A DNA stretch of 64,000 nt from Colwellia sp. C2M11 (GTDB taxonomy: Bacteria; Pseudomonadota; Gammaproteobacteria; Enterobacterales; Alteromonadaceae). A program made the translations under genes and the position numbers. Shown here piece after piece: positions 1 through 64,000 of this stretch. Where the stretch lies: the NCBI RefSeq assembly GCF_018860915.1, contig NZ_JAHKQD010000007.1, forward strand, positions 1-64,000, given 5' to 3'. Each line of letters starts with the position of its first letter. The first letter of the stretch is position 1. The notes beneath the pieces are model-generated. The model made no database searches and was not told the DNA's origin. It worked only from the letters and a program-made list of their open reading frames with translations.

Positions 1-28
1 CCACTCGTAGAATCTTGATTGCTATCTC

Positions 29-127
29 TCTAACATAATTCTTTTGTGCTGCCTGAAATTCAGTAAAATGACACAGCAAAGTATGATTTAAAAAAATAAA
101 TCTATAATGATTGTTTAGTTATGTTTT
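29..127 (+). repeat. attC-like palindrome at the left end of the cassette block
   Basis: Bases 32-40 (CTAACATAA) pair with TTATGTT near 117-123, and an inner CTTTTGTGCTG faces CACAGCAAAG. The right end has a GTTATGT core, close to the integron GTTRRRY core. No coding sequence is visible in bases 1-233. I read it as the recombination site of the preceding cassette, degenerate and uncertain. Confidence 0.3.
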
Positions 128-233
128 GTATGATTAAAATAACAGAAAGAATACAAAAATTAACTTAGGTTATCAAAGCTTGGGTGTCCCATAATTTCAA
201 TAATTTCATTTCTATAATTTCTAATCGAGGTTT

Positions 234-782
234 ATGAATATAATTTTAGTAACAGATATCTTCGGTAAAACACCTGCTTTAGTTAAGCTAAGCGAAGAAC
301 TCAATGCAAAGGTTATTGTCGATCCTTATGGTGGAGTCGATATGGCTTTTAAAGATGAAGCTGAAGCATATTCTTACTTTATGGAGAATATTGGGTTTGA
401 TGATTATTTGTCAATATTACTAAAAAAGACGGAGTCAATAACTTCTGCTAGTACTTTAATTGGTTTTAGCATTGGGGCATCTATAATTTGGAAGTTATCT
501 GAAATGCTTTCGGTTAAAAATGTAAATCGTGCAATTTGCTACTATGGCTCTCAAATTAGAAATTTTAAAGAAGTGAGCCCACAATTTGAAGTCGATTTGA
601 TTTTCCCCAAAAAAGAGTTTCATTTTGATGTGCTAGAACTACAAAATGAGCTATCGAGAAAGAAAAATGTAAATACTTCTAAAGTTGAATATTTGCATGG
701 TTTTATGAATTTATATTCAACTAATTACAACCAAACTGCTTATAATCTACAGCTAAATTGGTTGCGAATAAATTCCTGCTAA
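234..782 (+). CDS. alpha/beta-hydrolase-like cassette protein (dienelactone hydrolase type)
   Basis: A 182-residue soluble protein without signal peptide. It shows a nucleophile-elbow-like GFSIGAS motif (about residues 78-84), where the serine would be the nucleophile, and a late HGFMN segment (about 155) that could supply the catalytic histidine. The layout resembles small dienelactone-hydrolase-like proteins of the alpha/beta hydrolase superfamily. The substrate cannot be inferred. A GAGG-like Shine-Dalgarno at 225-228 supports the ATG at 234. It is a stand-alone + strand gene followed at once by an attC-like region, as expected of an integron cassette. Confidence 0.6.
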   Translation: MNIILVTDIFGKTPALVKLSEELNAKVIVDPYGGVDMAFKDEAEAYSYFMENIGFDDYLSILLKKTESITSASTLIGFSIGASIIWKLSEMLSVKNVNRAICYYGSQIRNFKEVSPQFEVDLIFPKKEFHFDVLELQNELSRKKNVNTSKVEYLHGFMNLYSTNYNQTAYNLQLNWLRINSC

Positions 783-880
783 CAAACTGATTAATTGGTA
801 CAAAAAATACAGTTGTCTGTTTTCACTACGTCCAACATTTTAACCAAAAATTTTTAGCTCGTTATTTGGGAGTTATAGAC
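775..880 (+). repeat. attC-like region after the first cassette gene
   Basis: It starts at the stop codon with GCTAACAAACTG, followed by TTAATTGGT. On the right, AACCAAAAATT and a terminal GTTAT core form an imperfect outer stem. Length is about 100 bp. The arms are poorly matched, so this is at best a decayed attC. Confidence 0.3.
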
Positions 881-921
881 TAGAAGCTACCTTCTAGTTT
901 CATCATTAAAAAAGGATTTCC

Positions 922-1347
922 ATGAAAATATCTGTTTTAGCTTTATCATTCGTTTGTTTATTTAGCTCTGCTGGTGAATATGAGACCGCTGTGGGTATAG
1001 GACATCAATATGGAGGTGTTTTAGGTGCGCAACTTTCCTATAAAACAGACTCGAGTAAGTATTATGGCTCTGTTGGATTAATAGGACTTTCGGCTGGCTT
1101 TCAAACAACTTTCAGTGAAAACTCAAATCATGCTTATGGTCTTGTTATTGGTAGGGAAGAGATTCAGAGCGAGGATGGCTTTCTTTTTGCAACGTATGAT
1201 TATCATTTTAACGGTTTTTCTAAAAATGGGCTTGTAATTGGTACAGGTCTTGGCGTTACTAGAGAGGATGCTGGTGGTTTTTATTCTGATACTGGAAAAA
1301 CAGAAACCTCAACATCAGTAACATTAAATATTGGTTATAAATTCTGA
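922..1347 (+). CDS. small exported beta-barrel-like protein, cassette-borne
   Basis: A 141-residue protein with a short N-terminal signal-peptide-like segment (residues 1-17, cleavage plausible near FSSAGE). The rest is Gly/Tyr/Ser-rich with alternating strands and ends in the aromatic residues YKF, as in small outer-membrane barrels. AAAGGA at 911-916 lies just upstream of the ATG. I do not recognise a named family. Surface or outer-membrane location is an inference from composition. Confidence 0.55.
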   Translation: MKISVLALSFVCLFSSAGEYETAVGIGHQYGGVLGAQLSYKTDSSKYYGSVGLIGLSAGFQTTFSENSNHAYGLVIGREEIQSEDGFLFATYDYHFNGFSKNGLVIGTGLGVTREDAGGFYSDTGKTETSTSVTLNIGYKF

Positions 1348-1451
1348 TACGCCTATAGCAAGCAATTCAACAGAACTAAAAACCGTAGGCTGTTCGTATC
1401 GTTACACATTTTAGTAAACAATTATCAGCCCCTTAAATGGACGTTGAGGCT

Positions 1452-1599
1452 GTAGAATAACTAACTCAGTCAAAACGACGAGTTTCTTTAGCTCCTGTAT
1501 CAGGCTGTAGAGTGTTAACGCGATATAGGTAATGCATTTAGTACCCCTATTTTATGGGGAAATTTATAATAAACGAGTTATTCTACAAACTCGTTAGGT
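1452..1599 (+). repeat. long-range inverted repeat with attC-type core (GTTAGGT)
   Basis: The 308-base gap 1348-1655 holds no gene. An 11-bp perfect inverted repeat pairs 1452-1462 (GTAGAATAACT) with 1576-1586 (AGTTATTCTAC). Nested inside are CCCC-TATTTTAT-GGGG and other short stems, and a local CGAGTT/AACTCG hairpin follows. GTTAGGT at 1593-1599 fits the integron core GTTRRRY exactly. The size (about 150 bp) is within the range of long attC sites. Confidence 0.4.
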
Positions 1600-1655
1600 T
1601 TATACATGCTGTCAATTAAATTAAATTAAATTATATTTGGTCGGAGTATATCAAT

Positions 1656-2012
1656 GTGATAACTGAATTTGCTCCAATTAATTTATATAAAGAAAAACAT
1701 GGGAAATTCCCCTCAAGCAAAATAAAAATAAGTTTGTGGGACAATATAGTTGCTCACTTATTCGGTTCATTAATATTTGCCATAAAAGTCAGGAAAGTTG
1801 GGCTATGTACTTTCAAATTTTGTGCTAATGGCTTTGAGCGTAAATCGAATTTGGGAAATAAGTTTATTCCTTGGGATAAAGTTTTACACATTCACCAATT
1901 AACTGACGCTTATCTAATGGAATTGGAGCAAGGATTTATCCCTTTACCTTATAGATGCTTTGAGAATCACCATACTGAATTTAAAAATCTTATTTCCAAT
2001 AAGTTTGTTTAA
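1656..2012 (+). CDS. hypothetical cassette protein, 118 aa
   Basis: It starts at GTG with GGAG at 1642-1645 upstream; the ATG two bases earlier is out of frame and stops at once. The product is basic and aromatic-rich, with no signal peptide and a moderately hydrophobic stretch near residues 30-45 (NIVAHLFGSLIFAIKV). I do not recognise the family. It sits alone between two attC-like spacers. Confidence 0.5.
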   Translation: MITEFAPINLYKEKHGKFPSSKIKISLWDNIVAHLFGSLIFAIKVRKVGLCTFKFCANGFERKSNLGNKFIPWDKVLHIHQLTDAYLMELEQGFIPLPYRCFENHHTEFKNLISNKFV

Positions 2013-2291
2013 TAAAATTAACAAAAACAGTCGTTCAAATTATTTTTAGATACCAACAAGCTTTATCCTTTTACTACCTGCTTGCCTATTGCTCTACCCT
2101 CATTTCTATAAGAAAGAAGGCAAAAAGCCTGCTTTACACATCAACCAGTAGGTCTGGTTTTTTGAACTTATTGATCTACTGGTAACAATCAAGTAATCTT
2201 TTTAAAAATACAATAATGGTTGATTGATACTCTCTTGTAGAAAGAAGGTATGTCACCTCATAGTAAGTTGTTATGCTTATAAAAGGAGTTA
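2013..2291 (+). repeat. non-coding spacer with stem-loops and a GTTATGC core
   Basis: There is no gene here. A hairpin pairs ACCAGTAGGTC (2144-2154) with GATCTACTGGT (2173-2183), one mismatch. CAATCAA and TTGATTG pair just downstream. GTTATGC at 2270-2276 resembles Vibrio-type attC ends. It is probably a degenerate cassette recombination site. Confidence 0.35.
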
Positions 2292-2294
2292 GTG

Positions 2295-2720
2295 TTGATT
2301 TCAGGTTATAAAATTAGTTCTGAAACAAGTGATATGGATATTTCAGTGATTCATGGGTACATTGCTAGATCTTATTGGGCTGAAAATATTCCATTGAATA
2401 CCATGGAGACGGCAATTAATAATTCATTATGTTTTGGTGTGTTTACTGATTCAGGAAATCAAGTAGCTTTTGCTCGAATGATTACAGACACTGCGACATT
2501 TGCGTACTTAGCTGATGTTTTTGTTTTAGAGGAACATCGCGGTAAAGGTATTAGTAAATGGATAATGAAAAATATTATTGAACACCCAAAATTGCAAGGT
2601 ATTCGTCGTATGGCTCTTGCGACAAGTGATGCACATGGATTGTATGAACAATTTGGTTTTAAAGCATTAAGCTCCCCAAAATCATTCATGGAATTACATC
2701 ACCCGGAAGTTTACAAATAA
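2295..2720 (+). CDS. GNAT family N-acetyltransferase
   Basis: A 141-residue single-domain GNAT protein, predicted to transfer acetyl from acetyl-CoA to an unknown amine. Motif A is visible as ADVFVLEEHRGKGISKWIM (about residues 75-93), with the R-G-K-G pyrophosphate-binding loop, and motif B as LYEQFGFK near residue 120. The AAGGAG at 2283-2288 is too close to the GTG at 2292 and fits the TTG at 2295 better, so I place the start there. Such small acetyltransferases are among the commonest integron cassette cargo. Confidence 0.75.
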   Translation: MISGYKISSETSDMDISVIHGYIARSYWAENIPLNTMETAINNSLCFGVFTDSGNQVAFARMITDTATFAYLADVFVLEEHRGKGISKWIMKNIIEHPKLQGIRRMALATSDAHGLYEQFGFKALSSPKSFMELHHPEVYK

Positions 2721-2732
2721 GCATAATAAGTC

Positions 2733-2739
2733 GTTAAGT
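2733..2739 (+). other. integron-type core motif GTTAAGT
   Basis: GTTAAGT matches GTTRRRY. Its exact reverse complement ACTTAAC (RYYYAAC) occurs at 2946-2952, immediately after the next short gene, so the two frame a cassette of about 210 bp. Too little sequence flanks the motif for a full attC on its left. Confidence 0.35.
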
Positions 2740-2754
2740 GTCCAGGAAGGCGAG

Positions 2755-2943
2755 ATGATTGAAACAACTTGCCATTGTGGAAATATAGCAATAACTACAA
2801 ATAAACTACCGGAATCAGTAACAACTTGTAATTGCTCCCTATGTTATCGTATTGCAGCTTTGTGGGCATATTACACAGCGAATCAAGTAGTAAATATCAG
2901 ATATTTTGATGGTGCGAATACATTTAAATATGTCGAGCAATAA
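2755..2943 (+). pseudogene. truncated GFA-family (glutathione-dependent formaldehyde-activating-like) protein
   Basis: A 62-residue product with the N-terminal zinc-ligand pairs of the GFA fold: CHCG at residues 6-9 and CNCSLC at about 25-30. GFA proteins usually run 110-140 residues and carry another Cys pair (CxxC) in their second half, after the segment where this one stops (TFKYVEQ). The stop is followed within three bases by the cassette core ACTTAAC, so the gene seems to have lost its 3' half by a junction event and not by a point mutation alone. It probably encodes no functional enzyme. Confidence 0.55.
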
Positions 2944-2945
2944 AG

Positions 2946-3057
2946 CACTTAACAATTTTATCAAACCTCGTTTATAAAGACATTAAATGCCTTAACTGAT
3001 CAATTAAACTGTTTATCAATTTGATGCATATTAAACAATTATTTTTTAAGGACAATA
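2946..3057 (+). repeat. attC-like spacer beginning GCACTTAACAAT
   Basis: It begins with RYYYAAC (ACTTAAC 2946-2952). The same GCACTTAACAAT string recurs after the next gene at 3813-3824. Between them are weak AT-rich stems. The right core is not clear, so the site may be partly lost. Confidence 0.3.
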
Positions 3058-3807
3058 ATGAAGTATTTCATTTACATTTTTTTCACTACAATATTATTCA
3101 TTTCGGTTGGTGTAAATACAGTTCCTGCGAAAAAAGTACTGATTATTGCATCAAACATGATTGATATGGGTGATGCTGAAAAGCATGATGCGCGAAATAA
3201 CTTATGGGAAGTAGCGCCGCCTTACCATATTTTTGTGAGTCATGGTTTCGAGGTTGACTTTGTTTCACCTAATGGAGGAAAAGTTGAATTCATGATGGAT
3301 CCTCTAGGTATCAGTAGTTACACCATTAAATATGAAGGTTTCATGGACAAAGCAAACAACACTTTTACCCCAAGGAGAATTGAACCGAGTAATTATTGGG
3401 GAGTTTATATTGGTGGTGGTTACGGCCCTTTATTTGATGTTGCTAATAATAAAGAGTTACAGTCAATTATTGCAAAAATATATGAATCAGGTGGTATTAT
3501 TGGTGGCGGCGGACATGGCGCGGGTGCTTTTGCTAATGTTGTTTTATCTACGGGTGAGTTTCTTGTCAAGGGTAAGAAAGTTGCTGGTTTTCCAAACTCA
3601 ACAGAAAGATCTAAATCATGGGCAAAACAAGGATCTCTATTACCATTTCTTGTTGAAAGTCAGTTAAATAAAAATGGTGCAATTGCACAAAATAAACATA
3701 CTTTAAAAGACAAACACGAAGTTGTTATCGATCAGCGAATTGTTTCAACAATGTTTTTACCTTCGGCAGCTATTGTTGCAAAAGAAATGATAATATTAAA
3801 CAAGTAG
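3058..3807 (+). CDS. exported DJ-1/PfpI (Hsp31-like) family protein lacking the nucleophile Cys
   Basis: A 249-residue protein with an N-terminal signal peptide (residues 1-24, VPAKK junction) followed by a DJ-1/PfpI domain: KKVLIIAS strand, DPLG and WGVYIGGGYGP segments, and the elbow GGIIGGGGHGAGAF at 145-158. In active family members the elbow carries Cys just before His (xCHG); here Gly152 precedes His153. Periplasmic location plus loss of the nucleophile argue against classical glyoxalase III or peptidase activity. AAGGAC at 3048-3053 supports the start. It is a stand-alone + strand cassette gene. Confidence 0.75.
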   Translation: MKYFIYIFFTTILFISVGVNTVPAKKVLIIASNMIDMGDAEKHDARNNLWEVAPPYHIFVSHGFEVDFVSPNGGKVEFMMDPLGISSYTIKYEGFMDKANNTFTPRRIEPSNYWGVYIGGGYGPLFDVANNKELQSIIAKIYESGGIIGGGGHGAGAFANVVLSTGEFLVKGKKVAGFPNSTERSKSWAKQGSLLPFLVESQLNKNGAIAQNKHTLKDKHEVVIDQRIVSTMFLPSAAIVAKEMIILNK

Positions 3808-3812
3808 CAATG

Positions 3813-3824
3813 GCACTTAACAAT
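3813..3824 (+). other. second GCACTTAACAAT cassette-core copy
   Basis: Twelve bases identical to those at 2944-2955, again just after a stop codon. Only about 25 bases separate it from the next gene's start, so an intact attC cannot fit. It may be the left half of a site collapsed by deletion. Confidence 0.3.
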
Positions 3825-3848
3825 ATTTTTTCAGGTTGGAGTATCCAA

Positions 3849-4229
3849 ATGGCTCAAGGCAACAATAAGAAATTACTAACCAAAAGGGTTCGTAAAGGTG
3901 ATAAGGGCTATCCCATAGCAACGATAGCTTTTTATGGACCAAACAATAATCTTGCAACAAAAGCAGTATGCGCAATCATAATACAAGAAGGCGCGGAAAC
4001 AGATCCGATGAAAAAGTGGTTTTCTTCATCAGACTTGAGAAAGTCAGAACTGGTTATGAGTGAAATTTTGAATTTTATTGATGAAAACGGAGCAAAATCC
4101 GTAAGTATGATCCAGGAAGTAATAGGTTGCCCTCACGAAGAAGGGATCGATTATCCAGAAGGTAACTATTGTCCTGAATGCAACTATTGGAAAGGCCGTG
4201 GTAGATTTAGTGGCGAGATGGTACATTAA
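3849..4229 (+). CDS. conserved hypothetical protein with C-terminal CPHEEG/CPEC metal-ligand-like motif
   Basis: A 126-residue product. I chose the ATG at 3849 (MAQGNNKK) over 3810, because 3810 would translate the cassette-core repeat and because GGTTGGAG lies at 3835-3842. A mixed alpha/beta body (residues 15-90) is followed by GCPHEEGIDYPEG and CPECNYW near residues 97-115, a Cys/His cluster that could bind zinc. I recall similar proteins in unrelated proteobacteria as a conserved family without assigned function. No signal peptide. Confidence 0.65.
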   Translation: MAQGNNKKLLTKRVRKGDKGYPIATIAFYGPNNNLATKAVCAIIIQEGAETDPMKKWFSSSDLRKSELVMSEILNFIDENGAKSVSMIQEVIGCPHEEGIDYPEGNYCPECNYWKGRGRFSGEMVH

Positions 4230-4260
4230 AAGTTTAGTACGAAATTAAACAAGGACAAAT

Positions 4261-4716
4261 ATGGAGCTCCCATTGAAGTTTAGTTTTAAATCAAAGTTAT
4301 TAATTAGTGCCGGTTTTATTGCCGCTGCTTCTGCGATATGGCACCTACTCTGTATCTGGGGTGGTCCTAGTTGGTTTACTTTCGCGCGAGCACCTCAACA
4401 AATTATTGATTCTGCACAGCAAGGAACTTTACTTGCCCCAATTGGAACAGTCGTAGTCGCTGGATTAATGTTTTCATGCACTCTTTTTGCTTTTTCCGCA
4501 GTTGGCTTAATTCGCAAAATACCTTTAGTTACACCAGCGTTAATTACTATTGCTTTTCTTTGCACATTACGTGGTTTAATCGCTATACCTACATTTACTA
4601 ATCCTACAGGCTTAGATCTTTGGCAAGTTATTGCTAGTACAGTTTGGTTTTATGTTGGTATTTGTTTTATCGCCGGTAGTATAGAACAATATAGGCTTGG
4701 TAAATCAGACATATAA
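4261..4716 (+). CDS. four-helix integral membrane protein, cassette-borne
   Basis: A 151-residue protein with four hydrophobic helices (about residues 12-32, 55-80, 90-110, 120-142). A conserved-looking IWHLLCIWGGPSWFTFARAP segment follows the first helix. AAGGAC at 4250-4255 precedes the ATG. The family is not named to my knowledge. Inner-membrane location is predicted from hydropathy; function unknown. Confidence 0.6.
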   Translation: MELPLKFSFKSKLLISAGFIAAASAIWHLLCIWGGPSWFTFARAPQQIIDSAQQGTLLAPIGTVVVAGLMFSCTLFAFSAVGLIRKIPLVTPALITIAFLCTLRGLIAIPTFTNPTGLDLWQVIASTVWFYVGICFIAGSIEQYRLGKSDI

Positions 4717-4845
4717 CAATAACTTCAAATGGTGTCTTTGTAAAAACGGCCCAAATTCACGATTAGTGGGAAAGTGGTGGTTCATTACTAGCTACACTCA
4801 TTCAATGTAACAAATTTTAAGTATTTTAAACGTTATTTACATATC
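4705..4845 (+). repeat. attC-like spacer (ATATAACAATAAC ... GTTATTTAC)
   Basis: The left arm overlaps the stop codon and reads ATATAACAATAACTT. The right arm AAACGTTATTTACATAT is its imperfect complement. The length of about 130 bp matches long attC sites. No gene is visible in 4717-4860. Confidence 0.35.
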
Positions 4846-4860
4846 GTAATCGGAGCTTAT

Positions 4861-5256
4861 ATGAAGGTAATCATAATATACTGTTTGGTGTTTTTCTCAT
4901 TCTTAATCCAAGCATCAGATAATAATTCTGACTTTAAATGTACGGTAAAGCAGGCCCAGCATGTTGCTGAAAACGGTAAATTAGATGAAGTTAAAAGTTG
5001 GGATGTCTTCCTAGAAAAGAACTTTATGGTTGATCGTCAAACTGGAATAATAGTAGGTCAACAATTTAAGAATAACATTGCTTCAATAAAACCTTTGGTT
5101 TATGACCATTTCGTAAATGGATACTCTGTTATAGCTGCCACTAATACTCAAGTAGTTAGATACCTTCAAATAACTACAATTGATGATTCTCCCAAAAAGG
5201 TATTTATTTATATTATGAATAATGTTGTACTTTCAGGTGTATGTGTATCTTTTTAA
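4861..5256 (+). CDS. small secreted protein, cassette-borne
   Basis: A 131-residue product with a clear signal peptide (residues 1-19, IQASD junction). Two cysteines remain in the mature part, near residues 27 and 128, and could form one disulfide. CGGAGC at 4851-4856 supports the start. I do not recognise the domain; periplasmic or secreted location is the only inference. Confidence 0.55.
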   Translation: MKVIIIYCLVFFSFLIQASDNNSDFKCTVKQAQHVAENGKLDEVKSWDVFLEKNFMVDRQTGIIVGQQFKNNIASIKPLVYDHFVNGYSVIAATNTQVVRYLQITTIDDSPKKVFIYIMNNVVLSGVCVSF

Positions 5257-5271
5257 AATACACATAATAAT

Positions 5272-5338
5272 TCGTTAAAACAGGACAAATAACAATTGGC
5301 TTTTACTCTTGTTTTTGATTATTTTAAGGTCGTTATAT
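5272..5338 (+). repeat. attC-like spacer ending GTTATAT
   Basis: It contains AAATAACAATTGGCTTTTA and ends with the core GTTATAT (5332-5338), the same core that occurs at 6790-6796. The related string GTTGGCTTTTA occurs at about 6730. Arms are poorly paired. Confidence 0.3.
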
Positions 5339-5361
5339 TTATTTCAAATTAGGAAGTTGTC

Positions 5362-5637
5362 GTGAGTGGTAATTTTAAGTTAGATATTTTTATTGTTTGT
5401 TTAATGTTTATACCCATAATCATTCAATTTATACCTGTAGTTTCAAAGCTATTAATTAGCTCAAATAAGCAGTTTCGTTTTTCATTGCTTTCATTTCCAC
5501 CCTCTCTATATATTATTTTTCTATCGGGCTTAGGTGGTAATTTACTAGGTCAAATTGTTGTGGGTTTGGCTTTTGTAATCTTTTTTGTTAGTTACGCTGC
5601 TGCTTTATCTTATTTATTTCAAGCAAATAAGCAATAA
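5362..5637 (+). CDS. small two- to three-helix membrane protein
   Basis: A 91-residue, strongly hydrophobic product starting at GTG (AGGAAG at 5351-5356). Helices lie at about 8-27, 42-60 and 65-85. No recognisable motif. Part of the + strand cassette series. Confidence 0.5.
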   Translation: MSGNFKLDIFIVCLMFIPIIIQFIPVVSKLLISSNKQFRFSLLSFPPSLYIIFLSGLGGNLLGQIVVGLAFVIFFVSYAAALSYLFQANKQ

Positions 5638-5697
5638 ATATAATCAACTTTCAAATGAGGTTAATGGCGTTTGTGAAGATAATAAATGGAGATTACA

Positions 5698-6117
5698 ATG
5701 AATTCTGATAAATATGATTTTAAGCTAGAAAGCCCATTAGTTGAAGAGTTTTTAAATTTAAGAAATAAAGTTGGTTGGGGAGAATTAGAATTTAATTTGG
5801 CTCAAACGAGCTTAAATAATTCCTTGTTTCACGTCACGGTCCGTGATAAATCGGTACTTATTGGTATGGGTCGTATAGTTGGCGATGGCGCAATGTATTT
5901 TTATATTCAAGATGTGATTGTTGATCCAAGTTATCAAGGTACAGGTGTTGGCTCTATTTTAATGGATCAGATAGAAAATTATTTATCCGTAGCAGCTCAA
6001 AAAGGCTCTACTGTCGGATTGTTAGCTGCAAAAGGAAAAGAGGATTTTTATATCCGTTATGATTATATGTTACGACCAAGCAATACTTTAGGCAGTGGTA
6101 TGTGTAAGTTTGTGTAA
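5698..6117 (+). CDS. GNAT family N-acetyltransferase
   Basis: A 139-residue GNAT domain. Motif A: IQDVIVDPSYQGTGVGSILM (about residues 71-90), with Q-G-T-G-V-G as the acetyl-CoA pyrophosphate loop. The C-terminal part has FYIRYDYMLRPS in place of the usual YxxxGF. I chose ATG 5698 because GGAG at 5688-5691 precedes it at proper spacing; the upstream in-frame ATG at 5686 overlaps that site. Substrate unknown. Its relation to the GNAT at 2295 is only at family level. Confidence 0.75.
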   Translation: MNSDKYDFKLESPLVEEFLNLRNKVGWGELEFNLAQTSLNNSLFHVTVRDKSVLIGMGRIVGDGAMYFYIQDVIVDPSYQGTGVGSILMDQIENYLSVAAQKGSTVGLLAAKGKEDFYIRYDYMLRPSNTLGSGMCKFV

Positions 6118-6326
6118 ATGAGTTTTATACTAATCTCACTAACTATGTGATCATTTCTACTTGCTAAAATCCCCCACTACATCGTTATTTAATAATTAGG
6201 ACAACTAGTTATTGAAATAGATGCCTTATATTTGGCAATTCTTTCTATGTATAAAATTGTTCACTTAATTAATAAAATTGGTATTAATAAGAGCATCAAA
6301 GGTAAATTACAATCAAGAAAATAATT

Positions 6327-6707
6327 ATGCATAAGTTAATCTCTATTATATCAGTCGCTTTTTTAATGTTTATCACGTGGATAATATATTTAGCTAATAC
6401 CGCACAAAACAGCATTTTTTTTGAGCTGGTTGCTCGTATTCCTTATGGCGACAAACTAGGACATTTCTGCTTATTTGGTTTACTAACATTAGGCGTTAAC
6501 TTTGCTTTTAAACTTAAATCATATACATTAATTTCATTTAACATATATGTTGGTTCAACCGTAGTTTTCTTCTTCGTGTTACTTGAAGAATTAAGTCAGT
6601 ACTTTATACCTAGCAGGACACTAGACATAACGGATGTACTGGCTGATATTCTAGGTATTATTACTTTTAGCCTTGTAACAAAGTTTATTAGTAAACACCT
6701 CGAATAG
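6327..6707 (+). CDS. VanZ-like family membrane protein
   Basis: A 126-residue protein with four predicted membrane helices. The GDKLGHFCLFGLLTLG segment (about residues 46-61) and the downstream EELSQYFIPSRTLDITDVLADILG (about 89-112) reproduce the conserved D-K-x-x-H-F and E-x-x-Q...R-x-x-D-x-x-D pattern of VanZ-like proteins. The biochemical function of chromosomal VanZ-like proteins is not settled. Cassette context, + strand, no partner gene. Confidence 0.7.
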   Translation: MHKLISIISVAFLMFITWIIYLANTAQNSIFFELVARIPYGDKLGHFCLFGLLTLGVNFAFKLKSYTLISFNIYVGSTVVFFFVLLEELSQYFIPSRTLDITDVLADILGIITFSLVTKFISKHLE

Positions 6708-6719
6708 AAAATTAGCCGG

Positions 6720-6796
6720 AAAAATTATAGTTGGCTTTTATTTAATTTTTCAAACATTATAGTTAACGGTAATTTTCGCTTATGAAAGCGTTATAT
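6720..6796 (+). repeat. attC-like spacer ending GTTATAT
   Basis: The core GTTATAT at 6790-6796 is preceded by GAAAGC. ATTATAGTTGGCTTTTA near 6725 and ATTATAGTTAACGG near 6757 are inexact repeats. It lies between the VanZ-like and lipoprotein genes. Confidence 0.3.
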
Positions 6797-6815
6797 ACAC
6801 AAGGAGTATCAAGCA

Positions 6816-7097
6816 TTGTTTAATAAATTAATTCCTGTTTCGCTGATCGTTTTATTATCAGCTTGTGGTGCAACTCAGCCACCACCTTATCAAAAAGATA
6901 GAGCGCCTGAAGATAGAGATCAATATAGTGGTGCGCAAGGTATGTCGCAATATCAAAAAGATCAGAGCTACCTAGTTAAAAAAGAATTATCTGATAAATG
7001 TACTACAGCTAAAATTGACTTAGCAATTGCAGAAGCAGATAAAAATACTAGCGACATTGAAAAACAAAATGCCCTAATTAACAGTTCATGCCTATAA
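6816..7097 (+). CDS. small lipoprotein, cassette-borne
   Basis: A 93-residue product starting at TTG (AAGGAG at 6800-6805). A type II signal peptide ends in the lipobox LLSAC, so Cys17 would be lipidated. The mature part is polar and rich in Gln, Lys and Asp, with a second and third Cys near residues 68 and 92. Function unknown; envelope anchoring is the supported statement. Confidence 0.6.
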   Translation: MFNKLIPVSLIVLLSACGATQPPPYQKDRAPEDRDQYSGAQGMSQYQKDQSYLVKKELSDKCTTAKIDLAIAEADKNTSDIEKQNALINSSCL

Positions 7098-7125
7098 CCA
7101 GTAATATATTGTTTGTTAGGTATGT
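7088..7125 (+). repeat. short palindrome with core GTTAGGT
   Basis: CATGCCTATAAC faces GTTAGGTATG (GTTAGGT 7115-7121, a perfect GTTRRRY). The loop is only about 15 bases, so this resembles an attC with its central part deleted. It overlaps the stop of the lipoprotein gene. Confidence 0.35.
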
Positions 7126-7156
7126 GTTATGAGGAAATCACAAATAAGGATAGCTG

Positions 7157-7369
7157 ATGAGTCGAACTAAAGTTTTCAAAACCTTAAGTTTTGTTATTGG
7201 GTTAGCCATGTTACTAGCAAGTATCATGGCGTTTTTGGGCTTCTCCCCTTTTTCTGATACAAGTAATATTGGAATAACGGGATCTTCTTTAGTTGGTGCA
7301 TATTTTATATTTTATGCACTAACAGGAAAAACAGATATATTGAATTACTTTAAAACAAATCAAGTTTAG
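7157..7369 (+). CDS. small two-helix membrane protein
   Basis: A 70-residue product with hydrophobic segments at about 8-30 and 41-58. AAGGAT at 7146-7151 is a good ribosome site. No recognisable family. + strand cassette series. Confidence 0.45.
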   Translation: MSRTKVFKTLSFVIGLAMLLASIMAFLGFSPFSDTSNIGITGSSLVGAYFIFYALTGKTDILNYFKTNQV

Positions 7370-7406
7370 TCATTACCTATTAAAAATAAAAATAGTTAAA
7401 ACAAGA

Positions 7407-7482
7407 CTAACAACTGCTGGATTTTGATCCGGTGTTGTTTATTTCAGCAAACTATCTTTCGTCCTTTAATCTGTAGTTAGTT
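7407..7482 (+). repeat. attC-like site with terminal and internal inverted repeats
   Basis: The ends CTAACAACTG (7407-7416) and CTGTAGTTAG (7471-7480) are near complements. Inside, GGATTTTGATCC (7419-7430) is a small hairpin and GCTG/CAGC add a second stem. The 74-bp size fits a compact attC. This is the best-formed candidate of the block. Confidence 0.45.
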
Positions 7483-7496
7483 ACAGTGAGTGTAAA

Positions 7497-7844
7497 ATGT
7501 CATTTCAAAATAAATTAGAAGCTGCACAAAAAGAGCTTAATGAAGCTAATATATGGAAATCTAATTATAATCCTCCGATTGTTGTACTGTTAAGGAAGCT
7601 TGGCTTTAATATTCGTCCCTTCCATTATTGTTCATTCAAGAGCAATTTTATTACAGCCTCGTTATGGTTTGGTATTATTTGGGGAATTATTATGTGGTTT
7701 ACCTCTTGGAAAAATGACCACATGCCTATTCAAATTGCTATATTTACAAGTTTACTTGCAGGTGTATTTTTTGGATTATTGATGGCGCTATATTACAAAC
7801 GTAGTGCAAAGAAAAACAACTTGAGTGATTGGCATACATTGTAG
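7497..7844 (+). CDS. two-helix membrane protein, last cassette gene
   Basis: A 115-residue product: a polar N-terminal 45 residues, then helices at about 52-69 and 76-98, and a basic C-terminus. The family is unknown to me. GTGAGTG at 7486-7492 gives a weak ribosome site. It is the last + strand gene before the tRNA-Ser boundary. Confidence 0.5.
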   Translation: MSFQNKLEAAQKELNEANIWKSNYNPPIVVLLRKLGFNIRPFHYCSFKSNFITASLWFGIIWGIIMWFTSWKNDHMPIQIAIFTSLLAGVFFGLLMALYYKRSAKKNNLSDWHTL

Positions 7845-7901
7845 CTAACAACCCGCAAAACGAAAAAATAGCGCCCCGTTAAAGTTGTAGTTTCTTAGAA
7901 T

Positions 7902-7980
7902 GTGGCGGTGAGATTGAAATTTGAACTCTACTCGAAGGTGTTACGCTACAAACCCCAATACCGATTTAACAAGACCTAGA
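7902..7980 (-). pseudogene. decayed tRNA-Ser copy (relic 1)
   Basis: Bases from 7902 repeat the 3' end of the intact tRNA-Ser at 8150-8240: the CCA-adjacent acceptor half and T-arm (GTGGCGGTGAGA, then TTTGAACTCT) match closely, while the variable, anticodon and D regions are degraded and the 5' acceptor half is absent. It shares about 50 bases, roughly 85% identical by eye, with relic 2. Not a functional tRNA. Confidence 0.6.
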
Positions 7981-7983
7981 AAG

Positions 7984-8020
7984 CAAAAAACCCGTCAATC
8001 TTTCGATTAACGGGTTTTCT
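7984..8020 (-). terminator. rho-independent terminator between the tRNA relics
   Basis: Stem AAAACCCGTCAAT (7987-7999) with ATTAACGGGTTTT (8006-8018), one mismatch. On the - strand it is followed by a run of U. Its place relative to relic 2 mirrors that of the terminator behind the intact tRNA. Confidence 0.7.
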
Positions 8021-8024
8021 AAAT

Positions 8025-8104
8025 GTGGCGGTGAAAATAGCAATTTGAACACTACTCGAAGGTGTTACGCTACAAACTACGGGTTTGTCTTTAACAAACA
8101 CCAG
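8025..8104 (-). pseudogene. decayed tRNA-Ser copy (relic 2)
   Basis: Same architecture as relic 1, offset by 123 bp, and again carrying only the tRNA 3' portion (GTGGCGGTGAAAAT, TTTGAACACT). Both relics share ACTCGAAGGTGTTACGCTAC, which the intact gene lacks in this form, so they derive from one another or from another serine tRNA. The offset to the intact gene is 124 bp. Confidence 0.6.
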
Positions 8105-8107
8105 ACG

Positions 8108-8145
8108 AAAAAAAACCGCTATAACTTGATATAGCGGTTTCTTAA
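8108..8145 (-). terminator. terminator of tRNA-Ser
   Basis: A perfect 11-bp stem (8113-8123 with 8130-8140, AAACCGCTATA) and, on the - strand, eight U residues. It directly follows the tRNA 3' end. Confidence 0.85.
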
Positions 8146-8149
8146 AATG

Positions 8150-8240
8150 TGGCGGTGAGATAGAGATTTGAACTCTAGAAGGGCTACAAACCCTTGCCGG
8201 TTTTCAAGACCGGTGCTTTCGACCACTCAGCCATCTCACC
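8150..8240 (-). tRNA. tRNA-Ser (anticodon UGA)
   Basis: On the - strand the gene runs GGTGAGATGG...CACCGCCA. The acceptor stem GGTGAGA pairs with TCTCACC. The anticodon loop CTTGAAA gives UGA, reading UCA/UCG-type serine codons. The long variable arm (AAGGG...CCCTT) is the class II hallmark of serine tRNAs. CCA is encoded. The gene marks the right border of the accessory cassette block. Confidence 0.95.
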
Positions 8241-8279
8241 AATAGTTTTAACAATCATCTTGCTAAAAAGTCGAGGCGT

Positions 8280-8308
8280 ATATTAAGCGCTATCCATATC
8301 ATTGTAAA
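8280..8308 (-). promoter_or_regulatory. sigma-70 promoter of tRNA-Ser
   Basis: On the - strand: -35 TTTACA (8303-8308), a 17-base spacer, -10 TAATAT (8280-8285), then a GC-rich ACGCCTCG discriminator typical of stringently controlled stable-RNA promoters. The tRNA 5' end lies about 40 bases downstream of the -10. Confidence 0.75.
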
Positions 8309-8336
8309 GGATTAATTCGCATTTTATTAAAATAAA

Positions 8337-8717
8337 TTACTTTATAAAGTCTAAATGCTCTTGATAGAAGTCTCCTAAGATTGGAACTCTTATCGTATGG
8401 CCTTGCACAACATGATAAACAGCATATATCCAAACAAGTAAAACAACTACATTTAGCAACCATCCAATTAGTGGGATTAACGCGAGTAATGCCCCAGTAA
8501 TAATGAGTCCTAAGGACTGACGTAAATGAAAACTAATGAAATTCGACTTGTGGCTGCCATGTAAAACAATAGCCACTAACCAACCGATTAAAGTGATATA
8601 ACTTAATATTGCAAAAGCCTTTGCCATTGTAGGAACATCGGCATTAGAAGATGCATAATAGTTATTAGTATTAGAGGTAACCTGTTGCTTAGATTTTTCC
8701 ATTGATTGATACTGCAT
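8337..8717 (-). CDS. DUF4870-type small membrane protein
   Basis: A 126-residue product. I start it at ATG 8717 because GGAG sits just upstream of that codon, while the longer frame to 8750 has no visible ribosome site. After a polar 35-residue N-terminus come three to four hydrophobic segments containing HKSNFISFHLRQSLGL and WIYAVYHVVQGHTIRVPILGDF, matching the N-F-H-x-R-Q-x...G pattern of DUF4870/Tic20-like proteins. Function unknown; inner membrane. Confidence 0.75.
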   Translation of the reverse strand: MQYQSMEKSKQQVTSNTNNYYASSNADVPTMAKAFAILSYITLIGWLVAIVLHGSHKSNFISFHLRQSLGLIITGALLALIPLIGWLLNVVVLLVWIYAVYHVVQGHTIRVPILGDFYQEHLDFIK

Positions 8718-9027
8718 AAATTGACGCTCCGTCTTTATTATCGTAATCACTATCTACAAACTTATTACATACTCTCTTACTCAATATAGAGATCTCTCTC
8801 CTACTTAACAATCATTTCATTAGAACAATATTGCATATTGACCCTAATTGATTAAAAAGCAAACGAAATTATTTTTCATCGTTGTTATGTTTGTTTAGAA
8901 ACATGGTTATCACATTGTTCTTTCATTATTTCGGCAAGGTAGTTATTATGTCCATCCTTATATTTTTAATACATGAATATTGATAAAGTCATTGTAAATT
9001 AAATATATTATTAAGATTTTCACGCAT

Positions 9028-9068
9028 AAAAAAGTCTACTTAAATACTCAATTTAAGTAGACTTTTAT
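9028..9068 (-). terminator. terminator of the DAHP synthase gene
   Basis: A perfect 16-bp stem (9030-9045 with 9051-9066) with a 5-base loop and U tract on the - strand, about 70 bases past the aroG-type stop. The rest of the 8718-9139 gap is AT-rich and shows no gene. Confidence 0.9.
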
Positions 9069-9139
9069 TATATTAAAATACTTTTAATCGCTTAGCTTTT
9101 TACAATAACATATTCGAGTCAGCATTAGATTGTCATTAA

Positions 9140-10192
9140 CTATACAGATCTTCTGGTAATAACTGCATCACTTAACTGCGCTAATAACGTTTCGGTATCA
9201 TCCCAGCCAATACATGCATCAGTAATACTTTGGCCGTAAACCTCAGCTTTACCATTAACTAGCTTTTGGTTACCTTCAACTAAGTGACTTTCAACCATAA
9301 CCCCAAACACATTGTGATTACCTTGGCTAATTTGCTCACTTACATCAGTTGATACTAACATTTGGTTTTCAAATTTCTTATTTGAATTAGCATGACTAAA
9401 ATCAATCATTATTTTAGTGTTTAAACCACAACTATCTAATTCTTCAGTAACTTCTTTCACACTTTGTGCATCGTAATTAGTACTTTTGCCACCACGTAAA
9501 ATAATATGACAATCGCTATTACCAGTTGTTTCAACAATTGCTGCATGACCAAACTTAGTAACAGATAAAAAATGATGCGAAGCTGCCGCTGAGCCAATTG
9601 CATCAATAGCAATTCGGATTGTACCGTCAGTACCATTTTTAAAACCTACTGGACATGACAGGCCAGAAGCGAGTTCACGATGCACTTGAGATTCGGTCGT
9701 GCGAGCACCAATAGCGCCCCAACACATTAAATCAGCCATATATTGAGGCGTAATCATATCTAAAAACTCCCCCGCTGTTGGCAAGCCTAGTTCATTAATA
9801 TCTAATAGTAATTTTCTGCCCAAGCGAAGGCCATCATTTAATTTGAAACTGTTATCCATGTATGGATCATTGATTAGACCTTTCCAACCAACCGTTGTTC
9901 TAGGCTTTTCAAAATAAACTCTCATTACTATTTCTAGGCTATCTTTATACTTTTCACGTAATTTCACTAACCGCTGAGCATACTCTAATGCCGCTTTAGG
10001 GTCATGAATAGAGCAAGGTCCAATAACAACAAGTAAACGATCGTCTTTGTCATTAAAAATGTTGTGAATTGCAGCTCGGCCAGAAACAACCGACTTAATT
10101 GCTTTCTCTGACGCTGGAAATCGTTCTAGTAATGCGATAGGAGGTAATAAGTCTTTGATTTTATTGATGCGCACATCGTCAGTTTGATACAT
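9140..10192 (-). CDS. aroG: 3-deoxy-7-phosphoheptulonate (DAHP) synthase, class I, AroG/AroF/AroH type
   Basis: It catalyses condensation of phosphoenolpyruvate and erythrose 4-phosphate, the first step of the shikimate pathway, in the cytoplasm. At 350 residues it has the full length of the enterobacterial isozymes. Family landmarks are LLVVIGPCSIHDP (about 52-64), MRVYFEKPRTTVGWKG (about 90-105), GARTTESQVHRE (about 160), GFKNGTDG (about 182), and C-terminal IMIDFSHANS with GVMVES. The isozyme (Phe-, Tyr- or Trp-inhibited) cannot be assigned from sequence reading alone, so the symbol is generic. It is monocistronic, with its own strong terminator. Confidence 0.9.
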   Translation of the reverse strand: MYQTDDVRINKIKDLLPPIALLERFPASEKAIKSVVSGRAAIHNIFNDKDDRLLVVIGPCSIHDPKAALEYAQRLVKLREKYKDSLEIVMRVYFEKPRTTVGWKGLINDPYMDNSFKLNDGLRLGRKLLLDINELGLPTAGEFLDMITPQYMADLMCWGAIGARTTESQVHRELASGLSCPVGFKNGTDGTIRIAIDAIGSAAASHHFLSVTKFGHAAIVETTGNSDCHIILRGGKSTNYDAQSVKEVTEELDSCGLNTKIMIDFSHANSNKKFENQMLVSTDVSEQISQGNHNVFGVMVESHLVEGNQKLVNGKAEVYGQSITDACIGWDDTETLLAQLSDAVITRRSV

Positions 10193-10384
10193 AATATTTT
10201 CTCTTTGCTCTCTGCTAATCTAATTAGCAACTTAATTCGTTTTATTTACGTCTAGACATCCAAATGAATAATCTAAAGATAATTTAACAGTGTTATGCGC
10301 GTAATACCAGTATATTCCCATGAAGAAAGCGATAAAATTCGCTATAATCATGGTTTGAAATTCTAATTAAGAGGTAGATATATA

Positions 10385-11377
10385 ATGATAAATAAGACTT
10401 TACCATTACTTGACCTTCACAGGCATTTAGACGGTAACATTCGCCCTGCTACCATTTGGCAATTAGCAACTAAAAACAATATTGTTTTACCTGCAACACA
10501 ACTGAGCGATTTTATTCCTCATGTGCAAATACAGGGTAGCGAATCTGACCTCTTGGCTTTTTTGAAAAAATTAGACTGGGGAGTCGCTGTATTAAAAGAT
10601 CTTGATGATGTAAAACGTATTGCCTTTGAGAATGTAGAAGACGCTTTTAATGCAGGGTTACATTACGCTGAATTACGTTTTTCTCCATACTATATGTCGA
10701 TGAACCATAATTTACCGATTGCTGAAGTGGTTGCTGCCGTAGTTGATGGTATTAAAATAGGCATGAAAACTTTTAATGTTAATATTAACTTAATTGGTAT
10801 TTTAAGCCGTACATTTGGTGTTAAACACTGCCAACTTGAATTAGATGCTTTGCTGACACATAAAAATGATCTTGTTGCGATTGATTTAGCGGGAGATGAG
10901 TATAACTTTCCTGGCGATTTATTTGTCGACCATTTTAAGCAAGTGCGTGATGCAGGCTTAAACGTTACAGTTCATGCAGGTGAAGCTGGTGGTGCAAAAA
11001 GCGTATGGCAGGCAATTAATGATTTAGGCGCAACTCGTATTGGTCATGGCGTTGCGACAATAGAAGATGAAAAATTAATGTCTTATATGGTCAATAATAA
11101 TATTGCGATAGAATCTTGTTTAACATCAAATTATCAAACAGGAACAGTTAAAGATTTAGCTACGCATCCATTAAAAACATTTCTTAAACATGGCATAAAA
11201 GCTTGTTTGAATACTGATGATCCCGCAGTACAAGGTATAGAAATAAAACATGAATATACTGTAGCTCAAAATGTATTAAAGCTCAGTGATAAAGATACTA
11301 CTCAATTACAAAAGAATTCGATTGATGTTTGCTTTTTATCTGACACTGATAAAAAGCAATTAGTCTCAACAATATAG
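10385..11377 (+). CDS. add: adenosine deaminase
   Basis: It hydrolyses adenosine and deoxyadenosine to inosine and deoxyinosine with a bound zinc. The 330-residue protein shows DLHRHLDG (residues 10-17, the HxH zinc pair), HAGEAGG (about 198-204, third His and catalytic Glu), RIGHG, and NTDDPA (about 277-282, catalytic Asp pair). AGAGG at 10370-10374 precedes the ATG. It stands just ahead of deoD, so the two supply consecutive steps of purine nucleoside salvage, but the 230-base gap suggests separate transcription. Confidence 0.95.
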
Positions 11378-11607
11378 AAAGAGGTTTGATTTTTATTGTC
11401 AAATTGATAAAATTACATCGGTAAACAACAAGATCAGTAAAACACCCTTGATAGCTGTTTTTTAATTATTTAACCTAATTAAAGGTTTATAAATTTCAGG
11501 CTAAAAACTTACTGTTTAACTTACTTCTTTAACTTACTTTCTTACCATAGGGGATAACTTAAAGAATGAATTTAGTAATCAACTTAAAGAATTAACAAGG
11601 GATTTCC

Positions 11608-12312
11608 ATGAGTACTCCACATATTTCAGCTAACTTAGGCGACTTCGCCGAAACCGTATTAATGCCAGGCGACCCGCTTCGAGCTAAGTTTATCGCTGAA
11701 AATTTTTTAGACGATGCAAAATGCGTAACAAGCGTACGTAACATGTTTGGTTACACGGGTACCTATAAAGGTAAACGTATTTCTGTCATGGGTTCAGGTA
11801 TGGGCATACCTTCTATTTCAATTTATGCCACTGAACTATACAAAGACTTTGGTGTTGAAAACATTATTCGTATTGGTTCATGTGGCGCAGTTCGCGATGA
11901 TATTAAAATTCGTGACGTAATTATTGGTATGGGAGCAAGTACTGATTCAAATGTTAATCGTATGCGTTTTAATCAATGTGATTTTGCTGCTCTTGCTGAT
12001 TTTTCATTATTGCACAAAGTAGTTAATACAGCTGATCGTCTTGATAAAAAAGTGCATGTAGGTAACGTTTTTACCGCTGACTTATTTTATACGCCACAAC
12101 CTGAAATGTTCGCGTTGATGGAAAAACACGGTGTATTAGCAGTAGAAATGGAAGCTGCTGGTTTATATGGTGTTGCTGCTGAATTAGGTAAAAAAGCATT
12201 AGCTGTATTTACTGTATCTGATCACATTAAAACAGGTGAGCAAACAACGGCTGATGAACGTGAAAATACCTTCAAAGATATGATGGAATTAACATTAGAA
12301 AGTATTCTATAA
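11608..12312 (+). CDS. deoD: purine nucleoside phosphorylase, DeoD type
   Basis: It cleaves purine (deoxy)nucleosides with phosphate to base plus (deoxy)ribose 1-phosphate. The 234-residue protein is collinear with hexameric Deo[13 protein letters not shown] (about 19-30), [14 protein letters not shown] (about 64-77), IRIGSCGAV (about 86-94), VEMEAAGLY (about 178-186) and SDHIKTGE (about 203-210, with the catalytic Asp). AAGGGA upstream. Its product feeds DeoB and DeoC encoded downstream. Confidence 0.95.
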
Positions 12313-12344
12313 CGCTTTTTTTCCGTGATATTCTCAAACATTAT

Positions 12345-12379
12345 AATCGCTTACGTTAAACTCTTTTGTAAGCGATTTT
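12345..12379. terminator. bidirectional terminator between deoD and argP
   Basis: Stem AATCGCTTAC (12345-12354) with GTAAGCGATT (12368-12377), followed by TTTTAAT on the + strand and abutting the argP stop on the - strand. It probably serves both convergent genes. Confidence 0.7.
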
Positions 12380-13262
12380 AATCTAAAAGCGTTTGAGCGG
12401 TATATATTATTTGTTGAGATATTTTTTTATTTACACCTTTTACAAGCACCCAACTATGCCAATAAAGTGTCCTAATAAGCTCTTTGTCTGGGCATAAATT
12501 AACTAACTCTCCAGCTTCAAGTTCATTTTTAATTTGCAAATATGGTACTAAACAATAAGCAACGCCCTGCTTTGCTAATATAACAAATGCCTCTGCGGAT
12601 CGAACGGTATGACAATAATATTCACTGGCTTCTAAACCAAAATTCTCTGCAATATAATGCATATGCATCGCGTCTTTGTGATCATAACTAATGGCTGGCG
12701 CCATTTTTAATGACGATTGAGTAACACCTTGTTTAAAGTATTTATCTTTAAACCCTTTCGAGCAAACAAGGCAATAATTCATTGAGCCAAGTTCAAATGA
12801 ACGATACCCTTTTAACGGATTTTTAATAATACTAACCGCACCTATGGCTTCGCCGGAACGTAATCTATCTAAGGTTCGATCTTCAGGTTCAATCAACAAA
12901 TTTAACTCAATTAAATTTTCTTGTAATACTGGCGTTAATGCTTTTAAAAACCACGTAGCAATACTGTCGGCATTCACTGCCAGTGAAACTTTCATTGGTT
13001 TAATTGCGTTATCAGGCATTAATTCAGGTAAAAGCTCATTTTCTAATTGTTTCACTTTCTTAAAATGGCTTAACAATTGTTCACCGACTGTGGTTAATTC
13101 TATCGGTTGTCTGCGAATAAGCACTGGCTGACCTATATTCTCTTCAAGTAATTTAATACGTTGAGAAATAGCTGATTGAGAAATAAATAACTGTGCTGCT
13201 GCTAAGTCAAAACTTTGTGTTTCTATAATAGCAGCCAATGCTGCTAATAACTTATAGTCCAT
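12378..13262 (-). CDS. argP: LysR-type regulator ArgP (IciA family)
   Basis: A 294-residue LysR-type regulator: N-terminal winged helix (MDYKLLAALAAIIETQSFDLAAAQL, then SQSAISQRIKLLEE at about 29-42) and a two-lobed effector domain. The order and wording fit ArgP, which in E. coli activates arginine exporter transcription with arginine as co-effector. The diagnostic context is the divergent lysE/argO-type gene starting 110 bp away, which shares the intergenic promoter region. Confident on family, slightly less on orthology. Confidence 0.88.
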   Translation of the reverse strand: MDYKLLAALAAIIETQSFDLAAAQLFISQSAISQRIKLLEENIGQPVLIRRQPIELTTVGEQLLSHFKKVKQLENELLPELMPDNAIKPMKVSLAVNADSIATWFLKALTPVLQENLIELNLLIEPEDRTLDRLRSGEAIGAVSIIKNPLKGYRSFELGSMNYCLVCSKGFKDKYFKQGVTQSSLKMAPAISYDHKDAMHMHYIAENFGLEASEYYCHTVRSAEAFVILAKQGVAYCLVPYLQIKNELEAGELVNLCPDKELIRTLYWHSWVLVKGVNKKISQQIIYTAQTLLD

Positions 13263-13371
13263 ATTAGTTATTCTTATGATAAATAAATTTTATTAATTAT
13301 ATTAATTTAATGAAAAAGTTCAAACTCTTATTTTTTCTAATGACATTAAGCAAATAACTTAAGGAACCTAT

Positions 13372-13992
13372 ATGTTCATCTTGGCAGCAATCAAAGGATT
13401 TACACTAACATTGAGTATGATAATACCGATAGGAAGTCAAAATTCTATGTTGATCTCTCAAGGCATTAATAAAAACCACCATATTACCACGGCAGGATTA
13501 TTTATACTTTATGATGCATTGATGATAACTGTTGGTGTTTTAGGTGGCAGTTTAATTTTATCGACCAATGCATTGCTATTTACACTACTCACCTGGGGTG
13601 GAATTTTATTTTTACTTAGTTATGGCGCGATGTCTTTTAAGCAAGCGTTTGATGGAATAAAGTCAGACAATAGCAATGTTAAAATAAAAAGATCATTAAA
13701 GATTGTTATATTAACAAGTTTAATTGTGACTTTTTTAAATCCACATGCTTATATTGATACTGTGATGGTGATTGGCAGTGTGGGTGGACAATATACCGGC
13801 CAAGAAAAGATTTATTTTCTTATTGGTGCGATTACCGGCTCTATCGTTTGGTTTTCTACCTTAGCATTAACAGCCTCAAAACTTTCGGTACAATTAAGTA
13901 AACCGAAAGTTAAGAGTGTTATAGATTGTTTAATTGGTGCTGTGATGTGGTTTATTGCTTGGTCATTATTTATGACTTGGACTTTGAAGTAA
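13372..13992 (+). CDS. argO: LysE/ArgO family amino-acid exporter (arginine exporter)
   Basis: A 206-residue inner-membrane protein with about six helices. The N-terminal [24 protein letters not shown] carries the PxGxQN signature of LysE/ArgO exporters, and [18 protein letters not shown] (about 123-140) is the second family motif. Divergence from argP argues for arginine (perhaps lysine) export. AAGGAAC precedes the ATG. The last 27 bases overlap the convergent deoB 3' end. Confidence 0.88.
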
Positions 13993-15240
13993 CTCCGTCA
14001 AAAAGCTTGTACCATATTCCATTGCTTCTACATCAAAAAGCTCAGCAAGTGTTTGTCCTAAATCAGCAAAACTGGTGCGTTTACCTAAGTCTATTGATGC
14101 CATCGACTGTTGATAACTAAGTAAAGGTACAAATTCACGCGTGTGATCACTGCCAGGCCAAGTTGGATCACAACCATGGTCGGCAGTTAAAAATAGAATA
14201 TCGTCTTTTCCCATATGCTTATAAATTTCAGGTAAACGCTTATCAAAGTTTTCTAATGCTTGGGCATAACCAACAGGATCACGACGATGACCAAAGTCTT
14301 GATCGAAATTCACTAAGTTAGTAAAGATCAGACTATTATCTTTTGAAGACTTGATATGCGCTATTGTGGCATCTACTAGCGCATCAATGCCATTTGCTTT
14401 TGTTTTTTGTGTTATGCCTTGATGAGCAAAAATATCAGCAATTTTACCAACACTAACTACTTCTCCACCTGCTTGCACAATTTTTTCTAATACTGTGGTT
14501 GAGGGTGGTAATACTGAATAATCACGTCTATTACCTGTACGAGCAAAGCTATTACTTTCACCAACGAATGGTCTAGCAATCACGCGGCCAATATTTAAAT
14601 CACTGTTTGATAATATTTCACGAACTTGTTCACAATATTGATAAAGTTTATCTAAACCAAAATGCTCTTCATGAGCTGCTACTTGGAAAACACTGTCAGC
14701 TGAGGTATAGCAGATAGGTAAACCCGTTTGAATATGCATATCACCAAGCTTATTAATAATATCAGTACCTGATGCATGACAATTACCTAATATTCCACTA
14801 CAGCCCGTTTTGTTATTAATTTCAGCAATTAAATCTGTCGAAAAAGATGACTCATGATCTGAAAAGTAAGTCCAATCAAACAATACAGGCACTCCAGCCA
14901 TTTCCCAATGACCACTTGGTGTATCCTTACCGGTACTTAATTCAGCCATATAACCAAAAGCACCTTTATTAGGTTTAATATAAAAATCATTAAAATCTAT
15001 CGACGACTTCGCTAAATCATCTTTATATTCTTGCCAAATTTTATCACTGCTCGCTTGCCGACTTAATTCATGTAAGCCTAATTCACCTAGGTTTGGCAAT
15101 TGTATAACTTTATTTTTTGCTTTAAAGTAAGCTTTAGCTATGTTGATAAACGTATTAGCATTAACATCACCAAAACTTTCTGCATCATCTGCATAGCCGA
15201 CCCCAAAACTATCAAGCACTAAAATTATTGCCTTTGCCAT
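13966..15240 (-). CDS. deoB: phosphopentomutase
   Basis: It interconverts (deoxy)ribose 1- and 5-phosphate, linking nucleoside phosphorylases to DeoC and the pentose phosphate pathway. The 424-residue alkaline-phosphatase-superfamily enzyme shows [13 protein letters not shown] (residues 8-20, first metal Asp), the TPSGHWEM segment (about 115), [16 protein letters not shown] (about 302-317) and [19 protein letters not shown] (about 347-365). Length matches the family (about 405-420). It is on the opposite strand to its pathway partners, and its 3' end overlaps argO. Confidence 0.95.
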
Positions 15241-15420
15241 TGAATTTACACCTTTTGTTAAAAAAACATGACCAATTAGTCAAGTTGTGTTAATTTAAAG
15301 CTTTTATTATAATTAGCCAAGTTTTTTCTAACCTTTTTTCTTATTGCCTTGTGATTTACTTAGATTGTTCTAAATTAAGTTTATAATAGCAATAACTTGA
15401 CCTTTTCTACGGACTTATTA

Positions 15421-16071
15421 ATGATACAACCAAGTAAAACGACTGTAATCGCCATCGCAGGTGCTTCAGCATCAGGAAAGTCCCTTTTTGCTAAAACAAT
15501 ATATCAAGAGTTATTACCTGAATTAGGTCCTGACGGCATTTCTATTTTAAAAGAAGATGCTTATTATCGGGATCAATCAGATTTAACTATGGATGAGAGA
15601 GCGCAAACTAACTACGATCATCCTAGAGCCTTTGAACATGAATTACTCAGTGAACATTTAACATCTTTAATAGCGCAGAAAACAATAGACTGCCCTGTTT
15701 ATTGTTATAAAACGCATACACGTACAACCAATACCTTATCAATAAAACCAACTAAAATCATATTAGTTGAAGGCATTCTACTTTTATCAAACCCTCAGCT
15801 TCGAGACTGTTTTGATATAAAAGTGTACATGGATACACCACTTGATATTTGCCTTATTCGACGTATTAAAAGAGATACCGAAGAACGTGAACGTAGTTTA
15901 GAGTCTATCACTAATCAATATTTAACCACAGTACGTCCTATGTATTACCAATTTATTGAACCGTCTAAAGCTTGGGCTGATTTGGTAATTACACGCGGTG
16001 GTAAAAATAGAATGGCAATTGAAGTATTAAAAGCTAAAATTCGACAGTTATCTTTAAAAAGTACTCAATAG
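15421..16071 (+). CDS. udk: uridine/cytidine kinase
   Basis: It phosphorylates uridine and cytidine to UMP and CMP. The P-loop GASASGKS is at about residues 13-20 of the protein as started here. DAYYRDQ, YDHPRAFEHELL and LVEGILLL, with RRIKRDTEERERS, complete the family signature. I chose ATG 15421 with GGA at 15411; an in-frame TTG at 15397 would add eight residues absent from relatives. It stands ahead of nupC and likely shares its transcript. Confidence 0.93.
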   Translation: MIQPSKTTVIAIAGASASGKSLFAKTIYQELLPELGPDGISILKEDAYYRDQSDLTMDERAQTNYDHPRAFEHELLSEHLTSLIAQKTIDCPVYCYKTHTRTTNTLSIKPTKIILVEGILLLSNPQLRDCFDIKVYMDTPLDICLIRRIKRDTEERERSLESITNQYLTTVRPMYYQFIEPSKAWADLVITRGGKNRMAIEVLKAKIRQLSLKSTQ

Positions 16072-16123
16072 AATTACTCATAGCATTTAACAATAATAAT
16101 TAACAAGATAACTTGAGGTTACA

Positions 16124-17368
16124 ATGGATCTAACGGTACTACGTAGTTTAATTGGTATTGGTGTGTTGCTCGCCATTGCTGTATTTATTTCTAAGCAAAG
16201 AAAATCTATCAATATTCGTACAGTTGTTTGGGCTTTTGCTCTTCAAGTTGGGCTAGGTGCATTTGTACTTTATATTCCATTTGGAAAAGACGTTTTAGCA
16301 TCAATTTCAGGTGGCGTTCAACAAGTGATAGATAGTGCCAATGTGGGTATTGCCTTTTTATTTGGTGGTTTAGGCACAGATGCTATGTTTTCTAATGGCG
16401 TTGGTTTTGTTTTTGCCATTCGTGTGCTACCAGTGATTATCTTTTTCTCGTCATTAATAGCCGTTTTATATTATCTTGGCATAATGCAGTGGGTTGTTAG
16501 AATTATTGGTGGTGGCTTACAAAAGTTACTAAAAACCAGTAAACCTGAATCATTGTCAGCTACCGCAAATATTTTTGTTGGTCAAACAGAAGCGCCATTA
16601 GTAATACGCCCTTATATAGCGAATATGACACAATCTGAGCTGTTTGCCATAATGGTAGGTGGTTTAGCTTCTGTTGCCGGCTCTGTTTTAGCAGGTTATG
16701 CAGGCTTAGGTGTTGACTTAAAATACTTGATCGCCGCTTCTTTTATGGCTGCACCTGGTGGCTTATTAATGGCTAAAATTATTCTTCCAGAAACAGAACA
16801 TGAAAAAATAGCTAATGAAAGTATCGTTATTGAAGAAAGTGCTGACAAACCGGTAAATGTTATTGATGCAGCAGCATCAGGTGCTGCATCGGGTTTAAAG
16901 CTAGCCGTTAACGTTGGCGCAATGCTATTAGCCTTTATTGCTATTATTGCTTTACTCAATACAATTGTTGGCGGAACAGCTAGCTTATTTGGTTTTGAAG
17001 GCATTACAATTGAATGGTTATTAGGGTATTTATTTGCGCCTATCGCTTTCATTATTGGTGTTCCAACCTCTGAAATGCTTCAAGCAGGTAGTTTTATTGG
17101 GCAGAAAGTCGTAGTAAATGAGTTTTTTGCTTATGTAAACTTTATTGAGATAAAAGACACGTTGAGCGTTCCTACGCAAGCAATTATTACATTTGCCCTG
17201 TGTGGATTCGCTAACTTATCGTCTATCGCTATCTTGCTTGGTGGTATTGGCTCTATGGCGCCAAATAGACGACCTGACATAGCAAGACTAGGCATGAAAG
17301 CCATGCTAGCAGCAACACTCGCTAATTTAATGAGTGCAGCAATTGCGGGCTTATTTTTATCCCTTTAA
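16124..17368 (+). CDS. nupC: NupC family concentrative nucleoside transporter
   Basis: A 414-residue inner-membrane protein of the CNT family that imports nucleosides with a cation. Landmarks are the N-terminal helices (LLAIAVFIS), [20 protein letters not shown], the [14 protein letters not shown] segment (about 152-165) with the QTEAP signature, [17 protein letters not shown], and [19 protein letters not shown] near the C-terminus. It starts 52 bases after udk with TTGAGG upstream. The context makes nucleoside scavenging its clear role. Confidence 0.93.
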
Positions 17369-17401
17369 GAGTAAAAGCCATTATTGCTAATTCATAAATT
17401 A

Positions 17402-17433
17402 TACCTAACTAACGATACATTGTTAGTTAGGTA
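17402..17433 (+). terminator. hairpin after nupC
   Basis: The inverted repeat ACCTAACTAAC with GTTAGTTAGGT has a loop of about ten bases and is followed by only a short U-poor tail. It may be a weak terminator or transcript-stabilising stem between nupC and deoC. Confidence 0.5.
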
Positions 17434-17468
17434 TTGATCCATATAAACTTAATTATCAAATTTTAACT

Positions 17469-18284
17469 ATGACGACTCAAACAAATACCGACACACAAAA
17501 AGAAATTGCCAAACAAGCCATTAGTTTAATGGATTTAACCAGTTTAACGGATCAGGAAACACCCGCTGATATTAAAAATTTATGCTTACAGGCTAAGTCT
17601 GCAGGAGGTAATACAGCTGCTATTTGTATTTTTCCACGCTTTATTCCTTTAGCTAAAAAATTATTAGCTAATCAGGGTACACCTAATATAAAAATAGCAA
17701 CGGTGACAAACTTTCCTCACGGTAATGATGATGTAGCAATTGCTGTTGCAGAAACAAAAGCTGCTGTTGCCTATGGCGCTGATGAAGTTGATGTGGTTTT
17801 TCCTTACCAAGCATTAATTAATGGTGATACTGAGATAGGCTTAAAGCTAGTAACAGCATGTAAAAAAGCTTGTCCAAACGATGTATTGTTAAAAGTTATC
17901 ATTGAAACGGGTGAATTAAAAACACCTGAATTGATTAAATTAGCAAGTGAAATATCAATACGTGCTGGTGCTGACTTTATTAAAACCTCTACAGGTAAAG
18001 TTAACGTAAATGCGACACCACAAGCTTCTGAAATAATGCTTAGTGTTATTAATGCGACAAATAATGCAAGCACAGATACCGGTTTTAAAGCCGCAGGTGG
18101 TGTTAGAGACGTTAACGATGCTCAAGTATACTTAGACATAGCAAGCAACATTTTAGGTGAGCATTGGGTTAGCACAAAGCATTTTAGATTTGGTGCCAGT
18201 AGTTTATTAAATAACTTACTCACAACGCTTGAGTTAAACAATCAAGAAGCTAATAGCAACACTAGCACTTCTGCAAGTTACTAA
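17469..18284 (+). CDS. deoC: deoxyribose-phosphate aldolase
   Basis: It cleaves 2-deoxyribose 5-phosphate to acetaldehyde and glyceraldehyde 3-phosphate through a lysine Schiff base. The 271-residue protein shows TNFPHGNDD (about 80), DEVDVVFPY (about 105), [12 protein letters not shown] (about 138-149) and [11 protein letters not shown] (about 169-179) carrying the catalytic Lys, then [10 protein letters not shown] (second conserved Lys). It ends the catabolic branch begun by DeoD and DeoB, and is 16 bases ahead of tdk. Confidence 0.95.
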
Positions 18285-18300
18285 GCATAAGGGCTAGATA

Positions 18301-18882
18301 ATGGCACAACTTTACTTTTATTACTCATCAATGAATGCGGGCAAATCGACGCATTTATTACAATCGTCATACAACTACAATGAACGTGGATTAAAAACCG
18401 TTCTTTATACCGCGCAAATTGATGATAGGTATGCAAAAGGAAAAGTCACTTCTCGATTGGGTATTAATTCAGATGCTCATTTATTTGCACAAGAAACTGA
18501 CCTATTAACAGAAATTACTGCGATTAAAAACGAAACTAAAATCGCCTGCGTATTAATTGATGAAGCACAATTTTTAACCAAAACCCAAGTTAAGCAATTA
18601 ACTGACATTGTTGATAACTTAAATATTCCGGTATTAGCTTATGGTATTCGTACAGATTTCTTAGGCCAAACGTTCACTGGTAGTGCTGCATTATTGGCTT
18701 GGGCAGACAAGTTAGTTGAGTTAAAAACTATCTGCCATTGTGGCCGTAAAGCAAACTTTGTCATTCGATTAAACAGTGATGGCAAAGCTGCTACAGGAGG
18801 CGAACAAGTGGAAGTTGGTGGTAATGAACGATATCAAGCGGTATGCCGTGAACACTTTAAAGAATATGTCCCACTAGCTTAA
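18301..18882 (+). CDS. tdk: thymidine kinase
   Basis: It phosphorylates thymidine and deoxyuridine. The 193-residue type II (TK1-like) enzyme has the P-loop NAGKSTHLL (about 12-20), the VLIDEAQFL segment (about 82-90), and a structural zinc site from CHCG (about 143-146) and C183. It lies 16 bases after deoC, so the two are probably cotranscribed. Its stop overlaps the convergent sortase gene by nine bases. Confidence 0.95.
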
Positions 18883-19548
18883 ATGAACGACATATCTCAA
18901 TGATGTTTCACTATCTGCACTGCCAAAAGGGTAACACGTAACCAGTATAAGTTCTTTTATATCAACAACTTCCTTGTTACCCTCATTTTTATAGTTACTT
19001 TTATTCAACAGCACCAATTGCTCTGTAGCCAGATCTAAAATAGTAATTTTTTTCACCTTAAATACGCTAGCATTGCCCGTTTTTAACGTTAAAGTTATGC
19101 TATCGTTTACGCTCAATTCCTCTAAAATACGAAAGTGAGTATCATTGTGCGCTGAGATCACCATAACATTTGATTGGCCTAGTTCAACGCCAGAATCTGC
19201 CCTTTGATTAAGGCCCGGACCAAATGCTAACGCTTGTCCTGAATCATTATTTAACACAATGTGCGACAAGTTAAAACGATCAAAAGTAAGTTTAGCGACG
19301 GGATAAAAATCAGCCCATGGCCAGGGCTTATTTTCCTCAATCGTTTTATTTTTTGATTTAGACGCTTCATGATCATCATCAACACTTATCAATTGCTTTT
19401 GCCAAGTTGACGCTAATAAGACTTGTGCAAAATGCGCTTTTATCATCATGTAACTTGCCATTGCAAAACTAGCTGACGCTATTATCAAAAGCAGTATGAC
19501 CAATGACGATATAATTTTATCCCTCTTACGCGTAAAATTTGTCATCAT
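18874..19548 (-). CDS. class GN (Gram-negative marine) sortase
   Basis: A 224-residue transpeptidase anchored by one N-terminal helix (about 12-36), with the catalytic domain in the periplasm. The sortase triad is visible: His134 in ISAHNDTHF, Cys205 in ILVTCYPFG and Arg218 in SLRYVV. Its only expected substrate is encoded immediately upstream (one start-to-stop junction without gap), the usual two-gene module of marine proteobacteria. The reaction would be cleavage at the LMPTG-like signal and transfer to an unknown acceptor. Confidence 0.9.
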
Positions 19549-21906
19549 TTATTTGGCGCTTAATTCGTTTGAATGACGAACATAACGCTTATGTAAGCGT
19601 AGCGACTTATTTAGTAATTGCATTAGTATGGCGATCGTCATAAATAATAAAGCAAAATATAAATAGCCCGCTATGCCTAAGCTAGTATTCGCCAATGGAA
19701 TTATTTGTGTTGAGCCTGTTGGCATTAAATTTTTTATCGCTTTTGATTTTAATGGTGCACCTTGTTTTCGTGTTATTTCCTCTTCAATAGCGATAAAGCT
19801 CGTATACGGTGAAAGTAAATGATGCTGTAATGCTAAGTTGGTAATTTCAGCCTTAACTATCTCTTTTTGCTCAAGAGAACTTCGACGATGTAGGTCAATT
19901 AAATGGTCAATTTTTTCTTTAGCCCACCACTGTGCAACGCCAATATTTAATTGTTTAACATCAAATGAACTTTCAGCTGAATTCAAGTTAACGCCCGCCT
20001 CTTTAACGTTAGTGATATCTATTTTTTCTTGCCAAGTCATAGCCGCTAATTGACCCGATACGTTAATATATGCATCTACTTTTGATTTTCCTAAACTATC
20101 CTTTTTGTTTGCTTGTTCCTTTAATTCATTTTTCAACCAACGAGCGCTGATCATTAAAGGCTGTCCTGCATATAAATCAGGAATATTTTTTGGAAAGGTC
20201 TCTACCGATTTCATTGGCCAACTCAATTCAACTTTTTGCATTAACGGCTTGCTAATTTGATTAAACAATTGCGTCATTTCATGGCTTACTTCATTGATAC
20301 TTCCAATATAACGATAGGTGCCACGGCCTATTTTTGCTGCTTGTGACATAAAATAACTATTAGGGGCCGAGCCAATACCAATAGTATGTAAACGTGAACT
20401 AGCTAACTTACGTTCAATTAAATTAAATAACTCTGTTTCATTACCGACACTACCGTCAGTAATAAATACAATTTGTTTATATGGGTGATCTTTATTTGAT
20501 GCTGTTAAAGCTTGTTCAATGGCCGGATACATATTAGTACCACCGCCCGCCTCTAGTTGTGATAGCCAATATTTAGCTTGTGCTACATTATCTGCATTCG
20601 CAAGCTTACTGACCTTGAATAAACTTTGTGTGCGATCTTCAAAGGCAATGATGTTAAAGGTATCATTTGAGTTTAATAAATCCAATGCTGTAATCAAAGA
20701 TTGCTTTGCTTGTCTAATTGCCACGCCGCCCATAGAGCCAGACGTATCTATAATATAAATAACATTTTTATCAATCGCTTGTGCATAATCATTACTAGGT
20801 GGCATTAACATTAATAAACCATATTGGTATTTATTATTAGTAACATCTGTTTCTGATTGTATAAAGAAAGCAGCTTTCGGTACATTACCCTGTTCGAGCT
20901 GCCATTCTAAAACAAAGTCTTGATCGAGCTTGGTGTTTTTATCTGCAAGAGATATTAACAGTTTTTCATTTAATGGCGTTTTTGCTATTTGATGGTACAA
21001 ACTAGTAACATTCGTTAATGGTAAACCACCATTTAAATCAACTGACAAGGTGACAGTTTGATTTTGGCTAGTATTTTCACCGGTGTTATCTCTTGTTTGA
21101 ATAGGCGTAATTTCACTGGCATCGGTAACTCTGTCGTTATTCATTGCCCAGCCATGTGAATTGATGCTGGTTGTATTTATTACTTTTAATTCATCACTGG
21201 TATTACTCGCGTTTATTAGCTCTTTGCGATTAATTGCGTGTGATGAAGGGATATAACGAGGCGTTAAGGTTAGCGGAATTCTTAATGAAAAGGTCTCATT
21301 ATTTAATTTTATTGATTGAAAATAGTGTAAATTTATTTTTATCGATTCCCCTGGCGCTATGTTGGCCACTTTTGTGGTAAATAAATTTGGCCGCTGCTGT
21401 GACACCAACCCTACTCTTTTACCTGCTGTTTTCGCTTTTGTATAAAGCTTTTGCGCTTGTTGTTTTTCTTTAATCTTCCCTACTATACGCCTTTCACCTA
21501 TTTCCATGATCATTGAAGAAACAGAGGCATCATCAACCAATGGAAAAACATAAACAGCTTCAACATAGTCATTACTTGCGTTTTTAAAGGTTTGCGTAAA
21601 ATTTACCTTTGCCAGTAAACCGTTAATGGTTACTTGATAATCACTTTGTTGAATTAATGCTGCAGAGTATTTTTCATTATTTTTAAAATACAAAGTACCT
21701 GAGCTAATCGATTGATATGGAATATTGTCCATTGATAATTCATTCGCACTCACTTTTGTCAGCACTAGTAAATAACTAAGGCTCATTATGGCAAGCAAGA
21801 TAGGAGAAAATACGATACTAAGTAGTGAAATACGTAAAGTATAAGGTATTAAGGTGTAATGGGATGACGTTGAAATGGACCCATTAATAGTTGTGCTTTT
21901 TTTCAT
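19549..21906 (-). CDS. marine proteobacterial sortase target protein (VIT and VWA domains)
   Basis: A 785-residue envelope protein: N-terminal hydrophobic signal/anchor (about 22-52), a VIT domain (about 65-195), a VWA domain with a MIDAS DTSGSMG near residue 385, and a C-terminal sorting region. That region reads LMPTG (727-731), then a hydrophobic helix (about 744-764), then a basic tail (KSLRLHKR), which is the LPxTG-like arrangement. The neighbouring sortase is the natural processing enzyme. The start codon lies inside a 14-bp inverted repeat (21902-21942). VIT/VWA pairs suggest adhesion or protein-protein binding at the surface; that role is inferred. Confidence 0.88.
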   Translation of the reverse strand: MKKSTTINGSISTSSHYTLIPYTLRISLLSIVFSPILLAIMSLSYLLVLTKVSANELSMDNIPYQSISSGTLYFKNNEKYSAALIQQSDYQVTINGLLAKVNFTQTFKNASNDYVEAVYVFPLVDDASVSSMIMEIGERRIVGKIKEKQQAQKLYTKAKTAGKRVGLVSQQRPNLFTTKVANIAPGESIKINLHYFQSIKLNNETFSLRIPLTLTPRYIPSSHAINRKELINASNTSDELKVINTTSINSHGWAMNNDRVTDASEITPIQTRDNTGENTSQNQTVTLSVDLNGGLPLTNVTSLYHQIAKTPLNEKLLISLADKNTKLDQDFVLEWQLEQGNVPKAAFFIQSETDVTNNKYQYGLLMLMPPSNDYAQAIDKNVIYIIDTSGSMGGVAIRQAKQSLITALDLLNSNDTFNIIAFEDRTQSLFKVSKLANADNVAQAKYWLSQLEAGGGTNMYPAIEQALTASNKDHPYKQIVFITDGSVGNETELFNLIERKLASSRLHTIGIGSAPNSYFMSQAAKIGRGTYRYIGSINEVSHEMTQLFNQISKPLMQKVELSWPMKSVETFPKNIPDLYAGQPLMISARWLKNELKEQANKKDSLGKSKVDAYINVSGQLAAMTWQEKIDITNVKEAGVNLNSAESSFDVKQLNIGVAQWWAKEKIDHLIDLHRRSSLEQKEIVKAEITNLALQHHLLSPYTSFIAIEEEITRKQGAPLKSKAIKNLMPTGSTQIIPLANTSLGIAGYLYFALLFMTIAILMQLLNKSLRLHKRYVRHSNELSAK

Positions 21907-21942
21907 GATAAAACTCTATAGAAAGTAAAGTTTTATCATGAA
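21902..21942 (-). promoter_or_regulatory. 14-bp inverted repeat covering the sortase-target start codon
   Basis: TTCATGATAAAACT (21902-21915) and AGTTTTATCATGAA (21929-21942) are perfect reverse complements with a 13-base loop. The ATG of the target gene (21904-21906 on the - strand) is in the stem. A second 9-bp pair, 21958-21966 with 22020-22028 (TACAGGGTA/TACCCTGTA), lies upstream. It could limit translation start or bind a protein. Confidence 0.55.
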
Positions 21943-22080
21943 GTGAAATTATGTTTTTACAGGGTAGGAATTATGGCTAACTTATGGCAAATTATGATTA
22001 ATTCACCATAAAGTTTACTTACCCTGTATTTTACTAAAAGTAAATTAATCACAAGCCAAGTTATAACTAATAGAATTATA

Positions 22081-22341
22081 TTAACTTAGCAAAGAATGAC
22101 CTTCTGGCAATTGCTTAGCAATCCATAAGGCCAACTTATGTTTCATATTAGGTTGATCTTCATTGTCAACTGCAAGTGGTTGAATTAAGTTATCATTCAC
22201 TAATAAACGATATAGACTTTCTATTTTATCTTTAGATGAATTGGTTGCAGCAAAGCTTTTATATCCTCGATTAACTGCATATTTTTCACCAATAACAAGT
22301 GCTTTTTTTAATAATTCAGCTTCATTTTTTAATTTTTTCAT
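22081..22341 (-). CDS. DUF5062 family protein
   Basis: An 86-residue soluble helical protein. The N-terminal ELLKKALVIGEKYAVNRGY and central SSKDKIESLYRLLVNDNLI match the small DUF5062 family of Alteromonadales and vibrios. No signal peptide and no known function. It is not obviously linked to the sortase pair (140-base gap) or to the operon ending at 22453. Confidence 0.75.
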   Translation of the reverse strand: MKKLKNEAELLKKALVIGEKYAVNRGYKSFAATNSSKDKIESLYRLLVNDNLIQPLAVDNEDQPNMKHKLALWIAKQLPEGHSLLS

Positions 22342-22452
22342 TTTACTCGATTCTTAAATAAAAACTTGGCTTAAAGATGCTTCAAATAAAGAAGTAAGTC
22401 AATTATCTATTACAATTTATAGCGTATTTAACGAGTATTTCGTTAAGGTCGG

Positions 22453-23175
22453 TTAAAACTCATACTCTACTGCGACTCGCAAGACATGACCTTTGCTTCG
22501 ACTGTCCATTCCTGTGATAAAGCCGACTTCCCACTTTAGCTGCTTTTGTGCATTGAAACGTTGTAATCCCATAAATGCGGGGCCAATTCCTAAATAGTCT
22601 TCACCTAAGTATAGTTCTATTGCTGGTTGAAATTGTTCAATATAGCGATAACGGTACTTAAGGCGAAACTCAGTCTCAAGTTCACTTTTCAGCGTTTTTC
22701 CCCATTCGTAAATTACAAAGGCATTTAACGTCAGGCTAGTACGACCAAACTCTTTTTCAACAATAATACCAGAAGTAACTTCCCAGTTTTTTTGCTCTGT
22801 TTCTTTTTCAACCTCAAACAACAATCCCCAATCAGCCCAATATTCTCCTTGCTCTGTTAGCATCCAACGTGCTTCAAGTTCATAAGACACCAAATCAAAG
22901 TCATTATTACTATATCGCTCACCAACAAGATAAAACTCTAGCATCAAATTTTCACTTACTGATTGACCATAAGCTAGGCGCTGTGCCAATTTATTGTTGT
23001 TGCTTTCTCTATGTGAGAATAAACGCCATTCAACTTCTCTTTCATTCGGTAAGACATAAGGATGGTAAACTTTATCAACGACAACCCCGTCAGCATAAAC
23101 AATAGAAGAGGTAACTAAAGAAATACTCAAGAATATCAGAGCCCAATAGCGATTGATTAATGACATGCTTATCAT
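22453..23175 (-). CDS. predicted outer-membrane beta-barrel protein, last gene of the redox/metal operon
   Basis: A 240-residue protein with a signal peptide (about 1-28, IVYADG junction). The mature part is built of amphipathic strands rich in Glu, Arg, Tyr and Trp and ends VAVEYEF, the terminal Phe typical of outer-membrane barrels. Its start overlaps the FTR1-like gene stop by four bases, so it is translationally coupled. I cannot name the family. The place behind a cupredoxin and a permease-like gene suggests a role in metal or small-molecule passage across the outer membrane. Confidence 0.65.
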   Translation of the reverse strand: MISMSLINRYWALIFLSISLVTSSIVYADGVVVDKVYHPYVLPNEREVEWRLFSHRESNNNKLAQRLAYGQSVSENLMLEFYLVGERYSNNDFDLVSYELEARWMLTEQGEYWADWGLLFEVEKETEQKNWEVTSGIIVEKEFGRTSLTLNAFVIYEWGKTLKSELETEFRLKYRYRYIEQFQPAIELYLGEDYLGIGPAFMGLQRFNAQKQLKWEVGFITGMDSRSKGHVLRVAVEYEF

Positions 23176-23960
23176 GATTTTCTACCATAAAAAGATAATG
23201 AAATATAAGGTAACTTGAGCAGCATTACCGGAAGAATTAAAGCCATAATATAGGAAACTAACTGTAAAAGTGATGGTGTTGTTTCATAGCCAAATAAAAC
23301 AGTTAATAACTGCCCTAATCCTGAATCTTCAGCAATGAACTTGGCACTATCCCAAATAGGCTGGCTACTTGAAAATATATCAACCTGTTGCAAAAACATT
23401 ATTGCGTGCATTAATTGCCCTAACCCATAAAACAATAAAAAATAACAAGAGCTGTGGTTATATATTTTTTTATCCAGATACCTTAATAAGAAATAGAATA
23501 ATATCGATATGCTTAAGCAAATCCCGCCACCGAGTGTTATCCCGATCAGCACCGTTTCATCTTGTTGTGCTTGTGTCCAATAAGACACTAAATAAATTAT
23601 AAAATGGGCGCCATTAAAAACGCTAATAATAAAAAATATCAACATCGCTAAGTATTTTTTAACACTGGTGTAGTCATTTTTATGACTTAAAATAAATAGG
23701 CACACAGTTGATAAATACACAATAATAGCGCCGAATGATAAAAACAATTCAGTTCCTTTGCCATCAAGTATTAGAGATAAATTTTCTAAATGACTACTTA
23801 AAATAACAGACATAATTACGGTTAAAATAACGCCGATAAAAACTTTCTTAGCATTGACAATATCAAGATAATTTATCGCAAAGTACCTTAATAATAATGA
23901 GGTAATAATGAAGACAGGTAGCGCATTATTTAAAAACAAAAGTACGGTATTAATTAGCAT
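23172..23960 (-). CDS. FTR1-like membrane protein without the REXXE iron motif
   Basis: A 262-residue protein with seven hydrophobic helices. The C-terminal half (GLGQLMHAIMFLQQ, then WDSAKFIAEDSGLGQLLTVLFGYETTPSLLQL) follows the conserved C-terminal pattern of FTR1-family iron permeases. Helix 1 reads LLFLNNALPVFIITSLLL, where FTR1 proteins carry RExxE, and no second RExxE is present. It may be a sensor, a transporter of something else, or an electron-transfer membrane partner. It overlaps the cupredoxin gene by 11 bases. Confidence 0.65.
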   Translation of the reverse strand: MLINTVLLFLNNALPVFIITSLLLRYFAINYLDIVNAKKVFIGVILTVIMSVILSSHLENLSLILDGKGTELFLSFGAIIVYLSTVCLFILSHKNDYTSVKKYLAMLIFFIISVFNGAHFIIYLVSYWTQAQQDETVLIGITLGGGICLSISILFYFLLRYLDKKIYNHSSCYFLLFYGLGQLMHAIMFLQQVDIFSSSQPIWDSAKFIAEDSGLGQLLTVLFGYETTPSLLQLVSYIMALILPVMLLKLPYISLSFYGRKS

Positions 23961-24342
23961 CTTGTTTTCCTTTTTCTAGCTTTTGCTGACTACTTTCTAC
24001 AACAATTACTTTTCCTCGAGCACTGTGAGGATGATATTCACCAAAAAAACTATATTCGCCAACAGGAAGCGGACCAATAAAAATACTTGCTTGTTTATTG
24101 GGAAAAATAACTTTTTCACGATTAAGATCGAAGCTGTCAAACTCTTCAATATTTTCGTCATGATTGTCTATAACCAATTTAATTTTTTTATTTGCCGGAA
24201 TAACGATAACGGCAGGATAAAACAAATGGTTTTTTATCTTGATATGATACTCAGACTTTTGCGCCTGTACATGTAAAGTAAGGAGCAGTAAAAGGCTAAC
24301 TAAAACAATACGTAAATAACGAATTAATTGAATGTTATCCAT
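23950..24342 (-). CDS. periplasmic cupredoxin-like protein (EfeO/FtrB-type domain)
   Basis: A 130-residue protein with a signal peptide (1-27) and one cupredoxin fold. FYPAVIVIPANKKIKLVIDN, EEFDSFDLNREKVI (66-79) and LPVGEYSFFGEYHPHS (92-107) follow the cupredoxin domain found in EfeO and in FtrB-like iron-uptake proteins. Possible metal ligands are Glu66/Glu67 and His104/His106; a complete type 1 copper set (Cys-Met) is not visible. It overlaps the kinase gene upstream by eight bases and the FTR1-like gene downstream by 11. Confidence 0.75.
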   Translation of the reverse strand: MDNIQLIRYLRIVLVSLLLLLTLHVQAQKSEYHIKIKNHLFYPAVIVIPANKKIKLVIDNHDENIEEFDSFDLNREKVIFPNKQASIFIGPLPVGEYSFFGEYHPHSARGKVIVVESSQQKLEKGKQDAN

Positions 24343-25765
24343 GAGTGTCTATTTCTTCATTTGCTGTGGCGGGAAATATTACTTCAACTTTGAGCCCTTT
24401 TAATAATGTAGAACGTGATAACTGTATGTTAGCGCCATGTAAATCAGCAATATGTTTTACAATTGCTAAGCCCAAACCACAACCAAAGATGTCTGAATCA
24501 TGTTGATCTCCGCCAACGCGATAAAAACGATCAAACACACGCTGATATTCTGTTTCATCGATTCCTTGGCCAGAATCTTCAACACAAAGCGCTATCGTTT
24601 TATTTCTACCTTGCGTTACGCTAATAAGAATTTCGCCTTCTATCGGTGTGTATTTATTCGCATTAGAAATTAAGTTAGTGGCAAGTAAATGAACTGAAAA
24701 TTCATGAGCAGATAAGAAGATATCATCACTTTCTAACGTAATTACTTGGTCTTTATGTAAAATATCGTTATACAGCTCTGCTATCACTTGTTTAAGTAGC
24801 ACGTTGATATTAAAAGCACTGCTTACGTTACTTATTTGAGCAGGGTTAGTTCGATTTAAGTTTAATATTTGATCTATAACATGCCCCATTCTATCTACAC
24901 TATTATTTAACGCGTGTATGGAGCTAAAATTTTCAATATCAGTAGATGTTAACTGTTGATTTCTATTACTTATTGAACGTTCAGCTAAATCTTGAATCAG
25001 GTTATGTGTATCTATCTTTAAAACACTTAATGGTGTTTTTAATTCATGCGCAGCATCAGAGGCAAAGTGTCGTTCACGTTGAAAAGCAGCATCGAGGCGA
25101 GCAAACAATTCATTTAATGTTGCTACAATATCAGCCAATTCATTATTATCGACTTCTACATTTAAAGGGCTAAAGTCGTTACTTTTTCTTCTACTAAGCT
25201 CAAAACTAAGCTTATGTAATGGTTTCAAACCTTGTGTAATAATAATAAATATTAATAGTGACAATACTGCAATAGCAACTATCATCGGCGTTACGGCTGC
25301 TAGAATTAGTGTTTGGGTTAAAGAAAATTGTGCTTTAAGTGGTTGAGCAACAATCACAACCATATTATCATTAGGCGCTAAAAATAGTGATGACAACGCT
25401 ACAGCACGCCAACGTTGATCTAAAAAATTCACCTCAAAAAATTCAGTTCCTTGGTGGGAGCTTAATGCGATATTAGTAATTAGATGATCGGGTGCATTAT
25501 TACTTTTTAATATTAATCGTTTGTTTTTCCATACTTGAAAAGCAAAAGCACTTTGCTGGACTACTTGTAACGTTTTATCTCTATTAATATTTGCATTTGG
25601 CATACTATTCATTGCAGTTAATGTTTGTGCAAGGCTTAATAGTTGTTGATCAAACCCCGCCTCAGCTTGAGACATACTTTGCTTATAACCTTGAATTGCA
25701 GCGATAAATGTTATTAATGTTAATACTGAAAAAAGTGTTAAAACTAAATAACGTCGAATACTCAT
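24335..25765 (-). CDS. sensor histidine kinase (QseC/PmrB-like)
   Basis: A 476-residue kinase: helix at about 7-24, a periplasmic sensor region of roughly 130 residues, a second helix at about 155-178, HAMP-like linker, then HisKA with the phospho-acceptor His240 in AAHELKTPLS. The ATPase domain has the N-box LATNLISNANKYTP, DSGQGID and GCGLGLAIVKHIADLHG. It follows the response regulator by two bases and probably responds to an envelope redox or metal cue for the operon. The signal is not evident from the sequence. Confidence 0.9.
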   Translation of the reverse strand: MSIRRYLVLTLFSVLTLITFIAAIQGYKQSMSQAEAGFDQQLLSLAQTLTAMNSMPNANINRDKTLQVVQQSAFAFQVWKNKRLILKSNNAPDHLITNIALSSHQGTEFFEVNFLDQRWRAVALSSLFLAPNDNMVVIVAQPLKAQFSLTQTLILAAVTPMIVAIAVLSLLIFIIITQGLKPLHKLSFELSRRKSNDFSPLNVEVDNNELADIVATLNELFARLDAAFQRERHFASDAAHELKTPLSVLKIDTHNLIQDLAERSISNRNQQLTSTDIENFSSIHALNNSVDRMGHVIDQILNLNRTNPAQISNVSSAFNINVLLKQVIAELYNDILHKDQVITLESDDIFLSAHEFSVHLLATNLISNANKYTPIEGEILISVTQGRNKTIALCVEDSGQGIDETEYQRVFDRFYRVGGDQHDSDIFGCGLGLAIVKHIADLHGANIQLSRSTLLKGLKVEVIFPATANEEIDTHG

Positions 25766-25767
25766 AA

Positions 25768-26448
25768 TTACCCTTTGGTATTTATTATGTAACCAACACC
25801 ACGAACATTTTTAATAAACTTTTCCGGTAAGTATTTTCTTAATTTATGAATATGCACTTCTACCGCATTACTGAGTACTTCTTCTCCCCAATGATATAGT
25901 TTTGATTCTATTTTCTCACGCGATAAAATTCTACCTGCATTTTCCATTAGCGCTTTTAGTACCATGTATTCTTTCTTAGTAAATGTGATTTCGTGCTCTT
26001 TACCTGTAACTTGATCACACACAAATACTTTATGTGCATAGGTATCTAATTTCACCTCATCAATACAAATAAAAGCTGTATTAGCCGTGCCTAATCGTCG
26101 TTCAATAACACGTAGACGTGCCATTAACTCTTTAATTTCAAATGGTTTAGTTAAGTAATCATCGGCACCATAATCTAAGCCTTTCACTTTACTTTCAATA
26201 GAGTCTCGTGCGGTTAGAATAATAACGGGTAAAGCTGATTTTTTTTCACGTAATTGTTTTAAGATCTCAAGGCCATCTATATCTGGTAATCCTAAATCTA
26301 GAATCATCATATCTTGATCATCACAGGCTAACGCGCTTAATGCTAATTTTCCCTGCTGAAGATGATTAACAACAAACCCTTCTGTTTGAAGCGACTTTTG
26401 CAGTGCTGTTGCAAGCGGAATGTCATCTTCAACTAACAATATGCGCAT
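25768..26448 (-). CDS. OmpR/PhoB-family response regulator
   Basis: A 226-residue regulator. Receiver domain with acidic pair EDD (7-9), phospho-acceptor Asp51 (MMILDLGLPDIDG), switch Thr in ILTARDS and Lys in LTKPF. C-terminal winged helix (about 130-224) with the ITFTKKEYMVLKALMENAG and VEVHIHKLRKYL segments. It is embedded between apbE-like and kinase genes with one- and two-base gaps, so it is coexpressed with the system it probably controls. Confidence 0.93.
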   Translation of the reverse strand: MRILLVEDDIPLATALQKSLQTEGFVVNHLQQGKLALSALACDDQDMMILDLGLPDIDGLEILKQLREKKSALPVIILTARDSIESKVKGLDYGADDYLTKPFEIKELMARLRVIERRLGTANTAFICIDEVKLDTYAHKVFVCDQVTGKEHEITFTKKEYMVLKALMENAGRILSREKIESKLYHWGEEVLSNAVEVHIHKLRKYLPEKFIKNVRGVGYIINTKG

Positions 26449-26449
26449 A

Positions 26450-27370
26450 TTATCTCCTTGACCAGAATTTTATTTCTTGTTCGGTTAAAAATTGTTCCGC
26501 ATTACTCCCTTGCAGTAGTGCTAATGTTGCTAATATGCCAGCTTGAATACACTGTGGTGCAACAGCGGTAATTGAACGCGGAGCATTCGCAATAGGCCAA
26601 CCTGTTTTAGCATTAAGAATATGCCCATAACGAATATTATCTTTTATCAAAAACCGTTTAGCATCCCCACTGGTAGCAAGCGCACCTGACTTGAGTGAAA
26701 TAATCATATCCGCATTTTGATTAATATGACTATCAACGTCAGGATGCTCGATGGCAACTTGCCATGTTTCATTGTTATAGCGTGGACCAGAAACGGCCAA
26801 ATCACCACCTAAATTAACTAAAACTGGTTGCTCTGTTAACTGTTTTGCTAAAATAATACTGCGATCAACCGCGTATTCTTTGCCTATGCCACCAAAATCA
26901 ATTTCCATCCCTCTAGCTAAGGTTATTTGTTGGCGATCAAAGTGTATTTTATGCCAACCAACATAGGGTAAAACAGTATTGATTGATGTTTGCGAGGGAA
27001 ACTTTGCATAATGCTCATTGCGACCTTGAAAGCGCCAAACCTTTCTTAAAACACCTGAACTGATATCAAACAAGCCATCACTCAATTGATAACATTGATC
27101 GGCAAAAACTAACAATTGATAAGTTTCTTCATCAATAGCAATAGGTTTTCCAGCATTGTTATTAATTAATGTACAAAGACTATCTTGATTATAACGGTTA
27201 TATTTATCTTCAATCCGCCAAACCTCTTTGGTCACTCTATTACCAATTATTAATGCTAATGCTTTGTCTGTTGTTTGTATAATAACTTCACAAGGACTCG
27301 CCATAGCATTAAATTGAATACTATAGCTGTCTTTGTTCGTTATGAAGTTAGTGGCTCTGCTCTTAGTCAA
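26450..27370 (-). CDS. ApbE-family FAD:protein FMN transferase-like protein
   Basis: A 306-residue protein. Family motifs: MASPCEV (23-29), RIEDKYNRYNQDS (52-64), GLFDISSG (99-106), MEIDFGGIGKEYAVDR (155-170), NLGGD (186-190), SGALATSGDAKRF (228-240) and HILNAKTGWP (250-259). Two departures: no signal peptide or lipobox is visible, although most ApbE proteins are exported, and the late A-D-x-L-x-T motif reads QAGILAT, so the usual Mg-ligand Asp is Gly278. Either FMN transfer works differently here or the protein has another job. A possible target motif is in the neighbouring DUF3570 protein. Confidence 0.85.
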   Translation of the reverse strand: MTKSRATNFITNKDSYSIQFNAMASPCEVIIQTTDKALALIIGNRVTKEVWRIEDKYNRYNQDSLCTLINNNAGKPIAIDEETYQLLVFADQCYQLSDGLFDISSGVLRKVWRFQGRNEHYAKFPSQTSINTVLPYVGWHKIHFDRQQITLARGMEIDFGGIGKEYAVDRSIILAKQLTEQPVLVNLGGDLAVSGPRYNNETWQVAIEHPDVDSHINQNADMIISLKSGALATSGDAKRFLIKDNIRYGHILNAKTGWPIANAPRSITAVAPQCIQAGILATLALLQGSNAEQFLTEQEIKFWSRR

Positions 27371-27427
27371 AAAATTCTCTATTTAAAACCCCTTGTTCCG
27401 ACATAAAACAAAGGAAAACCTATATCG

Positions 27428-28747
27428 TTAGAAAGAGTAAGTTACTTGCGCAATAACCGCATCAACACTCGGATAAAGATCAACACTTTTTAATACGCCA
27501 ATCTCATCAAAACCTGCATCGGTTGGTCTTTGACTATAATACTCAATTCTAAAAGATAATTCATGGCCATTATTAACCAACATGCCATATTTTAAACCAA
27601 CAGTATAAGCTGTCATTTCTCCTATGCGGTAATCGGCACTAGCAAAAGCAGGTATTGACTCATTGTCGATTAAAAATGGTTGATAAAAATCAGCGGCACT
27701 TTGTTGATAAAACCTAAAATGTGGTTGTAAATAGCTTTCTTTACCAAAGCTATCACCTAAGGGTATTCTAAAACGAGAGTCGATGGTATGAGACTTTATT
27801 TTCCAGTCATCCCACATATAGCGATAAGACACATCCAATACTGTTGTATCAAAATGATATAAGGATTGAGCAAATACACTTTGTTTCACGCGAGAATCAG
27901 GACGTGATTCATAAATATAATCTTGTGCTTCGCCATTATTATTGACGACAGACAATACTTTAAATGGGTCTGTTAAATAGCCATCTACCGTTGAATAGGA
28001 ATAATTAAATTGCATCAACATTCTACGGTTAATTACCTGCGTAAAACCAAGTAAAATATCGACAGTCGTTTTATCGTCCTCACTCCCTATTCGTGTAGCT
28101 GAAAAATCATCATCCCAACTGTCAGCATTACTATCACCAATAAGCATAGATGAAAAAGCTTGCGGCAACCCGCCTTCTGGTGAGAAAGTATCCTTAAAAT
28201 AACTAAAACCTGCTGAAAAAGTTGAGTTTTTACGATCAAAATCTACAGCGATATTACCGTTGATACCTAATGACAAGTAATCATATTCTTTAGAAAGGTG
28301 TAACCCGCCACTTGCTGTATAGTCAGGTGCTATAGGTTGTGTCCATTGTGCGTTAAGTTGCACACGCGTATCTCTAAACGTATCATCAAGTGGTGTTTCT
28401 GCTGGCGCTATTTGATATTGTCCATTACCTGATGGTCGAGTAAATGTTTGCACTGTGGGTTGCGCTACCGCACCATTAGCAGAAGCACCAGTTAAAGTAT
28501 CGATGGTTAATTTTAGATTTAAAATTTCTTCAGTATCAAATGTTTTTTGTGCATTAAAAATAGCTTCACCGGCACTTACTCTGTCAGCTTCGCTATAGTA
28601 TAAAATGGCAGTATCAAACTTCCATTCATCTGGCTCTGTCTCAAACGTATTTGATTCAGCATGAGCTAAACTGTTTGTACCAAGCAACGTTGCAGCAGCA
28701 ATAGTTAACACAGCTTTAATGTTTGGTTTTTCGGTTATATTTTTCAT
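27428..28747 (-). CDS. DUF3570 family outer-membrane beta-barrel with flavinylation-like motif
   Basis: A 439-residue protein: signal peptide (about 1-30, LAHAES junction), then repeated amphipathic strands and a C-terminal VIAQVTYSF, typical of an outer-membrane barrel. Near the N-terminus LTIDTLTGASANGAV (81-94) holds D83-x-L-T-G-A-S89, closely resembling the D-x-[ILV]-S-G-A-T motif at which ApbE attaches FMN in NqrC/RnfG-type proteins, with Ser in place of the acceptor Thr. It is flanked by DUF4266 and ApbE genes. That it is a flavoprotein is my inference. Confidence 0.8.
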   Translation of the reverse strand: MKNITEKPNIKAVLTIAAATLLGTNSLAHAESNTFETEPDEWKFDTAILYYSEADRVSAGEAIFNAQKTFDTEEILNLKLTIDTLTGASANGAVAQPTVQTFTRPSGNGQYQIAPAETPLDDTFRDTRVQLNAQWTQPIAPDYTASGGLHLSKEYDYLSLGINGNIAVDFDRKNSTFSAGFSYFKDTFSPEGGLPQAFSSMLIGDSNADSWDDDFSATRIGSEDDKTTVDILLGFTQVINRRMLMQFNYSYSTVDGYLTDPFKVLSVVNNNGEAQDYIYESRPDSRVKQSVFAQSLYHFDTTVLDVSYRYMWDDWKIKSHTIDSRFRIPLGDSFGKESYLQPHFRFYQQSAADFYQPFLIDNESIPAFASADYRIGEMTAYTVGLKYGMLVNNGHELSFRIEYYSQRPTDAGFDEIGVLKSVDLYPSVDAVIAQVTYSF

Positions 28748-28843
28748 ATGTTTTCTTCAGATGTGATTACAGACTATTGATTTTATTTAACGTACATAAA
28801 ACTCACGATTTTCTATACTAAGTAGTAAAATAATGATGTAAGG

Positions 28844-29077
28844 TTAGTTACAGCCACATCCACCGCCACCAAAGCCTTTACCACCACTTGATGCCTCTTT
28901 ACTGAAATAGATATGATCATCAAGCGCAGAGTCAACAGGCGATGCATTTAATAGCATCTCTTTCTTCGCTAATAAATCTCGTTCCCACGGTTCAACACCC
29001 AAACCTAAGCTGGAACAGCCTGATGTAACCGTCAGCGTTGAAGCGATTAATACTATATTTTTTATTGTAGACATCAT
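28844..29077 (-). CDS. DUF4266 family lipoprotein with Gly-rich CGCN tail
   Basis: A 77-residue protein. The lipobox TSGC places the lipidated Cys at residue 21. The short mature chain (VEPWERDLLAKKEML, then ALDDHIYFSKEAS) ends in a Gly-rich tail with Cys74 and Cys76 in CGCN. That pattern is the DUF4266 hallmark. The start ATG overlaps the thioredoxin gene stop (TAATG), so the pair is translationally coupled, which makes the thioredoxin a likely partner for the two tail cysteines. Function unknown; metal, disulfide or cofactor attachment at the tail is possible. Confidence 0.8.
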   Translation of the reverse strand: MMSTIKNIVLIASTLTVTSGCSSLGLGVEPWERDLLAKKEMLLNASPVDSALDDHIYFSKEASSGGKGFGGGGCGCN

Positions 29078-29583
29078 TATTTAACCTCTTTTTCAGTTAA
29101 GAATTGTTCAATTTCTTGTTGATATTGTTTAATTTTATTAGTAAAAAATCCGGTGTGTCGTGATTTTATTGTTCCATCTCGGCCAATAAGCATACTGCTC
29201 GGCATCCCTTGAATATTAAAATGTTTTGCTAGCTTACCTTTAGGATCATAAATAACAGGAAAACTCGCAGGCATTTCTATTAGAAACTTTTCAGCTAATG
29301 CTTTATTCGCGTCTAGGTTGATACTAACGACCGTAAAACCTTGTTGCTTATATTTGTCTTGTATTGTATTCATCCAGGGGAAAGATTTACGACAAGGAAC
29401 ACACCATGATGCCCAAAAATCGATATAAATCACTTTACCTTTATGTTCAAGCAACGTTTGCTCTAACAAAGTTTTACTACTAGCTACGGGGGTTTGGTTG
29501 CTTTGTGCATTGGTAGTAAATGTAACAGTTACTAATACAATAAAGCCTATAATGAATTGCACTGGTTTAATTAAGTTTTTCAA
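29077..29583 (-). CDS. TlpA-like periplasmic thioredoxin-fold protein
   Basis: A 168-residue protein with a signal peptide (1-26, TNAQS junction) and a TlpA/ResA-type domain: VIYIDFWASWCVPCRKSFP with the redox pair Cys61/Cys64, VVSINLDANKALAEKF, and cis-Pro segment IQGMPSSMLIG. It is the first gene of the nine-gene operon. It probably keeps thiols of the coupled DUF4266 lipoprotein reduced or handles a cofactor attachment site; cytochrome c maturation is less likely because no ccm genes are nearby. Confidence 0.88.
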   Translation of the reverse strand: MKNLIKPVQFIIGFIVLVTVTFTTNAQSNQTPVASSKTLLEQTLLEHKGKVIYIDFWASWCVPCRKSFPWMNTIQDKYKQQGFTVVSINLDANKALAEKFLIEMPASFPVIYDPKGKLAKHFNIQGMPSSMLIGRDGTIKSRHTGFFTNKIKQYQQEIEQFLTEKEVK

Positions 29584-29911
29584 GTATCACCTGGTTTAAA
29601 GTTTTGATTAATAATTCATTAAACCATAGCTTAAGTCTCTTTTCTTAACGAATACTTAAACAAATTTAATGAACCTAATTTTATTGATATGATTTTTTGA
29701 TATAGAGCTGCTATTTATCAATTGAATAAATAAATTGGCTAATTTTTTGCTTTTTTGCTGTTTAAATTAGTTTTATTTAATTTTATTTCATTATTTTATA
29801 CATTTAGGTTGCTTTTTACTGCTGAGCTGTCAAAGTATCAGTTACTAATTAGTGTAACAGCACTAATTACTCACAATTCGATTCAACAATAATTAAAGGA
29901 GTAGCGCTTCA
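29584..29911. promoter_or_regulatory. divergent intergenic region of tlpA-like operon and asnB
   Basis: The 328 bases have no gene and are very AT-rich. They must hold the promoters of both transcription units. The only clear element is the perfect palindrome at 29846-29869. Confidence 0.6.
29846..29869. promoter_or_regulatory. operator-like palindrome upstream of asnB
   Basis: TAATTAGTG (29846-29854) and CACTAATTA (29861-29869) are perfect 9-bp inverted repeats with a 6-base spacer, 42 bases before the asnB start. The size and symmetry suit a dimeric regulator. The binding protein is unknown. Confidence 0.5.
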
Positions 29912-31576
29912 ATGTGTTCGATCTTTGGTATATTAGATATAAAAACAGGTGCTGATGCACTTCGTCCTCAAGCTTTAGAATATTCTCGCCTATTACGTCA
30001 CCGTGGACCAGATTGGTCAGGCATTTACAGTAATGACCATGCAATACTCGTGCATGAACGTTTATCAATTGTTGATACTGAACATGGTGCTCAACCGTTA
30101 TACAACAATGACAAAACTAATGTTTTAGCGGTAAATGGTGAGATTTATAATCATAAAGCTCTGGCAGAAAACCTAACTGTTGATTACGAATTTCAAACAG
30201 CCTCTGACTGTGAAGTGATTTTACCTTTATATGAAGAATTCGGTGCTGAATTTGTAGATAAACTACAAGGCATGTTCGCGTTTTGTTTATATAATTCAAA
30301 AGACAACAGCTACCTAATTGCACGTGACCATATTGGTATTATTCCTTTATATACAGGTTATGATGCTGAAGGTAACTTCTATGTTGCTTCAGAAATGAAA
30401 GCATTAATGCCTATTTGTAAAACAGTATCTGAATTCCCTCCTGGGCATATTTTAGATAGCCGTGTTGGCAAATTACAAAAATATTACAAACGTAACTGGC
30501 AAGATTACGCGGCAATTAAAGACAATACGACTAGCAAAACTAAAATTCGTGAAGCATTAGAAGAGTCGGTTAAAAGTCATTTAATGACGGATGTACCATA
30601 TGGTGTTTTATTGTCTGGTGGTTTAGATTCATCATTAATTTCTGCTATTACACAAAAGTTTGCTGCTCGTAGAATAGAAGACAATGACTTAGCTGAAGCT
30701 TGGTGGCCAAAAGTTCACTCATTTGCTTGTGGTTTAGCTGGCTCTCCTGATTTAGTCGCCGCACAAACAGTTGCTGATAGTATTGGTACTACCCATCATA
30801 GCGTTATCTTTACCGAGCAAGAAGGTATTGATGCACTTAAAGAAGTTATCTACCATTTAGAAACTTACGATGTAACCACTATTCGTGCTTCTACCCCTAT
30901 GTATTTAATGGCTCGTAAAATTAAAGCCATGGGTATTAAAATGGTACTTTCTGGTGAAGGTGCTGATGAAATATTTGGTGGTTACCTATATTTCCATAAA
31001 GCGCCAAATGCTCAAGAATTCCATGAAGAGTTATTACGTAAACTTGATAGATTACACAAGTTTGACTGTTTACGTGCTAACAAATCAATGTCTGCTTGGG
31101 GTATTGAAGCTCGTGTACCATTCTTAGATAAAAACTTTATGGATGTTGCAATGCGCATTAACCCTGCAGATAAAATGTGTGGTAACGGTGTTATGGAAAA
31201 AGCTATTTTACGTGAATCTTTTGAAGGTTATTTACCAAAAGAAATCTTATGGCGTCAAAAAGAACAATTTTCTGACGGTGTAGGTTATTCATGGATTGAT
31301 GGTTTAAGAGCACACGTTGAAACATTAGTAACAGATCAACAACTTGAGAATGCTCATATCAGATTCCCGGTAAATACACCTGATACTAAAGAAGGTTACT
31401 ACTACCGCACTATTTTTGAAGAAAAATATCCATTAGCAACTGCTGCTGATTGTGTGATTGGTGGTAAATCTGTCGCTTGTAGTACAGAAGAAGCACTAGC
31501 TTGGGATGAAAGCTTTAAAAACAATGCTGATCCATCGGGTCGTGCAGTATTGAGTGTTCATAATGAAAGTTATTAA
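29912..31576 (+). CDS. asnB: asparagine synthase B (glutamine-hydrolysing)
   Basis: It converts aspartate, glutamine and ATP to asparagine. The 554-residue length equals the E. coli enzyme. Cys2 is the N-terminal nucleophile after Met removal (MCSIFGI); LRHRGPDWSG (30-39) and VNGEIYNH complete the glutaminase domain; the synthetase domain has the PP-loop LLSGGLDSS near residue 233 and SGEGADEIFGGY. AAGGAG at 29896-29901 precedes the ATG. Monocistronic. Confidence 0.96.
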   Translation: MCSIFGILDIKTGADALRPQALEYSRLLRHRGPDWSGIYSNDHAILVHERLSIVDTEHGAQPLYNNDKTNVLAVNGEIYNHKALAENLTVDYEFQTASDCEVILPLYEEFGAEFVDKLQGMFAFCLYNSKDNSYLIARDHIGIIPLYTGYDAEGNFYVASEMKALMPICKTVSEFPPGHILDSRVGKLQKYYKRNWQDYAAIKDNTTSKTKIREALEESVKSHLMTDVPYGVLLSGGLDSSLISAITQKFAARRIEDNDLAEAWWPKVHSFACGLAGSPDLVAAQTVADSIGTTHHSVIFTEQEGIDALKEVIYHLETYDVTTIRASTPMYLMARKIKAMGIKMVLSGEGADEIFGGYLYFHKAPNAQEFHEELLRKLDRLHKFDCLRANKSMSAWGIEARVPFLDKNFMDVAMRINPADKMCGNGVMEKAILRESFEGYLPKEILWRQKEQFSDGVGYSWIDGLRAHVETLVTDQQLENAHIRFPVNTPDTKEGYYYRTIFEEKYPLATAADCVIGGKSVACSTEEALAWDESFKNNADPSGRAVLSVHNESY

Positions 31577-31597
31577 TACATAAAAAGTGACCTTAAG

Positions 31598-31643
31598 ACT
31601 TTTAGTGGGCCGATCGTTTTTCTTACGTTTACCCACTAAAAGT
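31598..31643 (+). terminator. hairpin after asnB
   Basis: ACTTTTAGTGGG (31598-31609) pairs with CCCACTAAAAGT (31632-31643). The loop is long (about 22 bases) and no U run follows. It may act as a terminator or 3' end stabiliser. Confidence 0.5.
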
Positions 31644-31755
31644 AATCCCTGCCCATTGTTAACCATTTATTTTTATAGAAAACATAACCATCAAAAAATT
31701 ATTATTATCAATAATTTTTATCAATAGCTTGTCGACACTTTTCATTAACTGTTAA

Positions 31756-33681
31756 TTAACCAATAACGACTTGATTTCGTCCATCAGCTTTTGCTTGATA
31801 AAGTAACGCATCGGCGTTTTTAATATAAAAATCAAGGTTATTATTAGTTTTACTCGTTATTGATGCTCCAACACTAAAAGTGATATCCCAATCGAGAGCA
31901 GGATGCTCACTTTTAATATCGATACAATAATTAGCAAAATTTTCATTTAAACGTTTAAAAATATTATCTACCACTGACTTTTTGGTTGTGTGTAAAATAA
32001 ATAACCATTCTTCACCACCATAACGACCAAATTTATCATGGTCTCTTAATGTTTTTCTGGCAGCATTGGCAAAAGCTATCAGCACTAAATCACCTACATC
32101 ATGACCTAAAGTATCATTAATCTTTTTAAAGTAATCTAAATCAACAATGGCAATAGTTAACTCGTTATCAAATAAACTGTTTTCGGCCATTACCATAATA
32201 CCTCGTCTATTTGGGCAACTAGTGAGGTAATCAGTGTTTGCAATCGTATGATATTTTTTACGTTGACTCACTTGTCTATTAATCAAAAATAATGAAACAA
32301 GTATCAAAATTACGGCAATAACCGTACTTAAACGCCAAATTATTTTTTGTTGATATTCTTCCTTAGCTTTAAATTCACTCATAGCATTAACTTGGGCTAA
32401 GCGAAGTATTTCAGCTTCCTTTTCTTTTACTTCAAATTTAACTTGTAGTGTTCTAATATTATTTTCACTTGTAGCTTCTAGATGTTTTTTCGTGAAGATA
32501 AGCTCTTGCTCAATGGCGTCAAAAGCCTCTTCATCTAAGCCCAATTGCCGTTTTAATTTATACCGTTTACTTAAAAAATTAGACTTATAAATACTTCGAC
32601 TAAACTTATCCAATAAAGCAAAAACTTCATCATTTATCTCATTTGCTTTTTCTATTAAACCTTGTGCAATATAAATATCGCTTACTAAAATCATCGATGC
32701 TAAATGCATATCATGTACACCTGCGGCACGAGCAAGTGCAATATTGTCATATATATCTCTCAAAGCTTCATCATAATGCCCTTCAGAAAATTCAATTCTT
32801 GAAATGATATATTGAGAAAAAGCAATACCTGTATGCATATTCACTGACTTAAAATACTGCAATGCCTTTTTCAGGTACACTAACGCTCCTTCATTATCGC
32901 CCCTATCTTGCAGTATAGTGCCCATACTCCAATAGGCTTTTGAGGTTAAATGCTCATCATTCGTTTTTTCGTAAGCTATAATCGCTTGTTTTGAGAAACT
33001 TAACGCTTTGTCATTTTCATCTGAAAAATTATAAGCGTCACTTATTTTACGTAGAAAAAAGCCTTGCGATGAAAAATCATCATAAGTTATTGCTAGTTCT
33101 AATCCTTTTACAGATACCTCAAGCGTTTTTTTAAGCTTATCTACAGAAGTATAGTAATAAGACAAGGCACGAAAAATAATAACCTTTTCTTTATCATTGG
33201 AAAGTAATACCTGTTCTTCTAATTGCTTAGCTAATGCTTTAGCTGCTGTAGGATCTTCATGTCGAGAAAGGTACTTCAATTTAGCTTCAAGTAATAGTAA
33301 ATATAAATCCCGCTGCTTCTTAATTCCTTCATTTTCTATATAGGCATTAATATGGTGATTAAGGGTTTCATATTGTTCTTGTCTAAAAAGTAATTCACTA
33401 TATAAAACAGCTGCTTCAAGGTGTATATCATCCCAAGATTTATTTTTACTCATTTCAAATATAGTTTGGAATTCTTTTTCATTCTTGAGATAATCAAGCT
33501 TATTCGCTCTTAGATTGTTGATAAAGCTCTTAGCAGTTTTATAATCGATTGACTGAACTGCTGATTCAATGGGGCTAGTCTTAGCTAACAGTTTGTTATT
33601 AAGAAAAATGAAGAGAATAAAAATTAGACACTTTGCAAACACAATATAATAATTATGTGAGTTGTTAATTCTATTTAACAT
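31756..33681 (-). CDS. TPR-containing membrane diguanylate cyclase (GGDEF)
   Basis: A 641-residue protein: N-terminal signal/anchor helix (about 13-33), tetratricopeptide-like helical repeats through about residue 390 (for example SKAYWSMGTILQDRGDNEGALVYLKKALQYF), a membrane helix at about 443-463, and a cytoplasmic GGDEF domain (about 480-640). The active-site loop reads RYGGEEW, with Trp in the last position of the usual GG(D/E)EF, and an RNQVV end. The Mg-binding and nucleotide residues look intact, so c-di-GMP synthesis controlled by a periplasmic TPR sensor is plausible. It stands alone. Confidence 0.88.
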   Translation of the reverse strand: MLNRINNSHNYYIVFAKCLIFILFIFLNNKLLAKTSPIESAVQSIDYKTAKSFINNLRANKLDYLKNEKEFQTIFEMSKNKSWDDIHLEAAVLYSELLFRQEQYETLNHHINAYIENEGIKKQRDLYLLLLEAKLKYLSRHEDPTAAKALAKQLEEQVLLSNDKEKVIIFRALSYYYTSVDKLKKTLEVSVKGLELAITYDDFSSQGFFLRKISDAYNFSDENDKALSFSKQAIIAYEKTNDEHLTSKAYWSMGTILQDRGDNEGALVYLKKALQYFKSVNMHTGIAFSQYIISRIEFSEGHYDEALRDIYDNIALARAAGVHDMHLASMILVSDIYIAQGLIEKANEINDEVFALLDKFSRSIYKSNFLSKRYKLKRQLGLDEEAFDAIEQELIFTKKHLEATSENNIRTLQVKFEVKEKEAEILRLAQVNAMSEFKAKEEYQQKIIWRLSTVIAVILILVSLFLINRQVSQRKKYHTIANTDYLTSCPNRRGIMVMAENSLFDNELTIAIVDLDYFKKINDTLGHDVGDLVLIAFANAARKTLRDHDKFGRYGGEEWLFILHTTKKSVVDNIFKRLNENFANYCIDIKSEHPALDWDITFSVGASITSKTNNNLDFYIKNADALLYQAKADGRNQVVIG

Positions 33682-33865
33682 ATAATCCTGTATAAATTTT
33701 GGTTTTCTTTATGTCGATGCACCTACAAATAAAAACATTGTTGTATAAATATTATTGAATTCAACTACTTTGTATTCCTCATTAATATTTGATCATAATG
33801 TATCAGCTCTCTATTGGTTAGGCAATAATAGAGAGCTAATAATAAAAAACACTTATTGAATAAAC

Positions 33866-34423
33866 TTAACGTTTTGTTTTACAAGCCAATTTATAATAGT
33901 GATTATTATTAAATTCAAAATTATTAATAACGTTTAATGGTGTTTTTTTCGTATGTGCTTTATATGAACGCGTATTAATTTTATTAATAAACGTAACCAT
34001 TATTGGATAACGTTTAGACATTTCACTTAGCGAAAAGTTAAATATTTTTTCAAACACACCTTGCCCACGTACGATTTTATCAACACAAACCGGGCCGTAT
34101 TGATAAGAATTTGTTTTGGTAATAGCTTGTTTATGACAAGTTGAGTCATATAAGTTTTCAATCATAAATTGGAACATTGGCCATTGTGACCAATAATCCC
34201 AAGATGCAGCCATAGCATAAGCAACCACTTTATTATTTACACAAGCAATAAAAAGTCCCTTTTCATCTTGAATTAAACTAGTTAAATGCGCTTTAGTGAA
34301 TGCTGTTGTTATAAAGCCATCGGTCTTGTCTTCCTCACTAATTGAGTCAATTTGATATTTATAATGCAGTGTCAAAATTTCTTCTATATTATCTAGCGTT
34401 GCTACTTTTAATTCAATATTCAT
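33866..34423 (-). CDS. GNAT-like acetyltransferase
   Basis: A 185-residue protein started at ATG 34423, where AGG lies about nine bases upstream; the longer frame begins at 34444. IELKVATLDNIEEILTLHYKYQ, FIACVNNKVVAYAMAASW and VDKIVRGQGVFEKIFNFSL (motif A with R-G-Q-G) indicate a GNAT fold. The last part is shorter and less typical than in classical members. Substrate unknown, and no operon partner is visible. Confidence 0.7.
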   Translation of the reverse strand: MNIELKVATLDNIEEILTLHYKYQIDSISEEDKTDGFITTAFTKAHLTSLIQDEKGLFIACVNNKVVAYAMAASWDYWSQWPMFQFMIENLYDSTCHKQAITKTNSYQYGPVCVDKIVRGQGVFEKIFNFSLSEMSKRYPIMVTFINKINTRSYKAHTKKTPLNVINNFEFNNNHYYKLACKTKR

Positions 34424-34541
34424 ATTTAAAAAACCTAAGATCACTTACGTGTGATTAATAATTATAAGTTTGTTTTACAGTGATACTATATTGTCTTTCT
34501 CACTACAGTACTATTAATGTCCGTTGCTGATACCTTCAACA

Positions 34542-36401
34542 CTAAAAATAATATCTATATTCAAATTTTACTTCATTAAAATGTTTCGCATCATGAATTT
34601 TAGAATCTACTTTGTGAAAACCAGCTGATAAACGCAAACTACTCGAGTCACTTATTTGTATATTTTGTTGAAAACTAATTCGGCTACGTTTCGTTTGATC
34701 AAATAAAAATTGATAATGCTCTGCTTCTAATAAAAAACTTGTTTTAGGCCAATAATATATAAACCCGGCATGTAAGCCAGGGGCAATATTAGTGTACGCT
34801 TCAAGCTTGCGATTAAACTCTAATCGCCCTGTTGCCATTAAAAAAACATAACTGTTGTTAAGTGGTCGGTAACTAACCCCTCTACCAGCGGTACCTTGTG
34901 TTACAAGAACTTCCTCTTTACTTGTCCATTGTTGTTCAACAGTTATATTTGCTTGCCAAGACCAAGGCGAAACAAATTCATTACGCTCAGACAAGGAAAT
35001 AATATTCAGTAATTCCGCTTTATCAAGCTTAATATCATCGTTTTCATATACTCTAAAGCTAACATTCACCATATTTAATGACATACCATCATAGTAACCA
35101 TCTAACGGATCAATTAAGTCGTGATAACTTCCTCGGTATTTAAATTCTGCAAAATTGTTCTTTTCATCTTGGCCAACACTTACAGAAACCATTGTTGTTT
35201 TATGGCCTTGATCTGGGCTGGTTGGCGTCGCTATAACGATATCTAGATCCGTTGGATTTTTATTTAAATACCGTAATAGTTCAAAACTTCGACGAGTAAT
35301 ATCAACATCACGTCCGTTAAAGGTATTTTTATAACGTAAATAACGATAAGTACTATCGACAACAAGTTGCTGATTTTCGGTGGGTAAGTTTGTAAAACGA
35401 GTCTCTAATAAAACATTAATATCTTCACTTAACGCTAAAACAAGTTTTCGCTCTTTAGCTGATAACAACGTTAAATGAGCTTCAAGCTCAGTTAAAATCG
35501 AAGGTCTGTAGTATTTGTCAGCTATTAAATTCGCATCATCGACTACCCTTATCGTATCTAGAGGCATTGCCGTAACAGGGAAATTGTTAGTTAAATAAAG
35601 CCCAGGTCTTGCAACATCAAGTAACTCTAATAACCGGAATGAACAATTTTCATCGAAAAAATAGTACTCAAAGTTAATGCCCTGTAACTCCCATATATGA
35701 GAGAGCATTTTATCAATTTCATCTTCAGTTAAGTTCAGCTTATATTCCCACAAGTCTCTATTTTCTAACCGACTGTATTCTTTAATTTTTTCAAAATAAG
35801 GGTTGGCAGCAAAACTTCCTGGATAACCTCCAGTAAGACCTTTTGCCGCATAAAGAAAACCATTTTCATTTTCAGGTACTGTTGCACCAAAATTTAATGC
35901 ATAAGATAAATATGTCGAATTATTATCAACTTCTTCTGTATCAAACCGCAAAAAAGTATGACCATACATTGAAGAAGGACTGTTCAGTTGCGCAGAAGCA
36001 AAAACCAGTACAACTGATTTAGTGTTTAAACGATTTCTCCAGTTGAGATACTCAGTACAGTCACCTGAAATAACTTCATTAGATAATTCGGGAATATTGT
36101 TAAGTAAAAAAGCGGTTCTAGCTGGGTACCTACATTGAATAGCACTATCAGTTTTTAAGGCATTTAACGTTGCCAATAATTCGTTTTGCGGGTTTTTATA
36201 GCCATCAGCTGCGATAAAAAATTTACTATCATCAACATAGCTTTCTATTTGACTACTATTTTTTTCTGTACTTATATGCAGTAATGCTCGCCACTCTGTA
36301 GTTTGAGATAATGCTAAAGTATCCACTGAATTATCGGCAGAAACCTTTAATGACAATAAGATGATAAAAGGAACGGTGAGAACACGGAAAATAAGATTCA
36401 T
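34542..36401 (-). CDS. DUF4105 (Lnb-type N-terminal periplasmic domain) outer-membrane protein
   Basis: A 619-residue exported protein (signal peptide 1-22, VSADNS junction). The N-terminal half is the DUF4105 domain, with a conserved SSMYGHTFLRFD (His148) and FFDENCSFRLLELLD (Cys253), a likely Cys-His pair. The C-terminal third is made of beta strands ending in FEYRYYF, suggesting a barrel. Bacterial homologues named Lnb act on lipoprotein N-termini; whether this one does is unknown. It follows DUF3015 and may be cotranscribed through a terminator-like hairpin. Confidence 0.8.
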   Translation of the reverse strand: MNLIFRVLTVPFIILLSLKVSADNSVDTLALSQTTEWRALLHISTEKNSSQIESYVDDSKFFIAADGYKNPQNELLATLNALKTDSAIQCRYPARTAFLLNNIPELSNEVISGDCTEYLNWRNRLNTKSVVLVFASAQLNSPSSMYGHTFLRFDTEEVDNNSTYLSYALNFGATVPENENGFLYAAKGLTGGYPGSFAANPYFEKIKEYSRLENRDLWEYKLNLTEDEIDKMLSHIWELQGINFEYYFFDENCSFRLLELLDVARPGLYLTNNFPVTAMPLDTIRVVDDANLIADKYYRPSILTELEAHLTLLSAKERKLVLALSEDINVLLETRFTNLPTENQQLVVDSTYRYLRYKNTFNGRDVDITRRSFELLRYLNKNPTDLDIVIATPTSPDQGHKTTMVSVSVGQDEKNNFAEFKYRGSYHDLIDPLDGYYDGMSLNMVNVSFRVYENDDIKLDKAELLNIISLSERNEFVSPWSWQANITVEQQWTSKEEVLVTQGTAGRGVSYRPLNNSYVFLMATGRLEFNRKLEAYTNIAPGLHAGFIYYWPKTSFLLEAEHYQFLFDQTKRSRISFQQNIQISDSSSLRLSAGFHKVDSKIHDAKHFNEVKFEYRYYF

Positions 36402-36451
36402 AAAATTTCAAAATAAAAACACTAAATTAACTAGGATAAGTAATGTAATAA

Positions 36452-36476
36452 AAAAGGCTACCTTAAGTAGCCTTTT
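36452..36476 (-). terminator. terminator-like hairpin between DUF3015 and DUF4105 genes
   Basis: AAAAGGCTAC (36452-36461) with GTAGCCTTTT (36467-36476), followed by a U run on the - strand. It would reduce transcription into the DUF4105 gene. Confidence 0.75.
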
Positions 36477-36495
36477 AAAAGATATTTAATAAATA

Positions 36496-36975
36496 CTACA
36501 CAGTGTATTTAGCTAATATCTCATCATTTTTCATTAATGAAAACATAGAACTAACAACATGTTCAGTAGTTGCATTTTCAGAAGGGAATAATGTATCGAA
36601 GTTATTATGAAGAGTAGCTTCAAAATGCGCGCGTTCAGCTTCTGAAACACCTAAAGACACAGCTACTGCTGTTAATGCTTCACCATTACCACGTGCAACA
36701 TCTTCACTAAACTCGTCCATAATCATGCTAACATCAATCATTTCCTTGCCACCGTACGTTAACGTACCATCAGTAGAACAACCATTAGTACCAAAAGTCA
36801 TACCAAAAGTATTGTTACCTGTTGAACCGTTAGTTGTCGCTGCAAGTACATGACTTGGCGTACCACTTTGACCAGCAAATAACATGTTACCCCAACCACA
36901 AGTTTGGCTACCAGGTGCATCAGCTAAAGCAGATGTAGATACTAACATTGCAGATGCAATCAATAATTTTTTCAT
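36496..36975 (-). CDS. DUF3015 family secreted protein
   Basis: A 159-residue protein with signal peptide 1-18 (ALADAPG). The mature part begins TCGWGNMLFAGQSG and contains NNTFGMTFGTNGCS, both DUF3015 landmarks, with two conserved cysteines (about residues 26 and 66) likely disulfide-linked. Alpha-helical C-terminus. AGGGAT-like ribosome site upstream. Function unknown; it is often found beside DUF4105 proteins, as here. Confidence 0.85.
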   Translation of the reverse strand: MKKLLIASAMLVSTSALADAPGSQTCGWGNMLFAGQSGTPSHVLAATTNGSTGNNTFGMTFGTNGCSTDGTLTYGGKEMIDVSMIMDEFSEDVARGNGEALTAVAVSLGVSEAERAHFEATLHNNFDTLFPSENATTEHVVSSMFSLMKNDEILAKYTV

Positions 36976-37142
36976 AATTAATCCCTATAATTTAGATATT
37001 TATCTAATATTCAACTGATATTAGAGTGCGCATTCTAATGTATGTTCTGAACAAATTCACCTTTATTCGTACAAAAATTTAAATTTAGAATAAAAAATTT
37101 TATATTAGTACTCTAGCTATCATCATTGGTGTGATATATCAG

Positions 37143-38153
37143 CTACAAACCATTAACTATGTCTTTAATTAATGGCGGACCTTGATAAATAAAGCCAGTA
37201 TAAACTTGTACTAAACTTGCACCAGCTGCCAATTTTTCATTGGCATCATTGCTAGAGGCGATACCACCAACACCAATAATAGGAAGTTTATCATTTAAAG
37301 CTTCCGCTAAAATACGAATAACGGTAGTACTTTTATCTTTAACTGGTGAGCCACTTAAACCGCCCTGCTCAGTGCCATGCTCAAGTTGTTCAACGCCTTC
37401 TCGTGATAAAGTAGTGTTAGTTGCAATAACACCATCAATACCATTGTCCATTAATGATCTCGCTATCGATTTCACTTCATCTTCCGTCAAATCTGGCGCT
37501 ATTTTAACGGCGAGAGGGATATATTTTCCATATTGATTAGCTAAATTTGCTTGCTCGGCTTTTAATGCTGACAATAATTCATTTAAGGCATCACCATATT
37601 GTAACGCTCTTAAACCTGGTGTATTGGGTGAAGATATATTTACCGTGATATATGAGGCAAAATTATACACTTTACGCATACAATGAATGTAATCATCTTT
37701 AGCATTTTCTTCTGGAGTGTCTTTATTCTTACCTATATTTATCCCTAAAATACCGTCAAAATTAGCAGCCCGCACTTGTGATACTAAATAATCAACCCCC
37801 TTATTATTAAAGCCCATACGATTAATAATGGCATTAGCTTCAGGTAGTCTAAATATTCTCGGTTTATCATTACCTGGCTGTGGTTTTGGTGTGACTGTAC
37901 CAACTTCAATAAAACCAAAACCCATTGCAGCGAAAGCATTAATACATTCTGCATTTTTATCTAATCCAGCCGCTAAGCCCAATGGATTAGGGAAGTCTAT
38001 CCCCATAACATGAACCGGTTTTTCATTAATACGTTGTTTATAAAATGAATTTAAAGGAGTTGAACCGGTGCTTTTCAACCCTTTAATTGTCAATTCATGA
38101 ATAGTTTCCGCATCAAATTTAAATAAAACTTTACGAATAGCAGGATAGAACAT
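37143..38153 (-). CDS. pyrD: dihydroorotate dehydrogenase (quinone), class 2
   Basis: It oxidises dihydroorotate to orotate with quinone at the inner membrane. At 336 residues it equals the E. coli enzyme. Visible are [16 protein letters not shown] (about 60-75), NRMGFNNKG (about 110-118), [12 protein letters not shown] (about 171-182, catalytic Ser) and GGIASSNDA with the FMN-phosphate loop. The amphipathic N-terminal helices of class 2 enzymes are present. Confidence 0.96.
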
Positions 38154-38196
38154 AGAACCTAGAACCTCAAAGTAGTTATGCGTAGGAGCAGAAATA

Positions 38197-38243
38197 AAAA
38201 ATCCCCGCTGAACTTAAACATTAATAAGTTAGGCGAGGATTTT
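38197..38243 (-). terminator. terminator of the glutamate dehydrogenase gene
   Basis: An imperfect stem of about 18 bp: AAATCCCCGCTGAACTTA against TAAGTTAGGCGAGGATTT, with a G-U pair, followed on the - strand by six U residues. It lies between gdh and pyrD. Confidence 0.8.
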
Positions 38244-38329
38244 ATCAGTTAACACGCTATTTATACATTGCTTTTAACGCTAATAATTTAACTTTTTGAT
38301 CTTAACTTTCGTTAGATCTAGATTTAATT

Positions 38330-41300
38330 TTATTTAACTAACCTTTGACAATTTAAGCTTAATAACATTAATTCACGTAAAGCCACAGAGAACTTAGCAA
38401 ATTCATGGGTTTGACCTACTTTAAAGTCAGCTAAGATATTTTTCCATCTATCTAATGGCTGAGCATTAGTGTTAACCCATGCTTCGAGCATATTATCTAA
38501 ATCTTTCGCTGTAGCACTACAATCACATCGTAATACAACCGCCGTTAATGAACGTTGTTGCCAATCTAGCTCTTCTCTAAATGATGCTCTAGCTAGTGCC
38601 TGCCAATGATTACCAACAGGTTGGCGTGTGATTTGATCTAAGAACCAATGTAGATCTAATCGAACACCTAGTTTAAAGTATAAACTAGCAACAAGCTCGA
38701 CGTCTCGCCCATCTTCGTCAGCAATTTCGGCTATGTCTAAGGCTGAAAAAATCGTACTTAATTGAGAAATTCGAATAGCAATTTCTTTAGGTACGTTAGC
38801 TTCAACTAAATCATTTTCAACACGTTTTAACTGCTCTAATTCACTTTCAATAATAAAACTATTTAATTTCTTAGACATAATAGCAAAGGTAGGTTTATAC
38901 AACGCTATTGACTGCTCAATACTTAATGCCTTATTACGATGACGTAAGAACCAACGAGTCGCTCGTCTTACTGTACGTCGATACTGGAATAACATTTCCG
39001 TTTGGATTGAAGTAGAAATTTTATTATTTAACACTTCTATTTTTTTCCAAAACTCTTCAAGTTCAAATATGGCGCACGAAATAGTGTAGCTATTCGCTAT
39101 TTCAGTAACCGTTGCACCCGTTTCTTCTTGCATGCGGTTAACAAAATTAAAGCCCATATCGTTGCCCATTTTATTCGCCAGTTTAGTAGCAATAATTTCA
39201 GCACGCAGTGGATGTTGCTGCATTTGTTCTTGGTACTTTTTATGTAACTGCTCTGGAAATGCATTAATTAATAACTGGTCGTAATATGAATTATCAGTGA
39301 CATCTGGGTGAATAAGGTCTTCTTTTAGCACCATTTTACTATACGCAAGTAATACTGATAATTCAGGACGAGTTAACCCTTTGTCTTTAGAAACTCTGTC
39401 TGCAATTTCTTCATCATCAGGAATAAACTCTAAGGCTCGATTAAGTTTACCGGTACGCTCTAATTCATGAATAAAGCGAACTTGCTCTTTTAATTGATTA
39501 ACACCACGCATAGCGGTAATTGATAATGAGTGTGTTTGACGATAACAATCTTCAATTACTAAGTTGCCAACAGCATCAGTCATATCATAAAGCAACTTAT
39601 TACGTTGTTTAACAGTTAAATCACCCGACTGAACAAGCGTGTTTAATAAAATTTTAATATTAACTTCATTATCACTACAATCAACACCACCAGCATTATC
39701 AACTGCATCAGTATTAATGCGACCACCATTTGAGGCAAACTCAACTCGTCCAAGCTGGGTAAAACCAAGATTTCCACCCTCACCTACAATTTTAGCTTGT
39801 AAGTCGCAGCCGTTAATTCGTAGTGCGTCATTTGCTCGATCACCTACTTCTAAATGAGTTTCTTTCGTGCCTTTCACGTAAGTACCGATACCACCATTCC
39901 ACAATAAATCAACTTTCATTGTTAAAATAGCTTGGATTAAATCTGTAGGCGACATACTTTGTTTTTGTGTGCCTAACATCTTTTTAATTTGTGGTGTTAA
40001 CTTAATTGATTTCACATGACGACTGAAAATACCGCCACCTTCTGAAATTAATTTTTCATTATAATCTTCCCAGCTACAGCCTGGTAAATTAAATAAACGT
40101 TCACGCTCTGGGTAAGAACTCGCTGCATCAGGGTTTGGATCAATAAAGATATGCATATGGTTAAACGCCGCTTGTAAACGAATATGTTTAGACAACAACA
40201 TGCCGTTACCAAACACATCACCAGCCATGTCACCAATAGCAATACAAGTAAAGTCGGTGCTCTGACAATCGATATCTATTTCTCTAAAGTGACGTTTAAC
40301 AGATTCCCAAGCGCCACGTGCAGTAATGCCCATTGCTTTATGATCATAGCCAACACTGCCACCTGAAGCGAACGCATCGCCAAGCCAGAAATTGTATTCA
40401 TCTGAAATACCATTAGCAATATCAGAAAAGGTTGCTGTACCTTTATCGGCAGCAACAACTAAATAAGCATCATCTTCATCAAGACGAACTACATCAACAG
40501 GAGGAACAATTTCGCCATCAACAATGTTATCTGTTATATCTAATAAAGCACGAATGAAGGTTCTGTAACATTCTTTGCCTGCTTCAAATATTTCTTGACG
40601 CGAACCTGTTGGCAGCTGTTTACAAACAAAACCACCTTTGGCACCAACGGGGACAATTACACTGTTTTTAACTTGTTGTGCTTTCACCAAACCTAATACT
40701 TCAGTGCGGAAATCTTCACGTCTATCAGACCAACGTAAACCACCACGAGCAACTTTACCACCACGTAAATGCACACCTTCAACTTGAGGAGAATAAACAA
40801 AAATCTCAAATTTAGGTACAGGTTGTGGCATCTCACTGATTTTATCTGGGGTTATTTTAAATGAGATATAAGGTTTTTCGCCTGATACGCTGTCTTTTTG
40901 GAAATAGTTTGTACGAATAGTCGCCAAAATCATTTCTGAAAAACGTCTAATAATTCGATCATCATCTAAGTTAGCAACATTATCTAACGATGTCTCAATA
41001 GCTGCTAATAATTTTACTTGCGTTTTTTCTTTAGCACTTTCACTTGCATTATTCTTTGGATCAAAACGATGAATAAATAAGTTAATTAATAACTGTGCTA
41101 TATCAGGGTAACGTGCAAACGCATCTTCAATGTAGCTTTGACTAAAACGTCCACCAATTTGGAATTCATACTTGGCAAAGGCACGTAAAATAGAAACACT
41201 TCGTCCTTCTAAGCCTGCGCCTAAAATAAGACGGTTAAAGCCATCATCTTCTAAATCGCCTCGCCATACTTTCGCGAAGGCATCTTGGAACAAAGCACTA

Positions 41301-43192
41301 ACAGTATAAATATCAAATGGACTATCGCCATTAAGTAACATAGAGAAGTCTAATATCCAGAATGTTTCACCTTCAGATGTTTTTATCGCATAAGGGCTCT
41401 CACCAATAACGCGTAAACCAAAGTTTTCTAAAATAGGTAATACATCAGAAAGATGGATAGGATCACCCTTATGGAAGAGTTTCAGTTTTACAAAGCGACT
41501 ATCAGCTTTTTCTTCTAACGGTTGATAAAATAACATTTCTAAATTATCAGAAAGGTTTACGCCTTCTAATTTTTCAATATCAACAATGGCAGAGCCTGGT
41601 AATACTTCATCTTTATACGCTTGCGGGAATTTTATGTATTTATTACATAATGCTTTAGCTGCGACTTCCCCTTTATTTTCAGCAAGTGCAGTGGCTAATT
41701 TATCATCCCAATTCCGCGCGGCTTCATTTAAATTCTTTTCAATTTCTTTCACGTTAACATCTGCTTTTGTTGATTTCACTTGAACAATGTAGTGCGTTCT
41801 TGCTTGCACTGATTCAGAAAAATAAGTAGTAAACTGTACTTCTTCGTCACTGCCGAAGGCTTCTTGTAATAGCAACTGAGTTTCTATGCGTAATTTTGTG
41901 GTATATCGTTCACGTGGTACATAAACCATACATGAATAAAAACGATCAAAGGCATCGCGTCTAACAAATAAACCACAATAATCACGCTCTTGCATTTGCA
42001 AGATACCTTTAACATTCTTCAGTAGTTCAGCGGTATTACTTTGTAATATTTCATCCCTTGGGAAGGTTTCTAAAATATTAATTAACGTTTTATAAGCATG
42101 AGTACCTTGAGCAAATCCTGATAAATCACATACTTGTTGTACTTTGGTTTTAATAAGCGGTAAGTCTAATGCACTATTAGTGTAATAAGATGAACCGAAT
42201 AAACCAATGAAACGATCTTCGCCAATGACATTACCTTTGTCATCAAAACGTTTTACGCCTATATAATCTAATTGTACGGGTCTATGTACTCTAGAGCGCG
42301 AATTTGTTTTTGTTAAGATAAGGTGATTGCTACCTAATGCAACTTCGCGGCCTGATTCACTTAAGGTAGAAATTAATCTATTTTTGGTGACACGGGAGTT
42401 TCTCATTAAACCGAGGCTAGACTCAAAGTCACCCTCAAGCTTTATATCCCCTTTTACCGCTGTTACTTCATAGGAACGATATCCCATTAAGGTGAAATTA
42501 TTACTTGCTACCCAAGTTAGAAACTCAACAGTATCATCCTTGGCCTGTTTTCCACCCGGCAGTTTACCTTTAGATACTTCCGCAATAGTACCTTTTAGTT
42601 TTTTCAGCATAGGTTCCCAGTCATCAACCGTTAAGGTGATATCTTCTACAACGCTGAGCAATTCATTTTTTATATTATCAAGTGCCTGTTGATCAGGCTG
42701 ACGATCAATTTCAATAAAGAAAACTGTTTCTTGTTTAGCCGCTTTATTACTAGTATCAGCACTAGAAGTAACTTGGATAATATTTTTCTTTTTATCTCTA
42801 ACAACTTTTAGCGGAGAGTTAAGCATCAAGTGTGGTGTTAGGCCTAACCTATTAAGTGCTATTCGGATAGAGTCTACTAAGAAAGGCATATCTTTAATAA
42901 TCACTTCTATGATTGTATGACTAGACTTCCAACCATTTTTACTTACTGAAGGGTTAAAAACATGTATTACCGGTTTTTTATTTGTGTGTTCATTAAGTGA
43001 ACTCCATAAACTTAATGTTGCACCATACATATCACTATCGTTACGTTCAGATAAATCAAATGAAGAGATATTGCTATAAAGTAAGGTGGCAAATTGATCG
43101 ACTAATTCTGCAGATTCTGTAGGGACTTTTTTCTTTATTAATTGTGCTACATTTTTCAGTATCACAGATGGTGAACCATTCACTAACGCCAT
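38330..43192 (-). CDS. gdhB: NAD-dependent glutamate dehydrogenase, large 180-kDa type
   Basis: It deaminates glutamate to 2-oxoglutarate with NAD. The 1620-residue length is typical of the L-180 class. Regions seen: an N-terminal regulatory part with ACT-like segments, the catalytic core around HLRGGKVARGGLRWSDRREDFRTEVLGLVKAQ (substrate-binding KxGGxR-like and Arg residues, about 820-850), IVPVGAKGGFV, and NAD-binding AIGDMAGDVFGNGMLLS (about 990-1005). It is monocistronic and its 580-base upstream spacer suggests complex control. Symbol by convention. Confidence 0.95.
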   Translation of the reverse strand: MALVNGSPSVILKNVAQLIKKKVPTESAELVDQFATLLYSNISSFDLSERNDSDMYGATLSLWSSLNEHTNKKPVIHVFNPSVSKNGWKSSHTIIEVIIKDMPFLVDSIRIALNRLGLTPHLMLNSPLKVVRDKKKNIIQVTSSADTSNKAAKQETVFFIEIDRQPDQQALDNIKNELLSVVEDITLTVDDWEPMLKKLKGTIAEVSKGKLPGGKQAKDDTVEFLTWVASNNFTLMGYRSYEVTAVKGDIKLEGDFESSLGLMRNSRVTKNRLISTLSESGREVALGSNHLILTKTNSRSRVHRPVQLDYIGVKRFDDKGNVIGEDRFIGLFGSSYYTNSALDLPLIKTKVQQVCDLSGFAQGTHAYKTLINILETFPRDEILQSNTAELLKNVKGILQMQERDYCGLFVRRDAFDRFYSCMVYVPRERYTTKLRIETQLLLQEAFGSDEEVQFTTYFSESVQARTHYIVQVKSTKADVNVKEIEKNLNEAARNWDDKLATALAENKGEVAAKALCNKYIKFPQAYKDEVLPGSAIVDIEKLEGVNLSDNLEMLFYQPLEEKADSRFVKLKLFHKGDPIHLSDVLPILENFGLRVIGESPYAIKTSEGETFWILDFSMLLNGDSPFDIYTVSALFQDAFAKVWRGDLEDDGFNRLILGAGLEGRSVSILRAFAKYEFQIGGRFSQSYIEDAFARYPDIAQLLINLFIHRFDPKNNASESAKEKTQVKLLAAIETSLDNVANLDDDRIIRRFSEMILATIRTNYFQKDSVSGEKPYISFKITPDKISEMPQPVPKFEIFVYSPQVEGVHLRGGKVARGGLRWSDRREDFRTEVLGLVKAQQVKNSVIVPVGAKGGFVCKQLPTGSRQEIFEAGKECYRTFIRALLDITDNIVDGEIVPPVDVVRLDEDDAYLVVAADKGTATFSDIANGISDEYNFWLGDAFASGGSVGYDHKAMGITARGAWESVKRHFREIDIDCQSTDFTCIAIGDMAGDVFGNGMLLSKHIRLQAAFNHMHIFIDPNPDAASSYPERERLFNLPGCSWEDYNEKLISEGGGIFSRHVKSIKLTPQIKKMLGTQKQSMSPTDLIQAILTMKVDLLWNGGIGTYVKGTKETHLEVGDRANDALRINGCDLQAKIVGEGGNLGFTQLGRVEFASNGGRINTDAVDNAGGVDCSDNEVNIKILLNTLVQSGDLTVKQRNKLLYDMTDAVGNLVIEDCYRQTHSLSITAMRGVNQLKEQVRFIHELERTGKLNRALEFIPDDEEIADRVSKDKGLTRPELSVLLAYSKMVLKEDLIHPDVTDNSYYDQLLINAFPEQLHKKYQEQMQQHPLRAEIIATKLANKMGNDMGFNFVNRMQEETGATVTEIANSYTISCAIFELEEFWKKIEVLNNKISTSIQTEMLFQYRRTVRRATRWFLRHRNKALSIEQSIALYKPTFAIMSKKLNSFIIESELEQLKRVENDLVEANVPKEIAIRISQLSTIFSALDIAEIADEDGRDVELVASLYFKLGVRLDLHWFLDQITRQPVGNHWQALARASFREELDWQQRSLTAVVLRCDCSATAKDLDNMLEAWVNTNAQPLDRWKNILADFKVGQTHEFAKFSVALRELMLLSLNCQRLVK

Positions 43193-43773
43193 GCTATTTT
43201 CCTTTTCCTATTTTTATACAGAAGTTAAAAAGAAAGCTTGTAATAATTTATTTGTTTTTCTTATATTGCTACTTGCATTATAAGTAGATACTTTTTATCA
43301 AAAATAAGTATTCCTTAAAAATATAAGGAAATCTTATTTGAGTATAGTACAGATTTTATGGATTAATTTGCGGTAATGCGAGGATTATTTTGATTTTAAT
43401 TCTAAATATTTTCTTTTTAAATCAAACGTTTTCTTTAGCTGTGTTTCTTTATGCAAGTATAATAAATAAAAACCACTGAAACTGGCTGTTTCCTGTTTAA
43501 ATATTCAATTATTTAATAAAAAAATACTGCTTAAATATTGTAAATTTAATTGTCAAATTATAGCTAAAACCACTTATTGCCAAAGATTGATACATTTTAT
43601 TACTGACTAAAATGATAATAGCCATATTATTTTATTATTTTCTCAAAAATATCCACGATCAGTTATGAAATTATAGTGACCAACTTACTAAATAACACTA
43701 TTTTGAAACTGTTTAAACAAAAAAACCTTTAACTCAGTTGAATTAAAGGTTTTATTTTTATTTCTTCACTTTA
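43193..43773. other. non-coding spacer upstream of gdhB
   Basis: No gene is visible. A near-perfect hairpin pairs 43302-43316 with 43325-43339 (13 of 15 positions, AAATAAGTATTCCTT/AAGGAAATCTTATTT), 110-150 bases before the gdhB start, possibly in the leader. The remainder is plain AT-rich sequence, apart from the terminator at 43722-43753. Confidence 0.6.
43722..43753 (-). terminator. terminator of the DUF1302-RND operon
   Basis: AAAACCTTTAA (43722-43732) with TTAAAGGTTTT (43743-43753), extended by an inner AACT/GTT pair and followed on the - strand by a U run. Twenty bases after the RND stop. Confidence 0.85.
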
Positions 43774-46092
43774 TTATTTTTTCTTGTTTGGCCATAAAAA
43801 CGCAGCTAAAGCAGGTAAGACAATAACCGCTGCTAGCATATTAACTAAAAACATAAAGGTTAAAAGTATGCCCATATCAACTTGGAATTTTAAATCTGAG
43901 AAGAACCATGTAGAAACACCAATAGCCAATGTAATGCCGGTAATTAATACTGCACTTCCTCGCTCCTTCAGTGCTGATAGGTATGCATCATGAACATTTG
44001 CGCCATTCTTCAACTCATTACTCATGGTTGATAAGATATAAATACCATAATCAACACCAATACCAACACCTAAAGCAATTACAGGTAATGTTGATACAGT
44101 TAAGCCAATATCTAATACCGTCATTAACCATTGCGCTAAGGTTGATACAATATAAAGCGGTAACACAACAACAACTGTTGCTCTAATACTTCTAAAACTT
44201 AATAAGCATAATATAATGACCGCACCATAGACATAAATCATCATAGGTAACTGTGCTTCAGCTACTGCTTCATTGGTAGCAGCCATAACTCCAATAGGAC
44301 CTGATGCTAGTTTAAACTGTAATTGATCATTACCTAGCTCTTTTGCTGCCAACTTAACTTCATTCACAACACGTTCTATTGTGTCTGCCTTATGATCTTG
44401 TAAAAATAAGATAACAGGCATAACACTACAGTCATTATTTAACAAACCACTTGATGAAGGGACACGAGCAATAGACTGTACTAATGTTTGTTGGTTACGT
44501 GGGATCACACGCCAATTAGGATTACCTTCATTATAACCCGCATTAACAACCTTAGAAATTGAGGCCAAACTAACAGCAGACTGGACTCCAGGGACATTTT
44601 CCATACGCCATTGAAACCTATCAATAGTATTCATCGTTTCATAATACGTACAAGCATCAGGCGTTGTTTCAATGATAACTGACATATAATCAACACTGAT
44701 AGCATAGCGTTCGGTAATTAAAAAAGTATCTTGATTATAGCGTGACGACTCATGTAGAGCAGGTGCACCAGCGTGTAATTCACCTATTTTTAAATTTTGT
44801 GAATTTAATAAGCCAGCAGCATAAAGCACTACAGTAAAAACTAAGATTACAAACGCTGTTTTCCTTGTTGCGAAAGTAGCCATAAAGCGCCAAATTGAGC
44901 TTTCTTCACCAATATTTCCAGCATGGTTAGCTCTATCTTTTGGTGTGATTTTCAAGTATGAGACCAACAAAGGTAATAATATTAAATTGGTAAGAATAAT
45001 CATCGCTACACCTAATGAAGCAGTGATGGCCAGTTCTCTAATAACACCAATATCAATAGAAAGTAATGTCATAAAGCCAATGGTGTCAGATAACAATGCG
45101 ATACCACCAGGGATTAATAAAGCCCTAAAGCTAGCTTGAGCAGCTGCTTGACTTGATAGACCTAAGCTCACTTGTCTCACAACAGAGTTAATCATTTGAA
45201 CGCCATGACTAACACCAATGGCAAAAACTAGAAATGGCACCAAAATAGACATTGGATCTAAACCAAAACCTAAAGTAGACAACATGCCTAATTGCCAAAT
45301 AACAGCCACTAAGGAACATAAAATAGGGAGAATAGTTAAGCTAATTGAATGGCAGAAAAAGTAGACCATTATCGCAGTAATCGCGATGGCGATAAGAAAG
45401 AAAATTACCACTCCTTTCGCACCGTCTGCCACATCACCAACAACTTTAGCAAAACCAATAATATGAACAGTAATATTATCTTTTTCAAATGATTGACGAA
45501 CGTCTTCTTCAAGTTGCGCAGCTATTTTTAATATATCTAGCTTTTCACCTGTGTCAGGGTTGAAGTCAAGTAGAGACGCTTTGACCATTGCACAACTGTA
45601 ATCATCGGCAACAATGCTACCTACTATGCCTGCTTTTTCAATGTTACCTTTAACTATCGCTAAACCACGTTCATCTGGTTGAAAGTCTGCCGGTATAACT
45701 GGACCACCAGCAAAACCATCTTCTACTACTTCAACAAAGCGAGTACTAGGTGAATATAATGATTTAACTTGAATACGGTCAACACCTGGAATAAAAAACA
45801 ACTTGTCATGAACGCCTTTCAACGCTTCAAAAAATTCTGGGTTAAAAATATCGCCGTCACTATTACAAACAGATATTAAGATGTTATTAGCACCACCAAA
45901 ATTCTCCCTATGTTTTAAATAGGTTTTCATATAACTATGGTTAAGCGGAATATTTTTAGTAAATGAGGCACCTAACTGAATTTGCGTAGCTTGAAATAAC
46001 AAAAAGCCACTAACGAGGACAAACATCATTAATACTAAAATTTTATGACGAAATAGACCAATTTCTAAACGGTTTGCGAGAGAAGTTTTCAT
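43774..46092 (-). CDS. RND/MMPL-family transporter
   Basis: A 772-residue inner-membrane permease with the RND layout: one N-terminal helix (about 20-38), a periplasmic loop, five helices (about 230-380, with PFLVFAIGVSHGVQM), a single helix near 415, a second loop and a last five-helix block (YVYGAVIILCLLSF onward). The ATG at 46092 is preferred to the TTG at 46104, which sits one base from the only GGA. No membrane-fusion partner is nearby, as usual for MMPL-like members. Neighbours DUF1302 and DUF1329 suggest hydrophobic or lipid-like cargo. Confidence 0.85.
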   Translation of the reverse strand: MKTSLANRLEIGLFRHKILVLMMFVLVSGFLLFQATQIQLGASFTKNIPLNHSYMKTYLKHRENFGGANNILISVCNSDGDIFNPEFFEALKGVHDKLFFIPGVDRIQVKSLYSPSTRFVEVVEDGFAGGPVIPADFQPDERGLAIVKGNIEKAGIVGSIVADDYSCAMVKASLLDFNPDTGEKLDILKIAAQLEEDVRQSFEKDNITVHIIGFAKVVGDVADGAKGVVIFFLIAIAITAIMVYFFCHSISLTILPILCSLVAVIWQLGMLSTLGFGLDPMSILVPFLVFAIGVSHGVQMINSVVRQVSLGLSSQAAAQASFRALLIPGGIALLSDTIGFMTLLSIDIGVIRELAITASLGVAMIILTNLILLPLLVSYLKITPKDRANHAGNIGEESSIWRFMATFATRKTAFVILVFTVVLYAAGLLNSQNLKIGELHAGAPALHESSRYNQDTFLITERYAISVDYMSVIIETTPDACTYYETMNTIDRFQWRMENVPGVQSAVSLASISKVVNAGYNEGNPNWRVIPRNQQTLVQSIARVPSSSGLLNNDCSVMPVILFLQDHKADTIERVVNEVKLAAKELGNDQLQFKLASGPIGVMAATNEAVAEAQLPMMIYVYGAVIILCLLSFRSIRATVVVVLPLYIVSTLAQWLMTVLDIGLTVSTLPVIALGVGIGVDYGIYILSTMSNELKNGANVHDAYLSALKERGSAVLITGITLAIGVSTWFFSDLKFQVDMGILLTFMFLVNMLAAVIVLPALAAFLWPNKKK

Positions 46093-46137
46093 AATATTTT
46101 GCAATCCAATATTTTTAACTATTATTATGGTTTAAGT

Positions 46138-47181
46138 TTATAAAGATATTAACTTTACGCCGACATCTGAAACAGCAATTAATTTCCCGTTAAACCACAC
46201 TCCTGCGATTAACGATTTTCCATCTTTTTGTGCTCTTAACTGATAACTTTGACCTTGATCTTTACTTTCTAATAAAGTGCCATTATTTGCTAAAAGGAAA
46301 ATGCGATCATCTGCACTTAAAACAATATCATTAATAAGTGCTGTAGTATGTGTTTGAATAGCTTGCCATGTTATTCCATTATCTTTACTTTGAAAAACAT
46401 GACCGCGTAAACCTGCAACTAAAAAATCACCTTGTTTTGTTTTAGAAATATCAAAAAATGAACCTTGATAAATATCATCAAACGGTTCCCAAGTAACACC
46501 AAAGTTATCACTTTTAGCCATTAATCCAATTTCTCCAACCATATAGAGAGTTTGTTTATCAAGAACCAAGCGATTAAAGTGCGGTAAAATAGAAGAGGCT
46601 TCATCTAAATAAGCTTCTTCATCTTCATTTTTAATTTCAGCTAAATATTCTGCATCTTCGGGTAAAAGGAATTCAGTATGAAACTCATTATGCCAACTTA
46701 CTCCACCATCATTTGTTCTAAAAACAAGGCCATAAGCACCAATAGCGATACCTTCAGTTGGCGTTTTAAAAATAATATCAAATAAAGGTTTTTCTAGTTC
46801 AGGCATGTATTGCTGAATTTGCCACGTAGCTCCACCATCAACGGTATTTAAAATAGTAGCATCATGACCAACAGCCCAACCAAGTTCGTTATTCACAAAA
46901 AACACACTGGTTAGTGTTGTTTGTAATGGCACTTTAGCTTGTTGCCAGTTAACAGCATCTGATGAAAGTAAAATATGTCCATGCTCACCAACAACTACTA
47001 ATTTATTAGGATTTACCTTCGTTATATCGAGTAATAGTGATTTACTCGCTAAACGGGCTTCAGCGGCAGGAATATTGATAATTGGTTTATTCTGTTTTAC
47101 CGGTAACTCATCAGCAAAGCTTGTATAAGTTACTGAGTATAAGAGCAAAAACATGGTTAATAACGGGGAAATAAAAGGCAT
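46138..47181 (-). CDS. YCF48/BNR-repeat beta-propeller protein
   Basis: An exported protein, 347 residues as started at ATG 47181 (MPFISPLLT..., signal peptide through SFADE); GAGAA lies eight bases upstream, while the frame is open to 47247. Repeats such as VVVGEHGHILLSSDAVNW, GWAVGHDATILNTVDGGATW, IGAYGLVFRTNDGGVSW and VAGLRGHVFQSKDNGITW are the Asp-box/YCF48 blades of a periplasmic propeller. It belongs to the DUF1302-DUF1329-RND operon. Role inferred only from that linkage. Confidence 0.82.
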   Translation of the reverse strand: MPFISPLLTMFLLLYSVTYTSFADELPVKQNKPIINIPAAEARLASKSLLLDITKVNPNKLVVVGEHGHILLSSDAVNWQQAKVPLQTTLTSVFFVNNELGWAVGHDATILNTVDGGATWQIQQYMPELEKPLFDIIFKTPTEGIAIGAYGLVFRTNDGGVSWHNEFHTEFLLPEDAEYLAEIKNEDEEAYLDEASSILPHFNRLVLDKQTLYMVGEIGLMAKSDNFGVTWEPFDDIYQGSFFDISKTKQGDFLVAGLRGHVFQSKDNGITWQAIQTHTTALINDIVLSADDRIFLLANNGTLLESKDQGQSYQLRAQKDGKSLIAGVWFNGKLIAVSDVGVKLISL

Positions 47182-47263
47182 CGTTGAAATTCTCGACATT
47201 AAGTATGAAACGGTAGAAAAAATTACTAAAAATATTAAAAATGACAAAAGTAAACGTTAGAAC

Positions 47264-47293
47264 AAAAACGGCTGGCACCTGCCAGCCGTTTTT
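47264..47293 (-). terminator. intra-operon terminator after the DUF1329 gene
   Basis: A near-perfect 13-bp stem, AAAAACGGCTGGC facing GCCAGCCGTTTTT, with a four-base loop and U run on the - strand. It lies between DUF1329 and the propeller gene, so it should lower expression of the two distal genes. Confidence 0.85.
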
Positions 47294-47308
47294 AAGTAAA
47301 AAGCAGCG

Positions 47309-48715
47309 CTATCTTCTACCTTCTCTTCTTAATGCCGCAGGGGTAAAATCTTTATGCTCTAACTCTGCAGAAAAATCATACATTTTTGCCTCATTATCTA
47401 AGCCCATAGCAATATATCGTCTAGATTGAAAATCATGATAAACTTCTAGCGTAGACCATTGTGTTGGTACTTCATAGTAATTAAGACCATGAGCAACAGC
47501 TACACGATATAACTCATCTCGGTTATCATAAATATCAGAAATTGCTACTTGCCAACTATCTTCATCTATATAAAACACACGTTTTTTATAGGTATGACGA
47601 GTATTTTCTTTCAAATTAGCTTCAACAACCCAAACACGATGTTTTTCATATCGTACTAAATCAGGATTAATATGACCGGGTTTTATAATGTCATTATATT
47701 TAACTTTGTCGCTATGTAACCGGTAATCATTATAAGGAATAAGCAGTTCTTGCTTACCTTTTAGTGTCCAGTTATAGCGATTAGGTGCGCCATTGTACAT
47801 ATCAAAGTCATCAGTAAGTCTTAAACCATCTGATGCACTACCTGGTGCGTCATATGCAACATTCGGTGCACGTCTTACTCGGCGTTGTCCCGTATTGTAT
47901 GTCCATGCTTGACGAGGTGTTTTTATTTGATCCATGGTTTCATGAACCAATAATGCTGTCCCGGCTAAACGTGCTGGCTCTGTAACCTTCTGCTTAAATT
48001 TAAATAAAATATTTGTACTTTCAAGATCAGCCGGCGTGCTACCTTTTACGTTGTAAGGTAATAGTAATTGGTCATCAAAACCAATAAAAGTGTAATCACC
48101 AGAAGCCGTAGGCGCTGCTTGTCCACCTTGACGTGTTAACCCTTCACCTCGATAACGAACAATATGATTCCAAATAGCTTCTAAGCCATTCTCAGGGATC
48201 GGAAATGGAATACCTACCGCTGTATTCTTAATACCATTGCCGCCTTCTACAAGTTCAGCTCTGGTTGAGTTAACTTTTACTGCCTTATATACATGATCAG
48301 GAAATGAAGCACTTCGTCTTGTTTGATAAATGTTCATTTTGTACGTTTCAGGATAAGTTTCAAATAACTTCACTTGCCCCGGAGTTAACAAATCTTTGTA
48401 CTCAGCTACATTACTTGCAGTAATCGTAAATTTAATTTTATCATTTGGGTATGGATCTAAGTGGTGATCACCAACTTTATATCCTTCAGGGGCTTTAGTA
48501 ATACCACCCGTCCACTCAGGAATTGAGCCATCTTTATTTGCCGCTTTAACTGCGCCCATTGGCGTTAACTCATTTCCTAATTTCTCTGCATCTTCTGCTG
48601 AAATTTTGGCTAGCGCACTACCGGAAGTAAATGCAACGGTTAAGGCGAGTATAATTGCACTTTTCTTTAAAGTACGTTTATTTAAGGTATGAGTCTTAAA
48701 GTTCTGATTGTTCAT
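47309..48715 (-). CDS. DUF1329 family protein
   Basis: A 468-residue protein with signal peptide (about 1-36, SALAKIS junction). It resembles LolA/LolB-like DUF1329 proteins: AEKLGNELTPMGAVKAANKDGSIPEWTGG, PDHVYKAVK, RAPNVAYDAPG and KKRVFYIDEDSWQV. Probably a periplasmic carrier for a hydrophobic molecule. It starts 14 bases after the DUF1302 stop, so the two form a tight pair. Confidence 0.88.
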   Translation of the reverse strand: MNNQNFKTHTLNKRTLKKSAIILALTVAFTSGSALAKISAEDAEKLGNELTPMGAVKAANKDGSIPEWTGGITKAPEGYKVGDHHLDPYPNDKIKFTITASNVAEYKDLLTPGQVKLFETYPETYKMNIYQTRRSASFPDHVYKAVKVNSTRAELVEGGNGIKNTAVGIPFPIPENGLEAIWNHIVRYRGEGLTRQGGQAAPTASGDYTFIGFDDQLLLPYNVKGSTPADLESTNILFKFKQKVTEPARLAGTALLVHETMDQIKTPRQAWTYNTGQRRVRRAPNVAYDAPGSASDGLRLTDDFDMYNGAPNRYNWTLKGKQELLIPYNDYRLHSDKVKYNDIIKPGHINPDLVRYEKHRVWVVEANLKENTRHTYKKRVFYIDEDSWQVAISDIYDNRDELYRVAVAHGLNYYEVPTQWSTLEVYHDFQSRRYIAMGLDNEAKMYDFSAELEHKDFTPAALRREGRR

Positions 48716-48729
48716 AATTGTGACTTCTC

Positions 48730-50805
48730 CTAAATTGAATAACTTATGCTAAGTGATATGTAGTCACGATCTTCCATTTGGTTAGTCGTGCCAACACCAT
48801 CGAAGAAGCTGTTATAGTTTATATCTGCTTTCCAGGTGCTTTGGTAATCAAAAGTAAAACCAAGCGCTACAGATTTTCGATCTTCAATAAATAAAAATAA
48901 TGGGTCAGGCGTTATACCTTTCACATCATGTGAAAAAACGATACGAGGACTTACATTAACCCCAGAAAACACGTTAGCGTAATCAAGCTTACCAACCATT
49001 TTATAACCCCAAGCAAAAGCCGTTGGGAATGGGTTAGTCTCTATACCATTTTGTAAACCTAATTCTAATCCTGGTGCTGCAGCTACACCACCATTTCTTG
49101 ACGTACCCGGACCATTTAAACGTAGTACATCTTCATCAGGCATGTCACTGATATTGATCCCGCCAATTTCAACTAACCCAACAAATTGGCTTGCGCCTAA
49201 CATTGGACCAAATAAGTGGGTGATGGTCATTTGTGCTTGAACGGTATCCGCTAAAATAAAACCATTGGCTGTAACACCTGAAGCATAAGGCAAACCTGTA
49301 GTGTCATCCTTAAGTTGAGATATATTGTTCAAATCATCTCTTAAGCCAGCATTAAACAACTGTTGTGGCATTGCAGCAAAAAGTAATTCAACATCATCAA
49401 TTTGCAATGGCTCATCTTCACGATAACTAATTTCACCGGCAACCGCAGTATTTCCTAATGTTGTATTAAAACTCATTGCATACATTTTAATATCTTCAGG
49501 ATAAGCAAGTTTTACTTGTGAAAAAGTACTCAGATCATAAAGATTTTCTGTGGTAATTTGACTTGTGGCTATTTGCGCAAGATCAGCACCAATAGAGGCA
49601 GCACCAAAGTCCGCTGTTTGACCTGAGAATAATGGGCGACGGCTATGATAGTTTACATAGTACAAGCTTAATTCTGTTTCATTTAATTCAGGTAAATACC
49701 AAGAAAAACGCAAACCATATTGACCTCCATTTTCAGGTCGCCATTCAGCAGTTTCACCTGGAGAACGCAATGTAACCTTACTTGGATAAGCTAAATAAGC
49801 TTGTGCAGCTGAAGTGCTGTCTAATGAACCAGCTCTTAATAAATCACCCAGTTGATTTAAACCAGCCATTAATGTATTAACATCAATATCTGGATTACCT
49901 GAGAAGCCTAGTTGTACATTATTATTATCGCCCCCATCACCAGCAAAGTCGTTCGTTGAGAAATAACTGCCTGGTGGGGGTAAAATAGTTTTTTCCCATG
50001 AGTATTGATAAAAAGCTTCAATATTAAAGTTTTCTGTAATACCCAAAGAGCCCCAAACAGCACCGAATGGAATAAACGCTTCTTTTAACTCTGCTCCAGG
50101 CGCTCTTAAACGTGAAATATCTACTGGGTTTATTTCACTAATACCATGACCAATGAGGGTACTTTCCCCCCAACTAATCACTTGCTGCCCGACACGAACA
50201 GAGAACGGCATATCGGCAATATCAAAATTACCGTAAACATAAGCATCAAGTATACGCACATCAGCACAAACTTGTTCTTTAGCTTCGCTATCATTACACG
50301 GGTCATTAACTTGACCACTAATTTGATTGGTCCAATCTCGATCACTATCCATCATGGCAAAGTCGTAATAATACATACCACGTAGGAAAACACCCATACC
50401 GTCATAATGAATATCTAATTCGTGTGTACCTTTAAGTATTTGTGAAAATGATTCACCAGCGTCGTAATTTAAATTACCGTTATCACCATTTGCAGAATAG
50501 CCACCCTGACCTTGCCAGATAGTTTCTTTTGTTGGGTTGGCATTAAACACCGCATTATATTGACTAAAATCAAGACCATTATTAGGATTGTTTGCTATAG
50601 CAACATTATCATTCCAATTTCGGTTTTCAGTTCGCCAACTACTACCAGCACTGAAAGTAGAATCAAAATTAACTTCTACGTCTCCAAATTCCCATCTTGC
50701 AGCTTGGGCATTATTAAGACTTGTGCCTAAAAGTGTCATTGAAAGTGCTGCAGCAATACCAACTGCTATTGGTTTTTTAGAAAACCTGCGAGGGTTATAT
50801 TTCAT
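48730..50805 (-). CDS. DUF1302 family outer-membrane protein
   Basis: A 691-residue protein with signal peptide (about 1-35, NAQAARW junction). EFGDVEVNFDSTFSAGSSWR, a LRAPGAELKEAFIPFGAVWGSLGI segment and a strand-rich remainder ending SISYSI fit DUF1302 barrels. First gene of a four-gene operon. DUF1302/DUF1329 pairs are commonly associated with uptake or degradation of lipids, sterols and other hydrophobic compounds. FadR- and PsrA-like sites upstream agree with this. Confidence 0.88.
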   Translation of the reverse strand: MKYNPRRFSKKPIAVGIAAALSMTLLGTSLNNAQAARWEFGDVEVNFDSTFSAGSSWRTENRNWNDNVAIANNPNNGLDFSQYNAVFNANPTKETIWQGQGGYSANGDNGNLNYDAGESFSQILKGTHELDIHYDGMGVFLRGMYYYDFAMMDSDRDWTNQISGQVNDPCNDSEAKEQVCADVRILDAYVYGNFDIADMPFSVRVGQQVISWGESTLIGHGISEINPVDISRLRAPGAELKEAFIPFGAVWGSLGITENFNIEAFYQYSWEKTILPPPGSYFSTNDFAGDGGDNNNVQLGFSGNPDIDVNTLMAGLNQLGDLLRAGSLDSTSAAQAYLAYPSKVTLRSPGETAEWRPENGGQYGLRFSWYLPELNETELSLYYVNYHSRRPLFSGQTADFGAASIGADLAQIATSQITTENLYDLSTFSQVKLAYPEDIKMYAMSFNTTLGNTAVAGEISYREDEPLQIDDVELLFAAMPQQLFNAGLRDDLNNISQLKDDTTGLPYASGVTANGFILADTVQAQMTITHLFGPMLGASQFVGLVEIGGINISDMPDEDVLRLNGPGTSRNGGVAAAPGLELGLQNGIETNPFPTAFAWGYKMVGKLDYANVFSGVNVSPRIVFSHDVKGITPDPLFLFIEDRKSVALGFTFDYQSTWKADINYNSFFDGVGTTNQMEDRDYISLSISYSI

Positions 50806-51224
50806 ATTCTGTTTCTCCCCTGAAGCGAATCAAATAATTTAAAATCTTATCTTTTTAGTTAAACGTAAAAAGTAGATATTTACCAAAACTTAAAATCGTT
50901 ATTTGTTTTTTTATTTATTAACCACAAATGTGAAGGTTAATACACAATTTGATAGTTAGCCAATAATTGCATCATTTTCATTAGGTAGCAAGTGCAAAAA
51001 CAATAGTTAAATAGCTGTAATATAATGATTTGCAGATAGTTATATCACATAAACTATCAGACGTTTAAAACATTTGTTTGAAAACAAAAAACATCTGTAA
51101 AATATATTACAACTAAGTTAATGAAATAACGGTTGTTTCTAAAGAAATATTCCCTTAAACAAGTCATTTAATGGTCAGACCTCTGTTTAAAGCTATTACT
51201 CTATTGGATTTAAAAAATATTTTT
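50806..51224 (-). promoter_or_regulatory. promoter region of the DUF1302 operon with FadR-like and PsrA-like sites
   Basis: The 419-base gap holds no gene. TGGTCAGACC (51172-51181) matches the half-site core of the FadR operator (TGGTCnGACCA). AAAACATTTGTTTG (51067-51080) fits the PsrA-type pattern nAAAC-N4-GTTTG. Both regulators control fatty-acid degradation in gammaproteobacteria. The sites lie 260-380 bases before the DUF1302 start. Assignments are by eye. Confidence 0.4.
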
Positions 51225-51440
51225 TTATGATAACTTTCTTAAAGATAAAAATTTATTATTTTCAGTTTCCAAACAAAAGTGACCGGAAATTCCACTACTT
51301 GTTAAATGATTCCGTAAATGCATTGCTGGAAATTGGACCTTAGTTCCTAAATTACTAGTTACTACTATTGATAAAATTTCACCACGGTAATAAGGAAAAA
51401 ATTCTTCCCTAGATATATTTAATGAAAAATAATACTTCAT
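51225..51440 (-). CDS. DUF2835 family protein
   Basis: A 71-residue protein when started at ATG 51440 (MKYYFSLNISREEF); the frame is open to 51491 but the extra 17 residues are not family-like. TKVQFPAMHLRNHLTSSGISGHF and NNKFLSLRKL match the DUF2835 pattern. Small, soluble, function unknown. It sits just after pepN and is probably cotranscribed with it. Confidence 0.82.
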   Translation of the reverse strand: MKYYFSLNISREEFFPYYRGEILSIVVTSNLGTKVQFPAMHLRNHLTSSGISGHFCLETENNKFLSLRKLS

Positions 51441-51506
51441 GCTAATTTCATTCTTTAAAAATATAGACTGATGCATGCATAAATACCACATCAGCCTAGG
51501 TTGGAT

Positions 51507-54086
51507 TTACATTGTTAGTGATGCATCTAATTTTTCTTTCAAATCATTAGACAAATGTGGCAGAGTTTGTAATTTCAATAATTGCGCCTTCATTAATTCT
51601 TTATGTGGTTGGGCAAAACTATTAAATTGAATTAGCGGTGTTATGAGTCTTGATGCTACTTGTGGGTTAATAGCATTAAGAGCAGCAATATTTTCTGCTA
51701 AAAATTCATAGCCTTTGCCTGACACACAATGAAAATAGCGAGGATTATTCATAGCAAAAGCGCCTATTAGTGATCTGGCTCTGTTAGGGTTTTTCAGTGT
51801 AAATAACTTGTGTTCAGTTAAGTTACCCAACTGAGTAAAAATATCTTCACTCACAAGACTGGCAGATAATGAAAACCATTTATCCATAACTAAGGATGTA
51901 TCTTGCCACTTGTCTTCAAAAGCTTGCATTTGTGCGGTAAAGCCATCTAGATTGTATTTGGCACTACAAGTTAATGCGGCAAGTGAATCAGTCATATTGT
52001 CTGATTCATTGAATTGTTGCTCAACAAGCGTTGCGTGCTGCTCTAAAGATGCTAAGTAATGTAAACAGATATTTTTTAATGCTTTATTTGCTGTTACTTC
52101 TGCTTCAGATAAATTGCTATTTTGTAACAATGTCTGACAATCTCGTAGTTTTTGTAATAAAGGTTGTTCTATTCCCTTTGCAATGAATAAAGAAAGTTTT
52201 TGTAAAGCATTAACTAAGTTAATAGGGTTTACTTGCTCAATAATATCTGCTGCTTCATCAAAACTAGGTAGCATAAGCTGCTCAGCAATAAAAGCGGCAT
52301 CATCGTTTGAGTTTAATAGCTCGGTTAAACATGTTAAAAGCTGGGTTGGAATAACAAATTCAGGCAGTAAAGTTAAAGATTTTATGTACGACATCAATAA
52401 CTTTTGTCCTGCATCCCATCGACAAAAACTATTCTTTGCTTTTGAAATAATAGTAAATAAATCATCATCATCCTGAGCAAAGTTAACTTTTACTGGCGCA
52501 CTAAAATCAGCTAGTAACGCAATAGTTGGCTTTGTTTCAAAACCTTTAAAATGCCATGTTTGATCATCTTCAGTTAATTCAACCATATGTTCTTGAACGG
52601 CTGTTTCACCATTAACAATAAGTTCAAGTTTAATAGGAATATGTAACGCTTGAGGGGCAACTTGCTTAGTGGTAATAGGCGATTGCTGAGCTAATGTTAA
52701 GCTATAAACCCCCGCTTCATCGAAATGCTCACTTACTCTAATTGATGGTGTACCTGACTGACTATACCAAAGCTTAAATTGTGATAAATCTTTATTAGCA
52801 GCATCGCTCATAGCATTAATGAAATCATCACAGGTAACTGCCATACCATCAAAGCGTTTAAAATAAAGATCCATACCCAATCTAAACTTATCTTTGCCTA
52901 GTAATGTATGCAACATACGAATTACCTCTGCACCTTTTTCATATACAGTTAAGGTGTAGAAATTATTCATTTCTAAAACTTGTTCCGGACGAATAGGATG
53001 TGCCATTGGACCAGCGTCTTCAGAAAACTGTTGTGACCGTAATACTCGTACATTTTGAATGCGTGTTACTGCACTTGAATGCATATCTGCGCTAAATTGT
53101 TGATCACGAAAAACGGTTAATCCTTCTTTTAGACTCAGTTGGAACCAATCACGACAAGTGACTCTGTTACCTGTCCAGTTATGAAAGTACTCATGTGCTA
53201 TTACCGCTTCAATATTAAAATAATCGCTGTCTGTTGCACAATCTTTATCAGCTAAGACATATTTACTATTAAAAACATTTAAACCTTTATTTTCCATCGC
53301 CCCCATATTGAAGAAATCAACGGCAACAATCATGTAAATATCAAGATCATATTCTAATCCAAAGGTTTGTTCGTCCCATTCCATGGATTTTTTTAACGAG
53401 GCCATCGCATGTTCAGCTTTATGTAAATTCCCTTTATCAACGAATATTTCTAACGCTACTTCACGATCAGAGCAAGTCGTAAAGCTATCCGTTAATAAAT
53501 CAAAGTCTCCTGCCACGAGTGCAAACAAGTAGCAAGGTTTTGGGAAGGGATCATGCCACGTAACAAAGTGTTTGTTATGGTCTAAATCACCTTGTTCAAT
53601 TTTATTACCATTAGATAATAAATAAGGGTATAGCGACTTATCAGCAATAACTTTTGTCGTAAAAACAGCCATTACATCGGGTCTATCTAAATAATAGCTA
53701 ATACGACGAAAACCTTCAGCCTCACACTGAGTACAGAAGGCATCACCTGACTTAAATAACCCCTCTAGAGAAGTATTTTCAACAGGGTTAATACGAGTAA
53801 CAATCGTTAATTTAAAATCATTTTCTAATGTGCTTAAAGATAAACTATTTTCAGATAGCTGGTAATGTTCTGTAGATAATTGCTCATCGTTAATATAAAT
53901 AGATATTAGGGTTAGTTGCTCACCATTTAAAACCAATGGTTCTTGATGCTCACCTTGACGAAATACTGTCATTTCATTGATAACACGAGTACTTGTATCG
54001 TCAAGTTCAACGGTTAAATTCACCGTTTGTAATGTGAAAGGTGATGGGCGGTAGTCCGCTAAAAAGTGTGCAGCAGTTTGAGACAT
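51507..54086 (-). CDS. pepN: aminopeptidase N (M1 family)
   Basis: A zinc aminopeptidase removing N-terminal residues from peptides in the cytoplasm. 859 residues (E. coli PepN has 870). The exopeptidase motif GAMENKGL (about 262-269) and the zinc motif HEYFHNW followed by the distal Glu in KEGLTVFRDQ (about 293-325) are intact. The long C-terminal helical domain is complete. Followed closely by DUF2835. Confidence 0.96.
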   Translation of the reverse strand: MSQTAAHFLADYRPSPFTLQTVNLTVELDDTSTRVINEMTVFRQGEHQEPLVLNGEQLTLISIYINDEQLSTEHYQLSENSLSLSTLENDFKLTIVTRINPVENTSLEGLFKSGDAFCTQCEAEGFRRISYYLDRPDVMAVFTTKVIADKSLYPYLLSNGNKIEQGDLDHNKHFVTWHDPFPKPCYLFALVAGDFDLLTDSFTTCSDREVALEIFVDKGNLHKAEHAMASLKKSMEWDEQTFGLEYDLDIYMIVAVDFFNMGAMENKGLNVFNSKYVLADKDCATDSDYFNIEAVIAHEYFHNWTGNRVTCRDWFQLSLKEGLTVFRDQQFSADMHSSAVTRIQNVRVLRSQQFSEDAGPMAHPIRPEQVLEMNNFYTLTVYEKGAEVIRMLHTLLGKDKFRLGMDLYFKRFDGMAVTCDDFINAMSDAANKDLSQFKLWYSQSGTPSIRVSEHFDEAGVYSLTLAQQSPITTKQVAPQALHIPIKLELIVNGETAVQEHMVELTEDDQTWHFKGFETKPTIALLADFSAPVKVNFAQDDDDLFTIISKAKNSFCRWDAGQKLLMSYIKSLTLLPEFVIPTQLLTCLTELLNSNDDAAFIAEQLMLPSFDEAADIIEQVNPINLVNALQKLSLFIAKGIEQPLLQKLRDCQTLLQNSNLSEAEVTANKALKNICLHYLASLEQHATLVEQQFNESDNMTDSLAALTCSAKYNLDGFTAQMQAFEDKWQDTSLVMDKWFSLSASLVSEDIFTQLGNLTEHKLFTLKNPNRARSLIGAFAMNNPRYFHCVSGKGYEFLAENIAALNAINPQVASRLITPLIQFNSFAQPHKELMKAQLLKLQTLPHLSNDLKEKLDASLTM

Positions 54087-54147
54087 AAATGATCCAAATA
54101 TCTGATAAAAATAAAGCTACCTTAATAAAAGGTAAGTTAAAAAGTAG

Positions 54148-55629
54148 TTATACATCTTCCTCGAGTGTTTTAATTTTAAATCCGGTGTAAGCATAAATAA
54201 CAGCGATAACAGGGTTTATTAAGTTAAAAAAACAATAAAATATGTAGTCATAAGAAGTAAGTGCAAGTGCGCCAAACATAAATGCGCCACAGGTATTCCA
54301 TGGTATTAATGGTGACGTAATAGTACCAGAGTCTTCCAGTGTTCTACTGAGTACAGTTGGGTGAAGTCCACGACGATGATATTCTTCTTTAAACATTCTA
54401 CCCGGCATCACAATCGCCATATATTGATCGGCTGTAATTAAGTTAGTGCCAATACACGTTGCCATTGTACTGGTAATTAAACTACCAACTGACTTAGCTG
54501 TTTTTAGAATTGTTTTAACAAATTTAGCAAGCATACCAAGACGCTCTAATACCGCCCCAAAACTTAAAGCACACATCACTAACCAAATAGTATTGAGCAT
54601 ACTCGACATACCACCACGACTTAGTAATTTATCAATTTCTGTATTACCCGTGTTTACCACTATTCCATCAAAAAAAGCAGTCCAAATGATAGTAATATAA
54701 GCAGTAGAATTAGAGATGCCTTTTTCAGCCATCGATAAAATTAATTCTTGTTGAAAAATTCCAGACCAAATAGCACCAATAATAGCCCCAATTGCAACCG
54801 CAGGAAATGCAGGCATTTTTTTGAATGCTAATGCTAATAAAATAAACAACGGGATCAAGTTGAAGACTGATATGTTGTATGTTTCATCTAAGGTTGCAGT
54901 TAATTTTTGAATTGTATCCGTACTCTCGATATTTCCAGCTGAATGATTAAATCCAATAATTAAAAACAAAACAAGAGCAATGACAATAGAAGGAATGGTC
55001 GTCCACAACATATAACGTATATGATCAAATAACTCACTACCGGCTACAGCAGGGGCTAAGTTAGTTGTTTCTGACAGTGGTGATAATTTATCTCCAAAAT
55101 AAGCACCTGAGATAACAGCACCGGCAGTAACCGCAGTAGACATTTCAAAGCCATTTGATATACCAATAAAAGCAACACCGACTGTAGCTGCCGTTGTCCA
55201 AGAGCTACCTATACTCATAGCAACAATGCCACAAACAAGGCAACAAGCAGCGTAGAACCAGCTTGGATCAATAATTTGTAAACCATAATAAATCATTGTG
55301 GGTACTGTACCTGAAAGCAACCAAGTCCCGATGAGTGCTCCAACAGTTAATAAAATTAAAATTGCCCCTAACGAGATTGAGATTCCTTTAACGATCGCTG
55401 CCTCAATATCTTCCCATTGATGACCATTTTTTAGCCCAATAAGAATCGCAATTCCCATCGCTAATAATAGCGCTATTTGATTAGGACCAAAGGAAGAGTT
55501 ATCCGCAAAATATGAAACTGAAGCAGTAAGCATAATCACCAAGGCGATTAAAGGAATAACAGAGTCCAGCATACTGGGTTCTTTCTTCTGTATTGGTGAT
55601 TGATTTTCTGTTGGTACTTGATTTGACAT
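54148..55629 (-). CDS. nhaC: NhaC family Na+/H+ antiporter
   Basis: A 493-residue inner-membrane protein with about twelve helices and a polar N-terminal 30 residues. Typical stretches are GALIGTWLLSGTVPTMIYYGL, IGSSWTTAATVGVAFIGI, GAYFGDKLSPLSETTNLAPAVAG and LEDSGTITSPLIPWNTCGAFM. It exports sodium in exchange for protons, fitting a marine organism. Upstream of pepN with a 60-base gap. Confidence 0.92.
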   Translation of the reverse strand: MSNQVPTENQSPIQKKEPSMLDSVIPLIALVIMLTASVSYFADNSSFGPNQIALLLAMGIAILIGLKNGHQWEDIEAAIVKGISISLGAILILLTVGALIGTWLLSGTVPTMIYYGLQIIDPSWFYAACCLVCGIVAMSIGSSWTTAATVGVAFIGISNGFEMSTAVTAGAVISGAYFGDKLSPLSETTNLAPAVAGSELFDHIRYMLWTTIPSIVIALVLFLIIGFNHSAGNIESTDTIQKLTATLDETYNISVFNLIPLFILLALAFKKMPAFPAVAIGAIIGAIWSGIFQQELILSMAEKGISNSTAYITIIWTAFFDGIVVNTGNTEIDKLLSRGGMSSMLNTIWLVMCALSFGAVLERLGMLAKFVKTILKTAKSVGSLITSTMATCIGTNLITADQYMAIVMPGRMFKEEYHRRGLHPTVLSRTLEDSGTITSPLIPWNTCGAFMFGALALTSYDYIFYCFFNLINPVIAVIYAYTGFKIKTLEEDV

Positions 55630-55735
55630 ATTATGAAATAACCTTTTTATGTTCGTTTTTATTATTTATTATTTATGCGCTATATTTTGATTATTTATTC
55701 ACTTTAAATAAATATAAATACCTTGTTTCTAAGGC

Positions 55736-55764
55736 AAGAAAGCCGCCCTTAGGGCGGCTTTCTT
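55736..55764 (-). terminator. terminator of prc
   Basis: A perfect 13-bp stem, AAGAAAGCCGCCC with GGGCGGCTTTCTT, loop TTA, GC-rich core, 14 bases after the prc stop. The A-run on the left gives the U tract on the - strand. Confidence 0.9.
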
Positions 55765-55777
55765 AATTCGATCTTTT

Positions 55778-57955
55778 CTAGTTTTTAGCTACTTTACCTA
55801 AATTGACAAAGTCAAAGGTAATACGTGCTGTTTCATCAAGAAAGGGATCTAGCTCATCCAATTCATCAGGTAAATCATCCAAGTCTTTAACAGGCTCTTT
55901 ACCCATTTTAACTAGTCGTTCATTATTTCTAATAAGTCGGTTGTTCTTACGTTCTTCACGTTTATTTTTACGTTTTTCTAAATTCAACGAAATTGTTTTA
56001 TCATCTTTTTCTGCTTTATACGTTTCGATATCTTCAAGTAAATAGTTGAACTCACTATTGTTCTTAATTCTCTCTTTGTATAAAGAGGTTAAATAAGTGA
56101 CCTCTTTCGTCACATCATGTAATTTAGAATATTGTGCTCTATCAATTTGATCCCATGGTAGTGCATTTTCTTCTTTACTTTCGCCCCACTCTTCAGGGTT
56201 TACTGCCGTAGGAAAAGCAATATCAGGTAAAACGCCTCTGTGCTGTGTGCTACCACCATTAATTCGATAAAATTTTGCGATAGTGTATTGAATACTGCCT
56301 AATGGATTTTCATATAAGTCATATACACGGCCTAAACCACGATGCTGTTGTACAGTACCTTTGCCAAAAGTATGTTCGCCGACAATCACGCCACGGCCAT
56401 AATCTTGTATAGCAGCAGCAAAAATTTCAGAAGCTGATGCGCTATATCTATCAACCATTACAGTAAGTGGTCCATCATAATAGCTAATTCCATCTTTATC
56501 ACGATGAACATCAACACGGTTAGCACCATTTCTTATTTGAACAACAGGCCCTTTATCAATGAATAATCCTGTTAATAATGTTGCTTCAGGTAAAGAGCCA
56601 CCACCATTACCACGTAAATCAATAATAATACCTTGTACTTCTTGCTCTTTTAACTTCTCTAATTCTTTTTTTACGTCGCTAGATAAATTGTTATAGAAGC
56701 TTGGAATAGTAATTATCCCTAACTTTTCACCTTGTTTATCATGTTCAATTTGAGGAATAACTTTGCCTTTAACTTTGTCAGCTTCAGCATTGTCAATGTC
56801 ATCACTTTCAACTTTCGCTTTTTCGATGCCACTACCTTTAAAATAAATTTCAGATTTAGCAGCTTTGTTTTCTAATTTGATTTTATCTCTAACAATAGTG
56901 ACTTCTTTTACTTCTGATATATCATCAGACTCACCAGATAATACTTGTAGCCTAACAGTAGTCCCTTTAGGACCTTTAATTTTTTCAACGACATCATCTA
57001 AACGCCAACCGATAACATCTTCAAAATCTTTATCGGCTTGTGCTACGCCAACAATACGATCTTTGGGTTTTAAGGCTTTAGATGAATCGGCTGGGCCACC
57101 ACTAACGACACTTTGAATAACAGTATAATCTTCTTCTGCACGTAAAACTGCACCAATACCTTCAAGTGATAAATTCATTTCCATTTGAAAACGTTCAGCA
57201 TTACGAGGAGATAAATATGAAGTATGTGGCTCTACAACACGAGCAAAGCTATTCATTAGGAGTTGAAAAACATCCTCACTTTCACTCTGTTTAATGCGTT
57301 TTATTGCATATTTATAACGTTTAGTGAGTACTTTTTGCGTATCTGGCCACTCTTTACCTGTAAGTAACAGGTTTAATACATCAGACTTAACTTTGATTCG
57401 CCACAGCTCATCTAATTCAGCAATAGACTTAGGCCAAGCAGCGTCTTCACGATCATAAGCGTAAACATCATCTTTACTAAAATCAAAAGGTGACTTTTGA
57501 ACTTCCTCATCGCCTGACTTAACAGTAGTTACTTCAGGATTAATTAAGTTTAGCGCATATTGGTAACGCTCTAAACGGCGCTGCATATTTAAATTATAAA
57601 TATCATAAGCCGCACTTAATTGCCCTCGAGCAAAGACATCATCAAAATCTAAGCTCTGTTTTTGAAGTTTCTCAATATCAGAGGCTAAAAAAACATTTCT
57701 AGAATAATCTAGTTGTTTAATATAGCGATCGAAAACATCTTGAGAGAGGGTTTCATCAATTTTTACTTTCTTATAATGGCCTCGCGTAAACCTTGCCGTA
57801 ATACGCTTCGTTGCGGTTACATGCTGAGATTCAGGCGCAAGTACCGGCAGTGTTAACTCTTTAGCTGTATCATCAAATGCAAAAGCACTATAGCTACTAA
57901 TTGAAAAACTTACCGATAAAGATACGGCAAGTGCTATACGACAAAATTTTTGCAT
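55778..57955 (-). CDS. prc: carboxy-terminal (tail-specific) protease
   Basis: A periplasmic S41 protease that degrades proteins from nonpolar C-termini. About 725 residues, signal peptide through SAFAFDD. The PDZ domain (about 240-340, SLEGIGAVLR) is followed by the protease core, with the nucleophile Ser in DRYSASASEIF (about 508) and the Lys in HTFGKGTV (about 532). A basic coiled region and DUF3340-like tail complete it. ATG 57955 is spaced better from GGAG than 57961. Next to proQ, as in many gammaproteobacteria. Confidence 0.95.
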   Translation of the reverse strand: MQKFCRIALAVSLSVSFSISSYSAFAFDDTAKELTLPVLAPESQHVTATKRITARFTRGHYKKVKIDETLSQDVFDRYIKQLDYSRNVFLASDIEKLQKQSLDFDDVFARGQLSAAYDIYNLNMQRRLERYQYALNLINPEVTTVKSGDEEVQKSPFDFSKDDVYAYDREDAAWPKSIAELDELWRIKVKSDVLNLLLTGKEWPDTQKVLTKRYKYAIKRIKQSESEDVFQLLMNSFARVVEPHTSYLSPRNAERFQMEMNLSLEGIGAVLRAEEDYTVIQSVVSGGPADSSKALKPKDRIVGVAQADKDFEDVIGWRLDDVVEKIKGPKGTTVRLQVLSGESDDISEVKEVTIVRDKIKLENKAAKSEIYFKGSGIEKAKVESDDIDNAEADKVKGKVIPQIEHDKQGEKLGIITIPSFYNNLSSDVKKELEKLKEQEVQGIIIDLRGNGGGSLPEATLLTGLFIDKGPVVQIRNGANRVDVHRDKDGISYYDGPLTVMVDRYSASASEIFAAAIQDYGRGVIVGEHTFGKGTVQQHRGLGRVYDLYENPLGSIQYTIAKFYRINGGSTQHRGVLPDIAFPTAVNPEEWGESKEENALPWDQIDRAQYSKLHDVTKEVTYLTSLYKERIKNNSEFNYLLEDIETYKAEKDDKTISLNLEKRKNKREERKNNRLIRNNERLVKMGKEPVKDLDDLPDELDELDPFLDETARITFDFVNLGKVAKN

Positions 57956-58022
57956 GCACATTACTCCAAACTATAATTAACCAAACTATGACTAATATTC
58001 AAACTAAATAACCAAAATTTGA

Positions 58023-58688
58023 TTACGAATATATATTTTGCATTTGTGTTTTAATGGTCATGCCTGAGTCAAGTTGAACACTAATGTCTTTCCCTGCAAT
58101 TTCAGTAATAGTTGCATTCATAGGTGAATTACCTAATTGAACTTTTACTTTGTTACCTACTTTTATTGTGGCTGAATCCACTTTTTTCAATGGCGGTAAC
58201 TCTTTTTTTACATCTTTACGTTTAGTCGATTTAACTGACTTAAATTTAGCTGAATCACGTTTTGTTTCATCAGAAGATTTATCATTACTTTTAGAGGTAT
58301 TAGCTTTAGGAGCTCTTTTGTCACCTTGAGCTTTTTTATTAGATGCAGGTGTTTTACCAAATTTCTCTTGGCTTTCTTTTAATGTTTTGCTTGCATAATT
58401 TGCTTGCTCTTCATCAATTTCAGCAACATCTTTTCCATCAATATCAACACGGAAAGCACCGGTTTTTATCGCTTTAAGATAACGCCAACTACTTGTGTAA
58501 TGTCTTAATGCTTGACGTAAACGAGTTTTACTAACCGTTTCATCATCACTTAGCTTTTCAGCTAAATCTTGGAATATCCCTACTTTTAAAGGTTTTACTG
58601 GGCCCTTAACAGAAAAACATTCTGGAAATTTTTCTGTTAAATAAGTAATGATATCTTTAGTGCTTATACGTTTAATTTCAGTTTCCAT
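58023..58688 (-). CDS. proQ: RNA chaperone ProQ
   Basis: An RNA-binding protein that stabilises and pairs sRNAs and mRNAs. The 221-residue chain has an N-terminal FinO/ProQ domain (about 5-115: YLTEKFPECF, LRQALRHYTSSWRYLKAI), a Lys/Ser-rich linker (about 115-165) and a C-terminal KOW/Tudor-like domain (VGNKVKVQLGNSPMNATITEI onward). Directly upstream of prc on the same strand. Confidence 0.95.
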   Translation of the reverse strand: METEIKRISTKDIITYLTEKFPECFSVKGPVKPLKVGIFQDLAEKLSDDETVSKTRLRQALRHYTSSWRYLKAIKTGAFRVDIDGKDVAEIDEEQANYASKTLKESQEKFGKTPASNKKAQGDKRAPKANTSKSNDKSSDETKRDSAKFKSVKSTKRKDVKKELPPLKKVDSATIKVGNKVKVQLGNSPMNATITEIAGKDISVQLDSGMTIKTQMQNIYS

Positions 58689-58727
58689 AAATACAACTTT
58701 TATACAGTTTCAGTTAAATAGTTTAAA

Positions 58728-59018
58728 TTAATAATCTTGTGTTTGTAGGTGCTGGTCTCGATTCTCTAAGATATTACGACACCAATCATAAATATCATCG
58801 GATTCTACATCAGGTAATTCATCTTGCCCAATCCAGTTATCCCATATTAAAGCTAATAGCTGCTCTAATACTTCAGTCTCTATATCTTCTTCTGCTAAGT
58901 CATAGAATGTATGGTAAATTTCATTAATCTTTTCGACAACAAGTTCTTCTTGGCCGTCCCAGTCACCAACAATTTCTGCTGTAACTAGATAGTCATGTAT
59001 AACTACAAATTCTTTCAT
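58728..59018 (-). CDS. small acidic hypothetical protein coupled to msrC
   Basis: A 96-residue product very rich in Asp and Glu, with many Trp and Ile residues (ALIWDNWIGQDELPDVESDDIYDW). No signal peptide. Its ATG overlaps the msrC stop as ATGA, so translation is coupled. I do not recognise the family. The acidity could suit a protein- or metal-binding adaptor; that is a guess. It lies 39 bases ahead of proQ. Confidence 0.65.
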   Translation of the reverse strand: MKEFVVIHDYLVTAEIVGDWDGQEELVVEKINEIYHTFYDLAEEDIETEVLEQLLALIWDNWIGQDELPDVESDDIYDWCRNILENRDQHLQTQDY

Positions 59019-59500
59019 CGTGTTACTTTTTCATCACTGGCTAATAAAGTTTGTTCAAATACCTTTACTATTGCTTCTAAACCTTTTTGGTCTTCTTCGT
59101 CAAAACGAGCAAAGCTGGTACTGTCAACGTCCAAAACCGCTATTATATCACCGTTAACCTGAACTGGAATAACAATTTCAGCATTCGTTGTTGCATCGCA
59201 AGCAATGTGACCATCAAATTGATGAACATCATTAACACGTTGCGTCATTTTTGTTTGGGCAGCAGTACCACAAACACCGGTTCCAATAGGAATTCGAATA
59301 CAAGCGACTTTACCTTGAAAAGGGCCTAAAACAAGCTGTTCGTCAATAACACGGTAAAATCCAAGCCAATTAACTTGATCTAACGCATCAAAAAGAAGAG
59401 CAGATATATTTGCCATGTTGGCGATAGGGTCTATTTCATCAAAAATTAACGCTTCTGTTTGCGCTAATAACTCCTGATAAAATTCAATTTTATTAACCAA
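59015..59500 (-). CDS. msrC: free methionine-(R)-sulfoxide reductase (GAF-type, YebR/MsrC)
   Basis: It reduces free Met-R-sulfoxide. The GAF domain carries the three family cysteines in ACIRIPIG, GVCGTA and HIACDA. LLFDALDQVNWLGFY, LVLGPFQGKVAC and VLDVDSTSFARFDEED closely track E. coli YebR. I start at TTG 59500 (MVNKIEFYQELL), eight bases after GGA and aligned with relatives; the longer frame to 59560 adds 20 residues unlike the family. The gene is first in a msrC-orf96-proQ-prc run. Confidence 0.88.
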   Translation of the reverse strand: MVNKIEFYQELLAQTEALIFDEIDPIANMANISALLFDALDQVNWLGFYRVIDEQLVLGPFQGKVACIRIPIGTGVCGTAAQTKMTQRVNDVHQFDGHIACDATTNAEIVIPVQVNGDIIAVLDVDSTSFARFDEEDQKGLEAIVKVFEQTLLASDEKVTR

Positions 59501-59609
59501 TGATATTATCCAAAGATTTAAAGAGGGCTTAAAAGGCATAACATACCTTGAAAGCCACATAAATTAAAGCTTTTATCTAACGGAAACTTTAATTTAGCTA
59601 AATTATTAA

Positions 59610-60413
59610 CTAATCTATGGAGTATTTCACCAAAACGCTCGCATTAATCGCTTGATTTCCTACTTGTGAACTATGTTGTTCAAAAGAATCACTCATTTTC
59701 ATTGAAGCACTATAGACAGGTCTATAATGATTACTACTTGTCTCTTGAACATAAATCAACTTCCCTAACGATTGTTCTGTTTGTTTAGCAATTTGCATAG
59801 CTTTTGCTTTTGCTTGGTCAATCGCTATTGATAAAGCCTGTTGATAATATTTATCACTATTCCCAATTGACATACTCAAAGGTGATATTCGATGTACTCC
59901 AATTTTTATGATCGAATTTAGAAACTGGTCGTAATCTTTAATATCTGAGAAGTTAATGGTAATGTTTCTGCTTAACTCAAAATACTGAGGTTGCACAGTC
60001 GTCACATTATTAGACGAGTTAGTATCAATGGTTAATTTACTTTTTTGATGATTCGGTAACGTTTGTATAACTTCAACGCCCCGTAGATTCACTTCGGTCT
60101 CGTCTTTAATTACACGTAAAGAAACTCTGGCTGAATTTATATTCTCTGGTTTAATACCTAAATTTGTTGCAACATCGACCACTTGATTACTTTTATGATC
60201 AACAATGGATCTAATTTTATCAGTGAAGTGCCCTTTTTCAATTATCGATACTGATAATGAAAACACGTCAGGTACGGCCAATACACTTCCTTGCCCTCTT
60301 ACTTCAATCCCTGAGTTTTGTGTATTTGCTAGCACTTGTTGAGGTGACATACACACAAAAGTAACACCCATGACAAAGGCGCTAGTCCAAGGTTTAGTTA
60401 ACAATTTTAACAT
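59610..60413 (-). CDS. SIMPL (DUF541) domain periplasmic protein
   Basis: A 267-residue protein with signal peptide (about 1-29, QVLANTQ). GIEVRGQGSVLAVPDVFSLSVSI and ALSIAIDQAKAKAMQIAKQTEQSLGKLIYVQE are the two conserved halves of SIMPL-domain proteins such as YggE. These are implicated in oxidative-stress tolerance; the mechanism is unclear. Monocistronic. Confidence 0.88.
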   Translation of the reverse strand: MLKLLTKPWTSAFVMGVTFVCMSPQQVLANTQNSGIEVRGQGSVLAVPDVFSLSVSIIEKGHFTDKIRSIVDHKSNQVVDVATNLGIKPENINSARVSLRVIKDETEVNLRGVEVIQTLPNHQKSKLTIDTNSSNNVTTVQPQYFELSRNITINFSDIKDYDQFLNSIIKIGVHRISPLSMSIGNSDKYYQQALSIAIDQAKAKAMQIAKQTEQSLGKLIYVQETSSNHYRPVYSASMKMSDSFEQHSSQVGNQAINASVLVKYSID

Positions 60414-60480
60414 TTTTTGTCCCTATGATTGCTAAATATTAATTTATACAATTTAGCCAAAGTTAATTTTGATAGAAAAA

Positions 60481-61161
60481 TCATTTCTTGCTTGTCATGT
60501 ATTGCGTAAAATGATTTCGTTCTTCATTTGAAGCATTTTGCCACCAATATTTTAACATAGTCAATGCATCAACTTGTATCAAAGTGTTACCCGAGTCCTG
60601 TACGACAGTTACTTTATCGTTTAAAGAAGTACTCGATTGAGTAACAGCAACATTTTTTTCTAATGATGAGACTGTCTTTTTCTGCATAGTTTGTTTTGCA
60701 ACATAGGTATTAACGGCTAAATTAACCTGCTGAGCCATTTTGTAATTTTCTAGTGTTTCTAATGTAATATTAATTCGTTTATTTTTTTCATCTTTTAATA
60801 TCAATTCTGGCGATTGAGAAAATGATTCAGCTTGCGCTAGGTTTTTGATAGCAACGGTATCAAGATTGAGATTACTTTCTTCTTTAACAGCAAGCTTAAC
60901 AACAAAATCTTTTGATTTAACCACTCTATTTTCAGCAAAATCCAAATCTTCAAATACATCTTTATAATGCATTATCAGCGCATAATTCCCGGAGTTAAGT
61001 TCAAAAGTAGACTTTTTACTGAGTAAGCCATGTTCCACGGCTTTATTATCAATTTCAGTAACAATAAGATTATCTGCTACAGTGAGTGTTGCTGCAGATA
61101 AAGTCATTGAAACCATTGATGTGAATAAAACACAACTGATAGTGTTAAGAAGCCTAGCCAT
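60481..61161 (-). CDS. DUF2057 family (YccT-like) exported protein
   Basis: A 226-residue protein with signal peptide (about 1-23, LSAATL). TLTVADNLIVTEIDNKAVEHGL and NSGNYALIMHYKDVFEDLDFAENRVVKSKDF match DUF2057. The C-terminus WWQNASNEERNHFTQYM is a family-like tail. Periplasmic; function unknown. Confidence 0.85.
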   Translation of the reverse strand: MARLLNTISCVLFTSMVSMTLSAATLTVADNLIVTEIDNKAVEHGLLSKKSTFELNSGNYALIMHYKDVFEDLDFAENRVVKSKDFVVKLAVKEESNLNLDTVAIKNLAQAESFSQSPELILKDEKNKRINITLETLENYKMAQQVNLAVNTYVAKQTMQKKTVSSLEKNVAVTQSSTSLNDKVTVVQDSGNTLIQVDALTMLKYWWQNASNEERNHFTQYMTSKK

Positions 61162-61264
61162 AATAAAAGTCCTTAAATCATTAATATAAGTTCTGTTATA
61201 AACGGACTAGGCGTGAATGCAAAGCAATATTTTACGTAACTAGGCTAAAGTACTAGGGTTATAA

Positions 61265-62443
61265 TTAAAAGCTATCGCCAGGAATACGTACCCAACCTTC
61301 CATAAGTACTCTTGCACTTCGACTCATAATTGCTTTTGTTACCTGCCATTGCCCGTCAATCTCTATTGCTTCAGCGCCAACCTTTAAAGTCCCTGAAGGA
61401 TGACCAAAAACAACCGATTCACGTTTACCACCACCCGCAGCTAAATTAACGACCGTACCAGGAATAGCACCTGCAGTACCAATAGCAACAGCAGCAGTAC
61501 CCATCATTGCGTGATGCAGTTTCCCCATCGATAAAGCACGAACGTGTAAATCTATTTCTGTTGCACTCACTTGTTTAGCACTTGAAGTTGTATAATCTTG
61601 TGCCTTTGCAACAAAGGCAATCTTTGGGGTATGTTGTCGATCTTTTGCTTCTGCAATATCGTTAATTAATCCCATTTTAATTGCGCCATACGCACGAATA
61701 GCTTCAAAACGCGCTAGTGCTACTTCATCATTGTTTATCGCCTCTTGTAATTCAGTACCGGTATAACCAATTTCATCCGCATTTAAAAAAATGGTCGGAA
61801 TACCAGCTGTAATCAAAGATGCGGTAAATGTACCGACATCTGGAACGTCTAGCTGATCAATGACATTGCCCGTAGGAAACATTGCTTCAGAAGGGTCAAC
61901 AGGCGCTAGGAATTCAACAGGCACTTCAGCTGCAGGAAAAGTAACACCATCAAGCTCAAAATCACCTGTTTCTTGTACTTCACCATTAGTGATAGGCACT
62001 TTAGCAATAATGGTTTTTGAAATGTTTTTTTGCCAAATACGTACTGTACAAACGCCATTTTTTGGCACACGTTCAGGACTAACCAACCCTGACATAATCG
62101 CAAAGGAACCAACTGCCGCCGTTAAATTGCCACAATTACCAGACCAATCGACAAATGCTTTATCAATCGCAACTTGTCCAAACAAGTAATCAACATCATG
62201 ATCAACTTGATCACTTTTTGCCAAAATCACTGTTTTACTAGTTGATGATGTTGCTCCCCCCATACCATCAGTTTGTTTGCCATATGGATCAGGGCTTCCA
62301 ATAACACGTAACAACATATTATCACGCGCTTGACCTGCAACTTGGCAGCGCTCTGGTAAATCAGTTAAATTAAAAAAGACACCTTTGGACGTGCCACCAC
62401 GAATATACGTAGCAGGAATTTTCACTTGAGGAACTGAAGACAT
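61265..62443 (-). CDS. prpF: 2-methylaconitate cis-trans isomerase PrpF
   Basis: It isomerises 2-methylaconitate in the methylcitrate pathway of propionate oxidation, acting with AcnD. The 392-residue protein carries ATYIRGGTSKGVFF at the N-terminus, GNCGNLTAAVG (about 107-117, with a catalytic Cys) and an MGKLHHAMMGTAAVAIGTAGAIPGT stretch. It lies directly downstream of acnD on the - strand; the hairpin at 62477-62517 separates them. Confidence 0.95.
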   Translation of the reverse strand: MSSVPQVKIPATYIRGGTSKGVFFNLTDLPERCQVAGQARDNMLLRVIGSPDPYGKQTDGMGGATSSTSKTVILAKSDQVDHDVDYLFGQVAIDKAFVDWSGNCGNLTAAVGSFAIMSGLVSPERVPKNGVCTVRIWQKNISKTIIAKVPITNGEVQETGDFELDGVTFPAAEVPVEFLAPVDPSEAMFPTGNVIDQLDVPDVGTFTASLITAGIPTIFLNADEIGYTGTELQEAINNDEVALARFEAIRAYGAIKMGLINDIAEAKDRQHTPKIAFVAKAQDYTTSSAKQVSATEIDLHVRALSMGKLHHAMMGTAAVAIGTAGAIPGTVVNLAAGGGKRESVVFGHPSGTLKVGAEAIEIDGQWQVTKAIMSRSARVLMEGWVRIPGDSF

Positions 62444-62476
62444 TATTTTTTTCCTTTGCTATTTAGCTTATTTATT

Positions 62477-62517
62477 AAAAAATGGCACATGATCGGTGAA
62501 GAACAATGTGCCATTTT
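62477..62517 (-). terminator. hairpin between acnD and prpF
   Basis: AAAATGGCACAT (left) and ATGTGCCATTTT (right) form a 12-bp stem with a loop of about 16 bases; on the - strand several U residues follow. It could partially terminate transcription before prpF. Confidence 0.65.
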
Positions 62518-62649
62518 CATAAAACTCAACATATTGAATCTATTTAAAGTAAAACCTTAGTCTTCAATTTGGTTTTAGCCAAAAGCGACAGTGTTAAATT
62601 AATAAACATCCATAAACACTTCCAACCAATATAAAGACTAAAATATCAT

Positions 62650-64000
62650 TTAAACATTTGACTCCAAAAAGTCATTGGCAAATTTCTGTAATACCCCACC
62701 TGCGGCATAAACCGATACTTCTTCCGCTGTATCTAAACGACATTTAACTGGTATATTAACAACTTCACCACTACGACGCCTCATCACAACTGTCATAGTT
62801 GCGCCAGGCGCTGTTGAGCCCTCAACATCATAGGTTTCAGTACCATCAATACCATAAGTATGACGTGTTTCACCCTGAGTAAATTCTAAAGGTAATACCC
62901 CCATACCAACTAAGTTAGTACGATGAATACGCTCAAAACCTTCAGAAACAATAACTTCAACACCCGCTAAACGCACACCTTTCGCAGCCCAATCACGTGA
63001 AGAGCCTTGACCATAGTCAGCTCCTGCAATAATAATTAATGGCTGCTTGCGCTCCATATAGGTTTCTATCGCTTCCCACATACGTGATTCAGTACCTTCA
63101 GGCTCAATACGGGCTAAAGAGCCTTGTTTTACTTGACCCTTATCATCTTTACACATTTCATTGTAAAGTTTTGGATTAGCAAAAGTTGCACGTTGAGCCG
63201 TTAAATGATCGCCTCGATGCGTTGCGTATGAGTTAAAGTCTGCTTCAGGTAAGCCCATTTTATGTAAATACGCACCTGCGGCACTGTTTAACTGGATAGC
63301 ATTTGATGGTGATAAATGATCCGTTGTGATGTTATCGCCAAGCACAGCTAGTGGTACCATACCTTTCATCGTACGCTTACCTGCTAATGCTCCTTCCCAA
63401 TAAGGAGGGCGACGAATATAAGTACTGGTTTCATCCCACGCATATAATGGACTTTCGGCAGGTTCAAACGCACCCAAATCAAACATAGGCGTGTAAATTT
63501 TCTTAAATTGCTCAGGTTTAACACAAGAAGCCACAATTGAATCAATTTCTTCATCTGATGGCCAGATATCTTTCAAAGTAATATCATTACCATTTTGATC
63601 TTGACCTAATACATCTCTTTCAATATCAAAACGAATTGTACCCGCAATGGCATAAGCAACTACTAATGGCGGTGATGCTAAAAAGGCTTGTTTAGCGTAT
63701 GGATGAATACGGCCATCAAAGTTGCGATTACCTGATAATACAGCTGTTGCATATAAATCACGGTCAATAATTTCTTGTTGTATTTGAGGATCTAAGGCCC
63801 CTGACATACCATTACAGGTAGTACAAGCGTAACCAACAATACCAAAACCTAATTTTTCCATTTCAGCAAGTAGTCCTGCTTCTTCTAAATAAAGCTTGGC
63901 AACTTTTGAACCTGGTGCAAATGACGATTTAACCCAAGGCTTACGTATTAAACCTAGTTCATTGGCACGTTTAGCGATCAAACCTGCAGCAACAACGTTG
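62650..64000 (-). CDS. acnD: Fe/S-dependent 2-methylisocitrate dehydratase AcnD, 5' end outside the window
   Basis: The C-terminal 450 or so of about 860 residues of an aconitase-family [4Fe-4S] enzyme of the methylcitrate cycle. GYACTTCNGMSG supplies the two cluster cysteines of the CxxC pair, followed by VLSGNRNFDGRIHP. The swivel domain has LGDNITTDHLSPSN, GADYGQGSSRDWAAKGVRL and IHRTNLVGMGVLPLEF. The frame remains open to base 64000, so the gene continues beyond the right edge. prpB and prpC would be expected outside the window. Confidence 0.94.
   Translation of the reverse strand, partial: NVVAAGLIAKRANELGLIRKPWVKSSFAPGSKVAKLYLEEAGLLAEMEKLGFGIVGYACTTCNGMSGALDPQIQQEIIDRDLYATAVLSGNRNFDGRIHPYAKQAFLASPPLVVAYAIAGTIRFDIERDVLGQDQNGNDITLKDIWPSDEEIDSIVASCVKPEQFKKIYTPMFDLGAFEPAESPLYAWDETSTYIRRPPYWEGALAGKRTMKGMVPLAVLGDNITTDHLSPSNAIQLNSAAGAYLHKMGLPEADFNSYATHRGDHLTAQRATFANPKLYNEMCKDDKGQVKQGSLARIEPEGTESRMWEAIETYMERKQPLIIIAGADYGQGSSRDWAAKGVRLAGVEVIVSEGFERIHRTNLVGMGVLPLEFTQGETRHTYGIDGTETYDVEGSTAPGATMTVVMRRRSGEVVNIPVKCRLDTAEEVSVYAAGGVLQKFANDFLESNV

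What the first reader, a model, noticed from the sequence alone, without database searches (positions are those of the whole stretch)
22453..29583. Nine-gene envelope redox/metal operon: TlpA - DUF4266 - DUF3570 - ApbE - two-component pair - cupredoxin - FTR1-like - outer-membrane protein
Seen: nine same-strand genes. From ApbE to the last gene the junctions are 1-2 base gaps or 4-11 base overlaps, and TlpA/DUF4266 are coupled by TAATG. Known: ApbE attaches FMN to exported proteins, EfeO-type cupredoxins and FTR1 proteins serve iron uptake, TlpA proteins handle thiols. Inference: a flavin/thiol/metal electron-transfer system across the envelope, controlled by its own kinase. I know of no described function for the whole set. 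DUF3570, DUF4266, ApbE and thioredoxin genes may form the conserved core, with the cupredoxin-FTR1-like-OMP trio as a second module.
Basis: partly seen in the sequence, partly recalled or inferred. Interest (0 to 1): 0.85.

Follow-up and report, generated by a model that had tools for sequence, protein, structure and literature searches.

The report
Flavin-barrel redox operon with iron cassette
Nine neighbouring genes in a marine bacterium encode a known but poorly understood flavin-and-thiol electron chain that appears to end in an outer-membrane barrel, joined to a five-gene regulatory and iron-transport-like cassette that related bacteria also use elsewhere; it may be a way to move electrons through the outer membrane without haem.

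Summary
In detail: nine tightly packed same-strand genes (22453-29583), each under purifying selection, in an order conserved in Colwellia and relatives. They form two modules. (1) TlpA-DUF4266-DUF3570-ApbE is already in print as the DsbD-type flavinylation system (PMC8238504), where a DUF3570 was shown to be an ApbE substrate. (2) Response regulator-kinase-cupredoxin-FTR1-like-OMP is a separate, exchangeable cassette, present at 80 of 80 returned named loci: 27 have the flavin core nearby, 41 a thermostable-hemolysin/AMP-ligase cluster (2 both, 14 neither). The modules meet in several arrangements, so the link looks selected. New points: the flavin motif lies on the predicted outer side of a 16-stranded barrel; the operon's ApbE has no signal peptide and belongs to a subfamily with altered metal-site residues, suggesting flavin attachment before export; the OMP is a predicted 12-stranded acid-rich barrel fused to intact FTR1 permeases at 6 of 28 distant loci, a candidate outer-membrane partner for FTR1-type iron systems; the window's FTR1-like protein has lost both REXXE motifs and should not be called an iron permease. 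Best reading: thiol-to-flavin reduction at the outer membrane linked to iron handling. Function is untested.

The parts
29077..29583 (-). TlpA/ResA-like thioredoxin (168 aa, signal-like N-terminus, WCVPC active site)
   Evidence: WC..C in 52 of 52 and 26 of 27 relatives in two overlapping sets
28844..29077 (-). DUF4266 small lipoprotein-like protein (77 aa)
   Evidence: Pfam PF14086 79.8 bits
28847..28858 (-). C-terminal CGCN tail of DUF4266 (candidate redox Cys pair)
   Evidence: 57 of 57 and 27 of 27 relatives in two overlapping sets end in CGCN
27428..28747 (-). DUF3570 outer-membrane barrel, predicted 16 strands, candidate ApbE substrate
   Evidence: Pfam 521.8 bits; model pLDDT 82.1; generic barrel matches
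28481..28501 (-). flavinylation motif DTLTGAS (residues 83-89)
   Evidence: D..[ST]G[AS]S in 31 of 31 and 27 of 27 close relatives in two overlapping sets
27389..27415 (-). weak terminator-like stem between DUF3570 and ApbE
   Evidence: number of sites not above shuffles
26450..27370 (-). ApbE, FAD:protein FMN transferase, no signal peptide (TTG start, in-frame stop 5 codons upstream), KEYA/xAG subfamily
25768..26448 (-). OmpR-type response regulator
24335..25765 (-). sensor histidine kinase (2CSK_N sensor)
23950..24342 (-). EfeO-type cupredoxin, Cys-free, conserved acidic residues
   Evidence: Pfam Cupredoxin_1 96.7 bits
23172..23960 (-). FTR1-derived multi-helix membrane protein without REXXE motifs
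23916..23930 (-). NNALP at the place of the first REXXE motif
   Evidence: alignments
22453..23175 (-). predicted 12-stranded acid-rich outer-membrane barrel, conserved partner of FTR1-type genes
   Evidence: pLDDT 91.2

Best explanation
The operon encodes a haem-free electron relay ending at the outer membrane, co-expressed with an FTR1-derived iron-handling cassette and a two-component switch. Proposed order: (1) DsbD, encoded elsewhere in this genome, passes electrons to TlpA (inferred). (2) TlpA reduces the CGC cysteines of DUF4266, a lipoprotein-like carrier with a glycine-rich tail (inferred). (3) DUF4266 reduces an FMN covalently held on Ser89 of DUF3570 (that a DUF3570 is an ApbE substrate is shown in print for one species; the site here is a motif match). 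(4) The FMN is attached by the operon's own signal-less ApbE, most likely in the cytosol before export and barrel insertion (inferred). (5) In the model Ser89 lies on the long-loop, by rule extracellular, side of a 16-stranded barrel, so the flavin would donate electrons to an acceptor at or outside the outer membrane, Fe(III) being the likeliest given the partner cassette (inferred). (6) Reduced iron would enter through the 12-stranded acidic barrel and be held by the acidic cupredoxin (inferred). In this lineage the FTR1-derived protein lost its iron-transport motifs, so inner-membrane import would use another route (a FeoB gene is present) and the FTR-like protein would act as partner or sensor. 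The kinase/regulator pair switches the set on (inferred).
For: Core membership and flavin chemistry: PMC8238504 (passages). Flavin motif in 31 of 31 and 27 of 27 close DUF3570s. DUF4266 ends in CGCN in 57 of 57 and 27 of 27. DsbD (Pfam DsbD_TM) next to ApbE at L134 and L104, just behind the cassette at L127, and on the far side of the cassette at L140 (these four were scanned); one DsbD in the own genome. Barrel and site: 16 strands, the five long loops all on one side, motif at the end of strand 3 on that side, loop 88-123 the best conserved of the long loops. ApbE without signal peptide (relatives). Modules joined upstream, downstream and convergently, and again at L224 with an FTR1 that keeps both REXXE motifs. 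OMP fused to FTR1 at 6 of 28 loci. In print, FTR1-P19 iron systems carry a thioredoxin or an FMN-binding protein and have an unidentified outer-membrane receptor (PMC6083913 passages). FeoB in the own genome.
Against: No experiment was run. The iron link rests on relatives: 0 of 80 named cassette loci keep a REXXE motif. Most core loci fetched through DUF4266 lack the cupredoxin-FTR-OMP trio (of 48, L057-L104, only L090 has it). The cassette adjoins the T_hemolysin/AMP-ligase cluster (41 of 80) more often than the core (27 of 80). The side of Ser89 comes from a model of middling confidence there (pLDDT 78-82 per ten residues) whose coordinates were not inspected. A cytosolic ApbE acting on an exported barrel is unusual; the genome also has a lipoprotein-type ApbE that could act in the periplasm. 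By a crude hydropathy measure 4 of 57 core-linked ApbEs reach 2.0 near the N-terminus, though from long upstream starts or the first core strand as I read them.
Confidence: 0.5

Rival explanations
1. Envelope thiol/flavin housekeeping or stress repair: the chain reduces oxidised outer-membrane or periplasmic substrates, and the cassette is a co-regulated metal-stress response, not iron uptake.
For: Kinase and regulator rank closest to QseBC, PmrAB and heavy-metal CusRS-type pairs in NCBIfam, all below cut-off; FTR-like lacks REXXE; the same cassette serves a different gene cluster.
Against: Cassettes with intact FTR1 in other families, and FTR1-OMP fusions, point to iron.
Confidence: 0.25
2. 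Two unrelated units side by side: the RR-HK-cupredoxin-FTR-OMP cassette is a generic regulated block that happens to neighbour the flavin core.
For: No DUF3570 in the fetched stretch at 53 of 80 cassette loci (one of them, L112, is cut by its contig end beside ApbE); core without cassette at most DUF4266 loci fetched; 57-base gap with a terminator-like stem inside the core.
Against: Core and cassette adjoin upstream, downstream and convergently, and in a further family at L224; gap of one base from ApbE to the regulator in the window.
Confidence: 0.15
3. Electrons flow inwards: the outer-membrane flavin oxidises an external donor and passes electrons to DUF4266 and TlpA.
For: No sequence evidence fixes the direction; PMC8238504 notes that it could in principle be reversed.
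Against: DsbD and TlpA normally deliver reductant outwards (established knowledge of these families); DsbD adjoins the core in some relatives.
Confidence: 0.1

Closest known systems
DsbD-type flavinylation clusters (Meheust et al. 2021, PMC8238504)
   Same: ApbE, DUF3570 with a [ST]GA[ST] motif, thioredoxin-like protein, DUF4266 with terminal CXC
   Different: DsbD not in the window operon (one copy elsewhere); one acceptor motif here where the paper reports two; extra five-gene cassette; the signal-less ApbE subfamily and the side of the flavin are not discussed in the passages read
FTR1-P19 iron uptake with thioredoxin or FMN-binding partner (PMC6083913, and the P19 section of PMC8238504)
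   Same: FTR1-family protein, small periplasmic metal-type protein, thioredoxin or flavin partner
   Different: cupredoxin not P19, no ABC genes, an added outer-membrane barrel, FTR-like protein without REXXE in this lineage
EfeUO iron systems and EfeO cupredoxins (PMC9174327)
   Same: Cupredoxin_1 domain and EfeU/FTR1 homology
   Different: no M75 domain or EfeB gene in the operon, no REXXE, no Cys for a copper site, added OMP and kinase pair
Mtr outer-membrane cytochrome conduit
   Same: works-like comparison only: electron transfer through an outer-membrane barrel; MtrB is one of many generic barrel matches
   Different: no CXXCH motif in any of the nine proteins; flavin and thiols in place of haem
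12-stranded outer-membrane barrels (COG4313 channel 4rl8, FapF 5o65/5o68)
   Different: no sequence match among PDB chains at E up to 1

Membership tests
DsbD-type DUF3570 flavinylation system | DUF3570 with a D-x-x-[ST]-G-A-[ST] motif | tested here: met
   DTLTGAS at residues 83-89; one motif, not the two reported for the family
DsbD-type DUF3570 flavinylation system | ApbE beside DUF3570 | tested here: met
DsbD-type DUF3570 flavinylation system | DUF4266 with C-terminal CXC | tested here: met
DsbD-type DUF3570 flavinylation system | thioredoxin-like gene in the cluster | tested here: met
   (Redoxin/TlpA type; the paper counts PF13899)
DsbD-type DUF3570 flavinylation system | DsbD encoded in the same cluster | tested here: not met
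   only copy at G000:C6; the paper also counts 316 clusters of these four genes without DsbD
DsbD-type DUF3570 flavinylation system | covalent FMN on DUF3570 | not testable with these tools
   shown in print for Chlorobium luteolum
FTR1/EfeU iron permease | Pfam FTR1 above gathering score | tested here: not met
   no match in the window protein or the own genome
FTR1/EfeU iron permease | two REXXE motifs (recalled as the iron-transport motif) | tested here: not met
   NNALP and NGAHF at the two places
FTR1/EfeU iron permease | about seven membrane helices and homology to FTR1 | tested here: met
   ten overlapping hydrophobic windows that I read as seven helices; aligned with a Pfam-positive FTR1 from L055
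EfeO-type cupredoxin | Cupredoxin_1 domain | tested here: met
   96.7 bits, cut-off 27
EfeO-type cupredoxin | Cys/His/Met copper site (recalled) | tested here: not met
   Cys beyond residue 35 in 2 of 81; no Cys or Met column above 50%, one His column at 93%
P19-FTR1 system | P19 protein | tested here: not met
   no P19 family among Pfam matches of the ten proteins scanned
12-stranded COG4313-like channel | 12-stranded barrel fold | tested here: met
   (prediction)
12-stranded COG4313-like channel | sequence homology | tested here: inconclusive
   no PDB sequence match at E up to 1; COG models not available
Mtr-type cytochrome conduit | multi-haem c-type cytochromes | tested here: not met
   no CXXCH in the nine proteins

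The most novel reading that the evidence does not exclude
A haem-free trans-outer-membrane electron conduit: a barrel charged with covalent FMN in the cytosol by a dedicated signal-less ApbE subfamily, exported and inserted so that the flavin sits on the outer side, and reduced from within by the Cys-tipped C-terminal tail of the DUF4266 lipoprotein entering the barrel; coupled in several lineages to an FTR1-type iron system with its own outer-membrane channel.
Probability: 0.25. Interest if true: 0.88.

Novelty: new variant of a known kind. Interest (0 to 1): 0.62.

Why it matters
DUF3570-based electron transfer is in print, but its function, the place of the flavin and the electron path are not. 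If the flavin is on the outer side of the barrel, this is a way to move electrons through the outer membrane without cytochromes in common marine bacteria. The OMP, found fused to FTR1 permeases, is a concrete candidate for the outer-membrane step that a published model of FTR1-P19 uptake leaves as an unidentified receptor. The signal-less ApbE makes flavinylation before export directly testable.

Tried and rejected
Idea that the FTR-like protein lost REXXE when the cassette joined the flavin core: rejected, because 0 of 80 named cassette loci keep a motif whether or not the core is near, while L224 has the core next to an FTR1 with both motifs. Type-1 copper protein: rejected for lack of conserved Cys. 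Hydropathy as a test of export: weak, since DUF3570 itself scores low (median 1.72, against 2.4-2.6 for TlpA, DUF4266, OMP and cupredoxin, and 1.22 for ApbE with 4 of 57 at 2.0 or more); absence of a signal in the window's ApbE rests on the sequence and the upstream in-frame stop and on comparison with other ApbEs. RNA family search of 19000-33000: nothing. Promoter and terminator scan: no excess over shuffles. PDB sequence searches with DUF3570 and OMP profiles: nothing at E up to 1. Fold comparison of DUF3570 gave only generic barrels. The supplement of PMC8238504 could not be read, so earlier listing of some of these neighbourhoods there is not excluded. One search stopped with an error after printing its counts; the missing part was done. 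In one search the split ApbE of L073 was dropped for length.
Full report
What is there. Pfam and NCBIfam give the families listed under parts. The flanks look unrelated: a DUF5062 and a VIT/VWA protein downstream, an asparagine synthase and a GGDEF protein upstream. Against a close relative (81-97% amino-acid identity) and a more distant one (60-88%), dN/dS is 0.04-0.22 for all nine genes, the FTR-like one 0.17-0.18, so none looks like a decaying gene. The genus is most likely Colwellia: contigs of four same-genus handles have exactly the lengths of named Colwellia records.

Two modules. A search of 41 genomes (own included) with the FTR-like protein matched 13. Of the 12 relatives' loci, 9 carry all nine genes in the same order, one is cut by its contig end, one (L055) has only RR-HK-cupredoxin-FTR-OMP, one neither. 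A search of named genomes with the OMP profile gave 241 relatives, of which the best 80 loci were returned. All 80 have the five-gene cassette. DUF3570 lies in the fetched stretch (about 9 kb each side where the contig allows) at 27 of 80: 17 in the window's arrangement; 2 with a further gene between ApbE and the regulator (both Psychrosphaera; DsbD by Pfam in L134, the one scanned); 2 without ApbE (Pseudocolwellia); 2 with the core downstream; 3 convergent (Paraglaciecola); 1 about 7 kb away. At 41 of 80 the neighbourhood holds at least three of four families (thermostable hemolysin, AMP-ligase, haem-oxygenase-like, TPR) of a second cluster first seen at L055, which also has an SDR gene; 2 loci have both, 14 neither, one of these (L112) cut beside ApbE. 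In a class-wide sample 36 of 369 genomes, own included, have the OMP. Of 20 class-level stretches fetched, L224 has the cassette convergent to the core. Conversely, 73 of 295 order-level genomes, own included, have DUF4266; of the 48 such loci fetched (L057-L104) seven have a regulator/kinase pair beside the core but only L090 has the whole cassette. So the core is common alone, and the cassette is a plug-in that has met it in several arrangements. Genus sampling is uneven and no tree was made, so the number of independent joinings is not known.

Core: known. PMC8238504 (abstract, outline, passages and section 15 read; [quoted passage not shown] luteolum DUF3570 is flavinylated with its ApbE. 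It leaves the function uncertain. Search of the held library for DUF3570 or DUF4266 gave that paper only. In the window protein the motif is DTLTGAS; six residues on, where I take a second motif to lie, it reads NGAV, without an acceptor, so one FMN is expected (my reading; the C. luteolum sequence was not seen). In two overlapping sets, 31 of 31 and 27 of 27 close DUF3570s have D..[ST]G[AS]S, 29 and 27 of them strictly ..GAS. Of 16 divergent DUF3570s in stretches without ApbE, 7 keep a VD.[IV][ST]GAS motif, 8 have no such motif and 1 a different one; in the one of these loci scanned with Pfam (L061) the neighbours are a protein with the HZS_alpha middle domain, an SH3/barrel protein and TPR proteins. 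DUF4266 ends exactly in CGCN in 57 of 57 and 27 of 27.

DUF3570 as a barrel. The AlphaFold model from 28 sequences (pLDDT 82.1, pTM 0.76) has 16 long strands and a C-terminal Phe. Connections after even strands are 2-6 residues long; the five connections of 18 or more residues all follow odd strands. Taking the C-terminus as periplasmic, the usual rule, the long side is extracellular, and the motif lies at the end of strand 3 on that side. The loop behind it (88-123) is the best conserved long loop: 15 of 36 columns invariant, against 3 of 35, 10 of 29, 9 of 27 and 1 of 18 in the others; mean share of the commonest residue 0.83 against 0.60-0.73. Fold comparison gave general barrels (BamA, porins, TonB receptors, MtrB). 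That the flavin faces outwards is an inference from topology.

ApbE. The window's ApbE starts at TTG 27370 with an in-frame stop five codons upstream and no hydrophobic start; relatives look alike by eye, with the hydropathy caveat given under evidence against. In 58 of 59 ApbEs from the fetched loci the motif is K-E with x-G where the own genome's lipoprotein ApbE has KGYG and ADG (the sets share genomes; the exception, L065, is a canonical ApbE at a locus without a DUF3570 hit). In a wider sample, 74 of 114 class-level genomes have ApbE; of 105 listed matches 89 were examined (the two own ones and 14 mostly low-scoring ones left out): 72 have Gly/Asp, 13 Glu/Gly, 4 other. The 13 have N-terminal hydropathy of at most 1.32; 70 of the 72 have 1.74 or more (one of the other two is cut at its start). 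DUF3570 is detected in the stretch for 9 of 13 against 2 of 72; the stretches of 29 loci, none of them Glu/Gly, were shorter (1.5 kb each side, not about 3 kb), which favours this contrast. In E. coli ApbE, Asp280 and Thr284 bind the metal (PMC4767422 table passage; the position match is mine). The Thr is kept here; the new Glu may replace the lost Asp. A cytosolic ApbE is known for a soluble fumarate reductase (PMC12052999 passages). One dedicated to an outer-membrane protein would mean flavinylation before export; this is inference, and the lipoprotein-type ApbE is a rival enzyme.

Mechanism and its status. Shown in print: flavinylation of a DUF3570 in one species. Shown here: gene order, conservation, motifs, module exchange, fusions, loss of REXXE, ApbE subfamily. 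Predicted: barrel topology. Inferred: electron path DsbD to TlpA to DUF4266 to FMN, outward direction, iron as acceptor, entry of iron through the OMP, control by the kinase pair. A FeoB gene in the own genome offers an inner-membrane route that does not need the FTR-like protein.

Verdict. A real, conserved operon. Its core is a member of a published system; the whole is a new variant because of the exchangeable cassette. Its interest lies in testing where the flavin sits at the outer membrane and whether the OMP is the missing outer-membrane partner of FTR1.

Noticed in passing
L203, L204, L207, L208, L209, L211: Single ORFs of 515-526 aa that fuse an FTR1 permease (two REXXE motifs) to the outer-membrane barrel through an internal signal-like segment.
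   Followed up: partly
L061 (Pfam); similar gene lengths at L057, L060, L062, L063, L068, L069, L076, L079, L080, L082, L083, L085, L096, L100, L101: TlpA-DUF4266-DUF3570 without ApbE next to a roughly 900-aa protein (HZS_alpha middle domain in L061), an SH3/barrel protein and TPR proteins; some of these DUF3570s keep the flavin motif, others do not.
   Followed up: partly
L102-L104: DUF4266 with a long N-terminal extension beside DUF3570 and ApbE; in L104, the one scanned, DsbD follows ApbE and Tad pilus genes (TadF, T2SSF twice, T2SSE) adjoin.
   Followed up: partly
L055 and 41 of the 80 named loci L105-L184: The same five-gene cassette beside a thermostable-hemolysin, AMP-ligase, haem-oxygenase-like, SDR and TPR cluster of unknown product.
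   Followed up: partly
window 19549-21906: VIT/VWA protein of 785 aa downstream of the operon; an ORF of the same length lies at the same place in the closest relative (L045).
   Followed up: no
L072:9862-10653: DUF364/DUF4213 putative heavy-metal chelation protein between DUF3570 and ApbE.
   Followed up: no
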